Assembly: GCF_001027285.1 (NCBI RefSeq)
Contig: NZ_CP011509.1
Coordinates: 7,402,501-7,466,500, forward strand
Source of the DNA: Archangium gephyra
GTDB taxonomy: Bacteria; Myxococcota; Myxococcia; Myxococcales; Myxococcaceae
Direction of reading: 5' to 3'
DNA length: 64,000 bases
Part shown: in pieces, positions 1 through 64,000 of the stretch
Position numbering within the stretch: position 1 is the stretch's first letter
Layout of the letters: each line of letters starts with the position of its first letter
Position numbers and translations under genes: made by a program
The notes under the pieces: generated by a model
Database searches by the model: none
The model's input: only the letters and a program-made list of their open reading frames with translations
What the model was told of the DNA's origin: nothing

Positions 1-560
1 CGTCGCGGGTGCCGGTGATCAACGGCCTGTCCGAGGGCGGCCACCCGGTGCAGATCGCGACGGATCTGTTCACGGTGGAGGAGCGGCTGGGGAGCGTGAA
101 GGGGAAGACGATCGCGTTCGTGGGCGACTGCGCGAGCAACATGGGCCTGTCGTTCGTGGAGGCGACGGGCATCTTCGGGTTCAACCTGCGGCTGGGGTGC
201 CCCGACGGTTACCGTCCGCCCGCGGCGGTGCTGGCCGCGGCGGGAGCGCGCGTGCACGTGACGGCGGACGCGGTCGAGGCGGTGCGGGGGGCGGACGTGG
301 TGGTGACGGACGTGTGGACGAGCATGGGCCAGGAGGTCGAGTCGGCGAAGCGCAAGAAGGACTTGCACGACTACCAGCTCAACGAGGCGCTGCTGGCGAA
401 GGCGAACAAGGGCGCCATCGTGCTGCACTGCCTGCCGGCGCACCGGGGCGAGGAGATCACCGACGGCGTCGTGGACGGGGCGCAGTCGGCGGTCTGGGAC
501 GAGGCGGAGAACCGGATGCACGTCCAGAAGGCCCTGCTGGAGCAGCTCATCCTGGGCTGA
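1..560 (+). CDS. argF: Ornithine carbamoyltransferase, C-terminal part (5' end outside window)
   Basis: Transfers the carbamoyl group from carbamoyl phosphate to ornithine, giving citrulline in cytosolic arginine synthesis. The frame is open from the window edge and only about the last 185 residues are present. The fragment begins in the conserved PVINGLS stretch and carries the ornithine-binding SMG loop (DVWTSMGQE) and the HCLP motif (HCLPAHRGEE) with its catalytic cysteine. The carbamoyl-phosphate STRTR motif would lie upstream of the window. The in-frame GTG at position 9 is not a start, because the family consensus runs through it. carB lies about 5 kb away and supplies the co-substrate, but it is on the other strand. 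Family assignment is secure; the choice between argF and a catabolic arcB is not testable here. Confidence 0.95.
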   Translation, partial: SRVPVINGLSEGGHPVQIATDLFTVEERLGSVKGKTIAFVGDCASNMGLSFVEATGIFGFNLRLGCPDGYRPPAAVLAAAGARVHVTADAVEAVRGADVVVTDVWTSMGQEVESAKRKKDLHDYQLNEALLAKANKGAIVLHCLPAHRGEEITDGVVDGAQSAVWDEAENRMHVQKALLEQLILG

Positions 561-570
561 GACGCAGCTC

Positions 571-606
571 TCCCTCTCCCCTCGGGAGAGGGGCGGGGTG
601 AGGGTA
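571..606. repeat. REP-like palindrome, copy 1
   Basis: Nine-base arms CCCTCTCCC (572-580) and GGGAGAGGG (584-592) with a 3-base loop, followed by CGGGGTGAGGGTATC. It begins 11 bases after the argF stop. The same layout recurs at 22962. It could act as a transcript 3' end, but there is no T-run. Confidence 0.7.
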
Positions 607-731
607 TCTCGGTTCCCGGGTTCCCCACCCCCGCTGTTCCGTATCCCGAGCCCCGAGCGGACAACCGAGCTCCCCGATCCATCCGTGGCCCTCGCGTTGC
701 CCGCCGCGCTCCCCCACCCCAGCCTTGAGGG

Positions 732-1469
732 ATGACAGCGCGCTCACGCCGCACGGTGCTTCGCACCTGCGCGTCGACCCTGCTGGCGAGCGGGCTTCCG
801 GGCGCGGAACGGAGACAGCGGATGCTCACGGTATTCACCTTTGGCGATTCGGTTCTCGATTGTGGTCACTACAACCGGTACGGCGTCTCACCCGGCGAGC
901 TGCTGGTGCGCAACCGGGACGACCTCTTCCTGGAGTTCCGCGGCCAGGATCTGAGCGCCTTCGGGGGTGGGCGGCTCGAACAGCTCGCGCAGGATGGAGG
1001 GACGGTGAACTCCCTTCCGAGACAGCTGCGCGGGGTGAAGAGCCACGGGCCGTCGGTGGCGCTCGTCTCGGTGGGCGGCAATGATCTGCTCCAGGGCCTG
1101 CTGGTGGACCCGGGCCCGGGCTTCGAGGAGTTCCGGCGCAAGCTCTCCGACTTCCTCACGGCGCTGCCCATCCGCCCGGTGCTCATCGCGAACGTGTACG
1201 ATCCCACGATGGGCAATGACCGGGACAACTTCACCGGCGTCCCGGTGGAGCGGGCTCGCGGGAACCACCGGCGGCTGAACGAGCTCATCGCCAGGCTCGC
1301 GGCCGAGCACGGCACCCTCATCGACCTGCACGGGCACTTCCTCGGGGGCGAGGCCTCGTGGTTCACCTCCACCATCGAGCCCAGCCTGCGCGGCGCCTCC
1401 GAGGTACGGCGCTGCTACTGGAAGGAGCTGGTGAAGCACCTCCCCACCCGGGCCGAAGCCGCGCCCTGA
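732..1469 (+). CDS. SGNH/GDSL-type esterase or lipase
   Basis: Predicted serine hydrolase of the SGNH superfamily. Block I is FGDSVLD (nucleophile Ser in GDS, near residue 38 of the long form), the block III Asn is in VSVGGNDLL, and a late block contains DLHGHF. A typical block V DxxH is not clear, so substrate and activity are unknown. The long form (245 residues) starts with SRRTVLR followed by a hydrophobic stretch, which resembles a twin-arginine export signal. A second ATG at 822 begins directly before the GDS block and would give a cytosolic protein. It stands alone downstream of argF and about 50 bases before a GST-like gene. Confidence 0.8.
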   Translation: MTARSRRTVLRTCASTLLASGLPGAERRQRMLTVFTFGDSVLDCGHYNRYGVSPGELLVRNRDDLFLEFRGQDLSAFGGGRLEQLAQDGGTVNSLPRQLRGVKSHGPSVALVSVGGNDLLQGLLVDPGPGFEEFRRKLSDFLTALPIRPVLIANVYDPTMGNDRDNFTGVPVERARGNHRRLNELIARLAAEHGTLIDLHGHFLGGEASWFTSTIEPSLRGASEVRRCYWKELVKHLPTRAEAAP

Positions 1470-1517
1470 CGCTTCACTTGTTGCCATGGGGCCGGACTCC
1501 GAGGAGAGTCACCGGTC

Positions 1518-2264
1518 ATGAGAACCCTGGTGGGATTGGGCTACTCCGGTTGGACCGAGAAGGCGCGCTGGGCGTTGGATCACCATCGTCTGGCGTACCG
1601 GTACCGTGAACACATCCCGCTGATGGGCGAGCTGCGTCTGCGGCTCCATGCGCCTTCCGGGCAACGCGGCAGCGTCCCGCTCCTGCTGGATGGTTTGAAG
1701 GGCACGATGGGCTCCTACGCGATCGCGCAGTGGGCCGAGCGCGAGGGCAAGGGCACCCCGCTGTTCCCCGAGGCGTCGCTCCCGGAGATCGAGCAATGGG
1801 AGCAGCGCAGTGACGCGATGCTGCGCGTGGGACGGGCGTACATGGTGCAGCGGCTCATGCAGTTCCCCGAGGCCCAGGTGGAGAGCCTGCCCCCGTTCAT
1901 CCCCGGGTTCGCCCGGGGGCCGCTCAAGCCCATGGCGAAGATGGCGGCACTCTTCCTCGCGAACAAGCACGAGGCGGCGGCGGACCCGGAGGCGGCCCTG
2001 CTCGCCACGGTCGTGCCCGGGCTCGAGCAGCTGCGCGAGGGCCTCCAGGGACGGAAATACCTCACGGGCACGTTCTCGTACGCGGACATCGCCATGGCGC
2101 TGACGCTCCAGTTCATCCAGCCCGTGGACGAGCTCTTCATCGCGCTGGGGCCGGGCCGCAGGAAGGCCTGGACCCACCCGGCACTCGCGGAGCGGTTCGC
2201 GGACCTGGTCCGCTGGAGGGACCAGCTCTACACCGAGCATCGCCCCGTTCCCACGGGTCCCTAG
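1518..2264 (+). CDS. Glutathione S-transferase family protein
   Basis: 248 residues with the two-part GST layout. An N-terminal thioredoxin-like half opens with a beta strand and a loop YSGWTEKARWAL (residues 9-20), where GSTs carry the catalytic Ser/Cys. The cis-Pro region is SVPLLL near residue 54, and GSYAIAQWAE matches the glutathione-binding E/D-S turn. The C-terminal half is helical and contains YLTGTFSYADIAMA, the usual N-capping box (SxAD) of GSTs. It probably conjugates or reduces a hydrophobic substrate in the cytosol; the substrate cannot be told from sequence. The start follows GAGGAGAG (1500-1507). It looks monocistronic. Confidence 0.85.
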   Translation: MRTLVGLGYSGWTEKARWALDHHRLAYRYREHIPLMGELRLRLHAPSGQRGSVPLLLDGLKGTMGSYAIAQWAEREGKGTPLFPEASLPEIEQWEQRSDAMLRVGRAYMVQRLMQFPEAQVESLPPFIPGFARGPLKPMAKMAALFLANKHEAAADPEAALLATVVPGLEQLREGLQGRKYLTGTFSYADIAMALTLQFIQPVDELFIALGPGRRKAWTHPALAERFADLVRWRDQLYTEHRPVPTGP

Positions 2265-2404
2265 CAGAGGCCCTGACGGGGCCGGTTGTTGGCCACACGG
2301 CAGGCTCAAGGTGGAGTTGTCAACGGAGGTGAGGGCGCGACTTCCACCCTGGATTCCCGGTAACACACTATTTACCTGGGTCGAATATTTCCGGGGGGAA
2401 TCAC

Positions 2405-3949
2405 ATGCCTGAGAACCGCGTGACGGGTGAGGCCGTCCTGAATAGGGGGAATGCGCTCCCACCGCCCGGGCTGCCCTACCGGGAGCTCTTCCTGCACCTC
2501 GCCGAGCATTCACCGGACGCGGTCTTCACCAAGGATCTCCAGGGCCGCTACACCTTCATCAACAGCGCCGGGGCCTGCTTCCTCGGTCATGAGGTGGAGG
2601 AGATCCTCGGCCACAAGGACGACGAGCTGGTGCCCCCGGAGGAAGCGCAGGCCACCATGGAGTTCGACCGGCAGGTGCTGCTCGCCGGGCGGGTGCTGCA
2701 CTCCGAGATGAGCGAGCGCATGGCGGGGGCGCAGCGCGAGTGGTTCTCCACCAAGGGCGTCCTGCGGAGTGAGGATGGCCAGCTGATCGGGCTGTTTGGC
2801 ATTGCCCGGGATCTGTCCACCCAGCTGCGCGGCGAGGAGGCCCAGCGCCGCAACGAGGCCCTCTTCCGGTTGGCGGTGGGCGGCAGCCTCGATGCCTTCT
2901 TCATCCTCCGGGGCGAGACCGAGGGGATGCGCGTCCTGCACCTCAACACCCATGCCGAGTCCCTGCTGGGCTGCCGCGCGCGTGAGGCCGAGGGGCATTT
3001 ACTCTCCGAGTTCCCGCATGCGGCCTTCATCGCGCCTCCCGCGGCGTGCGATGCGTTCTGGAGCACGGGCAAGCCCCAGGACGAGGAAGTGGTCCAGGAG
3101 TTGCCTGGAGCCGGGCGCCGCTGGTTCCGCCGCGAGCTGCGGGCCGTGGGCGACTGTCTGGCCGTCACGGTCCGGGACGTCACCCAGCAGCGCGAGAGCG
3201 AGGCCCGCCTGCGGCTCAACGAGCGGATGGCCTCCATCGGGATGCTCGCGGCCGGAGTGGCCCATGAGATCAACAACCCGCTCGCGTTCGTCTCCAGCAA
3301 CCTGGGCTTCATCCAGAGCGAGCTGCGGCAGTTGGAGCAGCCGGAGGACGTCCGGAGCGAGCTGCTGGAGGCGGTCGCCGAGGCACGCGAGGGGGCCGAG
3401 CGCATGCGCCTCATCGTCCAGAGCCTCCAGTCGCTCTCGCGAGGAGATCCGGTCTCCTCGCACCCGGTGGATCTGCACGAGGTACTGGAGACCTCCATCC
3501 ATCTGGTCCGGGGCAAGGTGTGCAGCCGGGCCCAGCTCATCCGCGACTACGGTGAGCTGCCCCAGGTGCAAGGCAATGCCGTGCAGCTCGCCCAGGTCTT
3601 CGTGAACCTGTTGGTCAACGCCGCGCAGGCCATGCCCCAGAGAGGTGGGGAGATCCGGTTGAGGACTCGCGTCCACGACGGCGCACGTGTGGTGGTGGAG
3701 GTACGTGACACCGGCTGTGGCATCTCCCCCGAGAACCTCGAGCGCATCTTCGAGCCGTTCTTCACCACCAAGCCCGCGGGGGAAGGTACCGGCCTGGGAC
3801 TGCCCATCAGCCACGAGATCATCCGCGCGCTCGGAGGGGAGCTGTCCGTGGAGAGCACCGTGGGCGAAGGGACCACCTTCCGCGTCCTCCTGCCCACCGC
3901 GGCCGATTCCTTCACGGAAGCGCCGGAGCCCGAGTCCCTGATGTCCTAG
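2405..3949 (+). CDS. PAS-domain sensor histidine kinase
   Basis: 514-residue cytosolic histidine kinase with no membrane segment. Domains in order: PAS 1 (about 25-140), a second divergent PAS (about 148-262), a HisKA dimerisation helix with phospho-acceptor His287 in [11 protein letters not shown], and a HATPase_c domain (about 355-497). The ATPase part has an N box [10 protein letters not shown] (402-410), G1 box DTGCGI (435-440), F box FEPFF (449-453) and G2 box GTGLGL (461-466), so all catalytic motifs are present. There is no receiver domain and no response regulator beside it, so this is an orphan kinase, as is common in myxobacteria. The ligand or redox signal sensed by the PAS domains is unknown. 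A GGGGGGAA element sits 5 bases before the ATG. Confidence 0.93.
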
Positions 3950-4016
3950 CGCCGGTGAAGGGCTTCCTCCTCGAGGCCGAGGGACCGGCCCGCGACACGC
4001 CAAGCCTGGGCTGAGC

Positions 4017-5522
4017 TCAGCGCAGGGGCAGGGACACCATCGCCTCGGCGAAGCGCTCGAACACCTGGTTCGCGGTGAGCGTGGGCTGCTCGTCGATGTT
4101 GCCCAGCATCAGCGCGAAGACGACGCGGGGGTGCTCGGGATCATTGGGGCGCTCGGCGACCCCCACGAAGGCCTTCTGCCCCGAGAGCGTCCCCGTCTTG
4201 GCGCGGATGAGCCCCTTCGCCCCGTTGGTGGCCGCGGTGTTCGCCAGCGTTCCATCCACGCCCGCGATGGGCAGGCTCTCCAGCAGCGCGGTGGCGTACG
4301 GCTCCTTCAGGCTGGTGTAGATGACCCCCACCAGTCCCTGTGCCGTGGCCACGTTGTAGCGCGACAGCCCGCTGCCATCCGCCGCCCGCAGCAGGCGCGG
4401 AGAGATGCCCCGGCGCGTGAGCTCCTGCGTCATCGCGTCACGCAGCGCGGTGTAGCTCTCGGTGCCCGTGCGCTCGCGGGTGAAGCGCAGGCCGAGCCGC
4501 TCGGCGTACAGGTTGAGGGACTCCTTGTTCGTCGCCTTCACCAGCTCGGCCAGCGTCGGGCTGACGAACTCCAGGAGCGGCTCGCTCGTGGTGGCCGAGG
4601 GCACGGCGGCCGTCTGCGGCGCGGCCGGCACGCGCCAGATGCCACGCACGGCCAGGGCCTCCTCCATGCACGAGGTGAACAGGGCCTGCGGCTCGTCGAT
4701 GGCCACGCGCATCGACGCCTTGCGCGGGCACTGCTCCGCCGTCGAGCGCCACACGCAGCGGATGCGTCCGCTCCCCCGCTCGCGCACACAGCCGACTCCG
4801 GCCCGCTGGGCGTTCGGCTCGAGGTACACGACGGTGGGAGGCGCCTCGAAGGCCGGGCTGTAGCGCACCGTGATGGGCCGCCGGGGCTGGGTGTTGCAGT
4901 CCTGGCCCTCGGGGCGCTCCAGCGACAGGTCCACCACGTTCTCGCGGAAGACGAAGAGGGACGGGGCGGCGCTGTAGGCGTAGGCCGCGTCATCCCAGGC
5001 CCAGCCGGGGCCGAAGAGGCCATAGGGTCCCTCGTCCGCGTTGCTCACCCGCACCGCTCCGAGCCACTGGCGGATGCCCCGCGCGTGGATGGCCTCGGCG
5101 AGCTGCTCGCAGGCCACGGACGTCTCGGGGAAGCGCCACGAGCCCAGCGACGGGTCTCCCGAGGCCTCCACCACGAGATCCCCGAGGAAGAGGTTGCCCA
5201 GCTGCGTGCCCTCGAGCCGCACCGGCGTGCGGAAGCGGTAGTCCGGGCCGAACACGGACAGGGCCGCGGAGGTGGACACCACCTTCATCGTCGACGCGGG
5301 CAGCAGCCGCACGTGCTCGTGGCGCGCGTAGAGGGGCGTCCCGGTGGTGGCGTCCACCATGAAGACACTGGCGAGCGTGCCCTCGCTCTCGACGGACTCG
5401 AAGAGGGAGTCCGCCACCGTGGTCAGTGACGGTGAGGGCGGACGGGCCGTCGTCACGCGGGGGAGACAGGCCGGCAGCACGAGGGCCGCGAGGAGGAGCG
5501 TCGCGAGGGGGGAACGGCGCAT
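4017..5522 (-). CDS. dacB: D-alanyl-D-alanine carboxypeptidase/endopeptidase, PBP4 type, lipoprotein
   Basis: Trims the terminal D-Ala of peptidoglycan stem peptides and may cleave cross-links in the periplasm. 501 residues, matching class C PBP4. All three penicillin-binding motifs are visible: SxxK as S77-T-M-K80, SxN as S335-L-N337 in KESLNLYAE, and KTG at 442-444. The conserved DGSGLSRYN lies at 382-390. The N-terminus is a lipoprotein signal with lipobox LPAC, Cys19, so it is probably membrane-anchored. The frame is open further upstream into carB, but the ATG at 5522 directly precedes the signal peptide. It starts 38 bases after the carB stop on the same strand, so co-transcription is likely. 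Confidence 0.93.
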   Translation of the reverse strand: MRRSPLATLLLAALVLPACLPRVTTARPPSPSLTTVADSLFESVESEGTLASVFMVDATTGTPLYARHEHVRLLPASTMKVVSTSAALSVFGPDYRFRTPVRLEGTQLGNLFLGDLVVEASGDPSLGSWRFPETSVACEQLAEAIHARGIRQWLGAVRVSNADEGPYGLFGPGWAWDDAAYAYSAAPSLFVFRENVVDLSLERPEGQDCNTQPRRPITVRYSPAFEAPPTVVYLEPNAQRAGVGCVRERGSGRIRCVWRSTAEQCPRKASMRVAIDEPQALFTSCMEEALAVRGIWRVPAAPQTAAVPSATTSEPLLEFVSPTLAELVKATNKESLNLYAERLGLRFTRERTGTESYTALRDAMTQELTRRGISPRLLRAADGSGLSRYNVATAQGLVGVIYTSLKEPYATALLESLPIAGVDGTLANTAATNGAKGLIRAKTGTLSGQKAFVGVAERPNDPEHPRVVFALMLGNIDEQPTLTANQVFERFAEAMVSLPLR

Positions 5523-5560
5523 GGACCTCACGCTACCGTCCCCTCCCCAGGGTGTCGAAC

Positions 5561-8788
<3,228 letters not shown>

Positions 8789-8944
8789 CGAGGGGGGGCC
8801 AATAGCAACCTTCGCCCCCGCTTGCACCAACCGTGTGAAACGGGTAGCCGGGGGTGGAAAAGTGGAGGCCTGCCCGGCGGCAGGGAGGTCGATCCCAGGC
8901 GGCCGGGCGCTCTGCTAGGCTGCGCTCCGTTTTCCGGAGGTTTC

Positions 8945-9682
8945 ATGCGTCGCTGGTCCCTGGCCCTGCTCCTCACCCTCGCCGCTCCCGTCCTCGCCCA
9001 GGAGGCCCAGGAAGCCCCCGCCGCCGCCCCGGCACCCGAGCCGGCCCCGGCGCCCGCTCCGGCCGCCGAGCAGGCGGCTCCCGCTGGGGAGTCGGCTCCC
9101 ACCGGGGAGTCGGCCCCCGCGGAGAGGCCACGCCGCCGCCGCGCCAGGCAGGAGGCCGCCGCCGAGGCACCCGCCCCCGCTGCCCAGCCCTCCGCGCCCC
9201 CGGCTCCCGCCGTGCAGGCTCCGGCTCCAGTTCCGGCCCCCACCGCCCAGGCTCCGGCTCCTGAGGCTCCGGCGGCCCCGGCTGCGGCCCCCGAGCCCGG
9301 CAGCGTCCAGGAGCAGGTGCGTGACGAGGCCCGCTATCTGTTCGGTTATCTGCTCACCGGTGACGTGCGCGGCACCGTGCCGATGCTCTCCTTCCCCTTC
9401 CAGCTCGAGGAGCGGAGGTTCGACGCGCCGGAGCCGCTGGTGGTCACCTGGGTGAAGGAGTTGCGCAACAAGCGGACGGACCTGGTGACGCTCTACGACA
9501 TCGAGGTGCTGCCCTACGTGGAGATGGAGAAGAAGTACGGCAAGCCGCCCGCGCGGCTCGGCGCCATCGTCCCGCGCGGCACCGACGTGTACGCCGCGGT
9601 GGCCAACCTCTCGGGCCGCGCGGCGGTCCTCCTGTACCGGCAGGACGGCGAAGGCTGGAAGGCGTTCGCCTACACGGACTGA
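8945..9682 (+). CDS. Secreted protein with Pro/Ala-rich linker, unknown function
   Basis: 245 residues. A Sec signal peptide (residues 1-19, ending VLAQ) is followed by about 100 residues dominated by Pro, Ala and Glu, with one basic patch RPRRRRARQ. A folded C-terminal domain of about 120 residues starts at SVQEQVRDEARYLFGYL. This architecture suggests a periplasmic domain tethered on an extended, envelope-spanning spacer. GGAGG at 8936-8940 fixes the ATG at 8945. I do not recognise the C-terminal domain. It is divergent from carB with a 156-base gap. Confidence 0.8.
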   Translation: MRRWSLALLLTLAAPVLAQEAQEAPAAAPAPEPAPAPAPAAEQAAPAGESAPTGESAPAERPRRRRARQEAAAEAPAPAAQPSAPPAPAVQAPAPVPAPTAQAPAPEAPAAPAAAPEPGSVQEQVRDEARYLFGYLLTGDVRGTVPMLSFPFQLEERRFDAPEPLVVTWVKELRNKRTDLVTLYDIEVLPYVEMEKKYGKPPARLGAIVPRGTDVYAAVANLSGRAAVLLYRQDGEGWKAFAYTD

Positions 9683-9688
9683 TCGCAG

Positions 9689-10264
9689 GTGCAGGAACTT
9701 CGGGGCTCGCAGCCATCGAAGGAGCAGAGTTCCTCTTATACTCAGGGCGTATTCGAGAGAGAGGCTCTCCTGCGGCTCGGAGTACTACTGCTCGTTGGCT
9801 CCATTCTGCTCGTCCTGGGGTGTGGTCATGATCGCTCGGGTTCCATCCGAGAGCCCTCCGCTCCTGTCCAGCAGGAGCGTGTCGGGCCCGACCACGAGGT
9901 CGAGGATGAAGGCGTGCGCGCCAAGGGGAGCACTGTCTCTTCCCGTGTCTCGGTGCTCATCGCCAACGGACAGTTCGCCGAGGCAGAGGCCCTGATCGCC
10001 GAGGGTGTGGCATCAGGACTCCTCTCCCAGCCCCATGCAACCCGGTTGCTGGAGCGTATCGCCCAATTGAACATGAAGCTGGGCGAAATCTCCGCGAGGC
10101 TCCAGCGCGCTCCGGACTTCCCCTCGCAGCTCAAGGACTACACCCTGTTTCAGATCAAGCGGATGCTGGAGAGGAGCGACTACAGCCTCGCCACGGAAGC
10201 CCAACTGAGAATGGCCAAGAAGCTGCTCGAGAACCCGGACCGCTTGATGGACAAGGTGAGGTAG
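9689..10264 (+). CDS. Small putative lipoprotein, first gene of a two-gene module
   Basis: Up to 191 residues. A hydrophobic stretch LLRLGVLLLVGSILLVLGC with a lipobox-like VLGC lies at residues 27-45, so the product is probably a lipoprotein. The mature part is charged and ends in a helical domain containing FPSQLKDYTLFQIKRMLERSDYSLAT. The only ordinary start is GTG 9689, which has no good ribosome site and leaves 26 residues before the signal. A non-standard start near 9770 would give a textbook lipoprotein signal. The next gene begins 4 bases after the stop, implying translational coupling. No family recognised; a polymorphic-toxin-like lipoprotein is one possibility. Confidence 0.65.
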   Translation: MQELRGSQPSKEQSSSYTQGVFEREALLRLGVLLLVGSILLVLGCGHDRSGSIREPSAPVQQERVGPDHEVEDEGVRAKGSTVSSRVSVLIANGQFAEAEALIAEGVASGLLSQPHATRLLERIAQLNMKLGEISARLQRAPDFPSQLKDYTLFQIKRMLERSDYSLATEAQLRMAKKLLENPDRLMDKVR

Positions 10265-10267
10265 GCC

Positions 10268-10819
10268 GTGGCGCATCCCAGCCTCGATGAACTGACGGCC
10301 CTGTTCCAGGCAGCCCGGAAGGCGGGTGAGGCCGATAAGGACAATCCCGAGCAGCTCCGAATCCATCGAGAGCTACTCGCGGCCTGTCCTGCGTTCACCC
10401 CCAACCTCCTGCGCCTCGCCCGGCTGCTCCAACTCATCGAGCAGCCCGACGTGGAGGCCCGTGAGTCGTTCTCTGAAGCCCAGCGGCTGCTGGAGCAGGC
10501 GGTACAGAGCTCGGAGCGAAGCGCTCCCTCGTTGGTGGAGCTCGGTTACTACCTGGACGATCTGCGCAATGCCCCCGAGGACGCGTTCACGCTCTACCAG
10601 GAGGGGGCGGCCAAATCGCTGGAGACACTCGAATACGCGTGGGCGGGGATGATCAGGTACTGGACCGACACGCGAACCCGCGAGTCGCTGTCACAGGCTC
10701 TTCAACTCGGGGAGAGGGCCCTGAAGGTCTTCCCCGAGTCCGAGCGCATCCTCTACTACGTCACGGACGCAAGGCGTTACGCCGCGCAGCAGGGCCTCCT
10801 CCCCGCCGGGGAAGGGTGA
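10268..10819 (+). CDS. TPR-like helical protein, partner of the preceding lipoprotein
   Basis: 183 residues, no signal peptide, so probably cytosolic. The sequence is almost all amphipathic helix with repeat-like pairs such as NPEQLRIHRELLAACP, PSLVELGYYLDDLRNAPEDAFTLYQEGA and SLSQALQLGERALKVFPESERILYYVTDARRYA, which resemble degenerate TPR units. GTG start at 10268 with GGTGAGG just upstream, 4 bases after the upstream stop. The tight spacing points to a joint function with the lipoprotein. An immunity or chaperone role is inferred only from the arrangement. Confidence 0.72.
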   Translation: MAHPSLDELTALFQAARKAGEADKDNPEQLRIHRELLAACPAFTPNLLRLARLLQLIEQPDVEARESFSEAQRLLEQAVQSSERSAPSLVELGYYLDDLRNAPEDAFTLYQEGAAKSLETLEYAWAGMIRYWTDTRTRESLSQALQLGERALKVFPESERILYYVTDARRYAAQQGLLPAGEG

Positions 10820-10831
10820 CGCACAAGCGTC

Positions 10832-12022
10832 TCAGCGCGTGGAGCCCACGAACTCGCGGAAGCGATCCAGGCCCTTGCGCAGCTGCTCGCGCGAGGTCGC
10901 GAAGCTCATCCGGATGTAGCCCTCCACGCCGAAGGGCGCGCCCGGCATCGCGGCCACCCGGAAGTCATTGAGGAGGATCTCCGAGATCTGCATCGAGCCC
11001 GTCAGCGGCGCGCCCTTGTACATGCGCCCCAGCAGGCCGCTCACGTTGGGCAGCACGTAGAAGGCGCCCTCGGGACGCCGGCAGCGCACGCCCTCCATCG
11101 AGTTGAGCGCGTCCACCACCATGTCCCGCCGGCCCCGGTACTCCTCCACCATGGGCACGAAGATGTCCTGCGGACCCTTGAGCGCCGCCAGGGCCGCCTT
11201 CTGCACGAAGGACGCCGCGTTCGACGTGGACTGATCCTGGATCATCTGCATGCCCGCGATGAGCCACTTGGGCCCCGCCGCGTACCCCATGCGCCAGCCC
11301 GTCATCGAGTAGGCCTTGCTCATCCCGTTGATGACCACCAGCCGCGGCACCAGGTCCGGCGCCACGTTGCCGAGGTTCAGGAACTCGCCCTGATAGAGCA
11401 GCCGCTCGTAGATGTCGTCGCTGATGATCAGGCACTCGTGCTCGCGCACCGCCTGCGCGATCCCCTCCAGCGCGGCCCGCGAGAACACCGCCCCCGAGGG
11501 GTTGCTCGGGCTGTTGAGGACGATCGCCTTCGTGCGCGGCGAGAGCGCCCGGCGGATGGCGTCCGGATCCGGTGCGAAGCCGTCCTCCTCGCGCGTCTGC
11601 ACGAAGACGGGCTTGCCTCCCGCCAGCTGCACCATCTCCGGGTAGCTCACCCAGTACGGCGCCAGGATGAGGACCTCGTCGCCCTCGTTCAGCAGCGCCT
11701 GGAAGGTGTTGTAGATGGCCTGCTTGGCCCCCACCGACACCACCACCTGGTCCGGCGCATAGGTGAGGCGGTTGTCCCGCTCCAGCTTGCCGCAGATGGC
11801 CTCGCGCAGCTCCAGGATGCCCGCCGTGGGCGTGTACTTGGTGAAGCCCTGCCGCAAGGCCTCGACGGCCGCCTGCTTGATGTGCTCCGGCGTGTCGAAA
11901 TCGGGCTCGCCCGCCGCGAGACTCACCACGTCCACACCCTGGGCCGCCAGCGCCTTCGCCTTCGCGTTGAGCGCGAGCGTGGGTGACGGCTTGATGGCCT
12001 TGAGCCGGTTCGCAAGATTCAT
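10832..12022 (-). CDS. aspC: Pyridoxal-phosphate aminotransferase, aspartate aminotransferase type (fold I)
   Basis: 396 residues, the length of class Ib aspartate aminotransferases. It moves the amino group between aspartate (or a related amino acid) and 2-oxoglutarate. The PLP Schiff-base lysine is K236 in GMSKAYSMTGWRMGY. Other family marks are AAGEPDFDTP near the N-terminus, the PTAG loop, NSPSNPSGA (Asn174) and SDDIYE (Asp202/203). Substrate range (aspartate, prephenate or another) cannot be decided from sequence. It lies on the same strand as coaD and rsmD but is separated from coaD by 135 bases, so it probably has its own promoter. Confidence 0.93.
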   Translation of the reverse strand: MNLANRLKAIKPSPTLALNAKAKALAAQGVDVVSLAAGEPDFDTPEHIKQAAVEALRQGFTKYTPTAGILELREAICGKLERDNRLTYAPDQVVVSVGAKQAIYNTFQALLNEGDEVLILAPYWVSYPEMVQLAGGKPVFVQTREEDGFAPDPDAIRRALSPRTKAIVLNSPSNPSGAVFSRAALEGIAQAVREHECLIISDDIYERLLYQGEFLNLGNVAPDLVPRLVVINGMSKAYSMTGWRMGYAAGPKWLIAGMQMIQDQSTSNAASFVQKAALAALKGPQDIFVPMVEEYRGRRDMVVDALNSMEGVRCRRPEGAFYVLPNVSGLLGRMYKGAPLTGSMQISEILLNDFRVAAMPGAPFGVEGYIRMSFATSREQLRKGLDRFREFVGSTR

Positions 12023-12157
12023 GGCTGGTGCCTAGCAGCGCGCCCCCCGGGCGGACAAGAAGCCCCGGGCCGCGAGTGAACAGATTCGAGCGCTCCCACG
12101 AAGAAGTAACGCTCTCGGCTCACCGCGTCATCGGCATGCGCACCGGGCGCCCGCCAC

Positions 12158-12640
12158 TCAGCCCTGCTTCGCGTACTTCGCGCGCAGCACCTTCAGCACG
12201 TTGGGCGGCACCAGCCCCTCCACGTTGCCGCCGAACGAGGCCACCTCCCGGACGAGCTGCGACGACACGTAGAAGTAGTCCTCGCCCGTCATCATGAAGA
12301 CGGTCTCGATGCCGGGGGCCAGCTTGCGGTTCATGTTCGCCAGCTGGAACTCGTACTCGAAGTCCGAGACGGCCCGCAGTCCGCGCAGGATCACGTTCAC
12401 GCCGCGCCGGTTCGCGTACTCCACCAGCAGGCCGTGGAAGGCATCCACCTCGACGCGCTGATCCTGGCAGGCCTCGAGGATGAGCTGCTTGCGCTCCTCC
12501 TCGGTGAAGAGCGGCACCTTCTTCGGGTTCACCGCCACGGCGACGATCACCCGATCGAACATCTGGAGCGCGCGCTGGATGATGCTGAGGTGACCGTTGG
12601 TGAGTGGATCGAACGAACCCGGATAGATGGCGGTGCGCAT
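12158..12640 (-). CDS. coaD: Phosphopantetheine adenylyltransferase
   Basis: Adenylates 4'-phosphopantetheine with ATP to dephospho-CoA, the penultimate step of coenzyme A synthesis. 160 residues, the family length. The nucleotidyltransferase motif TNGH lies in [16 protein letters not shown], and the second conserved segment [12 protein letters not shown] is intact. The frame opens seven codons upstream, but the ATG at 12640 gives the family N-terminus ([10 protein letters not shown]) and has GGGAG 5 bases before it. It is 33 bases downstream of rsmD on the same strand, the common rsmD-coaD arrangement. Confidence 0.96.
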
Positions 12641-12673
12641 GCGCTCCCAGTCTCGGCGCACCGGGACAACCGG

Positions 12674-13231
12674 TCAAGGAATGCGGAAGAGACTGACGAG
12701 CGTGTCCCCGAACCGGCGCTGATCCACCCGCTCGAAGCCCTCATGGGACTCGGGGGCCGCCTCCCGCTTGTCGTGCTCGACGACCACCGTGCCCCCGGGG
12801 GCCAGCACCTTGCTCCGGGCGATGGCCTCCAGCACCGTCTCCACCACCCGGGCGGCGTACGGCGGGTCCGCGAAGATGAGCTCGAACCTGTCCCCCCGGC
12901 GGCCGAGCAGCTCGAGCGCCCGCTCCACCGGCTGCGCGAGGATCTCCACCCGGGCGCCGAAGCCCAGCGTGTCCGTGTTCGTCCGGCAGAGCGCCAGCGC
13001 CTCGCGATCCGAGTCCACCAGCACGGCCCGGGGGGCCCCTCGCGAGACGGACTCGAGGCCCAGCGCCCCCGTCCCCGCGTAGAGATCCAACACCTTCTGC
13101 TCCTCCAGCCACTGGCCGAGCACGTTGAAGATCGTCTCGCGCACCCGGTCCGCCGTGGGGCGGATGTGCTTCGAGGTGGCCTTGGGGCCCGCCAGCGCCC
13201 GCCCTTTCGCACTGCCCGCGACAATCCGCAT
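12674..13231 (-). CDS. rsmD: 16S rRNA (guanine(966)-N2)-methyltransferase
   Basis: SAM-dependent methyltransferase acting on the 30S ribosomal subunit. 185 residues. The N-terminus MRIVAGSAKGRAL, the RPTADRVRETIFN segment, the SAM-binding VLDLYAGTGALGLE and the catalytic motif FADPPY (the D/NPPY of base N-methylases) are all present. The start ATG at 13231 shares one base with the stop of the preceding gene (TGATG), indicating translational coupling. An in-frame extension upstream exists but would run through the preceding gene in another frame. coaD follows. Confidence 0.95.
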   Translation of the reverse strand: MRIVAGSAKGRALAGPKATSKHIRPTADRVRETIFNVLGQWLEEQKVLDLYAGTGALGLESVSRGAPRAVLVDSDREALALCRTNTDTLGFGARVEILAQPVERALELLGRRGDRFELIFADPPYAARVVETVLEAIARSKVLAPGGTVVVEHDKREAAPESHEGFERVDQRRFGDTLVSLFRIP

Positions 13232-14286
13232 CAGTCGCCCCACTTCTCCGCCAGGAAGAGCATCGACTTCCACCCCGTCCGCGACGCGCCCAGCGCCGCC
13301 AGCACCTCGCAGGCCTCGGCGAACGTCAGCGCCTCCAGCCGCGCCGCCTCCTGCGCCTCCAACGCCGGAAGCTGCGCGCCCATCACCCCGAGCAGCTCCC
13401 CCGCTCCCAGTCCGGCCTTCTCCGCCTTCTGCTCCAGGCTCGTGCGCACCGGCTCCGGGTACGCGGCGAGCGCCAGCCGCTCGAAGGGCGCCGCGCACTC
13501 CACCTTCTTCACCCCCGCCGCCACGTACGTCGGCAGCACCCGCGCCGAGCGCCGTCCCGCCTCCCCCACCGACACCCCCACCCCGTGCTGCCCCGCCAGC
13601 TCCACGAGGCTCTGGAGGAACTGCACGTCCTGATCCTCCTCGCCCAGCAGGGCCGCGGACACGCGCAGGAAGCGCACCGCCAGGCCCTGCCGCTGCAGGC
13701 CCTCCAACAAGGCCTGGGCGCCGTCCAGCTCACTGCCCTCGGCGCCCGCGGGCAACGACACCTCCAGCGCCAGCTCGCGCTCCAGCACCGGCACGGACAG
13801 CTGCCGCACCGCCTCCGCCGCCTCGTCCGCCTCCAGCCGTGTCACGTCCAGCGACACCAGCGAGAAGCCCGCGTCCACCAGGCGGAAGATGCCCTCCTGG
13901 AGTTGCTCCAGCGTCTCCGGCTCCGCTCTCGGCACCCGTACCGGCCCCGCCTGCAGGAAGACGGGACGCGTGTGGCCATCCGCCTCCGCCACCTCCTGCA
14001 CCGCGGCCATGAAGCGCTCGGCGGCGCCCCGGTCCGCCAACGGATGCGGGCACATCAGCCCCAGCACCGCGTCCTCGCCCCGCGCCGCCGCCAGCAGCCC
14101 CGGCAACATCGGCCGCACGGGCACGGGCACGCAGGGCAGCGCCGCCGGTACCCCCTCGAGCGCCGCGAGCAGCTCGCGCGGGTTGAGCACGGGCAGCCGC
14201 GAGCGTGTCCCCAGCCGCGCCACCACGCTCGTCGGCCTCAGCGTCAGCACCTTGTCGAGCACGTTCATCCGGGGAACGAGGATCAT
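13231..14286 (-). CDS. Unknown protein, possibly TIM-barrel-like, coupled to rsmD
   Basis: 351 residues, no signal peptide or membrane segment. Strand/helix alternation with strand ends such as LGLMCPHP, PVFLQAGP, FSLVSLDVTRLE, LALEVSLPAG, VGVSVGEAG and KKVECAA resembles the barrel of class II aldolase-like proteins. I see no zinc-ligand set I would trust, so it may be a degenerate or non-catalytic barrel. The stop overlaps the rsmD start by one base, so the two are translated together. The start may instead be the ATG at 14268, which drops six residues. Function unknown. Confidence 0.78.
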   Translation of the reverse strand: MILVPRMNVLDKVLTLRPTSVVARLGTRSRLPVLNPRELLAALEGVPAALPCVPVPVRPMLPGLLAAARGEDAVLGLMCPHPLADRGAAERFMAAVQEVAEADGHTRPVFLQAGPVRVPRAEPETLEQLQEGIFRLVDAGFSLVSLDVTRLEADEAAEAVRQLSVPVLERELALEVSLPAGAEGSELDGAQALLEGLQRQGLAVRFLRVSAALLGEEDQDVQFLQSLVELAGQHGVGVSVGEAGRRSARVLPTYVAAGVKKVECAAPFERLALAAYPEPVRTSLEQKAEKAGLGAGELLGVMGAQLPALEAQEAARLEALTFAEACEVLAALGASRTGWKSMLFLAEKWGD

Positions 14287-14367
14287 CCGCTCCAGAGGCG
14301 GGCCGCAAGCGCGATGTCGGGATTTTCGTTCAACCCCACACCCGGCGCGCCTCCAGGGGGATGGGTG

Positions 14368-15690
14368 TCAGGGCGCCGCGCAGCCCAGGGTGGTGGACAC
14401 GCTGAGCGGTGTGGACGTGCGCACGAGGCTCTTCGTCACCACCCTCACGTCGGACACCGCCACGCTGGCGCCCTCGGTGTACTCCGTCTTTGCTTCGACG
14501 GGGGTGAAGGCGGCACGGGTCGGCGCCTGGACGCAGCCGGCCCCCTTGGGGAAGACCTGGAGCAGCGACAGCTCCGGGCCCGACAGGGAGAAGGAGAAGG
14601 TCGAGCCCTCGGGCCCAGGCGCCACATGGAGGCCCGCGTACCGTGCATCCAGGAAGGAGCCATCGGCGCCAAACCGGGCGAGCACATGCGTGCGCACGTC
14701 GGAGCCGAGCACGCCACTGGTCGCCACGAAGGACATCCACGTGTCCTCGCCCATGGGGACCAGGGAGTGGCCGCTGCCGAACTGGAGCGGCGCCTCGGTG
14801 CTGCCCGTCGAGGTGGCCACCTTCTGCCGGAGCTCGGCGCGGCTCATCTTCTGGAGCCGGCCCGAGGCATCGAACGTCGTGAGCACGAAGGGGCTCAGCA
14901 CGGCCACGTTGTCACTGCGCGTGGAGTCGTTGCCCAGCCCCACGAGCAACGACCCGTCAGCCAGGACGCGAAGGCCCGCGAGGCTGTGGCCCTGGGCGGG
15001 CCCCGGGGAGGCGAAGCTCTTCCACGCCACCGTGCCGTCCAGGGAGAACTTCGTCAGGCCGATGCCCGACATGCGGCCCCCCAGCCCCAGGGGCACGCCC
15101 GCGGCGACGAAGCCATCGCCCGCCGGAATCACGTGCACCGCGGGAATGGTCTTTGCCCACAGAGGCGTCAGCAGTGCGTCCACCCGCATCAGGTTGCCCG
15201 CGGCGAGCAACAGCCCGCCGTCGTCGAGCACCAGGGCGCGGCCGGGCGCGAGATCGTACTCGACGGCGCGCTCCACTGTTCCATCCTCCCCCTTGAGCCG
15301 CAGCACCCGGAGCGAACCGGGGTAGGAGTCACCGGCGAGGACGAACACCGCGCCATCCGGCCCCGCCAGGACTTGTGCTGGAACGGTCCTCTCGTCGATG
15401 CGCACGGCCCACTTCGGCTTCATCGAGGAGTCGAGGCGGATGACCGCGAGGTCGCTGTTGTAGCCCTTGTCGTCCGCCAGCAGCGCCGACAGCACCACGT
15501 CCCCGCCCGGCAGCGCGGTGATGACGCCATTGCGGTACTCGACGTAGAACCGCGAGTCGTTCAGCGTCAGCGTGGCCGCGGTGTTCTCCCGGGGAACCAC
15601 ACCACCGCCTCCCCCGCCCCCACCGCCGCTGAGCCCACAGGCCGTCAGCACCAGCAACAAGGCACCACACATCCACCGCGCACGCATCAT
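14368..15690 (-). CDS. Lipoprotein with beta-propeller-like repeats
   Basis: 440 residues. Lipoprotein signal with lipobox LTAC (Cys18), then a run of glycines that acts as a linker. The rest alternates strand-rich units built around phrases like LAGPDGAVFVLAG, LDDGGLLLAAG, IPAGDGFVAAG and LADGSLLVGLG. This spacing is typical of propeller blades in secreted myxobacterial surface proteins. GGGGGA lies about 6 bases before the tandem ATGATG at 15690/15687. It starts 23 bases after the porin stop on the same strand, so the two likely form an operon. No catalytic motif seen. Confidence 0.82.
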   Translation of the reverse strand: MMRARWMCGALLLVLTACGLSGGGGGGGGGVVPRENTAATLTLNDSRFYVEYRNGVITALPGGDVVLSALLADDKGYNSDLAVIRLDSSMKPKWAVRIDERTVPAQVLAGPDGAVFVLAGDSYPGSLRVLRLKGEDGTVERAVEYDLAPGRALVLDDGGLLLAAGNLMRVDALLTPLWAKTIPAVHVIPAGDGFVAAGVPLGLGGRMSGIGLTKFSLDGTVAWKSFASPGPAQGHSLAGLRVLADGSLLVGLGNDSTRSDNVAVLSPFVLTTFDASGRLQKMSRAELRQKVATSTGSTEAPLQFGSGHSLVPMGEDTWMSFVATSGVLGSDVRTHVLARFGADGSFLDARYAGLHVAPGPEGSTFSFSLSGPELSLLQVFPKGAGCVQAPTRAAFTPVEAKTEYTEGASVAVSDVRVVTKSLVRTSTPLSVSTTLGCAAP

Positions 15691-15713
15691 GTCCGTTCCC
15701 CCAGGTACGGGTA

Positions 15714-17066
15714 TCAGAACCACCACTCTACCTGGGCGCCCAGGTAGTGTCCGATACGCGTGGGGCCAACGGTCTGGAGGAAGGGCGAGACGAGCCCCCT
15801 CACGGCGTCCCGGTCATAGAAGACCACCGTATAGAAGAGCCGGAAGTGGGGCCGGGCGAAGACGCTGAGCTCTCCAGTGGGGACGATGGCGGGCATGAGC
15901 GTCAGCTTCACCGCCGTGGCGAGCGGGCCCGGGCCCACCGTCAGTCCCTGGAAGCTCGCCTCCTGGATGAGGTGGAACATCTTGCTCAGATACCAGGTGC
16001 CACGGGCGCCCACCGCGAAGTCCACGGTCTCGTCCTCGGCCTTCCCGCTCCCGCCCTGGCCGTAGTGGAAGATGCCATAGCCGTTGAAGCTGTAGCGGGG
16101 ACCGAGGTCGATGAGCAGATGCTCCACCACCTCGACGCCCACCGCGCCGGCATACCGGCCATGGGCATCGGGCGCGCCAAAGGTGCTCCAGGTCTGCCCG
16201 CCCCCGGCCCCGCCATTGGCGATGCCTCGGCCATAGCGCACCGCGAGCTCATTGAAGCCCCGGGCGCCCAGATCCAGGCGGCCCTTGATGCCCAGCACCC
16301 AGCCCAGGTCCGAGAGCCGCGCGGGCGAGCCGTCCGAGAGCCGGGCCGAGGAGGCCGGGAGCAGGTGCAGCTCCGCCAGCAGGTGCGTCTCGAAGCGCTC
16401 GTGGAGCTCGTGCACGTACTGGCCCACGAAGACGGTGCGCTGGCGGCGCGTCTCGCCCTCGCCATCCCCGTCCAGGTCCACGTTGTACAGCGCGTTGCTC
16501 TCCGAGGTGCGCAGCAGCACGGCCACGTCCAGGCGGCGGTACTGCACCCCCACGCCCTGCCCGGTCAGATTGTTGAAGTAGTAGAAGTCGGAGATGTGCA
16601 CGTCGGTGCCGCGGTAGAAGCGGGCGCCCGCCCAGACCTTCAGCTCCGGGAGCAGGAAGTTGCCGGCCTCCACGTAGGCCTGGAACAGCTCGATGCGCAG
16701 CGTCCGGGCGAAGTCGGAGCTGAAGGCGCTCATGATCAGCCCGTTGCCGGAGAGCAGGGCCGGCGTCATCACCAGGCGGACGAAGGCATCATCCAGATCC
16801 TGCGGCGGAGGAATCAGGTGGAGCGCGACGGTCGGCTCCAGGTAGTCCCCCTCCTCCAGGCGGCCGCCGAGAGGCCCTCCCGTCAGGTTGAGCCGCCTGC
16901 CCTGGATGAAGTCGCCCTGGGGCGTCCAGGCCAGCCCCATGCGGCCGTACATGGACAGCCGCAGCCGATCCGCCAGCAGGTCCGCCCGAGCCCCTGGCGC
17001 GGCCAGCACCAGCGCCACGGCAAGCCATCCCACGAGCCCGGATCCGCACCTTCGGAGCACCGTCAC
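15714..17066 (-). CDS. Outer-membrane porin, maltoporin (LamB)-like
   Basis: 450 residues with a Sec signal peptide (about 27 residues, ending GARA) and a long series of short amphipathic strands ending in a terminal aromatic (VEWWF), as in outer-membrane beta-barrels. The region WYLSKMFHLIQEASFQG and the barrel organisation resemble LamB-family carbohydrate porins, which pass sugars across the outer membrane. The substrate is unknown. The start is set at GTG 17066 because AGGAGG stands 5 bases upstream and the signal peptide begins there; the longer ORF adds 32 residues unlike a signal sequence. It is followed by the propeller-like lipoprotein. Confidence 0.8.
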   Translation of the reverse strand: MTVLRRCGSGLVGWLAVALVLAAPGARADLLADRLRLSMYGRMGLAWTPQGDFIQGRRLNLTGGPLGGRLEEGDYLEPTVALHLIPPPQDLDDAFVRLVMTPALLSGNGLIMSAFSSDFARTLRIELFQAYVEAGNFLLPELKVWAGARFYRGTDVHISDFYYFNNLTGQGVGVQYRRLDVAVLLRTSESNALYNVDLDGDGEGETRRQRTVFVGQYVHELHERFETHLLAELHLLPASSARLSDGSPARLSDLGWVLGIKGRLDLGARGFNELAVRYGRGIANGGAGGGQTWSTFGAPDAHGRYAGAVGVEVVEHLLIDLGPRYSFNGYGIFHYGQGGSGKAEDETVDFAVGARGTWYLSKMFHLIQEASFQGLTVGPGPLATAVKLTLMPAIVPTGELSVFARPHFRLFYTVVFYDRDAVRGLVSPFLQTVGPTRIGHYLGAQVEWWF

Positions 17067-17268
17067 CAAGGCCTCCTGCGTGCGGTGTCCCCCGGCGCTC
17101 CGGCCCTGGGCCACCACACCCGTCGTTTCCGGCATGCTGTATCCGGACAGCGACGACATCACCCCCTCAGACGAGGCTCTGTGCGGCCTTCAACGTCCGG
17201 GGAGCGTCATCGCCTCGCGGAGGCCCGCTCGTGTTGGCGGCCTCACGGCGGCGGACAGAGGGAGTGGC

Positions 17269-18258
17269 TCAGTGCACCTCGCCCTGGTGGGCGTAGGTCT
17301 CGCTCTCGATCTGGATGGTGGTGTGATCGATCCCGAACCGCTCGAAGAGCTCGTGCTTGGCCGCGGTGAGGATGTCGTCGTTGTTGCAGACCATCGGATC
17401 CTGGACCACCAGGTGGGCCGACAGCGCGTGCATCCCGCTGGCGATGGTCCACACGTGCAGGTCGTGCACGTCGCGCACGCCCTCCACCTTCAGCAACAGC
17501 TCCTTCACCACGGACAGGTCCACGTGCGACGGCACCGCCTCCAGCAGCACGTCCACCGCGTCGCGCACCAGCCGCAGCGCGCCCACGACGATCACCACCG
17601 AGATGAGCACCGAGATGAGCGGGTCCACCATGTACCAGCCCGTCAGGTACATCACCCCGGCGCCGATCAGCACGCCCACGCTGGAGAGCGCGTCACCCAG
17701 CACGTGCAGGAAGGCCCCGCGCACGTTCATCGAGTGCGAGCGGTGCAGGAAGCCGAGCGCTCCCAGGTTGGCCACCAGGCCCACCGTGGCCACCACCGCC
17801 ATGGGGCCCAGCTTCACCTCGGCCGGGGCGCGCACCCGCTCCCAGGCCTCCACCAGGATGAAGCCGGTGATGCCCAGCAGCAGCACGCCGTTGAGCAGCG
17901 CGCTGAGGATCTCCATGCGGTAATAGCCGTACGTCTTCTTCAGGTCCGCCGGCTTGCCCGAGAACCACAGCGCCAGCAGGCTCAGCCCCAGCGCGCTCAC
18001 GTCCGTGAGCATGTGGCCCGCGTCGGACATCAACGCCAGCGAGTTGGTGAGGTAGCCCCCCACCGCCTCCGCCACCGCGATCGTCCCCGTCAGCACCAGG
18101 GCGAACAGCAGCCGCGTCCGGTCCTTCCGCCGCTCCTCCTTCAAGGAAGGATGCAGGCGCTTCGCCGGTTTCCCGTGACCGTGCCCCTCGCACGCCTCGC
18201 CGTGGGCGTGATCATGGTCATGACCCGATGCGCCATGCGTGTGGGGAGAGGTAGTCAC
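17269..18258 (-). CDS. Cation diffusion facilitator, zinc exporter type (CzcD/ZitB-like)
   Basis: Inner-membrane proton-coupled exporter of Zn2+ (possibly Co2+ or Cd2+). About 329 residues with a His-rich N-terminus (HTHGASGHDHDHAHGE and GHGHG) and six predicted membrane segments. The metal-site pairs are SDAGHMLTD in TM2 and HVLGDALSS in TM5. A C-terminal cytosolic ferredoxin-like domain contains HDLHVWTIASG. The start is uncertain: GTG 18258 begins right at the His-rich tail, while ATG 18321 would add 21 residues. It is divergent from the sigma-54 activator across about 110 bases, so shared control is possible. Confidence 0.93.
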   Translation of the reverse strand: MTTSPHTHGASGHDHDHAHGEACEGHGHGKPAKRLHPSLKEERRKDRTRLLFALVLTGTIAVAEAVGGYLTNSLALMSDAGHMLTDVSALGLSLLALWFSGKPADLKKTYGYYRMEILSALLNGVLLLGITGFILVEAWERVRAPAEVKLGPMAVVATVGLVANLGALGFLHRSHSMNVRGAFLHVLGDALSSVGVLIGAGVMYLTGWYMVDPLISVLISVVIVVGALRLVRDAVDVLLEAVPSHVDLSVVKELLLKVEGVRDVHDLHVWTIASGMHALSAHLVVQDPMVCNNDDILTAAKHELFERFGIDHTTIQIESETYAHQGEVH

Positions 18259-18369
18259 GAGCGGATGATGTGCGAACGCAGATCCACGGAGAAGCACCAA
18301 ACGGCTAGAGTCCGAAAACATCGCAGGTTCAAGGTTTTTCCCCTGTTGAACCTCCCCAAGGCACGGCAG

Positions 18370-19956
<1,587 letters not shown>

Positions 19957-19960
19957 GCAC

Positions 19961-20911
19961 ATGAGCCACTATTTCCGGCAGGACTTCCTCACCGTGCCCG
20001 ATGGGGCCTCGCTGTACTACCAGGTGCAGGGTGAGGGCGAGCCGGGGATGGTGTTGTGCGACGGCCTGGGCTGCGACGGCTTCGTCTGGAAGTACCTCGC
20101 GCCCTACCTGGAGCAGCGCTACCGGGTGCTGCGCTGGCACTACCGGGGCCATGGGCGCTCGGGGCTGCCCCGGGAGCGCCAGCGCATTGGCATGCTCTAC
20201 ACCTGCGATGACCTCAACCGGGTCATGGACGCGGCGGGCATCGACCAGGCCGTGCTCTTCGCCCACTCCATGGGGGTGCAGGTGGCGCTCGAGTTCCACC
20301 GCCGCTACGCCCACCGCGTGAAGGGGCTCGTCCTCATCTGCGGCAGCTACGGCACCCCGCTGGATACCTTCCACGACGGCGACTGGCTCAAGCGGCTCTT
20401 CCCCCTCATCCGCTTCACCGTGGAGCGCTTCCCCCAGCCCGCCGCCCGGCTGACCCGCACCCTGCTGAGCACCGAGCTGGCCATGCAGGTGGCCCTGTCC
20501 GTGGAGCTCAACCGATCCCTGCTGGCCAAGAACGATCTCGTTCCCTACTTCACCCATCTGGCCAACATGGATCCGGTGGTCTTCGTGCGGACCCTGGAGT
20601 CCGCCGCCCACCACAGCGCGTGGGATCACCTGCCCCATGTGGACGTGCCCACCCTCATCGTCGCGGGTGAGCACGACAAGTTCACCCCGGCGTGGCTCTC
20701 GCGGCGCATGGCCGCCCACATCCCGGACGCCGAGTTCATGATGGTGCCCCAGGGCACCCATGCCGCCCCCCTGGAGCACCGCGAGCTGGTGGAGCTCCGG
20801 GTGGAGCGCTTCCTGCGAGAGCATCTGCCCGCCTCGCCGCCCGCTCCCCTCTCCGCTCACCGGGAGAGCGAGGGGGATCTGCTGCTGGATGTGGCCGCCT
20901 CGCCCACCTGA
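19961..20911 (+). CDS. Alpha/beta hydrolase
   Basis: 316-residue alpha/beta-hydrolase-fold protein. The catalytic triad is visible: nucleophile Ser103 in AHSMG, Asp239 in AGEHDKF and His267 in QGTHAAPLEH. The oxyanion-side motif is CDGLGCDGFVW. There is no signal peptide. It starts 4 bases after the stop of the sigma-54 activator, so the two are almost certainly co-transcribed; the hydrolase may make or remove the activator's ligand, but that is inference. Family relatives include esterases, haloperoxidase-like proteins and C-C hydrolases; the substrate cannot be told. Confidence 0.9.
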   Translation: MSHYFRQDFLTVPDGASLYYQVQGEGEPGMVLCDGLGCDGFVWKYLAPYLEQRYRVLRWHYRGHGRSGLPRERQRIGMLYTCDDLNRVMDAAGIDQAVLFAHSMGVQVALEFHRRYAHRVKGLVLICGSYGTPLDTFHDGDWLKRLFPLIRFTVERFPQPAARLTRTLLSTELAMQVALSVELNRSLLAKNDLVPYFTHLANMDPVVFVRTLESAAHHSAWDHLPHVDVPTLIVAGEHDKFTPAWLSRRMAAHIPDAEFMMVPQGTHAAPLEHRELVELRVERFLREHLPASPPAPLSAHRESEGDLLLDVAASPT

Positions 20912-20967
20912 CAGGTAGGTAGGAGGGGGGCTGGACTGGCCGTCCGCTCTTCTTTCTTGCAGCCACG

Positions 20968-20996
20968 TTGCAGTGTGGACACCCCCGGCATATAAG
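20968..20996 (+). promoter_or_regulatory. Sigma-70-type promoter of typA
   Basis: TTGCAG at 20968-20973 and TATAAG at 20991-20996 with a 17-base spacer, about 110 bases before the typA ATG. Both hexamers differ from consensus by a single base or two at optimal spacing, in an otherwise GC-rich region. The long leader suggests post-transcriptional control is possible. Confidence 0.6.
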
Positions 20997-21108
20997 CGCC
21001 CGCCCTCAGCGTTCCTGTGAAGTTCACACAGGGTCCCCCGCGGGGCCTGGGCGTCTTGCCCATCCACGATTTTCTCAGCCGGAGGACGCAGCTCCGGCTC
21101 ACCTCGAC

Positions 21109-22950
21109 ATGATTGCCCGAGAGAACATCCGTAACGTCGCCATCGTCGCCCACGTCGACCATGGCAAGACCACCCTCGTTGACCACATGCTCCGCCAGGC
21201 GGGCATCTTCCGCAGCAACGAAGCCGTGACCGAGCGGGTCATGGACTCGAACGACCTCGAGCGAGAGAAGGGCATCACCATTCTCGCGAAGAACACGGCC
21301 GTTACCTACAAGGGCAAGCAGATCAACATCATCGACACCCCGGGCCACGCGGACTTCGGCGGTGAGGTGGAGCGCGGCCTGCGCTTGGTGGATGGAGTGA
21401 TCCTCCTGGTGGACGCGGCCGAAGGCCCCCTGCCCCAGACGCGCTTCGTGCTCACCAAGGCGCTGGCCATGGGCCTGAAGACGGTGCTCGTCATCAACAA
21501 GATCGACCGCCAGGACGCCCGTCCCAAGGAGATCCTGGATCTGGTCTACTCGCTCTACATCGACCTGGGCGCGGACGACACCCAGCTCGAGTTCCCCGTG
21601 CTCTACACGGTCGCCCGCCAGGGGCAGAGCTCGCCCTCGCTGGAGAAGCCGGGCACGAGCCTGGAGCCGCTGTTCGAGGCCATCCTCTCGCACATCTCGC
21701 CCCCGCCGGCGCCGACGCAGGAGCCGCTGCAGCTCCTGGTGGCCAACCTGGACTACGACGACTACGTGGGCCGCCTCGCGGTGGGCCGCGTCCAGGCCGG
21801 CCGCCTGACGGCCAACATGCCCGTGGCCGTCATGCGGGACGGTGGCAAGGTGGAGCAGGGCAAGATCGTGAAGCTCTACGGCTTCCAGGGTCTCAAGCGC
21901 ACGGAGATCGCGGACGCCGGCCCTGGAGAGATCGTCTCCATCGCGGGCATCGAGGCCATCTCCATCGGCGACACCATCGCCGACGTGGAGAAGCCGGTGG
22001 CCCTGCCGCGCATCACCGTGGACGAGCCCACGATGATGATGATCTTCAAGGTGAACGACGGGCCGCTGGCGGGCAAGGAAGGCAAGTACGTCACCAGCCG
22101 CAACCTGCGCGAGCGCCTGTACCGTGAGGCCTACCGTAACGTGTCCATCCGCGTGGAGGACACGGAGACGCCGGACGCGTTCCGCGTGGTGGGCCGTGGC
22201 GAGCTCCAGCTGGCGGTCATCATCGAGACGATGCGCCGCGAGGGTTACGAGTTGACGGCGTCGAACCCGGAGCCGGTGACGAAGACGATCGACGGCGTGC
22301 TGCACGAGCCGATGGAGCTGATGTTCTGCGACGTGCCCGAGGGCAGCGTGGGCGCGGTGACGGAGCGGCTCGGGCCCCGCAAGGGCCGCATGACGGACAT
22401 GTCGCAGCTGGGCGGCGGGCGGACGCGCCTGGTGTTCCGCATTCCGGCGCGTGGCCTCATCGGCTTCCGCTCGGAGTTCCTCACCATCACGCGTGGCGAG
22501 GGCATCATGAGCAGCCAGTTCGACGGGTACGAGCCGTGGTTCGGCTACATCCCGAAGCGGGCCAACGGCGCCATCGTGTCGGACCGCATGGGCGAGACGG
22601 TGCCGTACGCGCTCTTCAGCATCCAGGAGCGTGGCCACCTGTTCGTCGGTGCCGGCGTGACGATCTACGAGGGGATGATCATCGGCGAGCACGTGCACCC
22701 GTCGGAGCTGAACGTGAACGCGTGCCGCGAGAAGAAGCTGACGAACATCCGCGCGGCTGGCCGCGACGAGAACGTCATCCTCACCCCGCCGCGCGAGATG
22801 GGGCTGGAGAAGGCGCTCGAGTGGATCGCCGACGACGAGCTGGTGGAGGTGACGCCCAAGTCGGTGCGCATGCGCAAGAAGGCGCTGAGCTCGGGCGAGC
22901 GTTACCGCGCCGAGCGTGACCGCAAGCGCGAGGAGCGCAACGAGGCGTAA
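21109..22950 (+). CDS. typA: Ribosome-associated GTPase TypA/BipA
   Basis: Translational GTPase that binds the ribosome and helps 50S assembly and stress adaptation. 613 residues, the family length. G1 AHVDHGKTT (14-22), the G2 threonine in KGITI, G3 [11 protein letters not shown] and G4 NKIDR are all present, followed by domain II, EF-G-like domains III and V and the BipA-specific C-terminal domain ([23 protein letters not shown]). The ORF is open 47 codons upstream, but family alignment places the start at ATG 21109. A good promoter lies about 110 bases upstream and a REP-like palindrome follows the stop. Confidence 0.97.
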
Positions 22951-22961
22951 GGCGCAACCTC

Positions 22962-22997
22962 CCCTCTCCCCCCGGGAGAGGGACGGGGTGAGGGTAT
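22962..22997. repeat. REP-like palindrome, copy 2
   Basis: Same arms as the copy at 571: CCCTCTCCC (22962-22970), loop CCC, GGGAGAGGG (22974-22982), then CGGGGTGAGGGTATC. It lies 11 bases after the typA stop, the same offset as copy 1 after argF. Confidence 0.7.
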
Positions 22998-23028
22998 CGA
23001 ACCCCACCGGGTTCCGATCCCGGCTGTG

Positions 23029-23056
23029 TCTCCGCGAGAGGGCCGGGGTGAGGGTC
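23029..23056. repeat. REP-like element, degenerate copy 3
   Basis: Keeps the right half (GAGAGGG plus CGGGGTGAGGGTCT) of the repeats at 571 and 22962, with a decayed left arm (CTCCGC). It forms a tandem with copy 2, about 33 bases apart, between typA and the metallophosphoesterase gene. Confidence 0.55.
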
Positions 23057-23135
23057 TACGAGGCCCCCACCCGCGGCCCTCTTCGCATTGGAAGCAGCGG
23101 CAGCGCCTTCCCGAGCCGGTTACACATCGTGTCCG

Positions 23136-24224
23136 ATGTCCAGCCGAGCCCGTCTCCAAGGCCGCTTCCACCTGCTCGCGGCCGTCCTCACCACCCTGGT
23201 CCAGCTGCCGGCCGTGCTCTGGCTGTGCTGGCTCACCCGGACGCCCTTGCCGGCGCTCGTGGCGGCGCTGCTCTCCTGGCCCTACCTGCGCCAGTTGCGG
23301 AGTCCCTGGCAGACCACGGAGCGCGGCCTCTCCACCTACCTGGCGCTGGGCTGGTGGTCGGCCTGCCTGGTGTTCGGCGTGCTCCTGGTGCCCACCGCGC
23401 TGGCCGTCCGGGCGGGCTTTCCCTTTGGAGCCGCCTGGGGCCTGAGCGGGGCCCTGGCGCTCATCGTGGGGGCCGATGCGGTGCTCGGCCGGCCGAGGCT
23501 GAGGCGGCGGGTGGTGCGCGTGGAGGGACTGCCCGCGGGGCTGGAGGGCTACCGCATCGGGCAGATCTCCGACGTCCACTGTGGCCCGCACGTGCCCGAG
23601 GAGCGGGTGGCCGCCTGGGTCTCGCGCCTCAACGCGCTCGAGCTCGACCTGGTGACCGTCACCGGGGATCTGATCACCCACGGCTCGTCGCACGTCGAGG
23701 CGGTGGCGCGGGCGCTCGGCGGCCTGCGAGCCAGGGACGGCGCCTTCGCGTGCATGGGCAACCACGACTACTTCACCGATGGCGAGTACCTGGTGCGGCA
23801 GCTGGAGCGCCACGGCCTCACCGTGCTGCGCAACGAGGGGACGGTCATCGAGCGAAACGGGGCCTCCCTCTACGTCGCGGGCGTGGACGACACCTGGACC
23901 TCCCGGCACGACCTGGCCCGGGCCCTCAGGGACAGGCCAGAGGGTGCCCCGACGGTGCTGCTCGCGCACGATCCCGACCTGTTCCCGGAGGCCCAGGCCC
24001 GGGCGATCGAGCTGACGCTGTCGGGCCACACCCATGGGGGCCAGCTCGGCGTTCCGGGAGTGCCCCGGCTCTCGCTGGCGCGGTTCATCACCGTCTGGAC
24101 GGCGGGACTGTACCGGCGGGGCCGCTCGTGGCTGTACGTGAACCGGGGCGTGGGCACCACGGGGCCACCGGCGCGGCTGGGCGCTCCGCCGGAGCTGGCG
24201 GTCATCACCCTTCGCCGGGCGTGA
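23136..24224 (+). CDS. Membrane-anchored metallophosphoesterase (YaeI/YkuE-like)
   Basis: 362 residues. The N-terminal 115 residues contain four hydrophobic segments (about 10-32, 38-52, 67-92, 97-115). The rest is a calcineurin-like phosphoesterase with metal-ligand motifs in order: DVH (146-148), GD (177-178), GNHD (208-211), a His in LLAHDPD and GHTHGGQ. Relatives hydrolyse phosphodiesters such as UDP-diacylglucosamine or similar lipids, but the substrate here is unknown. The start is placed at ATG 23136; the longer ORF begins inside the repeat region. It stands alone between typA and yebC. Confidence 0.9.
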   Translation: MSSRARLQGRFHLLAAVLTTLVQLPAVLWLCWLTRTPLPALVAALLSWPYLRQLRSPWQTTERGLSTYLALGWWSACLVFGVLLVPTALAVRAGFPFGAAWGLSGALALIVGADAVLGRPRLRRRVVRVEGLPAGLEGYRIGQISDVHCGPHVPEERVAAWVSRLNALELDLVTVTGDLITHGSSHVEAVARALGGLRARDGAFACMGNHDYFTDGEYLVRQLERHGLTVLRNEGTVIERNGASLYVAGVDDTWTSRHDLARALRDRPEGAPTVLLAHDPDLFPEAQARAIELTLSGHTHGGQLGVPGVPRLSLARFITVWTAGLYRRGRSWLYVNRGVGTTGPPARLGAPPELAVITLRRA

Positions 24225-24276
24225 AGCGCACCGATAGCCTTGAAGAAGGCCCGGGGGCTCGGCCATTCTCCGGCCC

Positions 24277-24999
24277 ATGGGACGCATTTTCGAAACCCGC
24301 AAGACCACGATGTTCGCCCGCTGGAACAAGATGGCGAAGATCTTCACGCGGATCAGCAAGGACATCGCCATCGCGGTGAAGGCTGGAGGCCCCAGCCCGG
24401 ACAACAACCCGGCCCTCCGCCGGGCGTTCCAGAACGCCCGTGCCGCGAACATGCCCAAGGACAAGGTCGAGGCCGCCATCAAGCGCGCCAGCGGCCAGGA
24501 CGCCAAGGAGTACGAGGTCGTCCTCTACGAGGGGTACGCGCCGCACGGCATCGCCGTCATGGTGGAGACCGCGACCGACAACGTGGTGCGCACCGTCGCC
24601 AACATCCGCATGCACTTCAAGGACTGGGGCGGCAACATGGGCAACAGCGGCAGCGTTGCCTATATGTTCCAGCGCATGGGTGTCTTCCGGCTCGCCCCCG
24701 AGGGGCTGGACCTGGAGGCGCTCGAGCTGGATCTCATCGACCACGGGTTGCAGGAGATGGGCGAAGGCACCGGCGAGAAGGGTGAGAAGCAGGTCATCAT
24801 CCGCTGCGCCTTCAACGACTTCGGTCAGCTCCAGTCCGCCATCGAAGCACGGGGCATCCACCCCCTGTCCTCGGAGTCCGAGTACATCGCCCAGAACCTC
24901 CTGGAGCTGCCCGAGGACAAGGCGAAGGAAGTGCTCGAGCTGGTGGACGCGCTCGAACAGGACGAGGACGTCCAGCGCGTCTTCCACAACCTGGCGTGA
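24277..24999 (+). CDS. yebC: YebC/PmpR family (TACO1-like) regulatory protein
   Basis: 240 residues, the family length, with three domains in the usual order. The N-terminus [23 protein letters not shown] is a variant of the common MAGHSKW start. Signature segments are [36 protein letters not shown] and [14 protein letters not shown]. Members act as DNA-binding regulators or as translation factors that ease ribosome stalling at proline stretches. Here it lies apart from ruvC and is translationally coupled to a small membrane protein: its TGA overlaps the next ATG (TGATG). Confidence 0.95.
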
Positions 25000-25394
25000 T
25001 GGAACTGACGCTCACCACGCCCGGGCTGCTCTTTCCCACGGTGTCGCTGCTCCTGCTGGCCTACACCAACCGGTTCCTCGCCATCGCCGCGCTGATCCGG
25101 AACATGTACGCCCAGTACAAGGCCAGCCCCGATCCCCTGCTCCTGCCGCAGATCGAGAACCTGAAGATCCGGGTCCGCCTCATCCGCGACATGCAGGTCC
25201 TGGGGGTCACCAGCCTGTTCCTCTGCGTGGTGTGCATGCTGTTGCTCTTCGCGGGACTGAGCCGGCCCGCGGAGTACGTCTTCGGCGGGAGCCTGCTGCT
25301 GATGCTCGGCTCCCTGGCCCTCTCCATCTGGGAGATTCAAATCTCCATCCGCGCGCTCCAGATCCAACTGGGAGACCTGGAGCACAAGAAGTAG
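24999..25394 (+). CDS. DUF2721 family membrane protein
   Basis: 131 residues with three hydrophobic segments: near the N-terminus, LGVTSLFLCVVCMLLLFAG, and VFGGSLLLMLGSLALSIWEI. The pattern R-hydrophobic-N-R/A near residue 25 (YTNRFLAIAALIRN) and the C-terminal WEIQISIRALQIQL match DUF2721 proteins. The function of the family is unknown. ATG 24999 overlaps the yebC stop by one base; the GTG three bases earlier is the alternative. It is the last gene of a two-gene operon. Confidence 0.88.
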   Translation: MELTLTTPGLLFPTVSLLLLAYTNRFLAIAALIRNMYAQYKASPDPLLLPQIENLKIRVRLIRDMQVLGVTSLFLCVVCMLLLFAGLSRPAEYVFGGSLLLMLGSLALSIWEIQISIRALQIQLGDLEHKK

Positions 25395-25401
25395 GGGCCG
25401 C

Positions 25402-26916
25402 TCAGCGGCGGGTGGACTTCTTCTGGAGCTCCGAGGCCCAGCTCCCGGCGCTCCATCCATCCCGCTCCATGCGCGCGCGGCGCCCAGCGGGGAGGTCCTT
25501 CCAGGCGAGGCCCTGCTCCAGCTCGGGCAGGGGCCCGAAGAGCGTACCGGGCGTCATCGCGGCGATGTCCTGTGCGCGCTCGGACCGCGAGCCCTGCATG
25601 GTGACGCCATACTCCCGCTTGAGCTTGACGTCCTTCGAGACGTCCTTCTCGACGCTCACGCCGCCCCCGAACGTCCCCTTCTCGTGGTTGAACTCGGAGT
25701 AGGCGCCGTAATCGGTACCGGGGATGGACAGCTCCATGCGGACGGTGCCCTCTGAGTCGATGCTCGCTCTGCCCACCCCGAAGTCGACCTCCTCCGACGT
25801 CTTGACCGCACCCGAGGACTCGAGCTCAACGGCCGTCTTCCGGTGCCCCAGCGACGCCTCCGCTCCGACCTTCGAGGAGCTGTCCGTCTTTCCGTACCCG
25901 GTGACACCCGTCTCCTGGGACGCCTTGAGCGTCGAGTCCCCGCTCTCCACGCTGAGCTCCGTCTCCTGCTTGAGCTTGAGCGTTCCCGCCCGCTGAGCAT
26001 CGGCCAGATCCCGGGAACGATCGGACACCGCCTTGTAGGCCTGAACGCGGGTGTCGGGAACCCGGGCCCAGCTCGAACGGAAGGAGGCGTAATCCGGGTG
26101 CGAGGAGCTCACCCCGGGCTCGCTCACCGAGAACGGCGCCACCGGCTCCCCCAGGTCGCGGAGGGCCGGCAGATCCTTCGCCCGCATGACCTGCTCGGAG
26201 TACCGCCGCACATAGGCATGGTGCGCGTCGTCATAGGCCTTCCTGGCCTCGCTGTTCTTCTCATGAACGAGCTGCCGGACACTGCCGGGCAGGTTCGCGT
26301 CGTTCTTGTAGAGGGCCGGGCCATCGGGCGGATTGCACGGCGCCGGCTCGGCCTTCTTCCCGGGCTCGCGGCTCACGTACCCCTTGCTCACGGCCTGGGA
26401 CAGGAACGCCTCGCGCGCCTCGGGGCTCATCTGCTTCACGTACTTCCCGAGCAGCCCGCCCTGCTCCATCCGCTCCAGCATCCGGCGGTAGCCGGCCGTT
26501 GGCAGCCGCTCCAACTGCTCGTGCACCCGGCGCACGTCCGCATCCGTGACGGCCCAGTCCTTCCAATCCGTGTGCAGCGTGGCCCGGATGTCCGCGAAGG
26601 CCGCGTCCGCCCGGGCCTCCTCCGCCGCCTTCCCGCCCCGCGAGAGCTGGCCCGCCGTCAGCGCTCCCCCACCCTCCATCCCCGCGGGGGCTCCGCCTGG
26701 CCCCTGGGCGCGCGGCTTCTCCACCGGACCCCGGTACGTCTCCACCTGGTTGCCCGGGACCCCACCGGCCGGGGCCTCCTGCTTCCCCGTGCTCCTGCCC
26801 GTCCGCGCCGGCACGCTCGCCGACACCCGGGATGCTGTTCCGTGGGACTCCGCGTCCGGGACCAGCAGGTCCGTGGATGCCGGGGTGTGGGACTCGCGCC
26901 GCGATACCGTACTCAT
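25402..26916 (-). CDS. Large unknown protein with beta-repeat C-terminal half
   Basis: 504 residues. No Sec signal, no membrane segment. Residues 1-110 are low-complexity and polar. Residues 115-310 are helical and include RLPTAGYRRMLERMEQGGLLGKY. Residues about 318-455 are alternating-polarity strands rich in Ser/Lys/Glu/Gly (for example LKLKQETELSVESGDSTLKA and GKTDSSSKVGAEASLG), suggesting a beta-sheet stack or meander. The conserved-looking tail is LAWKDLPAGRRARMERDGW. GGAGGCGG precedes ATG 26916. It could be a non-classically exported effector or structural protein; no family recognised. It is convergent with DUF2721 and divergent from the zinc-ribbon gene. Confidence 0.78.
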   Translation of the reverse strand: MSTVSRRESHTPASTDLLVPDAESHGTASRVSASVPARTGRSTGKQEAPAGGVPGNQVETYRGPVEKPRAQGPGGAPAGMEGGGALTAGQLSRGGKAAEEARADAAFADIRATLHTDWKDWAVTDADVRRVHEQLERLPTAGYRRMLERMEQGGLLGKYVKQMSPEAREAFLSQAVSKGYVSREPGKKAEPAPCNPPDGPALYKNDANLPGSVRQLVHEKNSEARKAYDDAHHAYVRRYSEQVMRAKDLPALRDLGEPVAPFSVSEPGVSSSHPDYASFRSSWARVPDTRVQAYKAVSDRSRDLADAQRAGTLKLKQETELSVESGDSTLKASQETGVTGYGKTDSSSKVGAEASLGHRKTAVELESSGAVKTSEEVDFGVGRASIDSEGTVRMELSIPGTDYGAYSEFNHEKGTFGGGVSVEKDVSKDVKLKREYGVTMQGSRSERAQDIAAMTPGTLFGPLPELEQGLAWKDLPAGRRARMERDGWSAGSWASELQKKSTRR

Positions 26917-27129
26917 GTTTCCGCCTCCGAGAGCGATGGGTGCACCCCCCCAGTGCAAGGGCGGCTCCAGTCCCGCTTCCCTCGGAAATCATGCTGGCGG
27001 CGCTGCTCCGCCCGTCCCCGGCCGGGACGAACGTCTCATCTGGCGGACATCCGCGCACAGGTGGCCGGGGGACCACCTATCTCCCGGCAGTCCCACTCTG
27101 TTAGAAGACGAGGGTCGGAAGGGGATACC

Positions 27130-28440
27130 GTGGACGACAGTAACTGGATCAACTGCCCCCACTGCGGACTCAAGCACCGGCCGAGGGCCCAGAGTCTCTG
27201 CCCCCGCTGTGGCCGGGGCTCGACCGGCTCACGGCCCTCCACCACGGCCATCCCGAGCGTCGCCGCCATGCCCCGGGCGTCCGTGGCCATGCCGAGCGTC
27301 GCGGACCGCACCGTCACCCCCGTGGCGAGTGCTCCCGTCACCCGGGCCGCCCCCGTCAGTGTCCCCGTGGCCGCTCCGCCCGCCCGTCAGCCGGAGCATG
27401 TCCCCACCGTGGAGTACATCCCGTCCCTGGACTCCACTCCCGCCTGGGAGAAGGCCCCCGCCTCCAAGCCGGAGCCCCAGGCGGAAACCGCCTCGGACGT
27501 GAACCCCGCGCTCCCCGTCGGCGGCGCCGTCCTGCTGGCCAACGCGGTGCTCCACCTCTTCGAGTTCCTGTTCCTGCCCTCGGTGTCCACGGATCCCTCG
27601 CTCCGGGCGGCCCAGCTCGCGGGCACGCTCGTCGGCGTGGGGCTCGACGTGCTGCTCGGCTTCAGCTTCCTGCGCGGAAAGACCCAGCTGCGCACCCTCG
27701 GCTTCATCCGGCTCGTGGTCGGCATGTTCCTGTTCGGAGGCATGAGCCTCTACCAGGCGCAGTACCTCTTCACCCTCGTCGTGTTCGCCTTCTCCTGCGG
27801 CACGCTGGTGCTCATCTGGGGCAAGCCCTCGTCCTTCCTGGCGGGTGTCGGCCTCACCGCCGTGCTGCTCGCCGTGGGTGTGGAGGTCATCGGCTTCCAG
27901 AAGCTCTCCGCCGTCCAGCCCCTGAGTGACCGGGCCCGCATCGCCCTGCGGCCGGACCTCGAGGGCCGCCAGCTCGGCGAGGACGAGTCCATCGTCGGCG
28001 AGCGGCACCCCTACAAGCTGCGCGTGCCGTCGGATGGCTGGTACCGCCGCAAGGGCGAGGTGTCCCGGGCTTCGGATGCCAGCATCGACGTGTGGCTGAC
28101 CCACCCGGAGCTCGCCGGCAGCCTGATGGTGTCCGTGCGCGAGTGGAATGACGCGGAGGCGGAGAACCTGCGCGAGGCGAGGGACGTGGAGCTGCGCGAC
28201 CTGCGGGTGCAGTACCCCGACTTCGAGCTGGCCGAGACCTCCGACAACGGCACGCCCCTCCAGGATCCGAGCATCGCCACTCTCAGCGGGAGCGCGGTGC
28301 GCAACGGCAAGCCGTTCCTGTTCGAGGTCTCGCTCTACAAGACGAACGACAAGCTTCTGCTCGTGAAGGCCTTCGCGCCCACGGCGGCCTTCGAGCCGCT
28401 GCACCTGGAGGGTGCGAGCACGACGCTGCGGCCGGACTGA
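27130..28440 (+). CDS. Zinc-ribbon membrane protein, unknown function
   Basis: 436 residues. The N-terminal zinc ribbon has C9-x2-C12 and C24-x2-C27. A Ser/Ala/Pro/Val-rich spacer follows to about residue 130, then four or five membrane segments (about 135-260). The C-terminal soluble domain starts at PYKLRVPSDGWYRRKG and resembles a fold used by stress or surface proteins (about 150 residues). GGAAGGGG precedes GTG 27130; the frame is open upstream but runs antisense to the divergent gene. Zinc ribbon plus multi-pass membrane plus extracytoplasmic domain suggests a sensor or regulator, but this is inference. Confidence 0.82.
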   Translation: MDDSNWINCPHCGLKHRPRAQSLCPRCGRGSTGSRPSTTAIPSVAAMPRASVAMPSVADRTVTPVASAPVTRAAPVSVPVAAPPARQPEHVPTVEYIPSLDSTPAWEKAPASKPEPQAETASDVNPALPVGGAVLLANAVLHLFEFLFLPSVSTDPSLRAAQLAGTLVGVGLDVLLGFSFLRGKTQLRTLGFIRLVVGMFLFGGMSLYQAQYLFTLVVFAFSCGTLVLIWGKPSSFLAGVGLTAVLLAVGVEVIGFQKLSAVQPLSDRARIALRPDLEGRQLGEDESIVGERHPYKLRVPSDGWYRRKGEVSRASDASIDVWLTHPELAGSLMVSVREWNDAEAENLREARDVELRDLRVQYPDFELAETSDNGTPLQDPSIATLSGSAVRNGKPFLFEVSLYKTNDKLLLVKAFAPTAAFEPLHLEGASTTLRPD

Positions 28441-28467
28441 GCGCCCGGACCTGGGGTGCCCAGCGCC

Positions 28468-29172
28468 CTATCCGGCCGCCGCCGTCCGCGAGGCCCGGAG
28501 CCTGGCGGACAACGTCTGGCAGAGCGCGACCAGCGCCTGCTCGGGTATCGCGCCGACGAGGCCTCCGTCCACGCCCTGCGCCCCGCGCAGCTCCACCTTC
28601 ACCTGCGTGCCCGCGAAATAGAAGACGAAGAAGGGGATCGCCCGGCTGTTGAACCGGGCGGCGATCGCGGGCTCCTCGTCGGTGTCGAGCTCGAAGAACC
28701 GCACGTCGGGCAGGACGTTCCGCTCGATCACCCGGGAGATGATCGCATCCATGTGCCGGCAGGGCGGGCACCAGATCGCGCCGTGCTTCACCACCAGCAG
28801 TTTGTCCTGGTTCTCGGGCGCGGAGATCACCGCGTCGTGATCCCTCTTGCCGAGCTTGACCACGCTTCGCCGCGAGACCGGCGCGGGCGGGGCCTGTCCA
28901 TCGGCCACCTCCATGACCGAATCGGAATAGACGAGCAGGTCGGCTCCGGTCCCGAACTTGTCCTCCACCATGCGCATCATGATGAAGCGGCAGCAGTACC
29001 AGCCCTCGTGCAGGGAGACGTCGTACCGGCGGAGCGAGCCCGCGTCGATCGCACCACGAATCGCGTAGCACTCGGCGCGGTGTCCATTGAAGCTCGAGAG
29101 GGTGATGCGCTGGAGGATGTCCTCGGACCGGAAGATCGCCCGGCCACAGGACGTGCAGTGGAAGGTGCTCAT
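28468..29172 (-). CDS. Thioredoxin-like protein with N-terminal Cys pair
   Basis: 234 residues. N-terminal CTSCG (Cys6, Cys9) looks like half of a zinc ribbon. The C-terminal half (about 110-220) is a thioredoxin fold with active site W-C135-P-P-C138 and cis-proline in AIPFF. There is no signal peptide, so it is probably cytosolic and reducing. Its ATG overlaps the stop... of the upstream cytochrome c peroxidase gene is transcribed first and the two share 4 bases (ATGA), so they are translated as a unit. A role in redox defence with the peroxidase is likely but inferred. Confidence 0.85.
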   Translation of the reverse strand: MSTFHCTSCGRAIFRSEDILQRITLSSFNGHRAECYAIRGAIDAGSLRRYDVSLHEGWYCCRFIMMRMVEDKFGTGADLLVYSDSVMEVADGQAPPAPVSRRSVVKLGKRDHDAVISAPENQDKLLVVKHGAIWCPPCRHMDAIISRVIERNVLPDVRFFELDTDEEPAIAARFNSRAIPFFVFYFAGTQVKVELRGAQGVDGGLVGAIPEQALVALCQTLSARLRASRTAAAG

Positions 29173-30143
29173 GGTTCGGCTCCTGAAAGGTTCGTGAGGG
29201 GAAGGCCCGCCTCCACACCGTCGAGTGAACGCAGGAAGGCGGCCAGCTCGCGTTTCTCGCTGGCGGAGAGATGGAGCGGGTGGATGTCACGAGCACCCTT
29301 CGCCAGGGGCTCTCCCCCGCGTGCGTAATGCTCGATGACGTCCTCGAGCGTCGCGGCCGAACCATCGTGGAAGTAGGGCGCGGTGCGCGCGACCTCGCGC
29401 AGGCTCGGGGTCTTGAAGGTCGCTCGCGGCGTGGGCTCCGCCTCGAAGCGGCCCGGGTCGTCTCCAGCGACGCCGATGTTGTGGAACCCGTTGTCGGTGA
29501 GCAGGGGACCGCCGTGGCAGGTGGTGCACTCGCCCTTGCCCGTGAAGATGCCCAGTCCGCGCACCTCTTCGGCTGTCAGCGCGGACCTGTCGCCCTCGAG
29601 GTACCGGTCGTACCGGGAGCCGGTGCTGACGAGGGTCCGCTCGAACGCGGCCAGCGCGCTCGCGAGGGTGTCGCGGGTGACGCCCAGGGCGCCAAAGGCC
29701 TCCTGGAACCGGGCGGCGTACTCGGGATCCACGGCCAGCTCGCGCTCGAGGGAGGCGAGGTCCCGCGCCATCTCCTGGGGATCGGTGAGCGGAAGGAGCG
29801 CCTGCTCCTCGAGGGTGGCGGCCCGCCCATCCCAGAAGTACGGGCCTCTCGCTTCCAGGTTCAGCAAGGCCGGGGTGTTGCGCTTCAAGCGCCCCTGGCC
29901 GCGGCCCACCGCCACCGCCCGGCCGTCCGAGAACCGCTTCCGCGGCTCATGACAGCTCGCGCAGCTCAGACTTCCATCGCCCGACAACCGGGTATCGAAG
30001 AAGAGCCTTCGTCCGAGCGCGACCCGAGGGTCCTCCGAAACAGCCACGACGTCCGGGGCGCCGCTCGGGGCGGGCGCGGGCTTCGTGCAGGAAGCCGCGG
30101 ACAGGGCCCCCCAGAGGGCCAGGGCGAGAGGTGGGCGGAACAT
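29169..30143 (-). CDS. Dihaem cytochrome c peroxidase (CcpA/MauG family), lipoprotein
   Basis: Reduces hydrogen peroxide with electrons from small cytochromes, in the periplasm. 324 residues. Two haem-binding motifs: C61-A-S-C64-H65 and C206-T-T-C209-H210. Family segments include RRLFFDTRLSGDGSLSCASC, RNTPALLNL, YFWDGRA and FKTPSLREVARTAPYFHDG. The N-terminus from ATG 30143 has a lipobox SAASC (Cys19), so it is probably a lipoprotein; the 48-codon upstream extension is not signal-like. It overlaps the thioredoxin-like gene by 4 bases and is divergent from an AraC regulator. Confidence 0.93.
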   Translation of the reverse strand: MFRPPLALALWGALSAASCTKPAPAPSGAPDVVAVSEDPRVALGRRLFFDTRLSGDGSLSCASCHEPRKRFSDGRAVAVGRGQGRLKRNTPALLNLEARGPYFWDGRAATLEEQALLPLTDPQEMARDLASLERELAVDPEYAARFQEAFGALGVTRDTLASALAAFERTLVSTGSRYDRYLEGDRSALTAEEVRGLGIFTGKGECTTCHGGPLLTDNGFHNIGVAGDDPGRFEAEPTPRATFKTPSLREVARTAPYFHDGSAATLEDVIEHYARGGEPLAKGARDIHPLHLSASEKRELAAFLRSLDGVEAGLPLTNLSGAEP

Positions 30144-30276
30144 GGATCGGCTCGGGTCGACGGAGAGCGCGGCCGCTCCCCTCTTGCGTGGTGACGAGGC
30201 CCAGAATAGGAACCGGGCCTCCGCCGGTCTCGCCACAGCCTGACAATCGATAGGGCAAAACGGACAGGACCCACCG

Positions 30277-31026
30277 ATGGCACTCATCGACCCAGACCAG
30301 GCCGAGCGCGAGGTGTTCGTCCTGGCGGAACGCTATGACCCGCTCGAGGGGCCCTGGCATGCACACCGGCGAGCCCAGCTCATCCACGCGAGCGAAGGCG
30401 TCCTGACGGTCCGCACCCACACGGGCCTCTGGGTGGTCCCGCCCCAGCGCGCGGTGTGGATCCTCCCGGGCACCGCCCACCAGGTCTCCTCCCGGAAGGC
30501 CTTCTGGCTCCGGACGCTCTATGCGGAACCGGGCGCGGCCCCCCTGCCGGACGCGTGCTGCGTCGTCGGGGTGGACCGGCTGGTCACCGAGCTCCTCATC
30601 GCGGCTTCGGAGTTCGGGGCCGCCTACTCCCCCGGTGGCCCCGAGGCGCGGTTGATCCAGGTCATCCTCGACCGGCTGCCCCGGCTCGAGGTCGCCCCCC
30701 TGCACCTGCCCTCCCCCCGGGATGCGCGGCTGAAGGGCATCGCCAGCGCGCTGACCACGAATCCGGCCGACCCACGAACCCTGGGAGAGCTCGCGGCCAC
30801 GGTGGGCACCACGGAGCGCACCGTCGCGCGCCTGTTCCTCAAGGAGACCGGACTGACCTTCGGACAGTGGCGGCGGCAACTGCGCCTGCTCGCCGCGCTC
30901 GACCGGCTGGGGGCGGGCGAGAGCGTCAGCAACGTCGCGCTCGACATCGGCTACGAAGACGTCTCGTCCTTCATCGCCGTCTTCAAGTCCGCACTGGGTG
31001 ACACGCCCGCGCGCTACTTCCGCTGA
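30277..31026 (+). CDS. AraC-family transcriptional regulator with cupin sensor
   Basis: 249 residues. N-terminal cupin-like sensor (about 20-95) with AHRRAQLIHA and WILPGTAHQV. The C-terminal double helix-turn-helix (about 155-248) contains TLGELAATVGTTERTVARLFLKETG and the second HTH with VALDIGYEDVSSFIAVFK, ending TPARYFR. This matches the single-copy AraC regulators that act next to efflux or redox genes. It is divergent from the peroxidase/thioredoxin pair across 133 bases, so it is a candidate regulator of that pair. The effector is unknown. Confidence 0.93.
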   Translation: MALIDPDQAEREVFVLAERYDPLEGPWHAHRRAQLIHASEGVLTVRTHTGLWVVPPQRAVWILPGTAHQVSSRKAFWLRTLYAEPGAAPLPDACCVVGVDRLVTELLIAASEFGAAYSPGGPEARLIQVILDRLPRLEVAPLHLPSPRDARLKGIASALTTNPADPRTLGELAATVGTTERTVARLFLKETGLTFGQWRRQLRLLAALDRLGAGESVSNVALDIGYEDVSSFIAVFKSALGDTPARYFR

Positions 31027-31047
31027 AACCCATCACCCCCGCGCGCA

Positions 31048-31491
31048 TCACTCCTGGGATTCACCCTCGGGCTGGGCAACCACCTGGGCCAGCCCTTCCT
31101 GCAGCCTCTCCAGCAGGCGCTTCAGCTCCGCCAGCTCCGCCTCCGTCAGACACCGGGCCGCATCCTCATCAATCGACAGCGTCGCCTCTTCCAACGCCCC
31201 CGTCGCCTCCCGGCCCGCGTCGGTGGCCTGAAGCTTCACGCACCGGCGATCCTCTCCGGCACAGCGCTTCATCAACCCTTCCTCTTCCAGCCGATCCACC
31301 AGCCGGCTCACCGCGGGCGCATCCACCAACAACCGCTCGGCCAGCTCCGCCTGGGTCCGCACCCCCCGCGCGGCGACGTACTTCACGGCCAGCAGCTGCG
31401 TGAGGGGGCGGCGCGTCTTCCCGCTCAGCCGGCGTGCAAGCAGCCGGTAGAGGGTGCGCCGAAGGGTTCCGATTTGCTCCGCGAGGGTCAT
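31048..31491 (-). CDS. MarR-family repressor of the adjacent efflux operon
   Basis: 147-residue winged-helix protein. The DNA-binding core is TQAELAERLLVDAPAVSRLVDRLEEEGL, followed by the wing with CAGEDRRCVKLQATDAG, where the D-R-R of MarR wings is present. N- and C-terminal helices form the dimer. It is divergent from the TolC/adaptor/RND operon, and a strong palindrome lies between the two (31505-31531). This arrangement is typical of MarR proteins that repress themselves and an efflux pump until a ligand binds. The two cysteines in the wing region could allow redox sensing; this is speculative. Confidence 0.93.
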   Translation of the reverse strand: MTLAEQIGTLRRTLYRLLARRLSGKTRRPLTQLLAVKYVAARGVRTQAELAERLLVDAPAVSRLVDRLEEEGLMKRCAGEDRRCVKLQATDAGREATGALEEATLSIDEDAARCLTEAELAELKRLLERLQEGLAQVVAQPEGESQE

Positions 31492-31504
31492 TTAGCCTAG
31501 AAAT

Positions 31505-31531
31505 ACAATGATTGTTGTATACAACGATTGT
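31505..31531. promoter_or_regulatory. Putative MarR operator in the marR-efflux intergenic region
   Basis: A perfect 12-base palindrome GTTGTATACAAC (31514-31525) is flanked by ACAATGATTGT (31505-31515, itself a perfect inverted repeat) and ACAACGATTGT (31521-31531, one mismatch). A TTGACA hexamer on the minus strand (31529-31534) overlaps it, so a bound repressor would block the marR promoter and sit close to the efflux promoter. The AT-rich block stands out in a GC-rich sequence. Confidence 0.75.
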
Positions 31532-31613
31532 CAATGACACCGAAAGTTCCGGCCGTTATAGGGGCAACCGGACAGCACGCGCGACACCCGCTCTTCCCTG
31601 ATCCCTCCCTGGC

Positions 31614-33002
31614 ATGACCTCCCGTATCGCCCTCCTCATCCTGGTGCTCACTGCGGGCCCTGCCCTGGCCGACCAGGAGCCGCTCCTGCCCTCCCCGCCC
31701 CCCTTCCAGCCGCAGGTGGACGATCCGATGCTCGTCCCCGCGCCGCCCGCCTCCAAACAGGTGGGCACCTGGGAGGAGGCGCTCGGGCTGGTGCGCGAGC
31801 GCTCCACGGATCTCCGGATCGCGGAGTCCAACGTCCAGCGCGCCGAGGGCCGCTGGCGCCAGGCCCTGGCCACGCTCCTGCCCAACGGCCGCGTGTCGGC
31901 GGGGGTGGGCCTGGATCTGCTCCACCCCAGCCTCGCCGTGGGCCCCACGGGCGCACCGCTCATCACCCCGGCCGACGCGGAGTACCGGCCCACCGTGCCG
32001 CTCGCGAGTGGCGCGGTGTCGCTGACGCAGTCGGTGGTGGACGTCGGCGCCTGGCGCGGGCTGTCGTCGGCCTCGGCGGCCGAGGACAGCGCCCAGGCGA
32101 ACCTCCAGGACGTGCAGCGCCGCCTCACCCTGGGCCTGGCGCGCACCCTGGTGGCCACCGTGGCCGCCGAGCGCGCCACGGAGATCAACCGCGTGGGCCT
32201 GCGCCGGGCCCTGGAGCGCGCCGCGCTCGCCCAGCGCTCGCTGGAGCTGGGCGCGGGCACCCAGCTGGACGTGGTGCGCGTGCGTCAGGACGTGGAGGTG
32301 GCCCGGCAGTCGCTCATCTCCGGTGACGAGCAGCTGCGCCGCGCTCGCGAGGCGCTCGGCCTGTCCCTGGGCCTGCCCCAGGAGGTGGGCGTGAGCACGT
32401 CCTTCCAGCTGCAGGGCCTGGTGGAGCAGACCCGGGCCACCTGCACCCCGCTGAAGGCCCTGGGTGAGCGGCCGGATCTCGAGGCCGCCCGCGCCCAGGT
32501 GGAGTCGGCCCACGCGAGCACGCGGCAGGCGTCCGCCGGCTACCTGCCCACGCTCGGCATCAACAGCAACATCAACGCCTTCACCACGGAGCCCGGCCCC
32601 GGGCGGGTGGCCACCTGGAGCATCGCCGCCGTCCTGAGTGTGCCCCTCTGGGAAGGTGGCGGACGGGCGGGAATCGTTCGCGAGCGCGCGGGTCTGGAGC
32701 AGCAGGCGGCCGAGACGCTCGAGCGCACGCGGCGCGACGTGGAGGTGGAGGTGGCGCGCGCCCGGCGGAGCGTGGACGTGGCCGAGTCGCTGGTGAAGAC
32801 GGCGACCGAGGCGCGGGAGCTGTCCGCGAGGACCGACCAGCTCACCAGGCGAGCGTTCGAGGTCGGCCGGGGCAGCAGTCTGGAACTGGTACAAAGCGGG
32901 GCGGCCCTGCGTCAGGCGGAGCTGGCGCTGGCCCTGCGTGAATTCGAGCTTGTCCAGGCGCGCCTGGACGCATTTCTGACGGAGGCCCGGTGCGACTGGT
33001 GA
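31614..33002 (+). CDS. TolC-family outer-membrane efflux protein
   Basis: 462 residues with a 19-residue signal peptide (ending GPALA). Two repeated halves of the outer-membrane factor family form the channel and periplasmic helical barrel. Examples of its coiled helices are LRIAESNVQRAEGRWRQALATLLP and VEVARARRSVDVAESLVKTATEARELSARTDQLTRRAFEVGRGSSLELVQSGAALRQAELALA. It is the outer-membrane exit duct for the RND pump encoded next. The start has no strong ribosome site. The gene ends 13 bases inside the start of the adaptor gene, so translation is coupled. Confidence 0.93.
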   Translation: MTSRIALLILVLTAGPALADQEPLLPSPPPFQPQVDDPMLVPAPPASKQVGTWEEALGLVRERSTDLRIAESNVQRAEGRWRQALATLLPNGRVSAGVGLDLLHPSLAVGPTGAPLITPADAEYRPTVPLASGAVSLTQSVVDVGAWRGLSSASAAEDSAQANLQDVQRRLTLGLARTLVATVAAERATEINRVGLRRALERAALAQRSLELGAGTQLDVVRVRQDVEVARQSLISGDEQLRRAREALGLSLGLPQEVGVSTSFQLQGLVEQTRATCTPLKALGERPDLEAARAQVESAHASTRQASAGYLPTLGINSNINAFTTEPGPGRVATWSIAAVLSVPLWEGGGRAGIVRERAGLEQQAAETLERTRRDVEVEVARARRSVDVAESLVKTATEARELSARTDQLTRRAFEVGRGSSLELVQSGAALRQAELALALREFELVQARLDAFLTEARCDW

Positions 33003-34153
33003 GAAGGGTACGCCCCCTGAAGGCGCTGGTGGTGGGAGTGTGGGGTGCCGCCCTCGCGGCGGGAGTGGTGGGCTGCGGTGGCAAGCCGGCGGCCAAGGCC
33101 GCGCCCCCTCCCCGTGAAATCGAGGTGGTGCAGCTGTCGCCGAGCGAGGTGCGCGACACGAGCGAGTACCTCGGGAGCCTGCTGTCGCGGCAGAGCGTCA
33201 ACGTGCTGCCGCAGGTGGCCGGCTACGTGCGCCGCATCCACGTGCGCCCGGGCCAGAAGGTGGAGGCGGGAACCCCGCTCGTCGACGTGGACGCCCGCGA
33301 GGAGACGGCGGCCCTCGAGACCGCCCGCGCCCAGCGCACCTCGTCCGAGGTGAACCTGGAGCAGGCCCGCCGCACGCGCGCCCGCATCGAGTCCCTCTAC
33401 AAGGAGGGGCTGGCGAGCGCCCAGGAGATGGAGCAGGCCCGGGCCCAGGTGGAGTCGCTGGAGGCCAACACGCGCGCCGCCGCCGCCACGGAGTCCCAGC
33501 GCGAGGTGCAGCTGCAGTTCAACACCGTGCGCGCGCCCTTCGCCGGAACGGTGGGCGACGTGCTGGTGCGCGTGGGCGACTTCGTGAGCGCCACCACGCC
33601 GCTGACCAGCGTGGCCCAGGCGGATGTGCTCGAGGTGAGCGTGGCCGTGCCGTCCGAGCGCGCCCGCTCGCTGCGTCCCGAGACGCCGCTGGAGGTGCTC
33701 GACTCCCAGGGCAAGGTGGTCATCTCCAGCCCCATCTTCTTCGTGGCCCCCCAGGCGGATCCGCGCACCCAGCTGGTCGAGGTGAAGGCCGCCTTCCGCA
33801 ACACCGTGGGCCTGCGCCCCAGCGAGCTGGTGCGCGCGCGGCTCGTCTACTCCACCCGCCAGGCACTGCAGCTGCCCGCGCTCGCGGTGGTGCGCCAGAG
33901 CGGCCAGCCCTTCGCCCTCGTGGTGACGGAGAAGGACGGCCAGACGGTGGTGGAGCGCCGCCCGGTGAAGCTCGGGGCGCTCGGGGAGATGGCCTACGTG
34001 GTGGAGGGTGGGTTGAAGGAGGGTGAGCAGGTGGCCGTCACCTCGCTGCAGGCGCTGCGTCACGGCGCGCCGGTGAAGGTGAAGCCCGCGCCCGCCCGGG
34101 CCGTCACGCAGGGCACGGAGGGCGGTGGAGGAGCCGCCGGGGGCAGCCGCTAA
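32990..34153 (+). CDS. RND efflux periplasmic adaptor (membrane fusion protein), lipoprotein
   Basis: 387 residues. A lipoprotein signal ends in VVGC (Cys29). A lipoyl/barrel-sandwich half (QVAGYVRRIHVRPGQKVEAGTPLVDVD) is followed by an alpha-hairpin, a second half-lipoyl (FNTVRAPFAGTVGDVLVRVGDFV) and a beta-barrel, the standard AcrA/MexA layout. It links the RND pump to TolC. GTG 32990 is chosen because GGAGG lies just upstream and it begins the lipoprotein signal; it overlaps the tolC-like gene end by 13 bases. The permease gene starts 3 bases after its stop. Confidence 0.94.
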   Translation: MRLVRRVRPLKALVVGVWGAALAAGVVGCGGKPAAKAAPPPREIEVVQLSPSEVRDTSEYLGSLLSRQSVNVLPQVAGYVRRIHVRPGQKVEAGTPLVDVDAREETAALETARAQRTSSEVNLEQARRTRARIESLYKEGLASAQEMEQARAQVESLEANTRAAAATESQREVQLQFNTVRAPFAGTVGDVLVRVGDFVSATTPLTSVAQADVLEVSVAVPSERARSLRPETPLEVLDSQGKVVISSPIFFVAPQADPRTQLVEVKAAFRNTVGLRPSELVRARLVYSTRQALQLPALAVVRQSGQPFALVVTEKDGQTVVERRPVKLGALGEMAYVVEGGLKEGEQVAVTSLQALRHGAPVKVKPAPARAVTQGTEGGGGAAGGSR

Positions 34154-34155
34154 CC

Positions 34156-37100
34156 ATGTTCGTCGACTTCTTCATCCGCAGGCCCGTCTTCGCCGCCGTC
34201 TGCTCCATCCTGCTGACGCTGGTGGGGGCGATCGCCATCCCCACCCTGCCCATCGCGCAGTACCCGGATCTCGCCCCGCCCCAGGTGACCGTCACCAGCA
34301 CCTACGTGGGCGCGAGCGCCGAGGTGGTGGAGAGCGCCGTCACCATTCCGATCGAGCAGGAGCTCAACGGCGTGGAGGGCATGCGCTACATCACCTCCAC
34401 CAGCAGCAACGACGGCACCAGCCAGATCACCGTCACCTTCGAGCCCACGCGCGACATCGAGGTGGCGGCCGTGGACGTGCAGAACCGCGTGAGCCGCGCC
34501 GCCTCGCGCCTGCCCGCCCAGGTGAACCAGACGGGCATCGTCGTCAACAAGGCCTCCAGCCAGATGCTGCTGACGATCGGCCTGTCCAGCCCGGACAACC
34601 GCTACGACGCCAAGTTCCTCAGCAACTACGCCGACGTGAACCTCAAGGACGCCATCAAGCGCGTGCGCGGCGTGGGCGAGGTGCGCATCTTCGGCGAGCG
34701 CAAGTTCTCCATGCGCCTGTGGTTGGATCCTACCGAGCTGGCGCGCCGCAACCTCACCCCCCAGGACGTGGTGCGGGCCCTGCAGGAGCAGAACCTCCAG
34801 GTGGCCGCGGGCCAGGTGGGCCAGCCCCCCTCCACCGACGAGCAGCCCTACCAGATCGCCGTGCGCGCGCGCGGCCGGCTCATCGAGCCCGAGGAGTTCG
34901 GGGAGATCGTCCTGCAGCGCAGCACCACCGACGGGAAGATGGTGCGCGTCAAGGACGTGGCCCGCGTGGAGCTCGGCGCGGAGAGCTACGGCACGCTGCT
35001 GCGCTTCAACGGGCGCACCGGCGTGGGCCTCGCCATCTTCCAGCTCCCCACCGCCAACGCGCTCGACGTGCGTGACGGCGTCATCAAGGAGATGGACCGG
35101 CTCGCCCAGCAGTTCCCCCGGGGCTCGAGTACAGGCCGGGCAACGACACCACGCTCGCGGTGCGCGCCTCCGTCAACGAGGTGGTGCACACGCTGGTGGA
35201 GGCCATCGCGCTCGTCATCCTCGTCATCTTCCTGTTCCTGCACGGCTGGCGCAGCGTGCTCATCACCGCCATCACCCTCCCCGTCTCGCTGGTGGGCACC
35301 TTCGCCTTCGTCTACCTGATGGGCTTCTCCATCAACACGCTCACCCTGTTCGGCCTCACCCTGGCCACGGGCCTCGTGGTGGACGACGCCATCGTCGTCA
35401 TCGAGAACATCGAGCGGTTGATGGTGGAGAAGCACCTGTCCGCCATGCAGGCGGCGCGCGAGGGCATGAAGGAGGTGGCCGGCGCCGTGGTGGCCATCTC
35501 CATCGTGCTGGTGGCGGTGTTCATCCCCGTGGCGCTCTTCCCCGGCACCACGGGCGCCATCTACCGCCAGTTCGCGCTCACCATCGCCGCGTCGGTGGCC
35601 CTGTCCACCTTCTGCGCCCTCACCCTGACGCCCGCCCTGAGCGCCCGCCTCCTCAAGCACCACCACGGAGAGAAGTGGATCTTCTTCCGCTGGATGGACA
35701 AGGCGCTCGACTGGACGAAGGCCGTCTACGGCCGGAGCCTGCGCTCGCTGCTCAAGCACCCCGTCATCATCCTCGTGGCGTTCCTGGTGTGCATCGCGGG
35801 GACGGTGCTGCTGTTCCGCTCGGCGCCCACTGGCTTCATCCCCGACGAGGATCAGGGCTACCTCATCATCTCCGTGCAGGGACCCGAGGGCATGTCGCTC
35901 GCCCAGACGGAGAAGGTGCTGGCCGAGGCGGAGCAGGTGCTCAAGGCCCAGCCCGAGGTGGTCACCATCTTCGCCATCGGCGGGTTCTCCTTCCAGGGCA
36001 CCGGGCCCAACTACGCCACCATCTTCGTGCCCCTCCAGCCGTGGGAGAAGCGGCCCAAGCCGAATCAGTCCGTGGCCGCGCTGGTGGAGCGGCTGCGTGG
36101 GCCGCTCGGCGGCATCGGCGGAGCCCGCGTGATGCCCCTGCAGCCCCCCGCCATCCGCGGCGTGGGCAGCGTGGGCGGCTTCCAGTTCATCATCGAGGAC
36201 GTCGGTGGCGCCCTCTCGCTGGACGCGCTGGCCTCGGCCGCCCAGGAGCTGGTGGCCAACGGCAACCAGGACAGCAACCTGCGCGGCGTCTTCACCTCCT
36301 TCAACGCCGACACGCCGCTGCTGGACGTGGAGGTGGATCGCCAGAAGGCCAAGGCACTCGGCGTTCCCATCGAGCAGATCTTCGGCACCATGCAGCTCTA
36401 CATGGGCAGCCAGTACGTCAACGACTTCAACTACGCCAACCGCACCTACCGCGTCTACGTCCAGGCCGAGCAGCAGTTCCGCGACAACCCGTCGGACATC
36501 GGGGCCTTCTACACGCGCACCGACACCGGCGCGATGATTCCCCTCGAGTCGCTGGTGAAGGTGACGCCCACGGCCTCCGCCCAGGTCATCCGGCACTACA
36601 ACCTCTTCCGTGCCGTGGAGATCAACGGGCAGGCCGCTCCGGGCGTCTCCTCCGGCCAGGCGCTGGACGCCATGGAGCAGCTGGCCGCGCAGCAGCTGCC
36701 CCAGGGCATGAGCGCGGAGTGGACGGGCATCAGCCTCGAGCAGAAGGAGAGCGGCGGTCAGACGCTGATCATCTTCGCCCTGGGCCTGCTGTTCGTCTTC
36801 CTGGTGCTCGCGGCCCAGTACGAGAGCTTCACCCTGCCCTTCGTCATCATCCTCTCGGTGCCGCTGGCCGTCATGGGCGCGCTGGGACTGCAGCTGGCGC
36901 GTGGCTTCGCCAATGACGTCTTCTGCCAGGTCGGACTGGTGATGCTCGTGGGTCTGGCCAGCAAGAACGCCATCCTCATCGTGGAGTTCGCCGAGCAGCT
37001 GCGCGCGAGCGGCAAGAGCGCCATCGACGCGGTGGTGGAGGCCGCTGAAGTGCGTCTGCGCCCCATCCTCATGACGTCCATCGCCTTCCTGCTGGGCGTG

Positions 37101-37298
37101 GTGCCGCTGATGACGGCCACGGGCGCTGGTGCCGCCGCGCGCAACTCGCTGGGCACGGCCGTCTTCGGTGGAATGCTCGTGTCCACCGTCGTCAACTTCG
37201 TCTTCATCCCGGGCCTGTACGTGCTGATGCAGCAGCTCCGGGGTGCGGCGAAGCGAAGCGTGGAGCCGGAGACCATCGCTCCCGCCCCCGCGCCGTGA
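34156..37298 (+). pseudogene. RND efflux permease (AcrB/MexB-like), apparent frameshift near 35115
   Basis: Encodes a proton-driven inner-membrane drug pump of the HAE1 family, about 1,047 residues if joined. The N-terminal half (34156 onward) reads from MFVDFFIRRPVFA through the first porter domain to QQFPRG; the C-terminal half reads in the -1 frame from about 35118 to 37298. Joining after TTC-CCC gives FPPGLEYRPGNDTT, the family consensus, so one base is missing from the C5/G4 run at 35115-35123. The rest is intact, including the TM4 aspartates (LVVDDAIVVIEN) and the second repeat. It may be a real mutation, an assembly error or a -1 ribosomal shift. Third gene of the operon. Confidence 0.9.
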
Positions 37299-37331
37299 CG
37301 TAAGAGGCCTGGAGCCCTCTCCAGGAGCACG

Positions 37332-37363
37332 AAGGGGCACCGTGTTTCCACGGTGCCCCTTTT
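37332..37363 (+). terminator. Rho-independent terminator of the efflux operon
   Basis: Perfect 13-base stem AAGGGGCACCGTG / CACGGTGCCCCTT (37332-37344 and 37349-37361) with loop TTTC and trailing T residues, 34 bases after the permease stop. Confidence 0.9.
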
Positions 37364-37447
37364 CATTGCGGGCACAACCCCAAGCCATCGGAACAAAGTC
37401 GTTTCAGGGGTGAGTGAGTCCGCCTCCCGGGCGCGCTCTTCACGAAG

Positions 37448-37466
37448 TTGTCCAACTGTTGGACAA
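37448..37466. promoter_or_regulatory. Perfect 19-base palindrome, operator-like
   Basis: TTGTCCAAC-T-GTTGGACAA: 9-base perfect arms around one central base, AT-richer than the surroundings. The form is typical of TetR-family operators. It lies between convergent genes, after the efflux terminator and about 85 bases past the MFS stop, so no nearby start codon explains it. Confidence 0.5.
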
Positions 37467-37552
37467 GTTTGGCGAGACCGTGCCCGGAGGGGCCCCTCCT
37501 GCTTTCGAGCTGAGGGCAGACCCCTGAACGGACTTGATTCGACTGGCTTAGA

Positions 37553-39022
37553 TCAGTGAGGCGCCGCCACGTCGGTGGAGGAGAGCGCCACGTCCTCGCG
37601 GCGCTTCACCTTGGGGAAGAAGAGCCCCGCGACGAAGGCGCCCACGGTGGCGGCGCAGATGATCCAGAAGTTGATCGTCAGCCCCGTGCCGAGCGCTCCG
37701 CTCAGCGTCTGGAACAAGGCCGGAGACAAGCCGCGGCCGTGCTCGGGGCCGAGCAGCTCGTTGGCGGCGGCCAGGGGAACACTCGGATCCTTCATGAGCT
37801 GGGAGACCACCACACCGCCCATCAACCCCACCCCGAGCGCCCCGCCGATGGTGCGGAAGAACATGTGGCTCGCCGTCGCCACCCCGCGCAGTTCCCAGCC
37901 CACGCTGGTCTGCACCGCGATGAGCAGCGAGGTGGCCGTGAAGCCCAGGCCGATGCCGAACAGCGCCATCGCCAGCTCCGGAATCAGCAACGAGGACTCC
38001 GGCTTGAGCAACAGCGCCATCGCCCCCGTGCCAATCACCGTCAGCCCCAGCCCTCCGACGATGAGCGGACGGAAGCCCGTCTTGAGCAACAGCCGCCCCG
38101 CGAACAGGCTCGCCACGGGCCAGCCGACGATCATCGGGGTGATCATCCCGCCGGCCAGCGTGGGCGAGCCGCCCAGCACGCCCTGCACGTACAGCGGCAC
38201 GTAGGTGGTGGCCCCGAACATCGCCGCCGAGAAGAGCGCTCCCGCCACCGCGGAGATGGTGATGGCCGGGTTCTTGAAGATGCTCATGGGGATGACGGGC
38301 TCGGCCACCCTGCGCTCCACCCACACGAAGGCGGCGAGCAGCACGGCCCCCAACAGCAGCTCCGGCAGGTTGCGGCCGATGCCCTGTACCCCAAACAGCA
38401 GCGCCACCACGCCGGCCGAGAGCAGCAACGCGCCCGCGTAGTCCAGCTTCTGCGGCTTGTGCTGCACCTGCTCGTGGAAGAAGAACACCAGCAGCGCGAG
38501 CGCCCCCAGGCCCACCGGGACGTTGATGAAGAAGACCCAGTGCCAGGTGAGGTACTTCACGATGAGGCCACCGGTGAGCGGACCCACCAGCCCCGCGAGG
38601 CCCCACACTCCACTGAAGACGCCCTGCACCTTCGCCCGCTGCTCCAGCGTGTAGATATCCCCGATGATGGTGAGCGAGACGGGCTGCATGGCGCCCGCCC
38701 CCAGCCCCTGCAGCGTTCGGAAGGCGATCAGCATGTTCATCGACGTGGACAGCCCGCTGAGGACGGAGCCGGCGAGGAACAGGCCGATGCCGAAGAGCAG
38801 CACGGGCTTGCGCCCATAGAGGTCCGCCAGCTTCCCGTAGATGGGCACCGTCACGGTGGAGGACAGCATGTACGCGGTGAAGACCCAGGCGTAGCTCTGC
38901 AGCCCGCCCAGCTCGCCCACCACCGTGGGCATGGCGGTGGACACGACGGTCATCTCCAGCGCCGCCATGAAGAGACTCAAGGCCAGGGCAACGGTGGTCA
39001 GGGGACGGTGGGTGGTTCTCAT
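37553..39022 (-). CDS. MFS multidrug exporter, EmrB/QacA (DHA2, 14-TM) type
   Basis: 489-residue inner-membrane exporter. The TM1 motif is FMAALEMTVVSTAMPTV, in which the usual Asp is Glu. Motif A between TM2 and TM3 is GKLADLYGRKPVL. Motif C in TM5 is GVWGLAGLVGPLTGGLI, diagnostic of proton/drug antiporters, and W/V-FFINVPVG follows. Hydrophobicity supports 14 segments. The start is MRTTHRPLTT at 39022. It stands alone, converging with the RND operon. Substrates are unknown; a pair of unrelated drug pumps side by side suggests a defence role. Confidence 0.93.
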   Translation of the reverse strand: MRTTHRPLTTVALALSLFMAALEMTVVSTAMPTVVGELGGLQSYAWVFTAYMLSSTVTVPIYGKLADLYGRKPVLLFGIGLFLAGSVLSGLSTSMNMLIAFRTLQGLGAGAMQPVSLTIIGDIYTLEQRAKVQGVFSGVWGLAGLVGPLTGGLIVKYLTWHWVFFINVPVGLGALALLVFFFHEQVQHKPQKLDYAGALLLSAGVVALLFGVQGIGRNLPELLLGAVLLAAFVWVERRVAEPVIPMSIFKNPAITISAVAGALFSAAMFGATTYVPLYVQGVLGGSPTLAGGMITPMIVGWPVASLFAGRLLLKTGFRPLIVGGLGLTVIGTGAMALLLKPESSLLIPELAMALFGIGLGFTATSLLIAVQTSVGWELRGVATASHMFFRTIGGALGVGLMGGVVVSQLMKDPSVPLAAANELLGPEHGRGLSPALFQTLSGALGTGLTINFWIICAATVGAFVAGLFFPKVKRREDVALSSTDVAAPH

Positions 39023-39210
39023 GCTGTCGGGCCCGGGCGGAGGAGTGGCGCCCTGCTTAACGGGTGGAGGCCAGGGCCGCCATCGTCAAGTATTCCCGTC
39101 GCCGCCGCGTGTCCGGATGACCGCTCGCCCGGTGTCAGCCCACGTGGACTCCGGGTATCCGCCACCTGTCCTATGCTCCGCCCCCTCCGAAGCCCGGCTC
39201 AGGAGCATTC

Positions 39211-41016
39211 ATGTCCCGTAGGTTCGCCCTCGCTTGTCCTTCCCTGCTCCTCGCGATGCTCTGCGGATGCAGTACCCCCGCGCTGGACTTCGAGCTTCTC
39301 AGTCCCAAGGAGGGCGAGGTCGGCGCCAGCATCACGGCCCGGCTGACCGTCACGGGGACCGAGGACATCTCCTTCAACTCCTTCATCAAGATCATCGATG
39401 TGCGGCACCCGGACACCGACTTCCGATCCGTCCAGTGCTTCCAGCAGTGCGCACCGCAAGAGTTCCTGGTTCCCAGTGGAACCTATGAAGTCTTCGGCAC
39501 GATGACGTACGTGTCCAAGGAGGGCGAGGAGAAGACCCTCACCAGCGAGAAGCGGACGGTCCAGATCGATGCGACGCCCATCGTGGCCTTCCTGATTCCT
39601 CCCCTCCCTCCTGGACCCCGGATGCTGAGGCTCCTGGTCACACGGCCCGTTCTCGCGTCCAGCGTCAACACGGACACGCTCCAGGTGACGCGCACCTTTC
39701 AGTCCGGCCCCACCCGGCTCCAGATGACGACGGAGCCAGTCCCCATCGAGGTCTCCCTGGTGGACCGGACCATCACCCTCACAGGCGACTTCTCCGCGCC
39801 CGCCCGGTACGTGCTGAGCATCAAGGGCGTCCGCGATGGTCCCGGCAACAAGGTCGTCACGGACCTCCCGTTCGATCGTCAGTACTTCGCCCATGGCCCG
39901 GACCTCCACGAGCACATCGGCGGCCAGCTCGAGCGTCTCGAGCTCGACGAGCAACAGCGGCTCTACCATCTCTCCATGGATACGGTCCGGCAGCTGCAGA
40001 CCGTGTCACGGCTCGAGGGTGGAGCGTGGGCGGAGGTCGTGACACGGCCCGCCGCGGACGGGTCGATTGTCACCCTCGACAGGCAAGGCCTCCCGGTCTC
40101 CGCCTCCTACCCGGTGAGGGGCGGTGACATCGTCCTCGAGCGCTGGAATGGGAGCACGTGGGAAGCCTGGGGGCCCACGCTCGGCGAAGCACCCACCACG
40201 AGCACGGGTTTCTTCCTCGTGCGGGTCCGCGTGGATGCCCAGAACCGGCCTCTCGTGCTCGTGACGTCTGGAGCGAACGCCCCCGTCACCGCCTCCACGC
40301 GCCTCTACCGGCTCGACGGTTCTTCGTGGACCGCTCTGTCGCACTCGATTCCGGCTGGCACGGTGGAGCACACCTTCTTCACACTCGGCTCTTCGCTCGC
40401 GGTCGGCTGGCATGGCAGCTCGAGCGGCGGTGACTCATTCGCCGCCCGGATCGCCGATGACGCGCTCGTACCGCTCTCCGTGCCCTCGGGCCTTCGCCCC
40501 GACTGGAGCAGCGCCGTGACGAACGGAGCGGGGCAGACCTTCGTCTCGCGCGTGCTCGCCTCCCATCGCTCGTCCGTGCTGAGCTACGACGGCCTGTCGT
40601 TCTCCGAAGTCGGTGACATGCGGGGCTACTTCGATCCCACGGATCCCGGTGGCGGCAATACGATCCTGGGGGATGTCCGGGCGCTCACCGTCGACGAGAC
40701 CGGTGCCCCCATCGTCTTCATGCGCTCGCGGATCTACGCGGGAAGGACGGACGGAGAACAGATCTACCGCTTCGTTCTCACCGCGCTGCGCTTCGACGGG
40801 CGGGATTGGCTCCCGTTGCGAGGCGCTCCCGCGCCAGTGCTCGAGAGCGGCGAGCCCGAGGTGAGCTGGATGAGCAGCTTCCCCGTGGGCTCGACGCCCG
40901 TGGCGCTCGCCGCGGCCTATCTGCCGAATGGCACCTTGTGGATGCTCGAACTGCGTGGCTTCGAGAGCGGCGGTGTCGCCCGGACGTATGTGCTGCGGTC
41001 CAGCCACGTGCCATGA
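39211..41016 (+). CDS. Large lipoprotein of unknown function
   Basis: 601 residues. Lipoprotein signal with lipobox LCGC (Cys20). Residues 28-110 form an Ig-like fold (LSPKEGEVGASITARLTVTG) with C-x3-C (CFQQC). A second Ig-like unit follows at 125-220. The C-terminal part (220-600) has repeated strand pairs such as LYRLDGSSWTALS and SVLSYDGLSFSEVG, resembling propeller blades. AGGAG 6 bases before ATG 39211 supports the start. Surface or periplasmic location is likely. No enzymatic motif; conserved myxobacterial lipoproteins of this type are usually uncharacterised. Confidence 0.8.
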   Translation: MSRRFALACPSLLLAMLCGCSTPALDFELLSPKEGEVGASITARLTVTGTEDISFNSFIKIIDVRHPDTDFRSVQCFQQCAPQEFLVPSGTYEVFGTMTYVSKEGEEKTLTSEKRTVQIDATPIVAFLIPPLPPGPRMLRLLVTRPVLASSVNTDTLQVTRTFQSGPTRLQMTTEPVPIEVSLVDRTITLTGDFSAPARYVLSIKGVRDGPGNKVVTDLPFDRQYFAHGPDLHEHIGGQLERLELDEQQRLYHLSMDTVRQLQTVSRLEGGAWAEVVTRPAADGSIVTLDRQGLPVSASYPVRGGDIVLERWNGSTWEAWGPTLGEAPTTSTGFFLVRVRVDAQNRPLVLVTSGANAPVTASTRLYRLDGSSWTALSHSIPAGTVEHTFFTLGSSLAVGWHGSSSGGDSFAARIADDALVPLSVPSGLRPDWSSAVTNGAGQTFVSRVLASHRSSVLSYDGLSFSEVGDMRGYFDPTDPGGGNTILGDVRALTVDETGAPIVFMRSRIYAGRTDGEQIYRFVLTALRFDGRDWLPLRGAPAPVLESGEPEVSWMSSFPVGSTPVALAAAYLPNGTLWMLELRGFESGGVARTYVLRSSHVP

Positions 41017-41032
41017 CGGCCAGGCCCGGGCT

Positions 41033-41410
41033 TCAGCCGCCTCGGTAGACCGCCTCCATGTTGTTGCCGTCGGGATCGAGCACGAAGGCGGCGTAGTAAC
41101 CCGGCGGGTAGCCCTGGCCGCGCAGCCCGGGCGGGCCGTTGTCCGTGCCACCGGCCTTCACGGCGGCGGCATGGAAGGCGTCGACCTCGGCCCTGCTCCT
41201 GGCGGCGAAGGCGGTGTGCTGCTTGACGGAGTGCGGATGGAACCGGTCGATCCAGAAGACGGGGTAGTCGACGCCGTAGCCGATGCCGTCGGACCCCTTC
41301 CCCTCGGGAAGCTCCATGACCCGGCGCAGTCCGAGGGCACCGAGAGCAGCATCGTAGAAGACAGCGGAGCGGGCGACGTCGGCGACGCCAATGCCAGTGT
41401 GGTCGATCAT
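41033..41410 (-). CDS. VOC/glyoxalase superfamily protein
   Basis: 125 residues with the two beta-alpha-beta-beta-beta units of the vicinal-oxygen-chelate fold. Possible metal ligands are His4 (MIDHTGIGV), a His in KQHTAFAA and Glu in NNMEAVY. The C-terminal signature FVLDPDGNNMEAV is typical. The reaction (glyoxalase, dioxygenase or resistance protein) cannot be told. Its start codon lies two bases after the perfect hairpin CCGCGGGTG-CACCCGCGG (41413-41435). It is convergent with the preceding lipoprotein gene. Confidence 0.88.
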   Translation of the reverse strand: MIDHTGIGVADVARSAVFYDAALGALGLRRVMELPEGKGSDGIGYGVDYPVFWIDRFHPHSVKQHTAFAARSRAEVDAFHAAAVKAGGTDNGPPGLRGQGYPPGYYAAFVLDPDGNNMEAVYRGG

Positions 41411-41412
41411 CT

Positions 41413-41435
41413 CCGCGGGTGTACTTCACCCGCGG
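41413..41435. promoter_or_regulatory. 9-base inverted repeat overlapping the VOC gene leader
   Basis: CCGCGGGTG (41413-41421) and CACCCGCGG (41427-41435), perfect arms with a 5-base spacer. It ends 2 bases before the VOC start codon on the minus strand, so it may be an operator or an RNA hairpin that hides the ribosome site. Confidence 0.4.
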
Positions 41436-41553
41436 GACTTTGTCCCATGAGTGGAACAGTCCTTCCAGGATTCGCATCTGGTGGAGCAACAGTCTCGCGG
41501 TCATCTTGTAGGGGTCTCGACGAGAGAACTCACCGAGAGAAAAGGAGCACCCC

Positions 41554-42249
41554 ATGATGATCGTTCGACCCTCTGAAGCGCGCGGACATGCGGACCACGG
41601 CTGGCTGGACTCCCACCATACGTTCTCGTTCGCCAGCTACTACGACCCGGACTTCATGGGCTTCCGCGCCCTGCGCGTCATCAACGAGGACCGCGTCACG
41701 GCGGGCGAGGGCTTCGACACGCACCAGCACCGGGACATGGAGATCATCACCTACCCGCTCAGCGGCGCCATCGCGCACCGCGACAGCACGGGCGGCGAGG
41801 GACTGCTGCGCACCGGCGAGGTGCAGCGCATGACAGCGGGCACCGGCGTCCTGCACAGCGAGATGAACGGCGCCAACGAGGAGCTGCACTTCCTGCAGAT
41901 CTGGATCCTCCCCAACCAGCGCGGACTGAAGCCCGGCTATGAGCAGAAGGCCTTCTCCGAGTCCGAGCGCCAGGGCCACTGGCGCGTGGTGGCCAGCCCC
42001 GACGCCCGCGACGGCAGCCTCACCGTGCACCAGGACGTGGTGCTGCACAGCACGCTGCTGGGCAAGGGCGAGCAGGCCGAATACACGCTGGCTCCGGGCC
42101 GCCACGCCTGGGTTCAGCTGGCACGGGGCAAGGGCACGCTCAACGGCGTGGAGCTGAAGGCCGGTGACGGCGTGGCCGTGTCCGAGGAGTCGCGGCTGGT
42201 GCTCTCCGCCTCCGAGCCGGTCGAGGCGCTGCTCTTCGACCTCGCCTGA
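41554..42249 (+). CDS. Pirin family protein (YhaK/quercetinase-like)
   Basis: 231-residue bicupin. The pirin metal site is complete: H57-x-H59 and H101-x-E103. Signature segments are HHTFSFASYYDPDFMGFRALRVINEDRV and MTAGTGVLHSEMN. The C-terminal domain carries IWILPNQRGLKPGYEQ. Relatives bind iron and some act as quercetin dioxygenases or redox-sensitive regulators. AAAGGAG before the tandem ATGATG supports the start. It stands alone between the VOC and proline dehydrogenase genes. Confidence 0.93.
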   Translation: MMIVRPSEARGHADHGWLDSHHTFSFASYYDPDFMGFRALRVINEDRVTAGEGFDTHQHRDMEIITYPLSGAIAHRDSTGGEGLLRTGEVQRMTAGTGVLHSEMNGANEELHFLQIWILPNQRGLKPGYEQKAFSESERQGHWRVVASPDARDGSLTVHQDVVLHSTLLGKGEQAEYTLAPGRHAWVQLARGKGTLNGVELKAGDGVAVSEESRLVLSASEPVEALLFDLA

Positions 42250-42468
42250 TCCAGCGCTGAGGAGAAGCGCCAGCCCGCTCGCCTCCCCCTCCCTCTCTTC
42301 CACTGGGGATGGGGTGGCGGGTGGACTCCAGGTAATCCGGATGGTCTTGGAATTTTACCCCGAGACGGTGGCGAGGACCTCGATACGAGGGGCTCCAACT
42401 ACCGGTGGTACCGCCTCGGCGGGTGCCCCACTTGATGCTGGCCTCCGAAACATGTAGCCCGGCATTCG

Positions 42469-43731
42469 ATGTCCGCACTCGCCCCCGCCCCCTCTTCGTC
42501 TCCCGGTCACCCGGTGGAACCCCCTGCCCTGACCTCGTTCGACAACACGGCCATTGCCTTCGCCACCAAGAGCGATTGGCAGATGCGCAAGGCGCACCTG
42601 CTCTTCTCCTCCTTGACCTACCCCTGGCTGGTGCGAGCGGGCATTCCCATGGCCGCCTGGCTGGTGCGCCTGGGCCTGCCCGGCGTCCGGCTCACCGTGA
42701 AGCACACCGTCTTCGAGCAGTTCTGCGGCGGCGAGAGCATCCAGGAGTGCGAGGCCGCCGTCGAAGCGCTGGGCAGCGTGGGAGTCCAATCGATTCTCGA
42801 CTACAGCGTGGAGGGGGAGAAGTCCGAGGACAGCTTCGACGCCACCACGCGCGAGACGATCGCCACCATCGAATGGGCGGCGAGCCACCCTCACATCCCC
42901 TTCAGCGTCTTCAAGGTGACGGGCCTGGCGCGCTTCGGGCTGCTGGAGAAGCTGGGCGCGGGTGAGGCCCTGAGCGCGGACGAGCAGGCCGAGTGGAGCC
43001 GGGTGCGCGAGCGCGTGCTGCGCATCTGCGAGCGAGCCCACGCCCTCGGGGTGCGCATCTTCCTCGATGGCGAGGAGACGTGGATCCAGGACGTCATCGA
43101 CGGGCTGGGCGAGGAGATGATGGTCCGCTTCAACCGGGAGCGGGCTCTCGTCTACAACACCTACCAGATGTACCGGACGGCGAGCCTGGACAACCTGCGC
43201 GCGGCGCTGGAGCGGGCGAAGACCCAGGGCTACTTCCTCGGGGCCAAGCTGGTGCGCGGCGCGTACATGGAGAAGGAGCGGCTGCGCGCGAAGGAGCGCT
43301 GCTACGCGGATCCGATCCAGCCGGACAAGGCCGCCACGGATGCCGCCTACGACAGCGCGCTGCGGTTGAGCCTGGAGCACCTGGAGCGGATGGGGCTGTG
43401 CGCGGGCACGCACAACGAGGAGAGCTGCCTGCTGCTGATGCGGGAACTCGCCCAGCGGGGCATCGCGCCGAACGATCCGCGAGTCTTCTTCAGCCAGCTC
43501 TACGGGATGAGCGACAACATCTCGTTCAACCTGGCGAGGGCGGGCTACAACGTGGCCAAGTACCTGCCCTACGGCCCGGTGCGCGCCGTGCTGCCCTACC
43601 TCATCCGCCGCGCGCAGGAGAACAGCGCAATCGCCGGCCAGGGCGGACGCGAGGTCCGGCTCATCCGCGGCGAACTGCAACGGCGCAAGCAGGCCCGGGC
43701 GTTGCCTGGTGGCCAGCCGCCGGCGCGGTAA
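42469..43731 (+). CDS. Proline dehydrogenase (FAD-dependent)
   Basis: Oxidises L-proline to pyrroline-5-carboxylate on a (beta/alpha)8 barrel with FAD. 420 residues, a monofunctional enzyme rather than the full PutA fusion. Family motifs are SVEGEKSE, RFNRERALVYNTYQMYR, AKLVRGAYMEKER (FAD region) and the C-terminal substrate loop IRRAQENSAIAGQ (RRxxEN). The N-terminal 30 residues are Pro/Ser-rich. The partner P5C dehydrogenase is not adjacent. ATG 42469 precedes MSALAPAPSS and has no strong ribosome site. Confidence in the reaction is high. Confidence 0.93.
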   Translation: MSALAPAPSSSPGHPVEPPALTSFDNTAIAFATKSDWQMRKAHLLFSSLTYPWLVRAGIPMAAWLVRLGLPGVRLTVKHTVFEQFCGGESIQECEAAVEALGSVGVQSILDYSVEGEKSEDSFDATTRETIATIEWAASHPHIPFSVFKVTGLARFGLLEKLGAGEALSADEQAEWSRVRERVLRICERAHALGVRIFLDGEETWIQDVIDGLGEEMMVRFNRERALVYNTYQMYRTASLDNLRAALERAKTQGYFLGAKLVRGAYMEKERLRAKERCYADPIQPDKAATDAAYDSALRLSLEHLERMGLCAGTHNEESCLLLMRELAQRGIAPNDPRVFFSQLYGMSDNISFNLARAGYNVAKYLPYGPVRAVLPYLIRRAQENSAIAGQGGREVRLIRGELQRRKQARALPGGQPPAR

Positions 43732-43789
43732 TCGCCAGGCCCGCGGGGCTTGGGAATCCATGGGCCAGTCGAAAATCGAGGTCCGACGC

Positions 43790-44858
43790 ATGCCCATGCG
43801 GCGCTCACCGGTAGCTGTTGTCGCACTGGCTCTCGTGGGTTTCCTCCTCGGCTCGCTGGCCGGCTGCAAGCACGACGATGTGAAGTGCTCCTGCGAGTCG
43901 ATCACTCCAGACCATCTGAAGCTGGTCCGCGAACTGTCGCTGGCCGGGACCGGGCTGACCGCGCTGCGGCCTGGGGATTTGTCTGGCCTCACCTCGCTGG
44001 AGAAGCTCGAGCTCACGGGGACTCGCCTCGAGGTCCTCCCCGAGAGTCTGCCCGCCGAACTCAGAGCCCTCAATCGCTTGCGGCTGGAGCTCTCTCTGCT
44101 CTCGCGGCTTCCCGAGAGCGTGATCCAACCCCTGCTCGATCGGCCCGGCTTCGTCTGGGAGGTGCCCTCCCCTGCCAGGACATGCGACCGCTATGAACCC
44201 AAGGCGGAAAAAGCACCGGGCCTCTCCACGTCCGCGCTCGAGGCGGCACTCCAACTCGCTCCAACCCATGGCGAGCTGGATGTCCGGGCATGGAAGGCCC
44301 GAAAGGGGATCTACCTCGTTGGTGTCCTGAACGACTCGGAGCAGCTCGAGCTGTTCGCGGTCTCCGTGGGCGCCGATAAGCAGCCCTCCCTGCTGGCCAA
44401 GGCAGAGCAGCCCATCCGCCTCCCGGAGGGATGGAAGCGAGGTGGGCTTCGGGCTCAGGCTCAGCCACGAGGAGTCCGTGCCGAACAATCAGACGGCCAG
44501 TGAAGAAGAGCTCCAAGTCTTCCGGATCCACGGCAACAAGCTTGAACGTGTGCTGAAGACAGTCGTCTATCGGAAGTACACCCGTCACGGCCCTCCCACA
44601 TTGCTCGTCAATGAAGAGGGCGTCGAGCCCGGGGACTGGCAATGGGAGGACCGGTTCTGCTCGGTGATCGCCGTGACCGGGTCGAAGACGAACGGTGTCT
44701 TCAACTGGGTCAAGGTGAGCTCGGCGCAGAGCACGAAGCCCGACACGGCCAGGAATGCGAGCACGGAGGTGCTTCCGGCCGTGGTGTTCCGCTGGACGGG
44801 TGAGCATTACGAGGCCCGGAACGACGAGAAGGAGGCCTATTTCTTTCGCGAAGATTGA
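43790..44858 (+). pseudogene. LRR-like lipoprotein, apparent frameshift near 44441
   Basis: Two ORFs that read as one gene. The first runs from MPMRRSPVAVV (lipobox LAGC, Cys26) through leucine-rich-like units (VRELSLAGTGLTALRPGDLSGLTSLEKL) to EGWKR at about 44440. Shifting by one base (an extra G in CGAGGTGGGC) continues as VGFGLRLSHEESVPN to YFFRED, ending at 44858. The first ORF otherwise runs on to an unlike tail, stopping at 44503. Joined product about 355 residues. It may be a real frameshift or an assembly error. Surface lipoprotein of unknown role; start could also be ATG 43796. Confidence 0.7.
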
Positions 44859-45099
44859 GGGGGGAAGGCCATGGACGTCACGTGCCCGTTGTTCATGCTG
44901 CTGGCTCCTGCGCGTTCGCTTCCCAATAGTTGGCAGTTTGCAGACGGCCTTCTGTGACAGAGCGCTTCCCGGGCTGATATCACCCGGGGAACGAGGCCCG
45001 TGAGCGCCGTGGGAAGTGTGGGGGGACACTTTCCGCGGCCTGGCTCGCCCCTCCACCTCATCCCCAACAGATGCGCCTCTCGCTCTGCTCGGAGCCCGC

Positions 45100-46914
45100 A
45101 TGCCCGATGGCACCGTCGTGAACTTCAACCACCTTCCTCGCACCACCCGCGAGCGGCTCATTGAAAGCCTGGGCCCCAAGCCCCGGCTGGCACCGCTCCT
45201 CGCCGATCCCGTGTCCGGGTGGAAGCCCCTCTTCTGGTGGACGGTGTTGGGCCTCTACTGTCTGTTCCACTTCGTCGGTACGGCCCTGATCTATTTCGGC
45301 CAGGTCGGACCCCTCATCGATCCGGTCCAGGATCCCTGGCACCTCCTCCCCTACTTCGGCTCCGCCTTCTTCCTCACCGCCTCCGTGCTCGCCGTCGCCT
45401 TCCACGTGCTGCGGCGCAAGGCCCTGCCCTTCCCGCCCGGGCGCTACCTCTTTCCGCTCGACATCATCGACGCCCGTTCCCGGAACCTGCGCATCACCTC
45501 CCTGAGCGAGCTCGAGGACTTCAAGGCAGTTCATGAGCACTCGAATGGTGTCTATACACACACCACCTTCACCTTCGACTTCGGGGGAGGTGATCGCGAG
45601 CAGTTCGTCGTCCGCGGCAAGGACGAAGCGGAGAAACGGATGCGGGAGTTGCAGCGCGCACGCGCGGCGTTCGGGAAGGCCCTGGAGGACAAGGACGCGA
45701 ACGCCGTGCACCACTACGATCTCTTCTACGACGTGCGCGTGCGGGGCGGCTTCGAGTCACTCCAGGGAAGCGCCTCCACCGAGCTCCCGGGAGGCATGCT
45801 CGCCGGGGAGCTGCCGCGGGTACTCGAGCGGCGCTGGCTGGCCGCGCTCGCGGTGGGCGTGGTGCTGGGAAGCAGCACCTGGCTGGTCCGCAACCTCCTC
45901 AGCGACTCCGTCGCCTTCACCCACGCGAAGACCGTGGGGCGCGAGGCCACCTTCCGGAACTACCTCCGGACGGCCTGGCTCCATGTGGATGAGGCCAAGG
46001 AGCTGGGTGCGAAGGCGGGCTTCAGCGAGTGCGAGCAGACGAACACCGAGCGGTGTTGGGAGGACTACCTGGTGAACTGGAGCGAATCGCCCCGGCTCCA
46101 GGAGGCACGCGTGGAGCGCCTGCCGCGAGCCGCGCTCAAGGAAGCCGCCCCCACCCTCTCCGCACTCCGCCAGTTCCGGAAGAAGTACCCCCAGTCCGTG
46201 GTGGACGCGGAGGCCCAGGAGCGGATGCATCAGCTCTTCGCGCAGGCCCTCACCGACTTCCAGTCACAGGCCTCGACCAAGAACCCCAGGCTCGTCCCCT
46301 TCGTGGGCAAGCTGCTGGCCCACCTCGAGTCCACCGGAAATCCCAAGGTGCTCGTGCGCTTCCAGCGGGAGGCGTCCACCTCGCTCCTGGAGGCCGACAT
46401 GCTCATGCAGAAGGCGGGGAAGAAGTTGCGCAAACCCATGGCCGAGGTCTCCCCCTACTTCACCGACGAGCGCATCCTCCCGCTCGAGAACAACATCACC
46501 CAGGCGATGGGAGCCGCCTTCAAGCAGATCTTCCCCACCGACCTGCTCGTGCTGGAAAAGGGACCGGCGCTCTCCGCGCGGGACACCTCCAACAGCTCCG
46601 TCCCCGTGCTCGGCATCCGCTACACCGTGGGCTCGTCTGGAAAGGTCTTCAACGTGTCCGAGGACAGCCGGCTGTTCGTGGGCATCGCCTTCGAGTTCGA
46701 CGTGGAGATGAGCCTGCCCAACGAGAAGCCCCTGCAATTCAGCCTCTCCGTCGGGCCGCCGGAGCGCTTCAGCTTCCGGTCCAACGGCTCCCTCGTCGAA
46801 GCCGCCTACCAGAACATGGCCCTGCGCGCCTTCGATGAGCTGGACGACAAGCTCCGCCACACGTTCTTCCGCCCCGACAGCAAGGCCTTCATGGCCGGCA
46901 CGGGAGCGCCGTAG
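45100..46914 (+). CDS. Membrane protein of unknown function
   Basis: 604 residues with three predicted membrane segments (about 43-67, 81-104, 246-267). Between TM2 and TM3 is a soluble domain with RYLFPLDIIDARSRNLRITSLSELEDFKAVHEHSNGVYTHTTF broken over the ORF as an unusual strand-rich segment; after TM3 comes a long mostly helical domain (270-500) and a C-terminal strand-rich part (510-600). ATG 45100 follows GGAG and is preferred over an upstream ATG that lacks a ribosome site. No family recognised. It is convergent with the beta-barrel gene at the end of the Nfs/Glt-type cluster, and nothing in it suggests a GltI or GltJ identity. Confidence 0.78.
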   Translation: MPDGTVVNFNHLPRTTRERLIESLGPKPRLAPLLADPVSGWKPLFWWTVLGLYCLFHFVGTALIYFGQVGPLIDPVQDPWHLLPYFGSAFFLTASVLAVAFHVLRRKALPFPPGRYLFPLDIIDARSRNLRITSLSELEDFKAVHEHSNGVYTHTTFTFDFGGGDREQFVVRGKDEAEKRMRELQRARAAFGKALEDKDANAVHHYDLFYDVRVRGGFESLQGSASTELPGGMLAGELPRVLERRWLAALAVGVVLGSSTWLVRNLLSDSVAFTHAKTVGREATFRNYLRTAWLHVDEAKELGAKAGFSECEQTNTERCWEDYLVNWSESPRLQEARVERLPRAALKEAAPTLSALRQFRKKYPQSVVDAEAQERMHQLFAQALTDFQSQASTKNPRLVPFVGKLLAHLESTGNPKVLVRFQREASTSLLEADMLMQKAGKKLRKPMAEVSPYFTDERILPLENNITQAMGAAFKQIFPTDLLVLEKGPALSARDTSNSSVPVLGIRYTVGSSGKVFNVSEDSRLFVGIAFEFDVEMSLPNEKPLQFSLSVGPPERFSFRSNGSLVEAAYQNMALRAFDELDDKLRHTFFRPDSKAFMAGTGAP

Positions 46915-47003
46915 CCCACGAAGCAACAGGCCGGAAGCCGCTGGGATTCCAGCAGCATCCGGCCTCGTGCTCGTGCCTCTGGCGCGATTCGTACCCGCGC
47001 AGC

Positions 47004-47600
47004 TCAGAACGTGTACTTCACCCGCGGGAAGAAGGCGAAGGTGGGGATGTTGGGCCCGATGAGGTAGCGGGCCAGGAAGTCCGCTCCCACCGAGAAGTGG
47101 TCCATCGGCGTCGCGTACTCGATGCCAATGCCCAGCCCCGCGTTCGGCGCCGTCAGGGCCGCTCCCGGGTCTCCACTGCCCACCGGCGCCGGATCCAACC
47201 GAGACAGGCCCGCCGCCACCTTCGGCATCAAATACAGACGGTCCGCCAGCGGCACCATGTACGCCGCCGTCACATCGGCGAACGCCACCGTGAAGTTGTC
47301 GGACATGCTGCACACGTTCGTGCCCGGCATGTACCCGGCGAAGCAGTTCGCCGCCGACGCGCCCAGCCCGAAGTGCACGCCCATCGAGATCTTGTCCGTC
47401 AGGTCGTACCCCACGCCCAGCTGCAGGTACGTCTGCGCGTTCGAGTAGATGTTCTCCCCGCCCAGCGTGAAGAACGTGCCGATGTCGGCCTCGGTGAAGA
47501 AGCCGCGGCGGACCTCCAGCGGAACACCTTCCGGCGGAGTCCCCGCCAGAGCGGTAGTGGGCAGCATCGCGAGCACGGCGGCCAACAGCGGCTTCTTCAT
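47004..47600 (-). CDS. Outer-membrane beta-barrel, Nfs/Glt machinery (NfsH/GltH-like)
   Basis: 198 residues. A 19-residue signal peptide (ending TTALA) precedes short alternating amphipathic strands, for example AQTYLQLGVGYDLTDKISMGVHFGLG, here split across several strands, ending in KYTF, the C-terminal aromatic of outer-membrane barrels. It is the eighth and last gene of the cluster, the place of nfsH in Myxococcus xanthus, whose product is an outer-membrane component of the machinery. The family match is inferred from position and barrel type. A hairpin (47622-47650) separates it from the FHA gene by 76 bases. Confidence 0.75.
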   Translation of the reverse strand: MKKPLLAAVLAMLPTTALAGTPPEGVPLEVRRGFFTEADIGTFFTLGGENIYSNAQTYLQLGVGYDLTDKISMGVHFGLGASAANCFAGYMPGTNVCSMSDNFTVAFADVTAAYMVPLADRLYLMPKVAAGLSRLDPAPVGSGDPGAALTAPNAGLGIGIEYATPMDHFSVGADFLARYLIGPNIPTFAFFPRVKYTF

Positions 47601-47621
47601 ATCGAAACAACCCTCACAAAG

Positions 47622-47650
47622 AACCCTCTCCCCATAGGGGGAGAGGGGTT
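47622..47650 (-). terminator. Intra-cluster hairpin between FHA gene and last barrel gene
   Basis: Arms AACCCTCTCCCC and GGGGAGAGGGGTT with one bulged G and loop ATA(G). On the minus strand it is followed by CTTTG, so it is a weak terminator or attenuator. The arms also resemble the REP-like family at 571 and 22962. Confidence 0.45.
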
Positions 47651-47676
47651 TTCGTTACGGTTCGAGATGCGTGCGA

Positions 47677-49587
47677 CTACTCACCCGCGGGCGAGAACAG
47701 CCACGGGTACGTCACCGCCACCACACCGCCACCCTTGGGCTCGGGGAACTTCCAGCGGCGGATGCGCGAGAGCATGCAGTTCTCCGCGGCCGAGCTGTTC
47801 AGCGTCGTCTCCGTCACGTTCGCCTCCGACACCGCTCCCGCCGGGTCGATCGTGAAGGCCACCGCCACCTTGCCCGCGAGGCTCGGGTTCTTGTTGAGCT
47901 CGGTCTCGTAGCAGTACTTGATCTCGTTCTGGTGGCTCCGGATGATCTTGGCGATCACGTCCTTGTCGAGGCCGCCCACCACCGTGGTCTTTCCGGGGAC
48001 GATCTTCGTCACCGACTTGCCACGGCCCGCCAGGTCGATGCCGCCGCCGTCACCCGCGCCGCGGCCATTGCCCTTGGTGCCCAGGCCGCCGAGGCCCAGC
48101 GCGGTACCGCCACCGCCCGTGCCCGAGCCACGCGAGCCGAGTCCGCCCACGCCCTGCGCATCCCCGAGACCCGCACCGCTCTTGAGGCCGCCCAGCGCGT
48201 TGTTGATGCCCGTGCCCAGGCCACCCGGACCGAAGACGTCCGAGGCGCCACCCTTGAGGTTCTTCATCGCGCCCAGGATGCCCACCCGGCCCACCACCTT
48301 GCGGTCCTGCTCGCGCTTGTTCTTGTTGACGATGTTGGTGCCCGGCTTGGAGGGATCGGCCTCGGCCTTCTTCGCCTCCTCCTTGCCGAACTTGCCTTCC
48401 TCGCCCTTGGCCTTGGCGCCTTCCTCCACGCCCTTGAGGTCCAGGCGCTTGGTGTCGATCTGCTTCGCCGGCTGCACCAGGAACTTCGCCACCCGCTGCT
48501 GGCTCGCGAAGATGTCGTCGCTGGACGGAGCCTCGGAGCGAGGCGTGAGCAGCATGGCCGCCAGGAACGCGCCGGCCGCCAGGAAGCTGATGCCGGCGAT
48601 CTTGAACCAGGTGAAGTCCGTCTCGGCCAGCGAGCTCACCGCCACGGCGGGCGATGGCTTCACGTAGCGCACCACGAAGGTGAGCGTGCCCAGCGACACC
48701 TCCGCCCGGTCATGCAGGCCGAGCGTGTACGCGTGCTCCTTGCCCGAGGCCGTCAGCTTGCCCTCGGCGCGAAGGCTGTCCTTCGTGCGCACGTCACCAT
48801 TGTGGGTGACGATGACGCCCGCGGACTCGGGCACGTGCAGCTCGTACAGCTCGCCGCGCCCCACCGCCAGCACGTGACGGGCCCCCACCTCGGACTCGAA
48901 GACGTGGAAGAAGTTCTTCTTCGCCTCGCCGATGGTGACCGGCACTCCGTCCCGGAAGTGCTGGATGGACATCATCTGGTCGCCCCAGAGCAACTGCACC
49001 TGGAGGACCTTCGCGTCCTTGGTGGGCAGCGCCTCGGGCGGCAGCGGCTCGCGGATGTGCGCCGCCACGAGCGAGCGTGCCTTCCGCGCCGCCGGAGCCG
49101 GAGTGTTCCGCACCGCCTGCTCGGGAGTGGCCCGGTTGCGCAGGCCCGGAGGCACCACCCGGTTGCCCACTTCCGGAGCGCGCGGCTCCGGGGCTCGAGG
49201 GTGCAGCAGGGAGCCCTGCAGCCCCACCCCACTCTCCACCTGCGCACCCGCTGGAGGAGGCGGCGTCTCGGCGTTGCCGAAGAGCACCTCCACCCGCGAG
49301 CCACCCAGCATCAGCACGTCACCCGGCGAGAGCGTCCGCGGTCCCACCACCCGCTGACCCCCCACCTGCGTGCCACTCTCGCTGCCCAGATCAATGGCCG
49401 TCACCGAACCCGTGGACTCGACCTTCAACATCACGTGAAGGTTCGAGACCCGAGGGTCCAACAGCTTCACCGCCGCCTGAGCGCCCGAGCCCACGATGAC
49501 GCTCTCGGCCTCGGAGACAGCCTCGTGCACGGAGCCATCCGGCCCGGTGATCCGCAGCTTCAATCCATTCTTCTTCCCCGCCGCCAT
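47677..49587 (-). CDS. FHA/transmembrane/AgmX-PglI C-terminal protein (NfsG/GltG-like)
   Basis: 636 residues. An N-terminal FHA domain (about 10-104; VGSGAQAAVKLLDPRVSNLHV with Ser48 and His51) binds phosphothreonine. A second FHA-like region lies at about 195-310. A single membrane segment is at 328-347, followed by a Lys/Glu then Gly-rich periplasmic stretch. The C-terminal TonB-like AgmX/PglI domain (about 545-636, IIRSHQNEIKYCYETELNKNP and later CMLSRIRRWKFPEPKGG) would contact the outer membrane. It links a cytosolic signal to the envelope, as GltG and NfsG do. GGAGGAAGG before ATG 49587 fixes the start. Confidence 0.9.
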   Translation of the reverse strand: MAAGKKNGLKLRITGPDGSVHEAVSEAESVIVGSGAQAAVKLLDPRVSNLHVMLKVESTGSVTAIDLGSESGTQVGGQRVVGPRTLSPGDVLMLGGSRVEVLFGNAETPPPPAGAQVESGVGLQGSLLHPRAPEPRAPEVGNRVVPPGLRNRATPEQAVRNTPAPAARKARSLVAAHIREPLPPEALPTKDAKVLQVQLLWGDQMMSIQHFRDGVPVTIGEAKKNFFHVFESEVGARHVLAVGRGELYELHVPESAGVIVTHNGDVRTKDSLRAEGKLTASGKEHAYTLGLHDRAEVSLGTLTFVVRYVKPSPAVAVSSLAETDFTWFKIAGISFLAAGAFLAAMLLTPRSEAPSSDDIFASQQRVAKFLVQPAKQIDTKRLDLKGVEEGAKAKGEEGKFGKEEAKKAEADPSKPGTNIVNKNKREQDRKVVGRVGILGAMKNLKGGASDVFGPGGLGTGINNALGGLKSGAGLGDAQGVGGLGSRGSGTGGGGTALGLGGLGTKGNGRGAGDGGGIDLAGRGKSVTKIVPGKTTVVGGLDKDVIAKIIRSHQNEIKYCYETELNKNPSLAGKVAVAFTIDPAGAVSEANVTETTLNSSAAENCMLSRIRRWKFPEPKGGGVVAVTYPWLFSPAGE

Positions 49588-49634
49588 AGAGGATCCTTCC
49601 TCCTCCCTTCCATCCGCCATGCCCACGCCGCCCA

Positions 49635-49916
49635 TTAGAGGTTGTCCACTGACTTCTGCAGCTCGGGGTTGAAGTTGTCGCGGACCCGGATGAGGCTCTG
49701 GAAGTCCGTCTTCTTCCGGTTGAGCACGTACGAGCCCTCGGGCTTCGTGAGCTCGCCCTCCACCGCCATGTCGGTGAAGTCGATCGTCGTCTTCTTGCGA
49801 ACGACGACCTTGTCCTCCTCCTGGATGACCTTCACCTGGGTCTGCGGCTCCTCTTCCGCGAGCGCCGGCCCCGCCCACAACGCCACCACCGCCACTACCG
49901 CTGCCAGTCGTCTCAT
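49635..49916 (-). CDS. Small secreted protein of the Nfs/Glt cluster (F position)
   Basis: 93 residues. A Sec signal (MRRLAAVVAVVALWAGPALA) is followed by a charged, strand-rich domain with VKVIQEEDKVVVRKKT and DFQSLIRVRDNFNPELQ. It occupies the place of the small gltF/nfsF gene between the TPR lipoprotein and the FHA protein. Its role is unknown beyond the machinery's periplasmic assembly. It sits 47 bases upstream of the FHA gene and 176 bases after the TPR lipoprotein stop, where a secondary promoter could lie. Confidence 0.8.
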   Translation of the reverse strand: MRRLAAVVAVVALWAGPALAEEEPQTQVKVIQEEDKVVVRKKTTIDFTDMAVEGELTKPEGSYVLNRKKTDFQSLIRVRDNFNPELQKSVDNL

Positions 49917-50092
49917 GTCGGCCTCCTCGTCGGATGGGACAGCGGGTCCCAGATGAGGTTCCCTCAGCTTCCTTGCACGCCCTGCACCAACGTCCCGGGT
50001 GATGGAATCCCGCGAAATCCCTGCGAAGCGCTTCCACCCGCCCCACGTGAGGCCCCAGTAAGTGGAAAAATTTTCCCACTGGGACCGGTAGG

Positions 50093-51481
50093 TTATTCGG
50101 CCTTCGGGGCCTCGGCCGGAGGCTCGGCCGCCGGCTCGCTCGGGGCCGGCGAGGCCGCCGCGCCCTCGACAAGCGTGGCACCACTCTCGGCGGGCGCGGC
50201 ACCTTCGGCGGGCGCGCCCTCCTGCGGCGCCGACTCATCGGACACCTTGTCGAGCATCGAACCACTGCCTCCGACGGCTGCCGGATTGGGGGCCTTCTCC
50301 TCGGGCGCGGCCTCGGGCTGGCCATTCTTGCGCATGGCCGCGATGCCCTGGAGCTTCGAGTCGATCAGCTGCTTGTCCTGTGCGCTCGTGGAGCCCAGGT
50401 CCTTGCAGCGCTGGAGGAAGCCCTCGGCCTTGTCCCAGCCGGCGCGCTCGACGGCGTAGGCCCAGCCCGCGCCACAGACGGCCTCGGGCTGCTCCGCGCG
50501 CAGCGTGAGCACCTTCTCGAAGGCCTCGCCCGCGGCGATGCCCTTCTTCGCGTCGCGGCCCTTCTGCCCGTCCAACGCATACGCGTAGTAGAGCCAGGCC
50601 TCGTGCGAGCCGGGCTCCAGTTCCACGGCCTTGGAGAAGGAGCGCTCGGCGCCCGCGTAGTCGCGCCAGGCCAGCGCCATGGCGCCGAGGTTGAGGTAGC
50701 CGGGAGCGAAGCGCTCGTCGAGCGACACGGCCTTCTGGAACTGCGCGAGCGCGCGGGGCCGGTCTTCCAGCTTCAGGTAGATCATCCCCAGGTTGTTGTA
50801 GATGCCGGGGTCCTTCTCATCGAGCTTGCGCGCGTTGGCGAGCACCAGCTCGGCGAGCCGGTACTTGCCCTGGTCGTAGTAGACGAGCGCGAGGTTCTTG
50901 TACGCCTCGGCGTCATCCGGGTGGCGCGCGAGCACGCGGCGGGCGGTGGCCTCGGCCTGCTCGTGCTTGCCGGCGAGCCGGTAGGCCACGGTGAGGTTGT
51001 TGAGCAGCGACGCCTCGTACTCGCGGCCCTTCACCTTCAGCCCGGCCTCGTAGAGGGAGATGGCCTCCTCGTACTTCTCCTGCACCCGGTACAGGCGGCC
51101 CAGGTTGAGCAGCGTGGGCACATGGCCGGGCTCGAGGAAGCGGACCTTCTCATAGGCGGCCTGGGCGTCGGCGAGCCGCCCCTGGCGCTCGGCGATGATG
51201 CCCAGGTTGAACTGGGCGTTGAGGCTCTGGGGCGCCCGGGCCACCACCTCTCGGAAGCCCTCCTCGGCCTTCGCGTAGTCACCCGCGTCGAAGGCGGCGA
51301 CGGCCTGGGCGAAGGTCTCCCGCATGTCGCGCTCCTGCTTCGTCTCGGCGACGGGAGCGGGAGCCGGAGCGGGCGCCGGAGCCTCGGTGGTGGCCACGGG
51401 CACGGGCTTCACCTGCGAGGTCGTGGCGCACGCGGTCGTGAGGGCCAGCGTGGCGGCGGCGAGGGTGCGGCGGAACGCCAT
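50093..51481 (-). CDS. TPR lipoprotein, Nfs/Glt machinery (NfsE/GltE-like)
   Basis: 462 residues. A lipoprotein-like signal ends in TTAC (Cys18), then a Pro/Ala spacer. TPR repeats run from about residue 60 to 380, with units such as NLGIIAERQGRLADAQAAYEKV, NLALVYYDQGKYRLAELVLANARKL and NLGMIYLKLEDRPRALAQFQKAV broken into 34-residue steps. A low-complexity Ala/Pro/Glu tail ends the protein. This is the layout of AglT (GltE) and its paralog NfsE, an outer-membrane lipoprotein scaffold. AGGGAG before ATG 51481 fixes the start over an in-frame extension. Confidence 0.88.
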   Translation of the reverse strand: MAFRRTLAAATLALTTACATTSQVKPVPVATTEAPAPAPAPAPVAETKQERDMRETFAQAVAAFDAGDYAKAEEGFREVVARAPQSLNAQFNLGIIAERQGRLADAQAAYEKVRFLEPGHVPTLLNLGRLYRVQEKYEEAISLYEAGLKVKGREYEASLLNNLTVAYRLAGKHEQAEATARRVLARHPDDAEAYKNLALVYYDQGKYRLAELVLANARKLDEKDPGIYNNLGMIYLKLEDRPRALAQFQKAVSLDERFAPGYLNLGAMALAWRDYAGAERSFSKAVELEPGSHEAWLYYAYALDGQKGRDAKKGIAAGEAFEKVLTLRAEQPEAVCGAGWAYAVERAGWDKAEGFLQRCKDLGSTSAQDKQLIDSKLQGIAAMRKNGQPEAAPEEKAPNPAAVGGSGSMLDKVSDESAPQEGAPAEGAAPAESGATLVEGAAASPAPSEPAAEPPAEAPKAE

Positions 51482-51525
51482 GAACGTACTCCCTGCGGAT
51501 GCCTGCGGATGCATGTGCGTCACCT

Positions 51526-54500
51526 TCACGGCTGGGCCTCCCCGGAAGCGGTGGGCGGAATGGGCGCCGCGTTGCCCGCGGGAGCCGGGGTCTCATGGGA
51601 AGCGGGAGCCGGAGCCGCGGGTGCGGCGGGCTCCTGGGAAGCGGGAGTGGCCTGGCTGACCTCGGGGAGGCCGGGCTCCTTGGCCACGTCCGAGGTGACG
51701 AAGAACTCGCTGCCGCGGAAGGGCACCTGGCGCACCTGGGCGTAGGCACCGGGACGGTAGCGGTTCACCTGGTCCTGCGCGGCCAGGGTCCACTCGTTGT
51801 AGAGCGACAGCTCGTAGGCCTTGCCCAGCGCCTTCTCGAGCGCCTCGGTGGCCTTGTCCTCCAGCGGGAGCGCGAGGTTCTCCAGCTCGCCGCGGTACAT
51901 GGCCGTCTGCTCCTCGTCGAGCCCGGCGGGATCCGGCGACTCGAGGATGTTGCGCGCGAAGTCGGCGTAGGCCAGGCCGATGCGGGTGAGCGCGGCGATG
52001 CCCCACTCGCCCGAGCCGGTGCCGAGCACGTCCACGTAGGCCTTCTCCAGCTTCTGGATGGACTGCTGCTTGGCGGTGAGGTCGCGCCGGATGGTGGCGA
52101 CGCTCTTGAAGCGGATGTTCGTGTACCGCTGCCAGTCGTACTCCACGGCGAGGAAGCGCGCGTGGCCGTAGGCGTCGAGCAGGTCCGGCCGCTGCTTCTC
52201 CTCGGGGGACAGCTTCGCCCAGCCGCGGACGAGCTCGCCCTGCACGCGCTCGGTGTCACGCGCGTTCTTCAGCTCGCGGTAGGCGATGAGCTGCCGGTAG
52301 CGGGCCAGGTAGAGCTGGGCGGCCGAGGTGCGCGAGTCGCGCCCGTACGTCTCGGCGAAGGACTCGAAGGCCCGCGCGGCCTCGGCCGGCTTGTGGTCCT
52401 TCTCGTGGACGAGGCCGATGTTGTAGGCGAGCTGCGGCACGTCCGGCCGGTCCTTGAAGCGGGACATGTACGCGCGGTAGGCGGAGATGGCCTTGTCGGA
52501 CTCGCCCACGCCCTCCCACCAGAGGCCGGCGTTGAAGAGGGCATCCGGCACCCACTTGCTGGCCTCGGCGAGCAGCTGGCGGCGCTCCTCGTCCTTGCTG
52601 GAGCGGGCCTCGTCGGCGCTCGGCGCGTCGGAGGACAGGGACTCCTTCTTCGCGTCCTTGCCCTTGGCGTCCTTGCCCTTCGCGTCCTTGCCCTTGCTGG
52701 CCACCGGCTTCGCCTTGCGAGCCTCATCGGCGCGGGTGGCGGCGTCATGGGCGTCCACGAAGGCGGCGTACATGGCGGCGGCCTTGCGGAACTCGGCGAG
52801 CTTCTCGTAGAGGCGCGCGAGCGTGTAGCGGATCTTCGGCTCGAAGGGGCTGCCCGCGTAGTCGGTGAGGACGCGCTCGCCGGCGGCCACGCCGCGGTCG
52901 AGCTGCCCGGCCTCCTGGAAGATGACCATGGCCGAGGTGAGCGCGCGGTCCGCGTTCTCCGACCTGGGGAACTCCTTCACGTACTCGAGGAAGAGCTCGG
53001 CGGCCTTCGCCGGGTTCTTCTCCTTCTGGTAGACGACCTCGTGGATCCACTTGTACTGCGAGCCCTCGACGACGCGGGCCACGCGGGTGGCGAACTCGGG
53101 GCTGGGCTTGAGCAGCTTCTCGTTGGCGAGGAACTGCCGCGAGAGCTTGTTGAGCTCGAGCCACTCCTCGCGGGACTCGAGCACGTACATGGTCAGGTCC
53201 GCCGCGTCACGCGAGCGCCGCTCGGCGGGGTACTTGTTGATGATCTCCCCGAAGCGCCGGGCCGCGTCCATGTAGTGGTGGCGGTCGTAGACGATGAGGG
53301 CGGCCTGGTAGCGCAGGTCGATCTCATCCGGGTTGTCCGGGTAGAGCTTGTTGTAGGTGTCGCACGCGGCGACCAGCCGATCCTCGAAGCGCGTGAGCGG
53401 CTCCTCGGCCTGATCCGTGTCCTTCTTGGTGATGCGGCCCTTCTTCTCGATCTGGCCCTTGGACTTGTTCTCGTCGACCTTCTGGCCGTCCTTGAGCTCG
53501 CTCCTGGCCAGCTGACCGCGCTCGATCTTCACGAGCTTGTCGTAGGCCATGATGGCGGCGAAGGAGGCGTTCTTGCGGTAGGTCTCGTTGGAGACCTCGC
53601 GGGCCGAGTCGCGCTCCGGAATCTTGAAGGCGACCACTGCGTCGTACTGGGCGGCGGCGGCCTCCCACTCCTCGAGGGCCCAGAGGATCTCCGCGTAGAA
53701 GAACCGCATGTTGAAGGCGGAGTCGGAGATGAACTCGGGATCCTCGCTGGTGGCGAAGGTGTCCACGTACTGCTTGTAGATGTCGCGGGCGAGCCGGTAC
53801 GTCTCCACCTGGCGCGTCTTCTGCGCCTCCTGGTGGTAGTCGGTGACCATGACGCGCATGGCCTCCTCGGTGACGCTGAAGGCGTTGCGCAGCACGGGCT
53901 TGTTGCCGGTGTTGGCCTGCCACCACTCGCTGCCGGGACGGTACAGCTCCACCATGCGCTTCATCTCGGCGCGCACCTGGTTGCGCTGGCGCAGGCCCTC
54001 ATGGGCGCGGACGATGGACTGCTGGTAGTCGGGCGCGCCGGGGCCCATCGGCTTGTCCTGGATGAGGACGCGGTACGTCTCGATGGCGCTGTCGTACAGA
54101 CCCACGTCCACGAGCTGGGCGGCCATCTTGGAGATCAGCCGCTCCTGGCGCTTCTCGGGAGCCTTGGCCTTGAAATAGGCGATGCCCTCCTTCGCCTTGT
54201 CCAGCTTGACGAAGAAGACGATGACGTCGTTGAGCGACTCGGTCTTGAGGTCACCCAGCTCCTCGCCGCGATCACCGGCGTAGTCCACCACCTCCTGCAG
54301 CTTGGCGAGACCCTCGTCGTAGGCGCCGCCGTTGTAGTCGCACCACGCCAGCTTGTAGACGGCGTAGGCGTAGACCTTGGGCACCTTCGAGGCGCGCGCC
54401 TTCTCGTAGTAGGAGCGGGCCTCCTTGAGCTTGTTGTTGTCGAAGTAGTGGTTGCCCAGCTGGACGTAGGTGTCCGGGACGAACTGCGACTGGGGGAACT

Positions 54501-55230
54501 CCTCGATCAGCTGCAGGTAGCGTTTCACCGCGTCATCGCGCCGGCCGAGCTCCTGGAGGTTGTAGCCGAGGTAGAAGAGGATCTCGTCGCGCTGGGGCCA
54601 GTCCACGTAGCCGCCCAGCAGGTCCTCGTAGATGCGCATCGTCTCGGCGCGGAAGCGCTCGCTCTCGCGGTGATCCTCCTTGGGCGCCTCCAGCTTGTCG
54701 CCGCGGGCGGTGGCCGCGTCGAAGGCCTTCTCCGCCTCGAGGTAGCGGTTCATCTCCTGCTGGTAGAGGTACTTGGACTTCTCCCAGTAGAGCTCGGCGA
54801 GCCGGTAGAGCATGTCCGCCCGGCGGTGCGAGCCCTCCTGCAGCTTGGGGATCAGGCGCTTGAAGCCCTCGATGGCCTCGTCGCGCTTGCGGTCCGCCAG
54901 CCCGTCCTTCTGGGCATCGGCGATGCGCGGCGTGTTGTCCGATCCCGGACCCATGCGCGCGGGACCCATGCGGGCCGGGCCCTGGCGCTCGGGCTCCCGC
55001 TCCTGGGGGGCCTGACGCGCCGCCTCCTTGGAAGAGGCGTCCTTGGAAGCCGCCTCGGCCTCCTTGGAAGGGCCTTGCTTGGACGAGGCCTGCTTGCGCG
55101 CGGCCCCCTTGCGCGACTCCGCCGCCGCCTGGGAGGCCTTCTTGCCCGAGGGCTGTGCCGCCTCCCCTGCTCCGCCCGCGGTGAGCGCCACGCCCACCGC
55201 CAGCGCACCGAAACGAAGGACCGCCTTCAT
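51526..55230 (-). CDS. Giant TPR protein, Nfs/Glt machinery (NfsD/GltD, AgmU-like)
   Basis: 1,234 residues with a signal peptide (about 24 residues) and a low-complexity Lys/Ala/Ser/Gln-rich stretch to about residue 110. The remainder is a long run of TPR units (for example LYRLAELYWEKSKYL, YLGYNLQELGRRDDAVKRYLQLI and YVQLGNHYFDNNKLKEARSYYEKA, each within a 34-residue step). A charged insertion KGKDAKGKDAKGKDAKK lies near residue 850. The size and order fit AgmU/GltD or NfsD, the periplasmic hub of the machine. AGGAG precedes ATG 55230. It is divided from the preceding cluster gene by a terminator-like hairpin. Confidence 0.9.
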   Translation of the reverse strand: MKAVLRFGALAVGVALTAGGAGEAAQPSGKKASQAAAESRKGAARKQASSKQGPSKEAEAASKDASSKEAARQAPQEREPERQGPARMGPARMGPGSDNTPRIADAQKDGLADRKRDEAIEGFKRLIPKLQEGSHRRADMLYRLAELYWEKSKYLYQQEMNRYLEAEKAFDAATARGDKLEAPKEDHRESERFRAETMRIYEDLLGGYVDWPQRDEILFYLGYNLQELGRRDDAVKRYLQLIEEFPQSQFVPDTYVQLGNHYFDNNKLKEARSYYEKARASKVPKVYAYAVYKLAWCDYNGGAYDEGLAKLQEVVDYAGDRGEELGDLKTESLNDVIVFFVKLDKAKEGIAYFKAKAPEKRQERLISKMAAQLVDVGLYDSAIETYRVLIQDKPMGPGAPDYQQSIVRAHEGLRQRNQVRAEMKRMVELYRPGSEWWQANTGNKPVLRNAFSVTEEAMRVMVTDYHQEAQKTRQVETYRLARDIYKQYVDTFATSEDPEFISDSAFNMRFFYAEILWALEEWEAAAAQYDAVVAFKIPERDSAREVSNETYRKNASFAAIMAYDKLVKIERGQLARSELKDGQKVDENKSKGQIEKKGRITKKDTDQAEEPLTRFEDRLVAACDTYNKLYPDNPDEIDLRYQAALIVYDRHHYMDAARRFGEIINKYPAERRSRDAADLTMYVLESREEWLELNKLSRQFLANEKLLKPSPEFATRVARVVEGSQYKWIHEVVYQKEKNPAKAAELFLEYVKEFPRSENADRALTSAMVIFQEAGQLDRGVAAGERVLTDYAGSPFEPKIRYTLARLYEKLAEFRKAAAMYAAFVDAHDAATRADEARKAKPVASKGKDAKGKDAKGKDAKKESLSSDAPSADEARSSKDEERRQLLAEASKWVPDALFNAGLWWEGVGESDKAISAYRAYMSRFKDRPDVPQLAYNIGLVHEKDHKPAEAARAFESFAETYGRDSRTSAAQLYLARYRQLIAYRELKNARDTERVQGELVRGWAKLSPEEKQRPDLLDAYGHARFLAVEYDWQRYTNIRFKSVATIRRDLTAKQQSIQKLEKAYVDVLGTGSGEWGIAALTRIGLAYADFARNILESPDPAGLDEEQTAMYRGELENLALPLEDKATEALEKALGKAYELSLYNEWTLAAQDQVNRYRPGAYAQVRQVPFRGSEFFVTSDVAKEPGLPEVSQATPASQEPAAPAAPAPASHETPAPAGNAAPIPPTASGEAQP

Positions 55231-55440
55231 GCGAGCTCCTGTGGAGGGTGCGAGGAAAAAAAGAGCGCGCCCCTCCAGCTCCACAGAGAAGCCGGGCCGC
55301 CCCCATCGCCTCCCTCACCACCTACCGAAAGGGACGATGGAAAGTAGAAATGCAGGGTTGGAATGAGAAGTGCTCCACCAGGGAAGATCCGTGGGATCCG
55401 ACCCGGCCGGACGGAGCGAGGATTCAGGGCTGAACAAAGA

Positions 55441-55485
55441 CGAAGGGGCGGAACCCACGCGCATGCGCACGGGCCCGCCCCTTCG
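55441..55485 (-). terminator. Hairpin between the ABC and DEFGH parts of the cluster
   Basis: An 11-base perfect stem CGAAGGGGCGG / CCGCCCCTTCG (55441-55451 and 55475-55485) encloses a second palindrome GCGCATGCGC. On the minus strand it is followed by TCTTTGTT, so it fits a rho-independent terminator or attenuator after the repeat-protein gene. Confidence 0.65.
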
Positions 55486-55508
55486 CGTCCTCCACCCCCG
55501 TAGAGGAC

Positions 55509-57044
55509 TTATTTTTGCTGGAGCTTGGCCGGACAGCCGCGCTTCAGCGTGTACTGGTAGTAGCCGATCTCGTCGCGCCAGAACTCGCCCTGGAACTTCC
55601 AGTAGTTCCACGCGGCCCCGGGCATCTTCGGCCGGTAGATGGACTGGGTCTTCAGGACGGCCTTCTGGTCCACGCCCGCCAGCAGCAGGTCCTTCTCGTC
55701 GAGCGCCGTCTGCACGCGGATGATCTCCGCCTGGTCCGCGAAGGTGCGCAGGTTCTGCGCGGCCTCCTGAAGGCGGCTCTTGGCGAAGCGTCCGCCGATC
55801 TGCATCAGCGTGCCGCGCACCTGCTCCAGCGAGGAGACGATCTCCGGCACCATGCCCGTGCCCTGCCAGTCGCTCAGGGCGGCCACCTCGCGCTTCTCGG
55901 TGTCCACCTGCTCGATCATCCGCATCACGTCCTGGATGCGCTCGTTTCCGCGGATCCACAGGTAGATGGGGCGCGGCAGCCGCCGGTTCTCCGCCGCCAC
56001 CAGGTTGTAGGCGCTCAGCAGATCCACGTCCTCACCAGAGAACGGCTCGAGCTGCTTCGCCATGGGCTCGTAGAGCTGCTCGTAGGCCGTCAGCGTGGTC
56101 TTCACCTCGTCGAAGAGGCAGCTGTAGTAGTAGACGGTCGCCTTGAGGATCCACGACTCGGGCTGGAAGGCGCCCTCGAACTGCGGAGCATGCAGCGCCT
56201 GGAGGCTGCCGAGCGCCCCGCCGAAGTCCTCGTTCTGGAAGCGGGCGAAGCCGTTCTCGAAGAGGGCCTGATCCCAGAAGCGGGCGTAGCGCGGCACGTC
56301 CTCGTAGGAGGCGACGGCCCGCGGGTACTCGTGGCGGCCGTAGTGCAGGCGGCCGATGCCCAGCAGGGAGAGCTGCTTCACCTCGTCATGGGCGATCTGC
56401 GGCGCCTTGGCGTCCAACGCGCCCTTGAAGGCGGCCAGGGCGGCGGCATCCAGCGCGTCCGCCTCGGCGGGACGGCCCGGGAAGTGCGGATCGGCCAGCA
56501 CCACGCCCAGCAGGTAGCGGGCGCGGGCATAGACGCGGCTGTCGGACGGCACGGCCTCGAGCAGCGCGCGGGCCTCCTCGAAGCGGCCGCGGCGCTGGCG
56601 GATGGTGGCCACCTGGTACTGCACGCGCGCCAGCACCTCGCGAGGCAGCCGCACCCACTTGTCCTGCACCTCGGGCGTGTAGGCCTTGTCGAGGATGTTG
56701 GGCACGAGGTTCTGCTCGTTGAGCTGCTGCTGCACGTCCACCAGTCCCTCCAGCGCCTGGAAGTAGGACGGGTGCTGGGGGCCGGTGTTGACGATGGCCG
56801 CGTAGGTGACGAGCGCGCTGATGTGCAGCTTCTTCCGGGCGTACGTCTGCGCCAGGTAGAACTCGGACCGGGCGCGCACGTCGGTGTCCTGCGCATTGGA
56901 GGCCAGCTCGAAGAAGAGCGGGGCCGCGGCGTCCAGCTTGCCCGCGTTGAAGTTCGCGAGCGCCTGGGTGTACGTGTTCATGTCCTGCGCGGAGACGGCC
57001 AGCGGCGCGAGGACCAGGAAGGTGGCGAGAATCAGTCGGTGCAT
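55509..57044 (-). CDS. Repeat-rich secreted protein, Nfs/Glt machinery (NfsC/GltC-like)
   Basis: 511 residues. A Sec signal (ending AVSA) precedes helical TPR-type units such as QALANFNAGKLDAAAPLFFELASNAQ and AFFEN-type helices (DQALFENGFARFQNEDFGGALGSL), then a C-terminal part with KMPGAAWNYWKFQGEFWRDEIGYYQY over several strands and helices. Position three in the cluster matches GltC/NfsC, a periplasmic TPR protein bound to the outer-membrane barrels. Its stop is followed by a hairpin; the upstream barrel gene ends 10 bases before its start, so the first three genes are tightly linked. Confidence 0.82.
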   Translation of the reverse strand: MHRLILATFLVLAPLAVSAQDMNTYTQALANFNAGKLDAAAPLFFELASNAQDTDVRARSEFYLAQTYARKKLHISALVTYAAIVNTGPQHPSYFQALEGLVDVQQQLNEQNLVPNILDKAYTPEVQDKWVRLPREVLARVQYQVATIRQRRGRFEEARALLEAVPSDSRVYARARYLLGVVLADPHFPGRPAEADALDAAALAAFKGALDAKAPQIAHDEVKQLSLLGIGRLHYGRHEYPRAVASYEDVPRYARFWDQALFENGFARFQNEDFGGALGSLQALHAPQFEGAFQPESWILKATVYYYSCLFDEVKTTLTAYEQLYEPMAKQLEPFSGEDVDLLSAYNLVAAENRRLPRPIYLWIRGNERIQDVMRMIEQVDTEKREVAALSDWQGTGMVPEIVSSLEQVRGTLMQIGGRFAKSRLQEAAQNLRTFADQAEIIRVQTALDEKDLLLAGVDQKAVLKTQSIYRPKMPGAAWNYWKFQGEFWRDEIGYYQYTLKRGCPAKLQQK

Positions 57045-57054
57045 GGCGAGGGTC

Positions 57055-58152
57055 TCAGAACAGGAGGGAGAAGCCGCCGTAGAAGCTCAGGTTGTTGAGC
57101 ACGTCCGAGGACGGGTTGCTGACCAGGTCCTTCCCCAGGACGATGTCCTCGCGGTAGGCCTTGCGCGTCTTCGGATCCACCCCGTCGAACTTCTGGAACT
57201 GGCAGCTGCCCGTCAGGCCCAGCTGCGAGAAGTCCTGGCCGGTGCCCCGCGCGTCCTCCAGCTTCTGGAAGTCCTGCAGGTTGCAGCCGTCCACCCGGTC
57301 CACGCGGGCGGTGTAGACGAGGTCTCGCACTTCCAGGCGCAGCGCCATGGAGTCGCCGAACTGGACGCGGAAGCCACCGCCCACCGAGCCGAGGAACTTC
57401 GTCCCCGTGTCGCCGAAGCGCGCCGGGACGTTGAACGTCTCCTCGCCCACCTGGTTGGAGACCTCGGGACGGACGAGCACGCGCGTGGAGCCGATGCCCG
57501 CGCCGCCGTTGAGCACCAGGCTGAACTGCAACAGGTGGTTGTCGTAGAAGGCGAACTTGCCGTAGAGCGGCGTCACCTCCACGCCCGCCTGCGCGCCCCA
57601 CACCAGCAGCAGCGCCGAGGCCGCCTGCGCCTGCTCGCGCACCTTGTCGATGAGCTCCAGGTTGAAGAGGCTCTCGTTGGAGTACCAGTTGTACGTGCTG
57701 GAGATCTGCAGGCCGAAGTTCTCCTGCAGGTGGTAGGTGTAGTGCAGCGCGCTGCCGGCGTGCTCGGTGAAGCGGCCATTCACCTGGGCCACCACCGGGT
57801 AGAGCGTGAACTCGTGCCGGCCCTCGTCCGCGAAGCGCTTCTTCTGCACCACGTGGACGGCCACGTTCGGGTTGTGCAGCGGCGCCCCGTTCACCAGGCG
57901 CTGCTCATTCGGATCCGCCACCGGCTGCAGCTCGGGATCTCCCGTCACGGCCAGCGGCGCGTCCGCGGGAGCCACGGGCGCCTGGGTGTCCAGGGGCTCG
58001 GGCGCGGGCGGCGCGGGCACATCGGGCGCCGGGGACCGGAGCTCCGGCTTCACGGGGATGGGCGCCGTCTCCGAGGGCGGCGCCGGGGTCTCCTCCTGCG
58101 CGGAGGCCAGCGTGGCGGACAGGAGAACGGCGAGGAACGAGGTCGGTCGCAT
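57055..58152 (-). CDS. Outer-membrane beta-barrel, Nfs/Glt machinery (NfsB/GltB-like)
   Basis: 365 residues. Signal peptide (about 18 residues, ending ASAQ), then a Pro-rich spacer (about 20-65) and a beta-barrel domain with a terminal aromatic (GGFSLLF). Strand examples are FTLYPVVAQVNGRF, NFGLQISSTYNWYS and GVEVTPLYGKFAFYDNHLLQFSL in separate strands. The N-terminal proline spacer suggests a periplasmic contact. It lies 14 bases after the first barrel gene and 10 bases before the repeat-protein gene. This A-B-C layout equals gltABC/nfsABC of Myxococcus xanthus. Which paralog cannot be decided without alignment. Confidence 0.82.
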   Translation of the reverse strand: MRPTSFLAVLLSATLASAQEETPAPPSETAPIPVKPELRSPAPDVPAPPAPEPLDTQAPVAPADAPLAVTGDPELQPVADPNEQRLVNGAPLHNPNVAVHVVQKKRFADEGRHEFTLYPVVAQVNGRFTEHAGSALHYTYHLQENFGLQISSTYNWYSNESLFNLELIDKVREQAQAASALLLVWGAQAGVEVTPLYGKFAFYDNHLLQFSLVLNGGAGIGSTRVLVRPEVSNQVGEETFNVPARFGDTGTKFLGSVGGGFRVQFGDSMALRLEVRDLVYTARVDRVDGCNLQDFQKLEDARGTGQDFSQLGLTGSCQFQKFDGVDPKTRKAYREDIVLGKDLVSNPSSDVLNNLSFYGGFSLLF

Positions 58153-58166
58153 GCGGGACGTCAGCC

Positions 58167-58982
58167 TCAGAAGATGAAGGAGTAGCCGATATCGAACTGC
58201 ACCAGATGCGTCAGGCCGGGGTTGGGGGCGGGCGTGCCACTGTCCTCACCCCGCTCCCACAGCTCGCGCTCCACGTTCACGCGGTACTCGTCCGTGAAGA
58301 CCCAGTCGCGCAGCTCGAAGCGCAGCGCGTGCCCGTTGGACATGAAGAAGCGGAAGCCCACCGCACCGGTGGCCACCGGCGCCACACGCGTGTCCACGCG
58401 CCAGAAGGACTGCGTCGCGGTGGTGCCGTCGTTCGGATCCGTGCGGTTGTCGCAGATGCCCAGATCGCGGTTCACCACGTTGGTGCACTGGATGACGGAC
58501 TGGCGCCGCAGCGAGGCCAGCCCGCCACCGGCCCAGAGGTAGGCCTGGAAGTGCGCCGACTCATCGGCCAGCAGCGACAGCTTGCCGTAGATGGGTGCCC
58601 AGCGCGCGCCCACCACGCCGTGCAGATTCATCTCCCACATGTCCTCGAGTTCGTCCGTGAGCTTCTTGTCCTCGCGGGCGAGGAAGCTCTCGGAGATGGA
58701 GCGCGCCAGGCCCGTGTGGCGGCTGAGCGCGTAACCCGCGCGGGCCTCCACCCCGAGCGTGTTGAAGAAGTTGTAGGCCAGGCCGGCGTTCAGGTTGTAG
58801 TGCGCGGTGAGGTACTCGCGCGCGGGCAGGCCCACCGTGAAGGACGCCTCCAGCCGCTCCCCCGGAGAGAAGAGCCGGTGGCGCACGGCGGCCGGGTCCA
58901 GCACCTGCTCCTGGGCGGAGGCCGACAGCGCCGTCAGCACCAGGGCCAGCGAAACGAAACGGGGAAGGTTGCGTGCGTTCAT
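58167..58982 (-). CDS. Outer-membrane beta-barrel, Nfs/Glt machinery (NfsA/GltA-like)
   Basis: 271 residues. A Sec signal (about 23 residues, ending ASA) is followed by a beta-barrel domain related to the next gene product: both carry AYNFFNTLGVEARAGY or NFGLQISSTYNWYS, a WAPIYGKLSLL or VTPLYGKFAFY strand, an AGGGLAS or GGAGIGS turn, and a late LRFELRDWVFTDEYR or LRLEVRDLVYTARVD strand. The pair therefore looks like a duplicated OMP_myx-type barrel. It is the first gene of the cluster. The long ORF start at 59228 runs through the upstream terminator, so ATG 58982 is used; no strong ribosome site is visible. Confidence 0.83.
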   Translation of the reverse strand: MNARNLPRFVSLALVLTALSASAQEQVLDPAAVRHRLFSPGERLEASFTVGLPAREYLTAHYNLNAGLAYNFFNTLGVEARAGYALSRHTGLARSISESFLAREDKKLTDELEDMWEMNLHGVVGARWAPIYGKLSLLADESAHFQAYLWAGGGLASLRRQSVIQCTNVVNRDLGICDNRTDPNDGTTATQSFWRVDTRVAPVATGAVGFRFFMSNGHALRFELRDWVFTDEYRVNVERELWERGEDSGTPAPNPGLTHLVQFDIGYSFIF

Positions 58983-59114
58983 GACCGTGTGGCGCACACA
59001 GGTGGGCACGCGATCACGCATGAGCAAGGGACCAGGCTCACTCGGAGCGTGCTTTCCTTTACACACGGCATGCCAGCGCACGCTGGCCAACGTTTCCGGG
59101 GCCCGGAAACACGA

Positions 59115-59148
59115 ACGCCCCGCCCGGTGGGAAGCCGGAGCGGGGCGT
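59115..59148 (-). terminator. Terminator of rplC
   Basis: Nine-base perfect stem ACGCCCCGC / GCGGGGCGT (59115-59123 and 59140-59148) with an inner CCGG/CCGG extension. On the minus strand it is followed by TCGTGTTT. It lies about 100 bases after the rplC stop, separating rplC from the Nfs/Glt-type cluster. Confidence 0.65.
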
Positions 59149-59197
59149 CGATGAACCCTGTGGCGGTGCCTGGAGTCGCGGTAGGACGATGGTCCGG

Positions 59198-59219
59198 CCC
59201 TCCCCCTGGCGAGGGAGGG
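59198..59219. repeat. Short G/C palindrome, possible REP-like relic
   Basis: CCCTCCC (59198-59204) and GGGAGGG (59213-59219), perfect 7-base arms with an 8-base loop, 22 bases past the rplC stop. It resembles the arms of the repeats at 571 and 22962 but lacks the CGGGGTGAGGG tail. Confidence 0.4.
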
Positions 59220-59240
59220 GGCACACACAGGGGGGACGGC

Positions 59241-59915
59241 TTACTTGGTGCGGGCCGCCTTGTGCTGCTCGCGCAGCGCCACCTTGATGCTCGGGCGGAT
59301 GATCACGATGCCGTCGTTGTGGCCGGCGACCGTGCCCTTGATGAGCAGCAGGCCCTTCTCCACATCCACGTCCACCAGGGTCAGGTTCTGGGTGGTGACC
59401 TGCTCCACGCCGTAGTGACCGGGCAGCTTCTTGTTCGGGTACACGCGGCCGGGCGTCTTACGCTGACCGATGGCGCCCGGGTGACGGCGGTACTCGTGCG
59501 TGCCGCGCGTGGCCGTCTGCGAGCCCTTGAACTTCCAGCGCTTCATGACGCCCTGGAAGCCACGGCCCTTGGTGACGCCCGTGACGTCCACCAGTTGGCC
59601 CTTGGCGAACAGGTCCGCCTTGACGGCGTCGCCCACGTTGAAGCCCGCGGCCTCCTCGGGGGACACGCGGAACTCCTTCAGGTGACGGCGCAGCTGCGCG
59701 CCGCTCTTCTTGAAGAAGCCCAGCTTGGCCTTGTTCAGGCTCTTCTCGCGGATCTCCCCGAAGCCCAGCGTCACCGCCGAGTACTTGTCCTTCTCCGGAG
59801 TCCGCTTACCCACGACCTGGCAGGTGTTGACGTCGACCACCGTCACCGGAACGAGGTTGCCCTCGTCGTTGAACACCTGGGTCATTCCCACCTTCTTACC
59901 GATAAGACCCTTCAC
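59241..59915 (-). CDS. rplC: 50S ribosomal protein L3, solitary copy
   Basis: One of the first proteins to bind 23S rRNA; it lies near the peptidyl-transferase centre. 224 residues. The N-terminus MKGLIGKKVGMTQVF, the loop GFQGVMKRWKFKGSQTATRGTHEYRRHPGAIGQRKTPGRV (spread over the known extended finger) and the C-terminal half are intact. In most bacteria rplC sits between rpsJ and rplD in the S10 operon; here neither neighbour is present, and it has its own terminator. It may be a relocated or duplicate gene. The start is MKGLIG at 59915. Confidence 0.96.
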   Translation of the reverse strand: MKGLIGKKVGMTQVFNDEGNLVPVTVVDVNTCQVVGKRTPEKDKYSAVTLGFGEIREKSLNKAKLGFFKKSGAQLRRHLKEFRVSPEEAAGFNVGDAVKADLFAKGQLVDVTGVTKGRGFQGVMKRWKFKGSQTATRGTHEYRRHPGAIGQRKTPGRVYPNKKLPGHYGVEQVTTQNLTLVDVDVEKGLLLIKGTVAGHNDGIVIIRPSIKVALREQHKAARTK

Positions 59916-60058
59916 GTCGTCCTCACAACCCGCGCCAATTGCGCGGAAACATCAATGAATCCAGCGGTTTGCGTCCGACTTCAGTTCCCCGGACGCCAGG
60001 AAGCGGCGCAATGTAGCAGCTCGCCCCCTACCGTCAAGCACGGAGGGAGGGCGGGGCT

Positions 60059-60832
60059 TCACTGCGCGCGATCCAGGCGCGGGTAGAACGGAGCGAGCTG
60101 CGCGTCCTGGATGCGCTGGGCGTAGACGTCCTCGCCGAGGAGGAACAACGCCTGATCCAGATAATCCTCCGCGGCCTGGACCTCGGTCTCCTTCTCGGCG
60201 ATCGCCCGGTCGATCTCCGCCATCGCCTGGTCGACCTCTTCCTTGTGGCCCGTCATCTCGTCTTCCATGTCCAGCATGCGCTTGTGCGCCAGGATGCCGG
60301 GCGCACCGGGCTGGCCGGGCTTGGGAGTGAGCGCCAGCTCCACCTGCCGCTCGAGGTCCTCCACGTCACGCGCCAGGCGCATCATCGCGATGCGGTTCTT
60401 CTTGATGTTGTCGCGCGAGAGTCCGAGCTTGGACTCGTCCGTGGTGACGAGCTCCAGGTCGGCGTGCTTCTTCTCCAGCTTCTTGAGCGCGTCCTGGGCG
60501 TAGCGGAGATCCGCCCGGCGGTTGGACAGCGTCTTGCGGAGGGTCTTGGTCTGCCCCTCCACGGCGTCCACCGCCTTCTTCCACTTCTTGACGATCTCGA
60601 ACTCGGCGGCCCGCTTGTCCTCGTACTGGGCGAGGTAGTCCTGCCAGGCCGCGTCCTCCTCGTTCATCTGCTGCTCGAGCGCGGCCAGCTCGTCCCGCCG
60701 GGCCACCAGCGCCGCCTCGGCGCGGTACACGCGGTCCATGGTCCGGGGACAGTTGGGCTTGCCCGCCAGGCGATCTCTCGCGAGATCGCCGAGCTGGAAA
60801 ATCAGATCGTTGTAGCTCTCCGCCTTGGCCAT
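60059..60832 (-). CDS. Coiled-coil protein of unknown function
   Basis: 257 residues, no signal peptide. After a short globular start (MAKAESYNDLIFQLGDLARDRL, with one CPRT) it is almost entirely alpha-helical with heptad patterns in two long segments (about 45-165 and 190-235), split by a loop with LTPKPGQPGAPGIL. This is a rod- or dimer-forming coiled coil. No enzymatic motif and no family recognised. It starts 32 bases after the neighbouring gene stop on the same strand, so they are probably co-transcribed. Confidence 0.82.
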   Translation of the reverse strand: MAKAESYNDLIFQLGDLARDRLAGKPNCPRTMDRVYRAEAALVARRDELAALEQQMNEEDAAWQDYLAQYEDKRAAEFEIVKKWKKAVDAVEGQTKTLRKTLSNRRADLRYAQDALKKLEKKHADLELVTTDESKLGLSRDNIKKNRIAMMRLARDVEDLERQVELALTPKPGQPGAPGILAHKRMLDMEDEMTGHKEEVDQAMAEIDRAIAEKETEVQAAEDYLDQALFLLGEDVYAQRIQDAQLAPFYPRLDRAQ

Positions 60833-60864
60833 GGGCGTGTTTTACGCCCAAGGCGAGCGGGCTG

Positions 60865-61341
60865 TCAGCTATCGGCCGGAGCGGCGGCGGCCGAGGAGAG
60901 GCTGGCCTCCGCGGCGGCCTGGGCGGCCCCCTCCGCCAGGGCGAAGAGCTCCCGGGCCCGATCCTGCTCCTCGGTGCGGTTGAGCTCGCAGACCCAGGCG
61001 CTGGACAGGTCCGCGTGCTGGCGGGCCAGTTCGGCGGTGGACTCGTAGCGAGCAGCCGAGGCGCGGGCGAAGGCCCCCTCCCGGCGCAGCTCCATCACCG
61101 TGTCGTCATCGAGGTTGATCTCCTCGGGCGGCACTGGCAGCGGACCGCGGCCGAGTGCCGCCAGCCGGGCCAGCAGCCGCGAGGCGTGTGCCCTACAGAA
61201 AGCGGCGAGAACCATCAGCCGCGCCCGCCCGCGGCTATCCCCGAGTCGCTCGGCCAACATCGTCATACGACGTGCCGAAACCACCTCGGACTCCCATGCC
61301 GCGGCCAGTGCTGCAGCCAAGCGGGTATGCCTTGCGCCCAT
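60865..61341 (-). CDS. Small helical protein, ferritin-like bundle possible
   Basis: 158 residues of nearly pure helix. Segments LAAALAAAWESEVVSARRMTMLAERLG, ARLMVLAAFCRAHASRLLARL and ARASAARYESTAELARQHADLSSAW (each broken by short turns) look like a four-helix bundle of ferritin type, but the usual E-x2-H ligands are not clearly paired, so metal binding is unlikely or unproven. The C-terminal tail is Ala-rich. It precedes the coiled-coil gene by 32 bases. No family recognised. Confidence 0.75.
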   Translation of the reverse strand: MGARHTRLAAALAAAWESEVVSARRMTMLAERLGDSRGRARLMVLAAFCRAHASRLLARLAALGRGPLPVPPEEINLDDDTVMELRREGAFARASAARYESTAELARQHADLSSAWVCELNRTEEQDRARELFALAEGAAQAAAEASLSSAAAAPADS

Positions 61342-61402
61342 CGGCCCTCCCCAGGTGCTGCCCCCAATCCCGCGAGCAAACTAGGGATGGACTCGCCAGG
61401 AT

Positions 61403-62497
61403 TCAACCGATCGGGCCCCAAGCGCGCTCCATCAACCAATATCCGCCGGCCGCGAGGATGAGGAGCGACAGAGCGCGCACCGTCCGGTGGTGCAACGCGG
61501 GCCTGCGCTGCACCAGCCGGACGAGGGGCAGCAGCACGGCGACGATGGCGGCCTGCCCCAGCTCCACGCCGAGGTTGAAGCCGAACAGGCCCGTCACCAC
61601 CGAGTCACCCAGGCCGTAGCTCCCCAGCACGCTGGCGAAGCCGAAGCCGTGCACCAGCCCGAAGAGGAACGTCAGCAGGGCCCGGTGGCGGTGCTCGCGC
61701 AGCACCAGGTTCTCCATGGCCACCCAGATGATGGAGACGGCGATGGCCGCCTCGACCCAGCGGGTGCGCGCATCGTCCAGGAGGATGAAGCCCAGCGCGG
61801 TGGCCCCCAGCGTCAGGGAGTGGGCCAGGGTGAAGGCCGTCACCAGCAGCAGCACCCGCCGGAAGCTCCCCCCCACCAGCAGCAGGGCCAGCAGGAAGGC
61901 CAGGTGATCGATGCCCCCGAAGATGTGGACCAGGCCCAGGCCCACCCAGTCGAGCAGCCCCGAGACGCGCGTGCGCTCCGGTTGTCCGGGCCCGGACACT
62001 CCGTCAGGCACGATGAGCGTGGGCTGGGAGGCGTCCGCGAAGCACTGTCCCTGCTCGCCTTGGACGTAGCTGCCGAGCACCACCTTGTATTCGGACGGCA
62101 GCACGGACAGCAGGGAGAAGCGCTGGCGCAGCTCGCCGGGTGCGCACTGGAAGGTGGCGTTGAGCTCCACGTAGGAGGCACGCGCCCGGGCATTGGTGTG
62201 GGTGCGGGTACAGGGCTGGCCCCCGGCGCTCAGGGGGATGGCGTCCCAGATGCCCACCGCCAGGGCCGGCGCTCGCGCGTCCAGGTCCCCCTGGGTGAGC
62301 ACCCCGTCCCCGTCCGCGTCGGCGGGCAGGAGCAGGGCGAGCGTGCCCGCGGTGAGGGTGATGCGCTCATGCACCTCCGGCCCCCCCGCGTCGGGGCGCC
62401 AGAGCTGCGCATAGAGGATGTCCGCATCGTGGGCGCTCGCGCTCCCGGCCACCACCAGGAGGGCAAGCGGTAGCGCCAGCCGGGCCGTCCGCCTCAT
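61403..62497 (-). CDS. HupE/UreJ-like membrane protein with N-terminal EF-hand-like loop
   Basis: 364 residues. Signal peptide (about 22 residues, SASA then HDADI). The periplasmic domain (23-170) carries a perfect EF-hand-like loop D60-x-D62-x-D64-G at 60-71, suggesting Ca2+ binding. From about 180 come six or seven membrane segments with the HupE/UreJ marks GLVHIFGGIDHLAFLLALLL and HGFGFASVL. The His-rich segments could bind Ni2+ or another metal. HupE relatives are linked to nickel uptake for hydrogenases and urease, but no such genes are nearby, so its substrate is open. It begins 36 bases after the zinc-ribbon gene stop on the same strand. Confidence 0.88.
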   Translation of the reverse strand: MRRTARLALPLALLVVAGSASAHDADILYAQLWRPDAGGPEVHERITLTAGTLALLLPADADGDGVLTQGDLDARAPALAVGIWDAIPLSAGGQPCTRTHTNARARASYVELNATFQCAPGELRQRFSLLSVLPSEYKVVLGSYVQGEQGQCFADASQPTLIVPDGVSGPGQPERTRVSGLLDWVGLGLVHIFGGIDHLAFLLALLLVGGSFRRVLLLVTAFTLAHSLTLGATALGFILLDDARTRWVEAAIAVSIIWVAMENLVLREHRHRALLTFLFGLVHGFGFASVLGSYGLGDSVVTGLFGFNLGVELGQAAIVAVLLPLVRLVQRRPALHHRTVRALSLLILAAGGYWLMERAWGPIG

Positions 62498-62533
62498 TGG
62501 GGGCGGAGACTGCCCCCGGGGGCGGGCTTCCGT

Positions 62534-63094
62534 CTACTCCTGGATGAACTCCAGGTGGATCTGCTGCCGGCCACTCAAGCCCCCGTGCCGGGAGCCGCAG
62601 CGCGGACAGAAGAGCGGACCCTCCCAGTCCCAGAGGGCCTTCACCTCCTCGCCACAGCACACCAGGGGGATGATCCGCAGATCATCCGTGTCCGGCGGCA
62701 TGGGCCCGGGCAGGGCCTCCGGCTCCACGCTGACGAAGGTGGGCCGGGGGTTGAGCGACAGGGTGCGCGACACGTAGGCCAGCTGCTCGTAGCGCACGTG
62801 GTTGGCCCAGGCGCGCGCCACGGCCTCCACATGTGCCTGCTGGCCCGGCGTGAGCCACTCGTCCCCCGCCGCGCGGTACCCACAATAGAGGCACCACCAG
62901 TCCGGCACCTCGTCGAAGCTCTCGTGAGCGTTCTCGAAGGGGAAGAGCGAGGCCAGCCGGCGCTGGAGGATGCTCGCGTCGTGGCGGCAGGGCCGCGTCT
63001 TGAAGTCCCGCTGGCACTGCGGACACTCGCGCCGCACGAAGCCGCTCGCGTCCCGCGGCAGCTCCAGATCGATGATCGCCGGAGCCCTCCTCAT
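62534..63094 (-). CDS. Zinc-ribbon protein of unknown function
   Basis: 186 residues with at least three Cys-pair sites: C24-x2-C27 (ECPQCQRDF), WWCLYCGYR, and late VCCGEE with FCPRCGSRHGG. These are typical of zinc ribbons, so it probably folds around two or three zinc ions. A positively charged first third and no signal peptide suggest a cytosolic nucleic-acid or protein-binding role; this is inference. ATG 63094 lies inside the 4-base overlap with the gene upstream, so the two are translationally coupled. Longer ORF starts are not supported. Confidence 0.8.
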   Translation of the reverse strand: MRRAPAIIDLELPRDASGFVRRECPQCQRDFKTRPCRHDASILQRRLASLFPFENAHESFDEVPDWWCLYCGYRAAGDEWLTPGQQAHVEAVARAWANHVRYEQLAYVSRTLSLNPRPTFVSVEPEALPGPMPPDTDDLRIIPLVCCGEEVKALWDWEGPLFCPRCGSRHGGLSGRQQIHLEFIQE

Positions 63095-63246
63095 GCGAGG
63101 GCTCCCCGCCCCCGCCGCGCCAGCGCGAGGATCAACGTCACCATGGAGAAGATCAATAGAAGGTGAACCCACCTGCCCTCGGTCGAGCCGCTGATCAGCC
63201 CGAGCACCCACAGCACGAACAGGATCGCACTCATCGTCCAGTACAC
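63091..63246 (-). CDS. Small two-helix membrane protein, lmo0937/DUF5670-like
   Basis: 51 residues, two hydrophobic segments (SAILFVLWVLGLISG and WVHLLLIFSMVTLILAL) joined by a short turn, and a basic tail ARRGRG. This is the layout of lmo0937-family membrane peptides. GTG 63246 has AGGAG about 9 bases upstream; ATG 63234 is an alternative that loses four residues. Its stop overlaps the start of the zinc-ribbon gene by 4 bases, so they form a coupled pair. It was probably missed by length-filtered gene finders. Confidence 0.7.
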   Translation of the reverse strand: MYWTMSAILFVLWVLGLISGSTEGRWVHLLLIFSMVTLILALARRGRGALA

Positions 63247-63509
63247 GCCGCCCACTCCTCTCCCGATGGTCTCGGAACCGTGCGCAAAGCTGGGACGCCC
63301 GGCGGATTGCCGCAACCCCTCCTTTCGACAGTCTCACGGTGGGCAAATGGGTTCCCAGATCGGACATTTTTTCCGGTCCACCACTTCCCACCTTGGGCGC
63401 CGTCCTCGTGATTCCAGGCGTTTGCCGGATGGCACGCTGGCTGCTTTGTGCGGCGGTCATCTGCCACACGGACGCGTGGCCCGTTCGGAGCGCGTGGGGA
63501 GGGTGTGTA

Positions 63510-64000
63510 ATGCGAGGGTGGACGGTGGCGATGGTGACGGCGGGGATGTTGGTGGGGATGGAGGCGGGGGCCTTCCAGCCCTACTTCCCAGGGGAGAGCA
63601 GTCCGGAGGTGGCGGAGCTGCGCGCGAAGCTGGCGGCGCAGGAGGCCCACCTGGCACGGCTCGAGGAGGAGGCGACTCTCTACGAGGAGGCGGAGGGGTT
63701 GGGCATCGTGGCGGCGGTGGAGGCCTCCCGGCTGCCCGAGCGCCAGCAGCGGCGGCTGGCCATGGCGATCGTCCGCGAGGCCAAGCGCAACAAGGTGGAC
63801 CCCATGCTGGTGGTGGCGGTCATCCGCTGCGAGAGCTCCTTCAACAACTACGCGGTGTCCCACGTGGGGGCCATGGGACTGATGCAGGTGATGCCGGACA
63901 CGGGCAACTACCTGGCGGACCGGGCAGGCTTCAAGCTGCAGCGCCACACCAATCTGTTCGATTCGGAACTGAACGTGGAGCTGGGCACGGCCTATCTGGC
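63510..64000 (+). CDS. Lytic transglycosylase (SLT domain), N-terminal part (3' end outside window)
   Basis: Cleaves the glycan strand of peptidoglycan in the periplasm with 1,6-anhydro product formation. The frame is open to the window edge (163 codons). A Sec signal (MRGWTVAMVTAGMLVGMEAGA) precedes a helical, coiled segment (about 32-62). The SLT catalytic domain starts near residue 84 with IVREAKRNKVDPMLVVAVIR, catalytic Glu108 in CESSF, and continues with GAMGLMQVMPDT. ATG 63510 follows GGGGAGGG. It is divergent from the small membrane protein gene over 263 bases in which I see no further feature. Confidence 0.93.
   Translation, partial: MRGWTVAMVTAGMLVGMEAGAFQPYFPGESSPEVAELRAKLAAQEAHLARLEEEATLYEEAEGLGIVAAVEASRLPERQQRRLAMAIVREAKRNKVDPMLVVAVIRCESSFNNYAVSHVGAMGLMQVMPDTGNYLADRAGFKLQRHTNLFDSELNVELGTAYL

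Follow-up and report, generated by a model that had tools for sequence, protein, structure and literature searches.

Eight contiguous genes of Archangium gephyra very probably represent the Archangium ortholog of the nfsA-H operon of Myxococcus xanthus and would act as a motor-driven spore-coat transporter. The assignment follows from the agreement of sequence identity, profile scores, a joint tree of the D, E and G proteins and the single-gene trees (NfsF apart), and bears out the nfs identity that was favored in the original prediction. The locus as such is the expected nfsA-H ortholog; its interest lies in the age of the split between the Nfs and gliding (Glt) machines, in the linkage of the operon to rplC, and in a gene pair that accompanies nfs in relatives and is missing here.

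The nfsA-H operon of Archangium gephyra

The stretch of DNA analyzed here (64,000 nucleotides, hereafter the window) comprises bases 7402501-7466500 of the 12,489,432-base, single-contig A. gephyra genome, and the sequences closest to it come from Archangium species. Eight open reading frames (ORFs) lie contiguously on the minus strand, from 58982 to 47004, in the A-to-H order that had been predicted, with intergenic gaps of 14, 10, 278, -4, 176, 8 and 76 bases from nfsA to nfsH. A crude GC3 screen recovered seven of these ORFs, with earlier starts for nfsA and nfsD; nfsG was missed because the screen used the first start codon, giving an 882 aa ORF that overlaps nfsF.

The first two genes, nfsA (58167-58982, minus strand; 271 aa) and nfsB (57055-58152, minus strand; 365 aa), encode related outer-membrane barrels of the same family, TIGR04565, both above the cut-off of 60 bits (191 and 67.6 bits, respectively). 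They are followed, on the same strand, by nfsC (55509-57044; a 511 aa repeat protein), nfsD (51526-55230; 1,234 aa, with TPRs), nfsE (50093-51529; 478 aa, also with TPRs and, on the original prediction and homology, a putative lipoprotein), nfsF (49635-49916; a putative secreted protein of 93 aa), nfsG (47677-49626; 649 aa) and nfsH (47004-47600; a third outer-membrane barrel of 198 aa). NfsG combines an FHA domain (43.6 bits, cut-off 20.7), a transmembrane segment and a TonB-like tail, the latter recognized by NF033768 (AgmX/PglI tail; 120 bits, cut-off 40) and TIGR01352 (TonB; 28.4 bits, cut-off 27.1). The family scans thus agree with the initial descriptions of the proteins except that the Pfam TonB_C match in NfsG, at 22.1 bits, falls just below its cut-off of 24.6.

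Assignment to nfs rather than glt

The M. xanthus AM003 nfs locus (L111) served as our reference; its reading frames for C, D, F and H agree with the published 512, 1202, 94 and 200 aa, and the full set of lengths given for M. xanthus NfsA-H in PMC2875238 is 294, 442, 512, 1202, 499, 94, 682 and 200 aa. The window operon resembles this locus (MXAN_3371-3378) in its eight genes, their order, the use of a single strand, similar protein lengths and amino acid identities of 59-72% (67, 68, 69, 63, 59, 72, 65 and 70.5% for NfsA to NfsH); NfsB differs in length, with 365 aa in Archangium and 442 aa in M. xanthus.

The paralogous gltA-H genes of M. xanthus belong to the same eight families and keep this order inside each of their clusters, and NfsH of the window, at 207 bits, exceeds the cut-off of the CglE model (70 bits), so that an identification of the operon as the gliding machinery had to be considered. 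The CglE model, however, is not diagnostic, given that M. xanthus NfsH scores 213 bits and the GltH protein of A. gephyra itself 177 bits. Against this identification, the window A to E proteins are only 24-29% identical to M. xanthus GltA-E (28, 27, 24, 29 and 27%), the comparison covering A to E because the AM003 contig ends inside gltE, and NfsF, NfsG and NfsH yield only 47, 228 and 28 bits with GltF, GltG and GltH of the same genome; each window protein is accordingly closer to Nfs than to Glt. Moreover, the GltC, GltE, CglF and GltG models give the window proteins 206, 117, 76 and 352 bits, below the respective cut-offs of 450, 225, 90 and 650, and nearly the same values for M. xanthus Nfs proteins (209, 120, 68 and 338 bits), whereas the C, E, F and G proteins of the A. 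gephyra glt set clear these cut-offs with 1063, 752, 138 and 1013 bits. That set, whose A to E proteins share 62-73% identity with M. xanthus GltA-E, resides elsewhere in the genome in two clusters, as had been suggested for verification: gltD-H at 4.919-4.927 Mb, with a 4,120-codon ORF and then GltJ (894 bits) behind them, and gltB, A and C at 9.15 Mb. By its position and length, the 4,120-codon ORF is a putative gltI, the M. xanthus counterpart being 4,132 aa long according to PMC3169522, which also places the M. xanthus glt genes in two clusters with gltI, gltJ and gltK.

The joint D+E+G tree (44 rows and 1,921 columns, built with a quick method and with SH-aLRT as the only support measure) unites the window with the nfs loci of A. 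violaceum, A. lansinium and M. xanthus in one group (SH-aLRT 100), and the A. gephyra glt set with that of M. xanthus in another (SH-aLRT 100). The window proteins therefore fall outside the Glt clade, the opposite of the outcome named in advance as contradicting the nfs assignment. The grouping of the window with M. xanthus nfs recurs in a 48-row D+E+G tree, and the single-gene trees of A, B, C, E, G and H agree with it (SH-aLRT 99 for the NfsA pair, 99 for the NfsB pair and 94 for the NfsH pair); the tree of NfsF, with 93 residues too short, gave no resolution. The tree and the separate glt clusters refute the Glt identity of the operon, to which we assign a vanishingly small probability. 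The distinction is of practical importance because the scanned NCBIfam models attach Glt or Cgl names to the C, E, F, G and H proteins.

The operon had also been considered a possible third paralog set, an alternative that we took to mean a set of unassigned function like G4 or G5 of M. xanthus. Such a set (C, D, E, F and G) does exist in A. gephyra, but it is found at 3.90 Mb and not in the window: it matches M. xanthus contig C76 (L113), with which it forms a group supported at 97-100 in the joint tree, far from the window operon. When the D protein of L114, the most divergent of the M. xanthus sets, was used as a query, it detected nothing beyond the three sets already described and some weak TPR matches, hence no separate counterpart here. 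This identity is likewise refuted by the tree and we consider it highly improbable. Genome-wide searches with NfsD and NfsC revealed no second nfs copy, nor anything above 33% identity, so that the nfs operon elsewhere in the genome that could have undermined the assignment was not detected with these queries.

Gene order is not a criterion for nfs

Two further arguments had initially been put forward in favor of nfs, namely the contiguity of the eight genes and the lack of gltI and gltJ next to them. The first does not hold. Blocks running from A to H are present in the Nfs lineage (L042, L043, L049 and others), but the Glt lineage has them as well, complete in L084 and nearly so in L085 (A and B swapped, H apart) and L089 (no H detected); contiguity was therefore rejected, and should not be used, as a means of telling nfs from glt. 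We picked 20 further loci by hand, on the basis of high-scoring D genes in different families; 16 of them display at least one A/B barrel together with C to H in order, the exceptions being two loci cut by a contig end (L175 and L177), one without an H match (L170) and one with D and E only (L167). Because contiguous blocks occur in both lineages, the A-to-H arrangement is probably ancestral, and the split glt genes of Myxococcus and Archangium probably represent a derived state.

The second argument is compatible with nfs, and the M. xanthus nfs locus is described without I, J and K in PMC3169522 and PMC3858216. Scans of the genes that flank the window operon showed rplC, HupE/UreJ, proline dehydrogenase and a coiled-coil-like protein, besides ORFs without a name. 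The argument is weak, however, since most of the fetched Glt loci also lack a visible gltJ: a search of the fetched loci with the first 590 residues of GltJ retrieved only the A. gephyra GltJ itself and a weak match in the Glt-lineage locus L089.

Age of the split between Nfs and Glt

In the 48-row tree, composed of 28 hand-picked rows of the earlier 44 and 20 new ones, the Nfs lineage (support 100) takes in 12 loci whose genomes belong to other classes, and within it the loci of the class that includes A. gephyra form a single group (support 100); this tree, like the others, is unrooted, the root being assumed to lie outside both the Nfs and the Glt groups. The alternative in which the nfs and glt sets of Myxococcaceae/Archangiaceae form one group was rejected by the AU test, performed on 40 rows (L114, L098, L045 and L052 were dropped for their long branches) and on a group chosen after the first tree had been seen: the best tree found with this constraint falls 407 log-likelihood units behind (p-AU 1e-43). 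PMC3858216 regards glt and nfs as likely products of a recent duplication in a terminal branch, and PMC3169522 describes several duplications in Myxococcales.

Two D profiles were searched across 195 Myxococcota genomes, 48 of them from outside the class of A. gephyra. Among these 48, the best places of the two profiles differ in at least 21 and coincide in at least one, an outcome that was partly checked by trees; the comparison covers 22 genomes, and the other 26 include two without any match. For one metagenome-assembled genome (MAG), Co_bin.297, the presence of both types was confirmed in the tree (L050 and L085). The Nfs-lineage clusters of other Myxococcota (L042-L050 and L159-L178) share the gene order of the window operon, many of them with an upstream rplC, and differ from it by far lower similarity and, in some loci of the same class, by a VWA-like/Cys-rich gene pair before nfsA. 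Taken together, the relatives suggest that the Nfs machine is older and more widespread than spore formation.

In the literature on nfs and Glt that we searched (Myxococcota, Stigmatella, duplication), a phylum-wide Nfs appeared in no title or abstract opening, and we found no literature on Archangium nfs in sporulation. A 2015 review by Agrebi and colleagues reportedly deals with a related theme and may overlap with the present analysis.

Linkage of nfs to rplC

Immediately upstream of nfsA lies rplC (59241-59915, minus strand), the gene for ribosomal protein L3 (TIGR03625, 263.5 bits, cut-off 142.9), which is not part of the machine. It is the sole L3 match in the genome, and its scanned neighbors include no ribosomal genes. 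Four upstream neighbors, rplC and three more, are shared with the M. xanthus nfs locus.

We collected 49 Nfs loci (36 placed by trees and 13 by best hit alone), 40 of which could be evaluated for upstream genes, the other nine having nfsA/B or the upstream DNA out of view. In 29 of these 40 loci, many of which are close kin and thus not independent, rplC is located upstream of nfsA, on the same strand and at most 3.8 kb away; the positive loci span nine family codes besides that of the window. In the remaining 11 (L042-044, L049, L050, L168, L171-173, L176 and L178) rplC is not in view, with only 1.1 kb of upstream sequence visible in L050. The linkage was seen neither in the 39 Glt loci, of which 33 show 1.1 kb or more of upstream sequence and many have gltA-C elsewhere, nor in the 13 third-set loci. 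The proximity of rplC provides a simple marker to find and name the nfs locus. Two of five loci of unclear lineage (L058 and L087) have rplC downstream of the cluster, and in L053, which is outside the tree-placed loci, rplC is found at a distance of 71 bases, with no VWA-like/Cys-rich pair.

The region between rplC and nfsA contains a candidate regulatory element (59072-59097, minus strand) about 90 bases before nfsA, consisting of a GGAAACGTTG box (59088-59097) and then a 7+2+7 palindrome (59072-59087). Both parts are present at the same position in L024 and L038, and neither at the nfs locus of an Archangium MAG (L026); M. xanthus nfsA is preceded by the box but not by the palindrome. Inverted repeats of 7 bp are frequent, numbering 47 in the window.

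A VWA-like and Cys-rich gene pair in relatives

In 18 of the 40 evaluated Nfs loci, nfsA is preceded by two genes, one for a Cys-rich product (about 600 aa, including 73-79 cysteines) and one for a VWA-like protein of about 500 aa. The pair is located between rplC and nfsA in 17 of these loci, the other one (L168) having no visible rplC. A MIDAS-like motif, LWVVDxSGSM, is present in 14 of the 18 VWA-like proteins. All six VWA-like proteins scanned gave a weak match, far below the cut-off, to the Bdellovibrio MIDAS adhesin model (best 7e-16), and two of the six matched the CglD model, again far below the cut-off; a Pfam scan of four (from L028, L163, L164 and L166) returned no family. One relative of the VWA-like protein (82 bits) is encoded directly upstream of L052, a cluster of Glt type, and another (113 bits) on the opposite strand in L045, so this gene is not confined to Nfs.

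The pair is absent from the nfs loci of the window, L024, L026, L038 and M. xanthus. The simplest reading of the tree is a loss on the Myxococcus-Archangium branch. Because the pair was found in none of the fetched Nfs loci from other classes, it may instead have been gained within the class of A. gephyra, and such a gain followed by later loss is as possible as plain loss.

Proposed function of the Archangium operon

Judging from the papers on M. xanthus, the envelope layout, the motor partner, the cargo and the timing during sporulation would be the same in Archangium. By orthology, NfsA, NfsB, NfsC and NfsH would form the outer-membrane part of the complex and NfsD, NfsE and NfsF would bridge the periplasm, while NfsG would span the inner membrane and engage a motor of the MotA/ExbD type, which in M. 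xanthus is AglRQS. Driven by protons, the moving complex would then transport the exported polysaccharide of the spore coat around the cell as it rounds up. According to published work, M. xanthus requires the nfsA-H operon for spores (PMC2875238) and Nfs for wrapping the Exo polysaccharide around the spore (PMC3858216; PMC2875238), AglR interacts with NfsG and the AglRQS motor moves Nfs, with transport around spores (PMC3858216), and syntenic nfs orthologs are present in Stigmatella (PMC2875238).

There is no MotA-family gene near the Archangium nfs operon; seven are located elsewhere in the genome, and at least two of these, at 3.53 and 1.16 Mb, are followed by two ExbD genes (ten neighboring ORFs were scanned). 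The NCBIfam scan assigned no AglR name among these triples of one MotA and two ExbD genes. When the A. gephyra MotA and ExbD proteins were used as queries, no dedicated motor was detected in any of the fetched Nfs loci; apart from L022, itself one of the query loci, MotA/ExbD-like neighbors were seen only at L087 and L092, both outside the Nfs lineage.

The operon could also be an nfs ortholog with a main task other than the spore coat, namely an old surface-polymer or adhesion machine. The spore role is proven in M. xanthus only, Nfs-lineage A-H clusters occur in other classes of the phylum, and a VWA-like gene stands beside nfs in the 18 loci described above, all of which would fit such a task. 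Nevertheless, the Archangium operon is sister to that of M. xanthus and both lack the extra genes, so that its closest relative is the specialized form; we accordingly regard a different main task as unlikely and retain the spore-coat transporter as the preferred reading.

Implications for the Nfs family

These observations can be combined into a scenario that we offer as tentative, being possible rather than probable. Nfs would be an old envelope machine of Myxococcota that split from Glt before the classes diverged and was kept as an A-H block beside rplC, with VWA/MIDAS-like and Cys-rich partners in much of the class of A. gephyra; the pair would have been lost on the Myxococcus-Archangium branch when a machine that had gripped or moved a surface polymer was put to use in wrapping the spore. 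If Nfs indeed predates fruiting-body sporulation, orthology to NfsA-H should not be taken to mean that an organism outside the Myxococcus-Archangium group makes spores. On the same condition, environmental Myxococcota with such clusters would be test cases for the original role of motor-driven surface transport.

The only match to ribosomal protein L3 in the genome, rplC (59241-59915), lies directly upstream of nfsA, apart from other ribosomal genes, and this linkage recurs in 29 of the 40 testable Nfs loci, that is, those among 49 that show nfsA/B with upstream DNA. Upstream of rplC, a 257-residue coiled-coil-like protein is encoded (60059-60832); M. xanthus and several relatives also have it conserved at this locus. 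As a separate observation, two related A-H clusters of unclear lineage have rplC downstream, adjoining genes for Ig-like-domain proteins (L058:13601-14371 and L087:19456-20136).

The DNA before nfsA contains a GGAAACGTTG box and a 7+2+7 palindrome (59072-59097); the box is common to the window and M. xanthus, and the palindrome to the window and the loci L024 and L038. Neither element was found before nfsA in L026, a locus from an Archangium MAG. Genes for a VWA/MIDAS-like and a Cys-rich protein (73-79 cysteines) precede nfsA in 18 of the 40 testable loci (among them L028:62-4273, L164:14260-17582, L163:1941-5703 and L166:1179-4707); the Archangium and Myxococcus Nfs loci are without this pair.

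Finally, the same genome encodes a third paralog set, comprising families C, D, E, F and G of the A-H machine (L016:5117-15732; 3.90 Mb), an ortholog of which is carried by an M. xanthus contig (C76).
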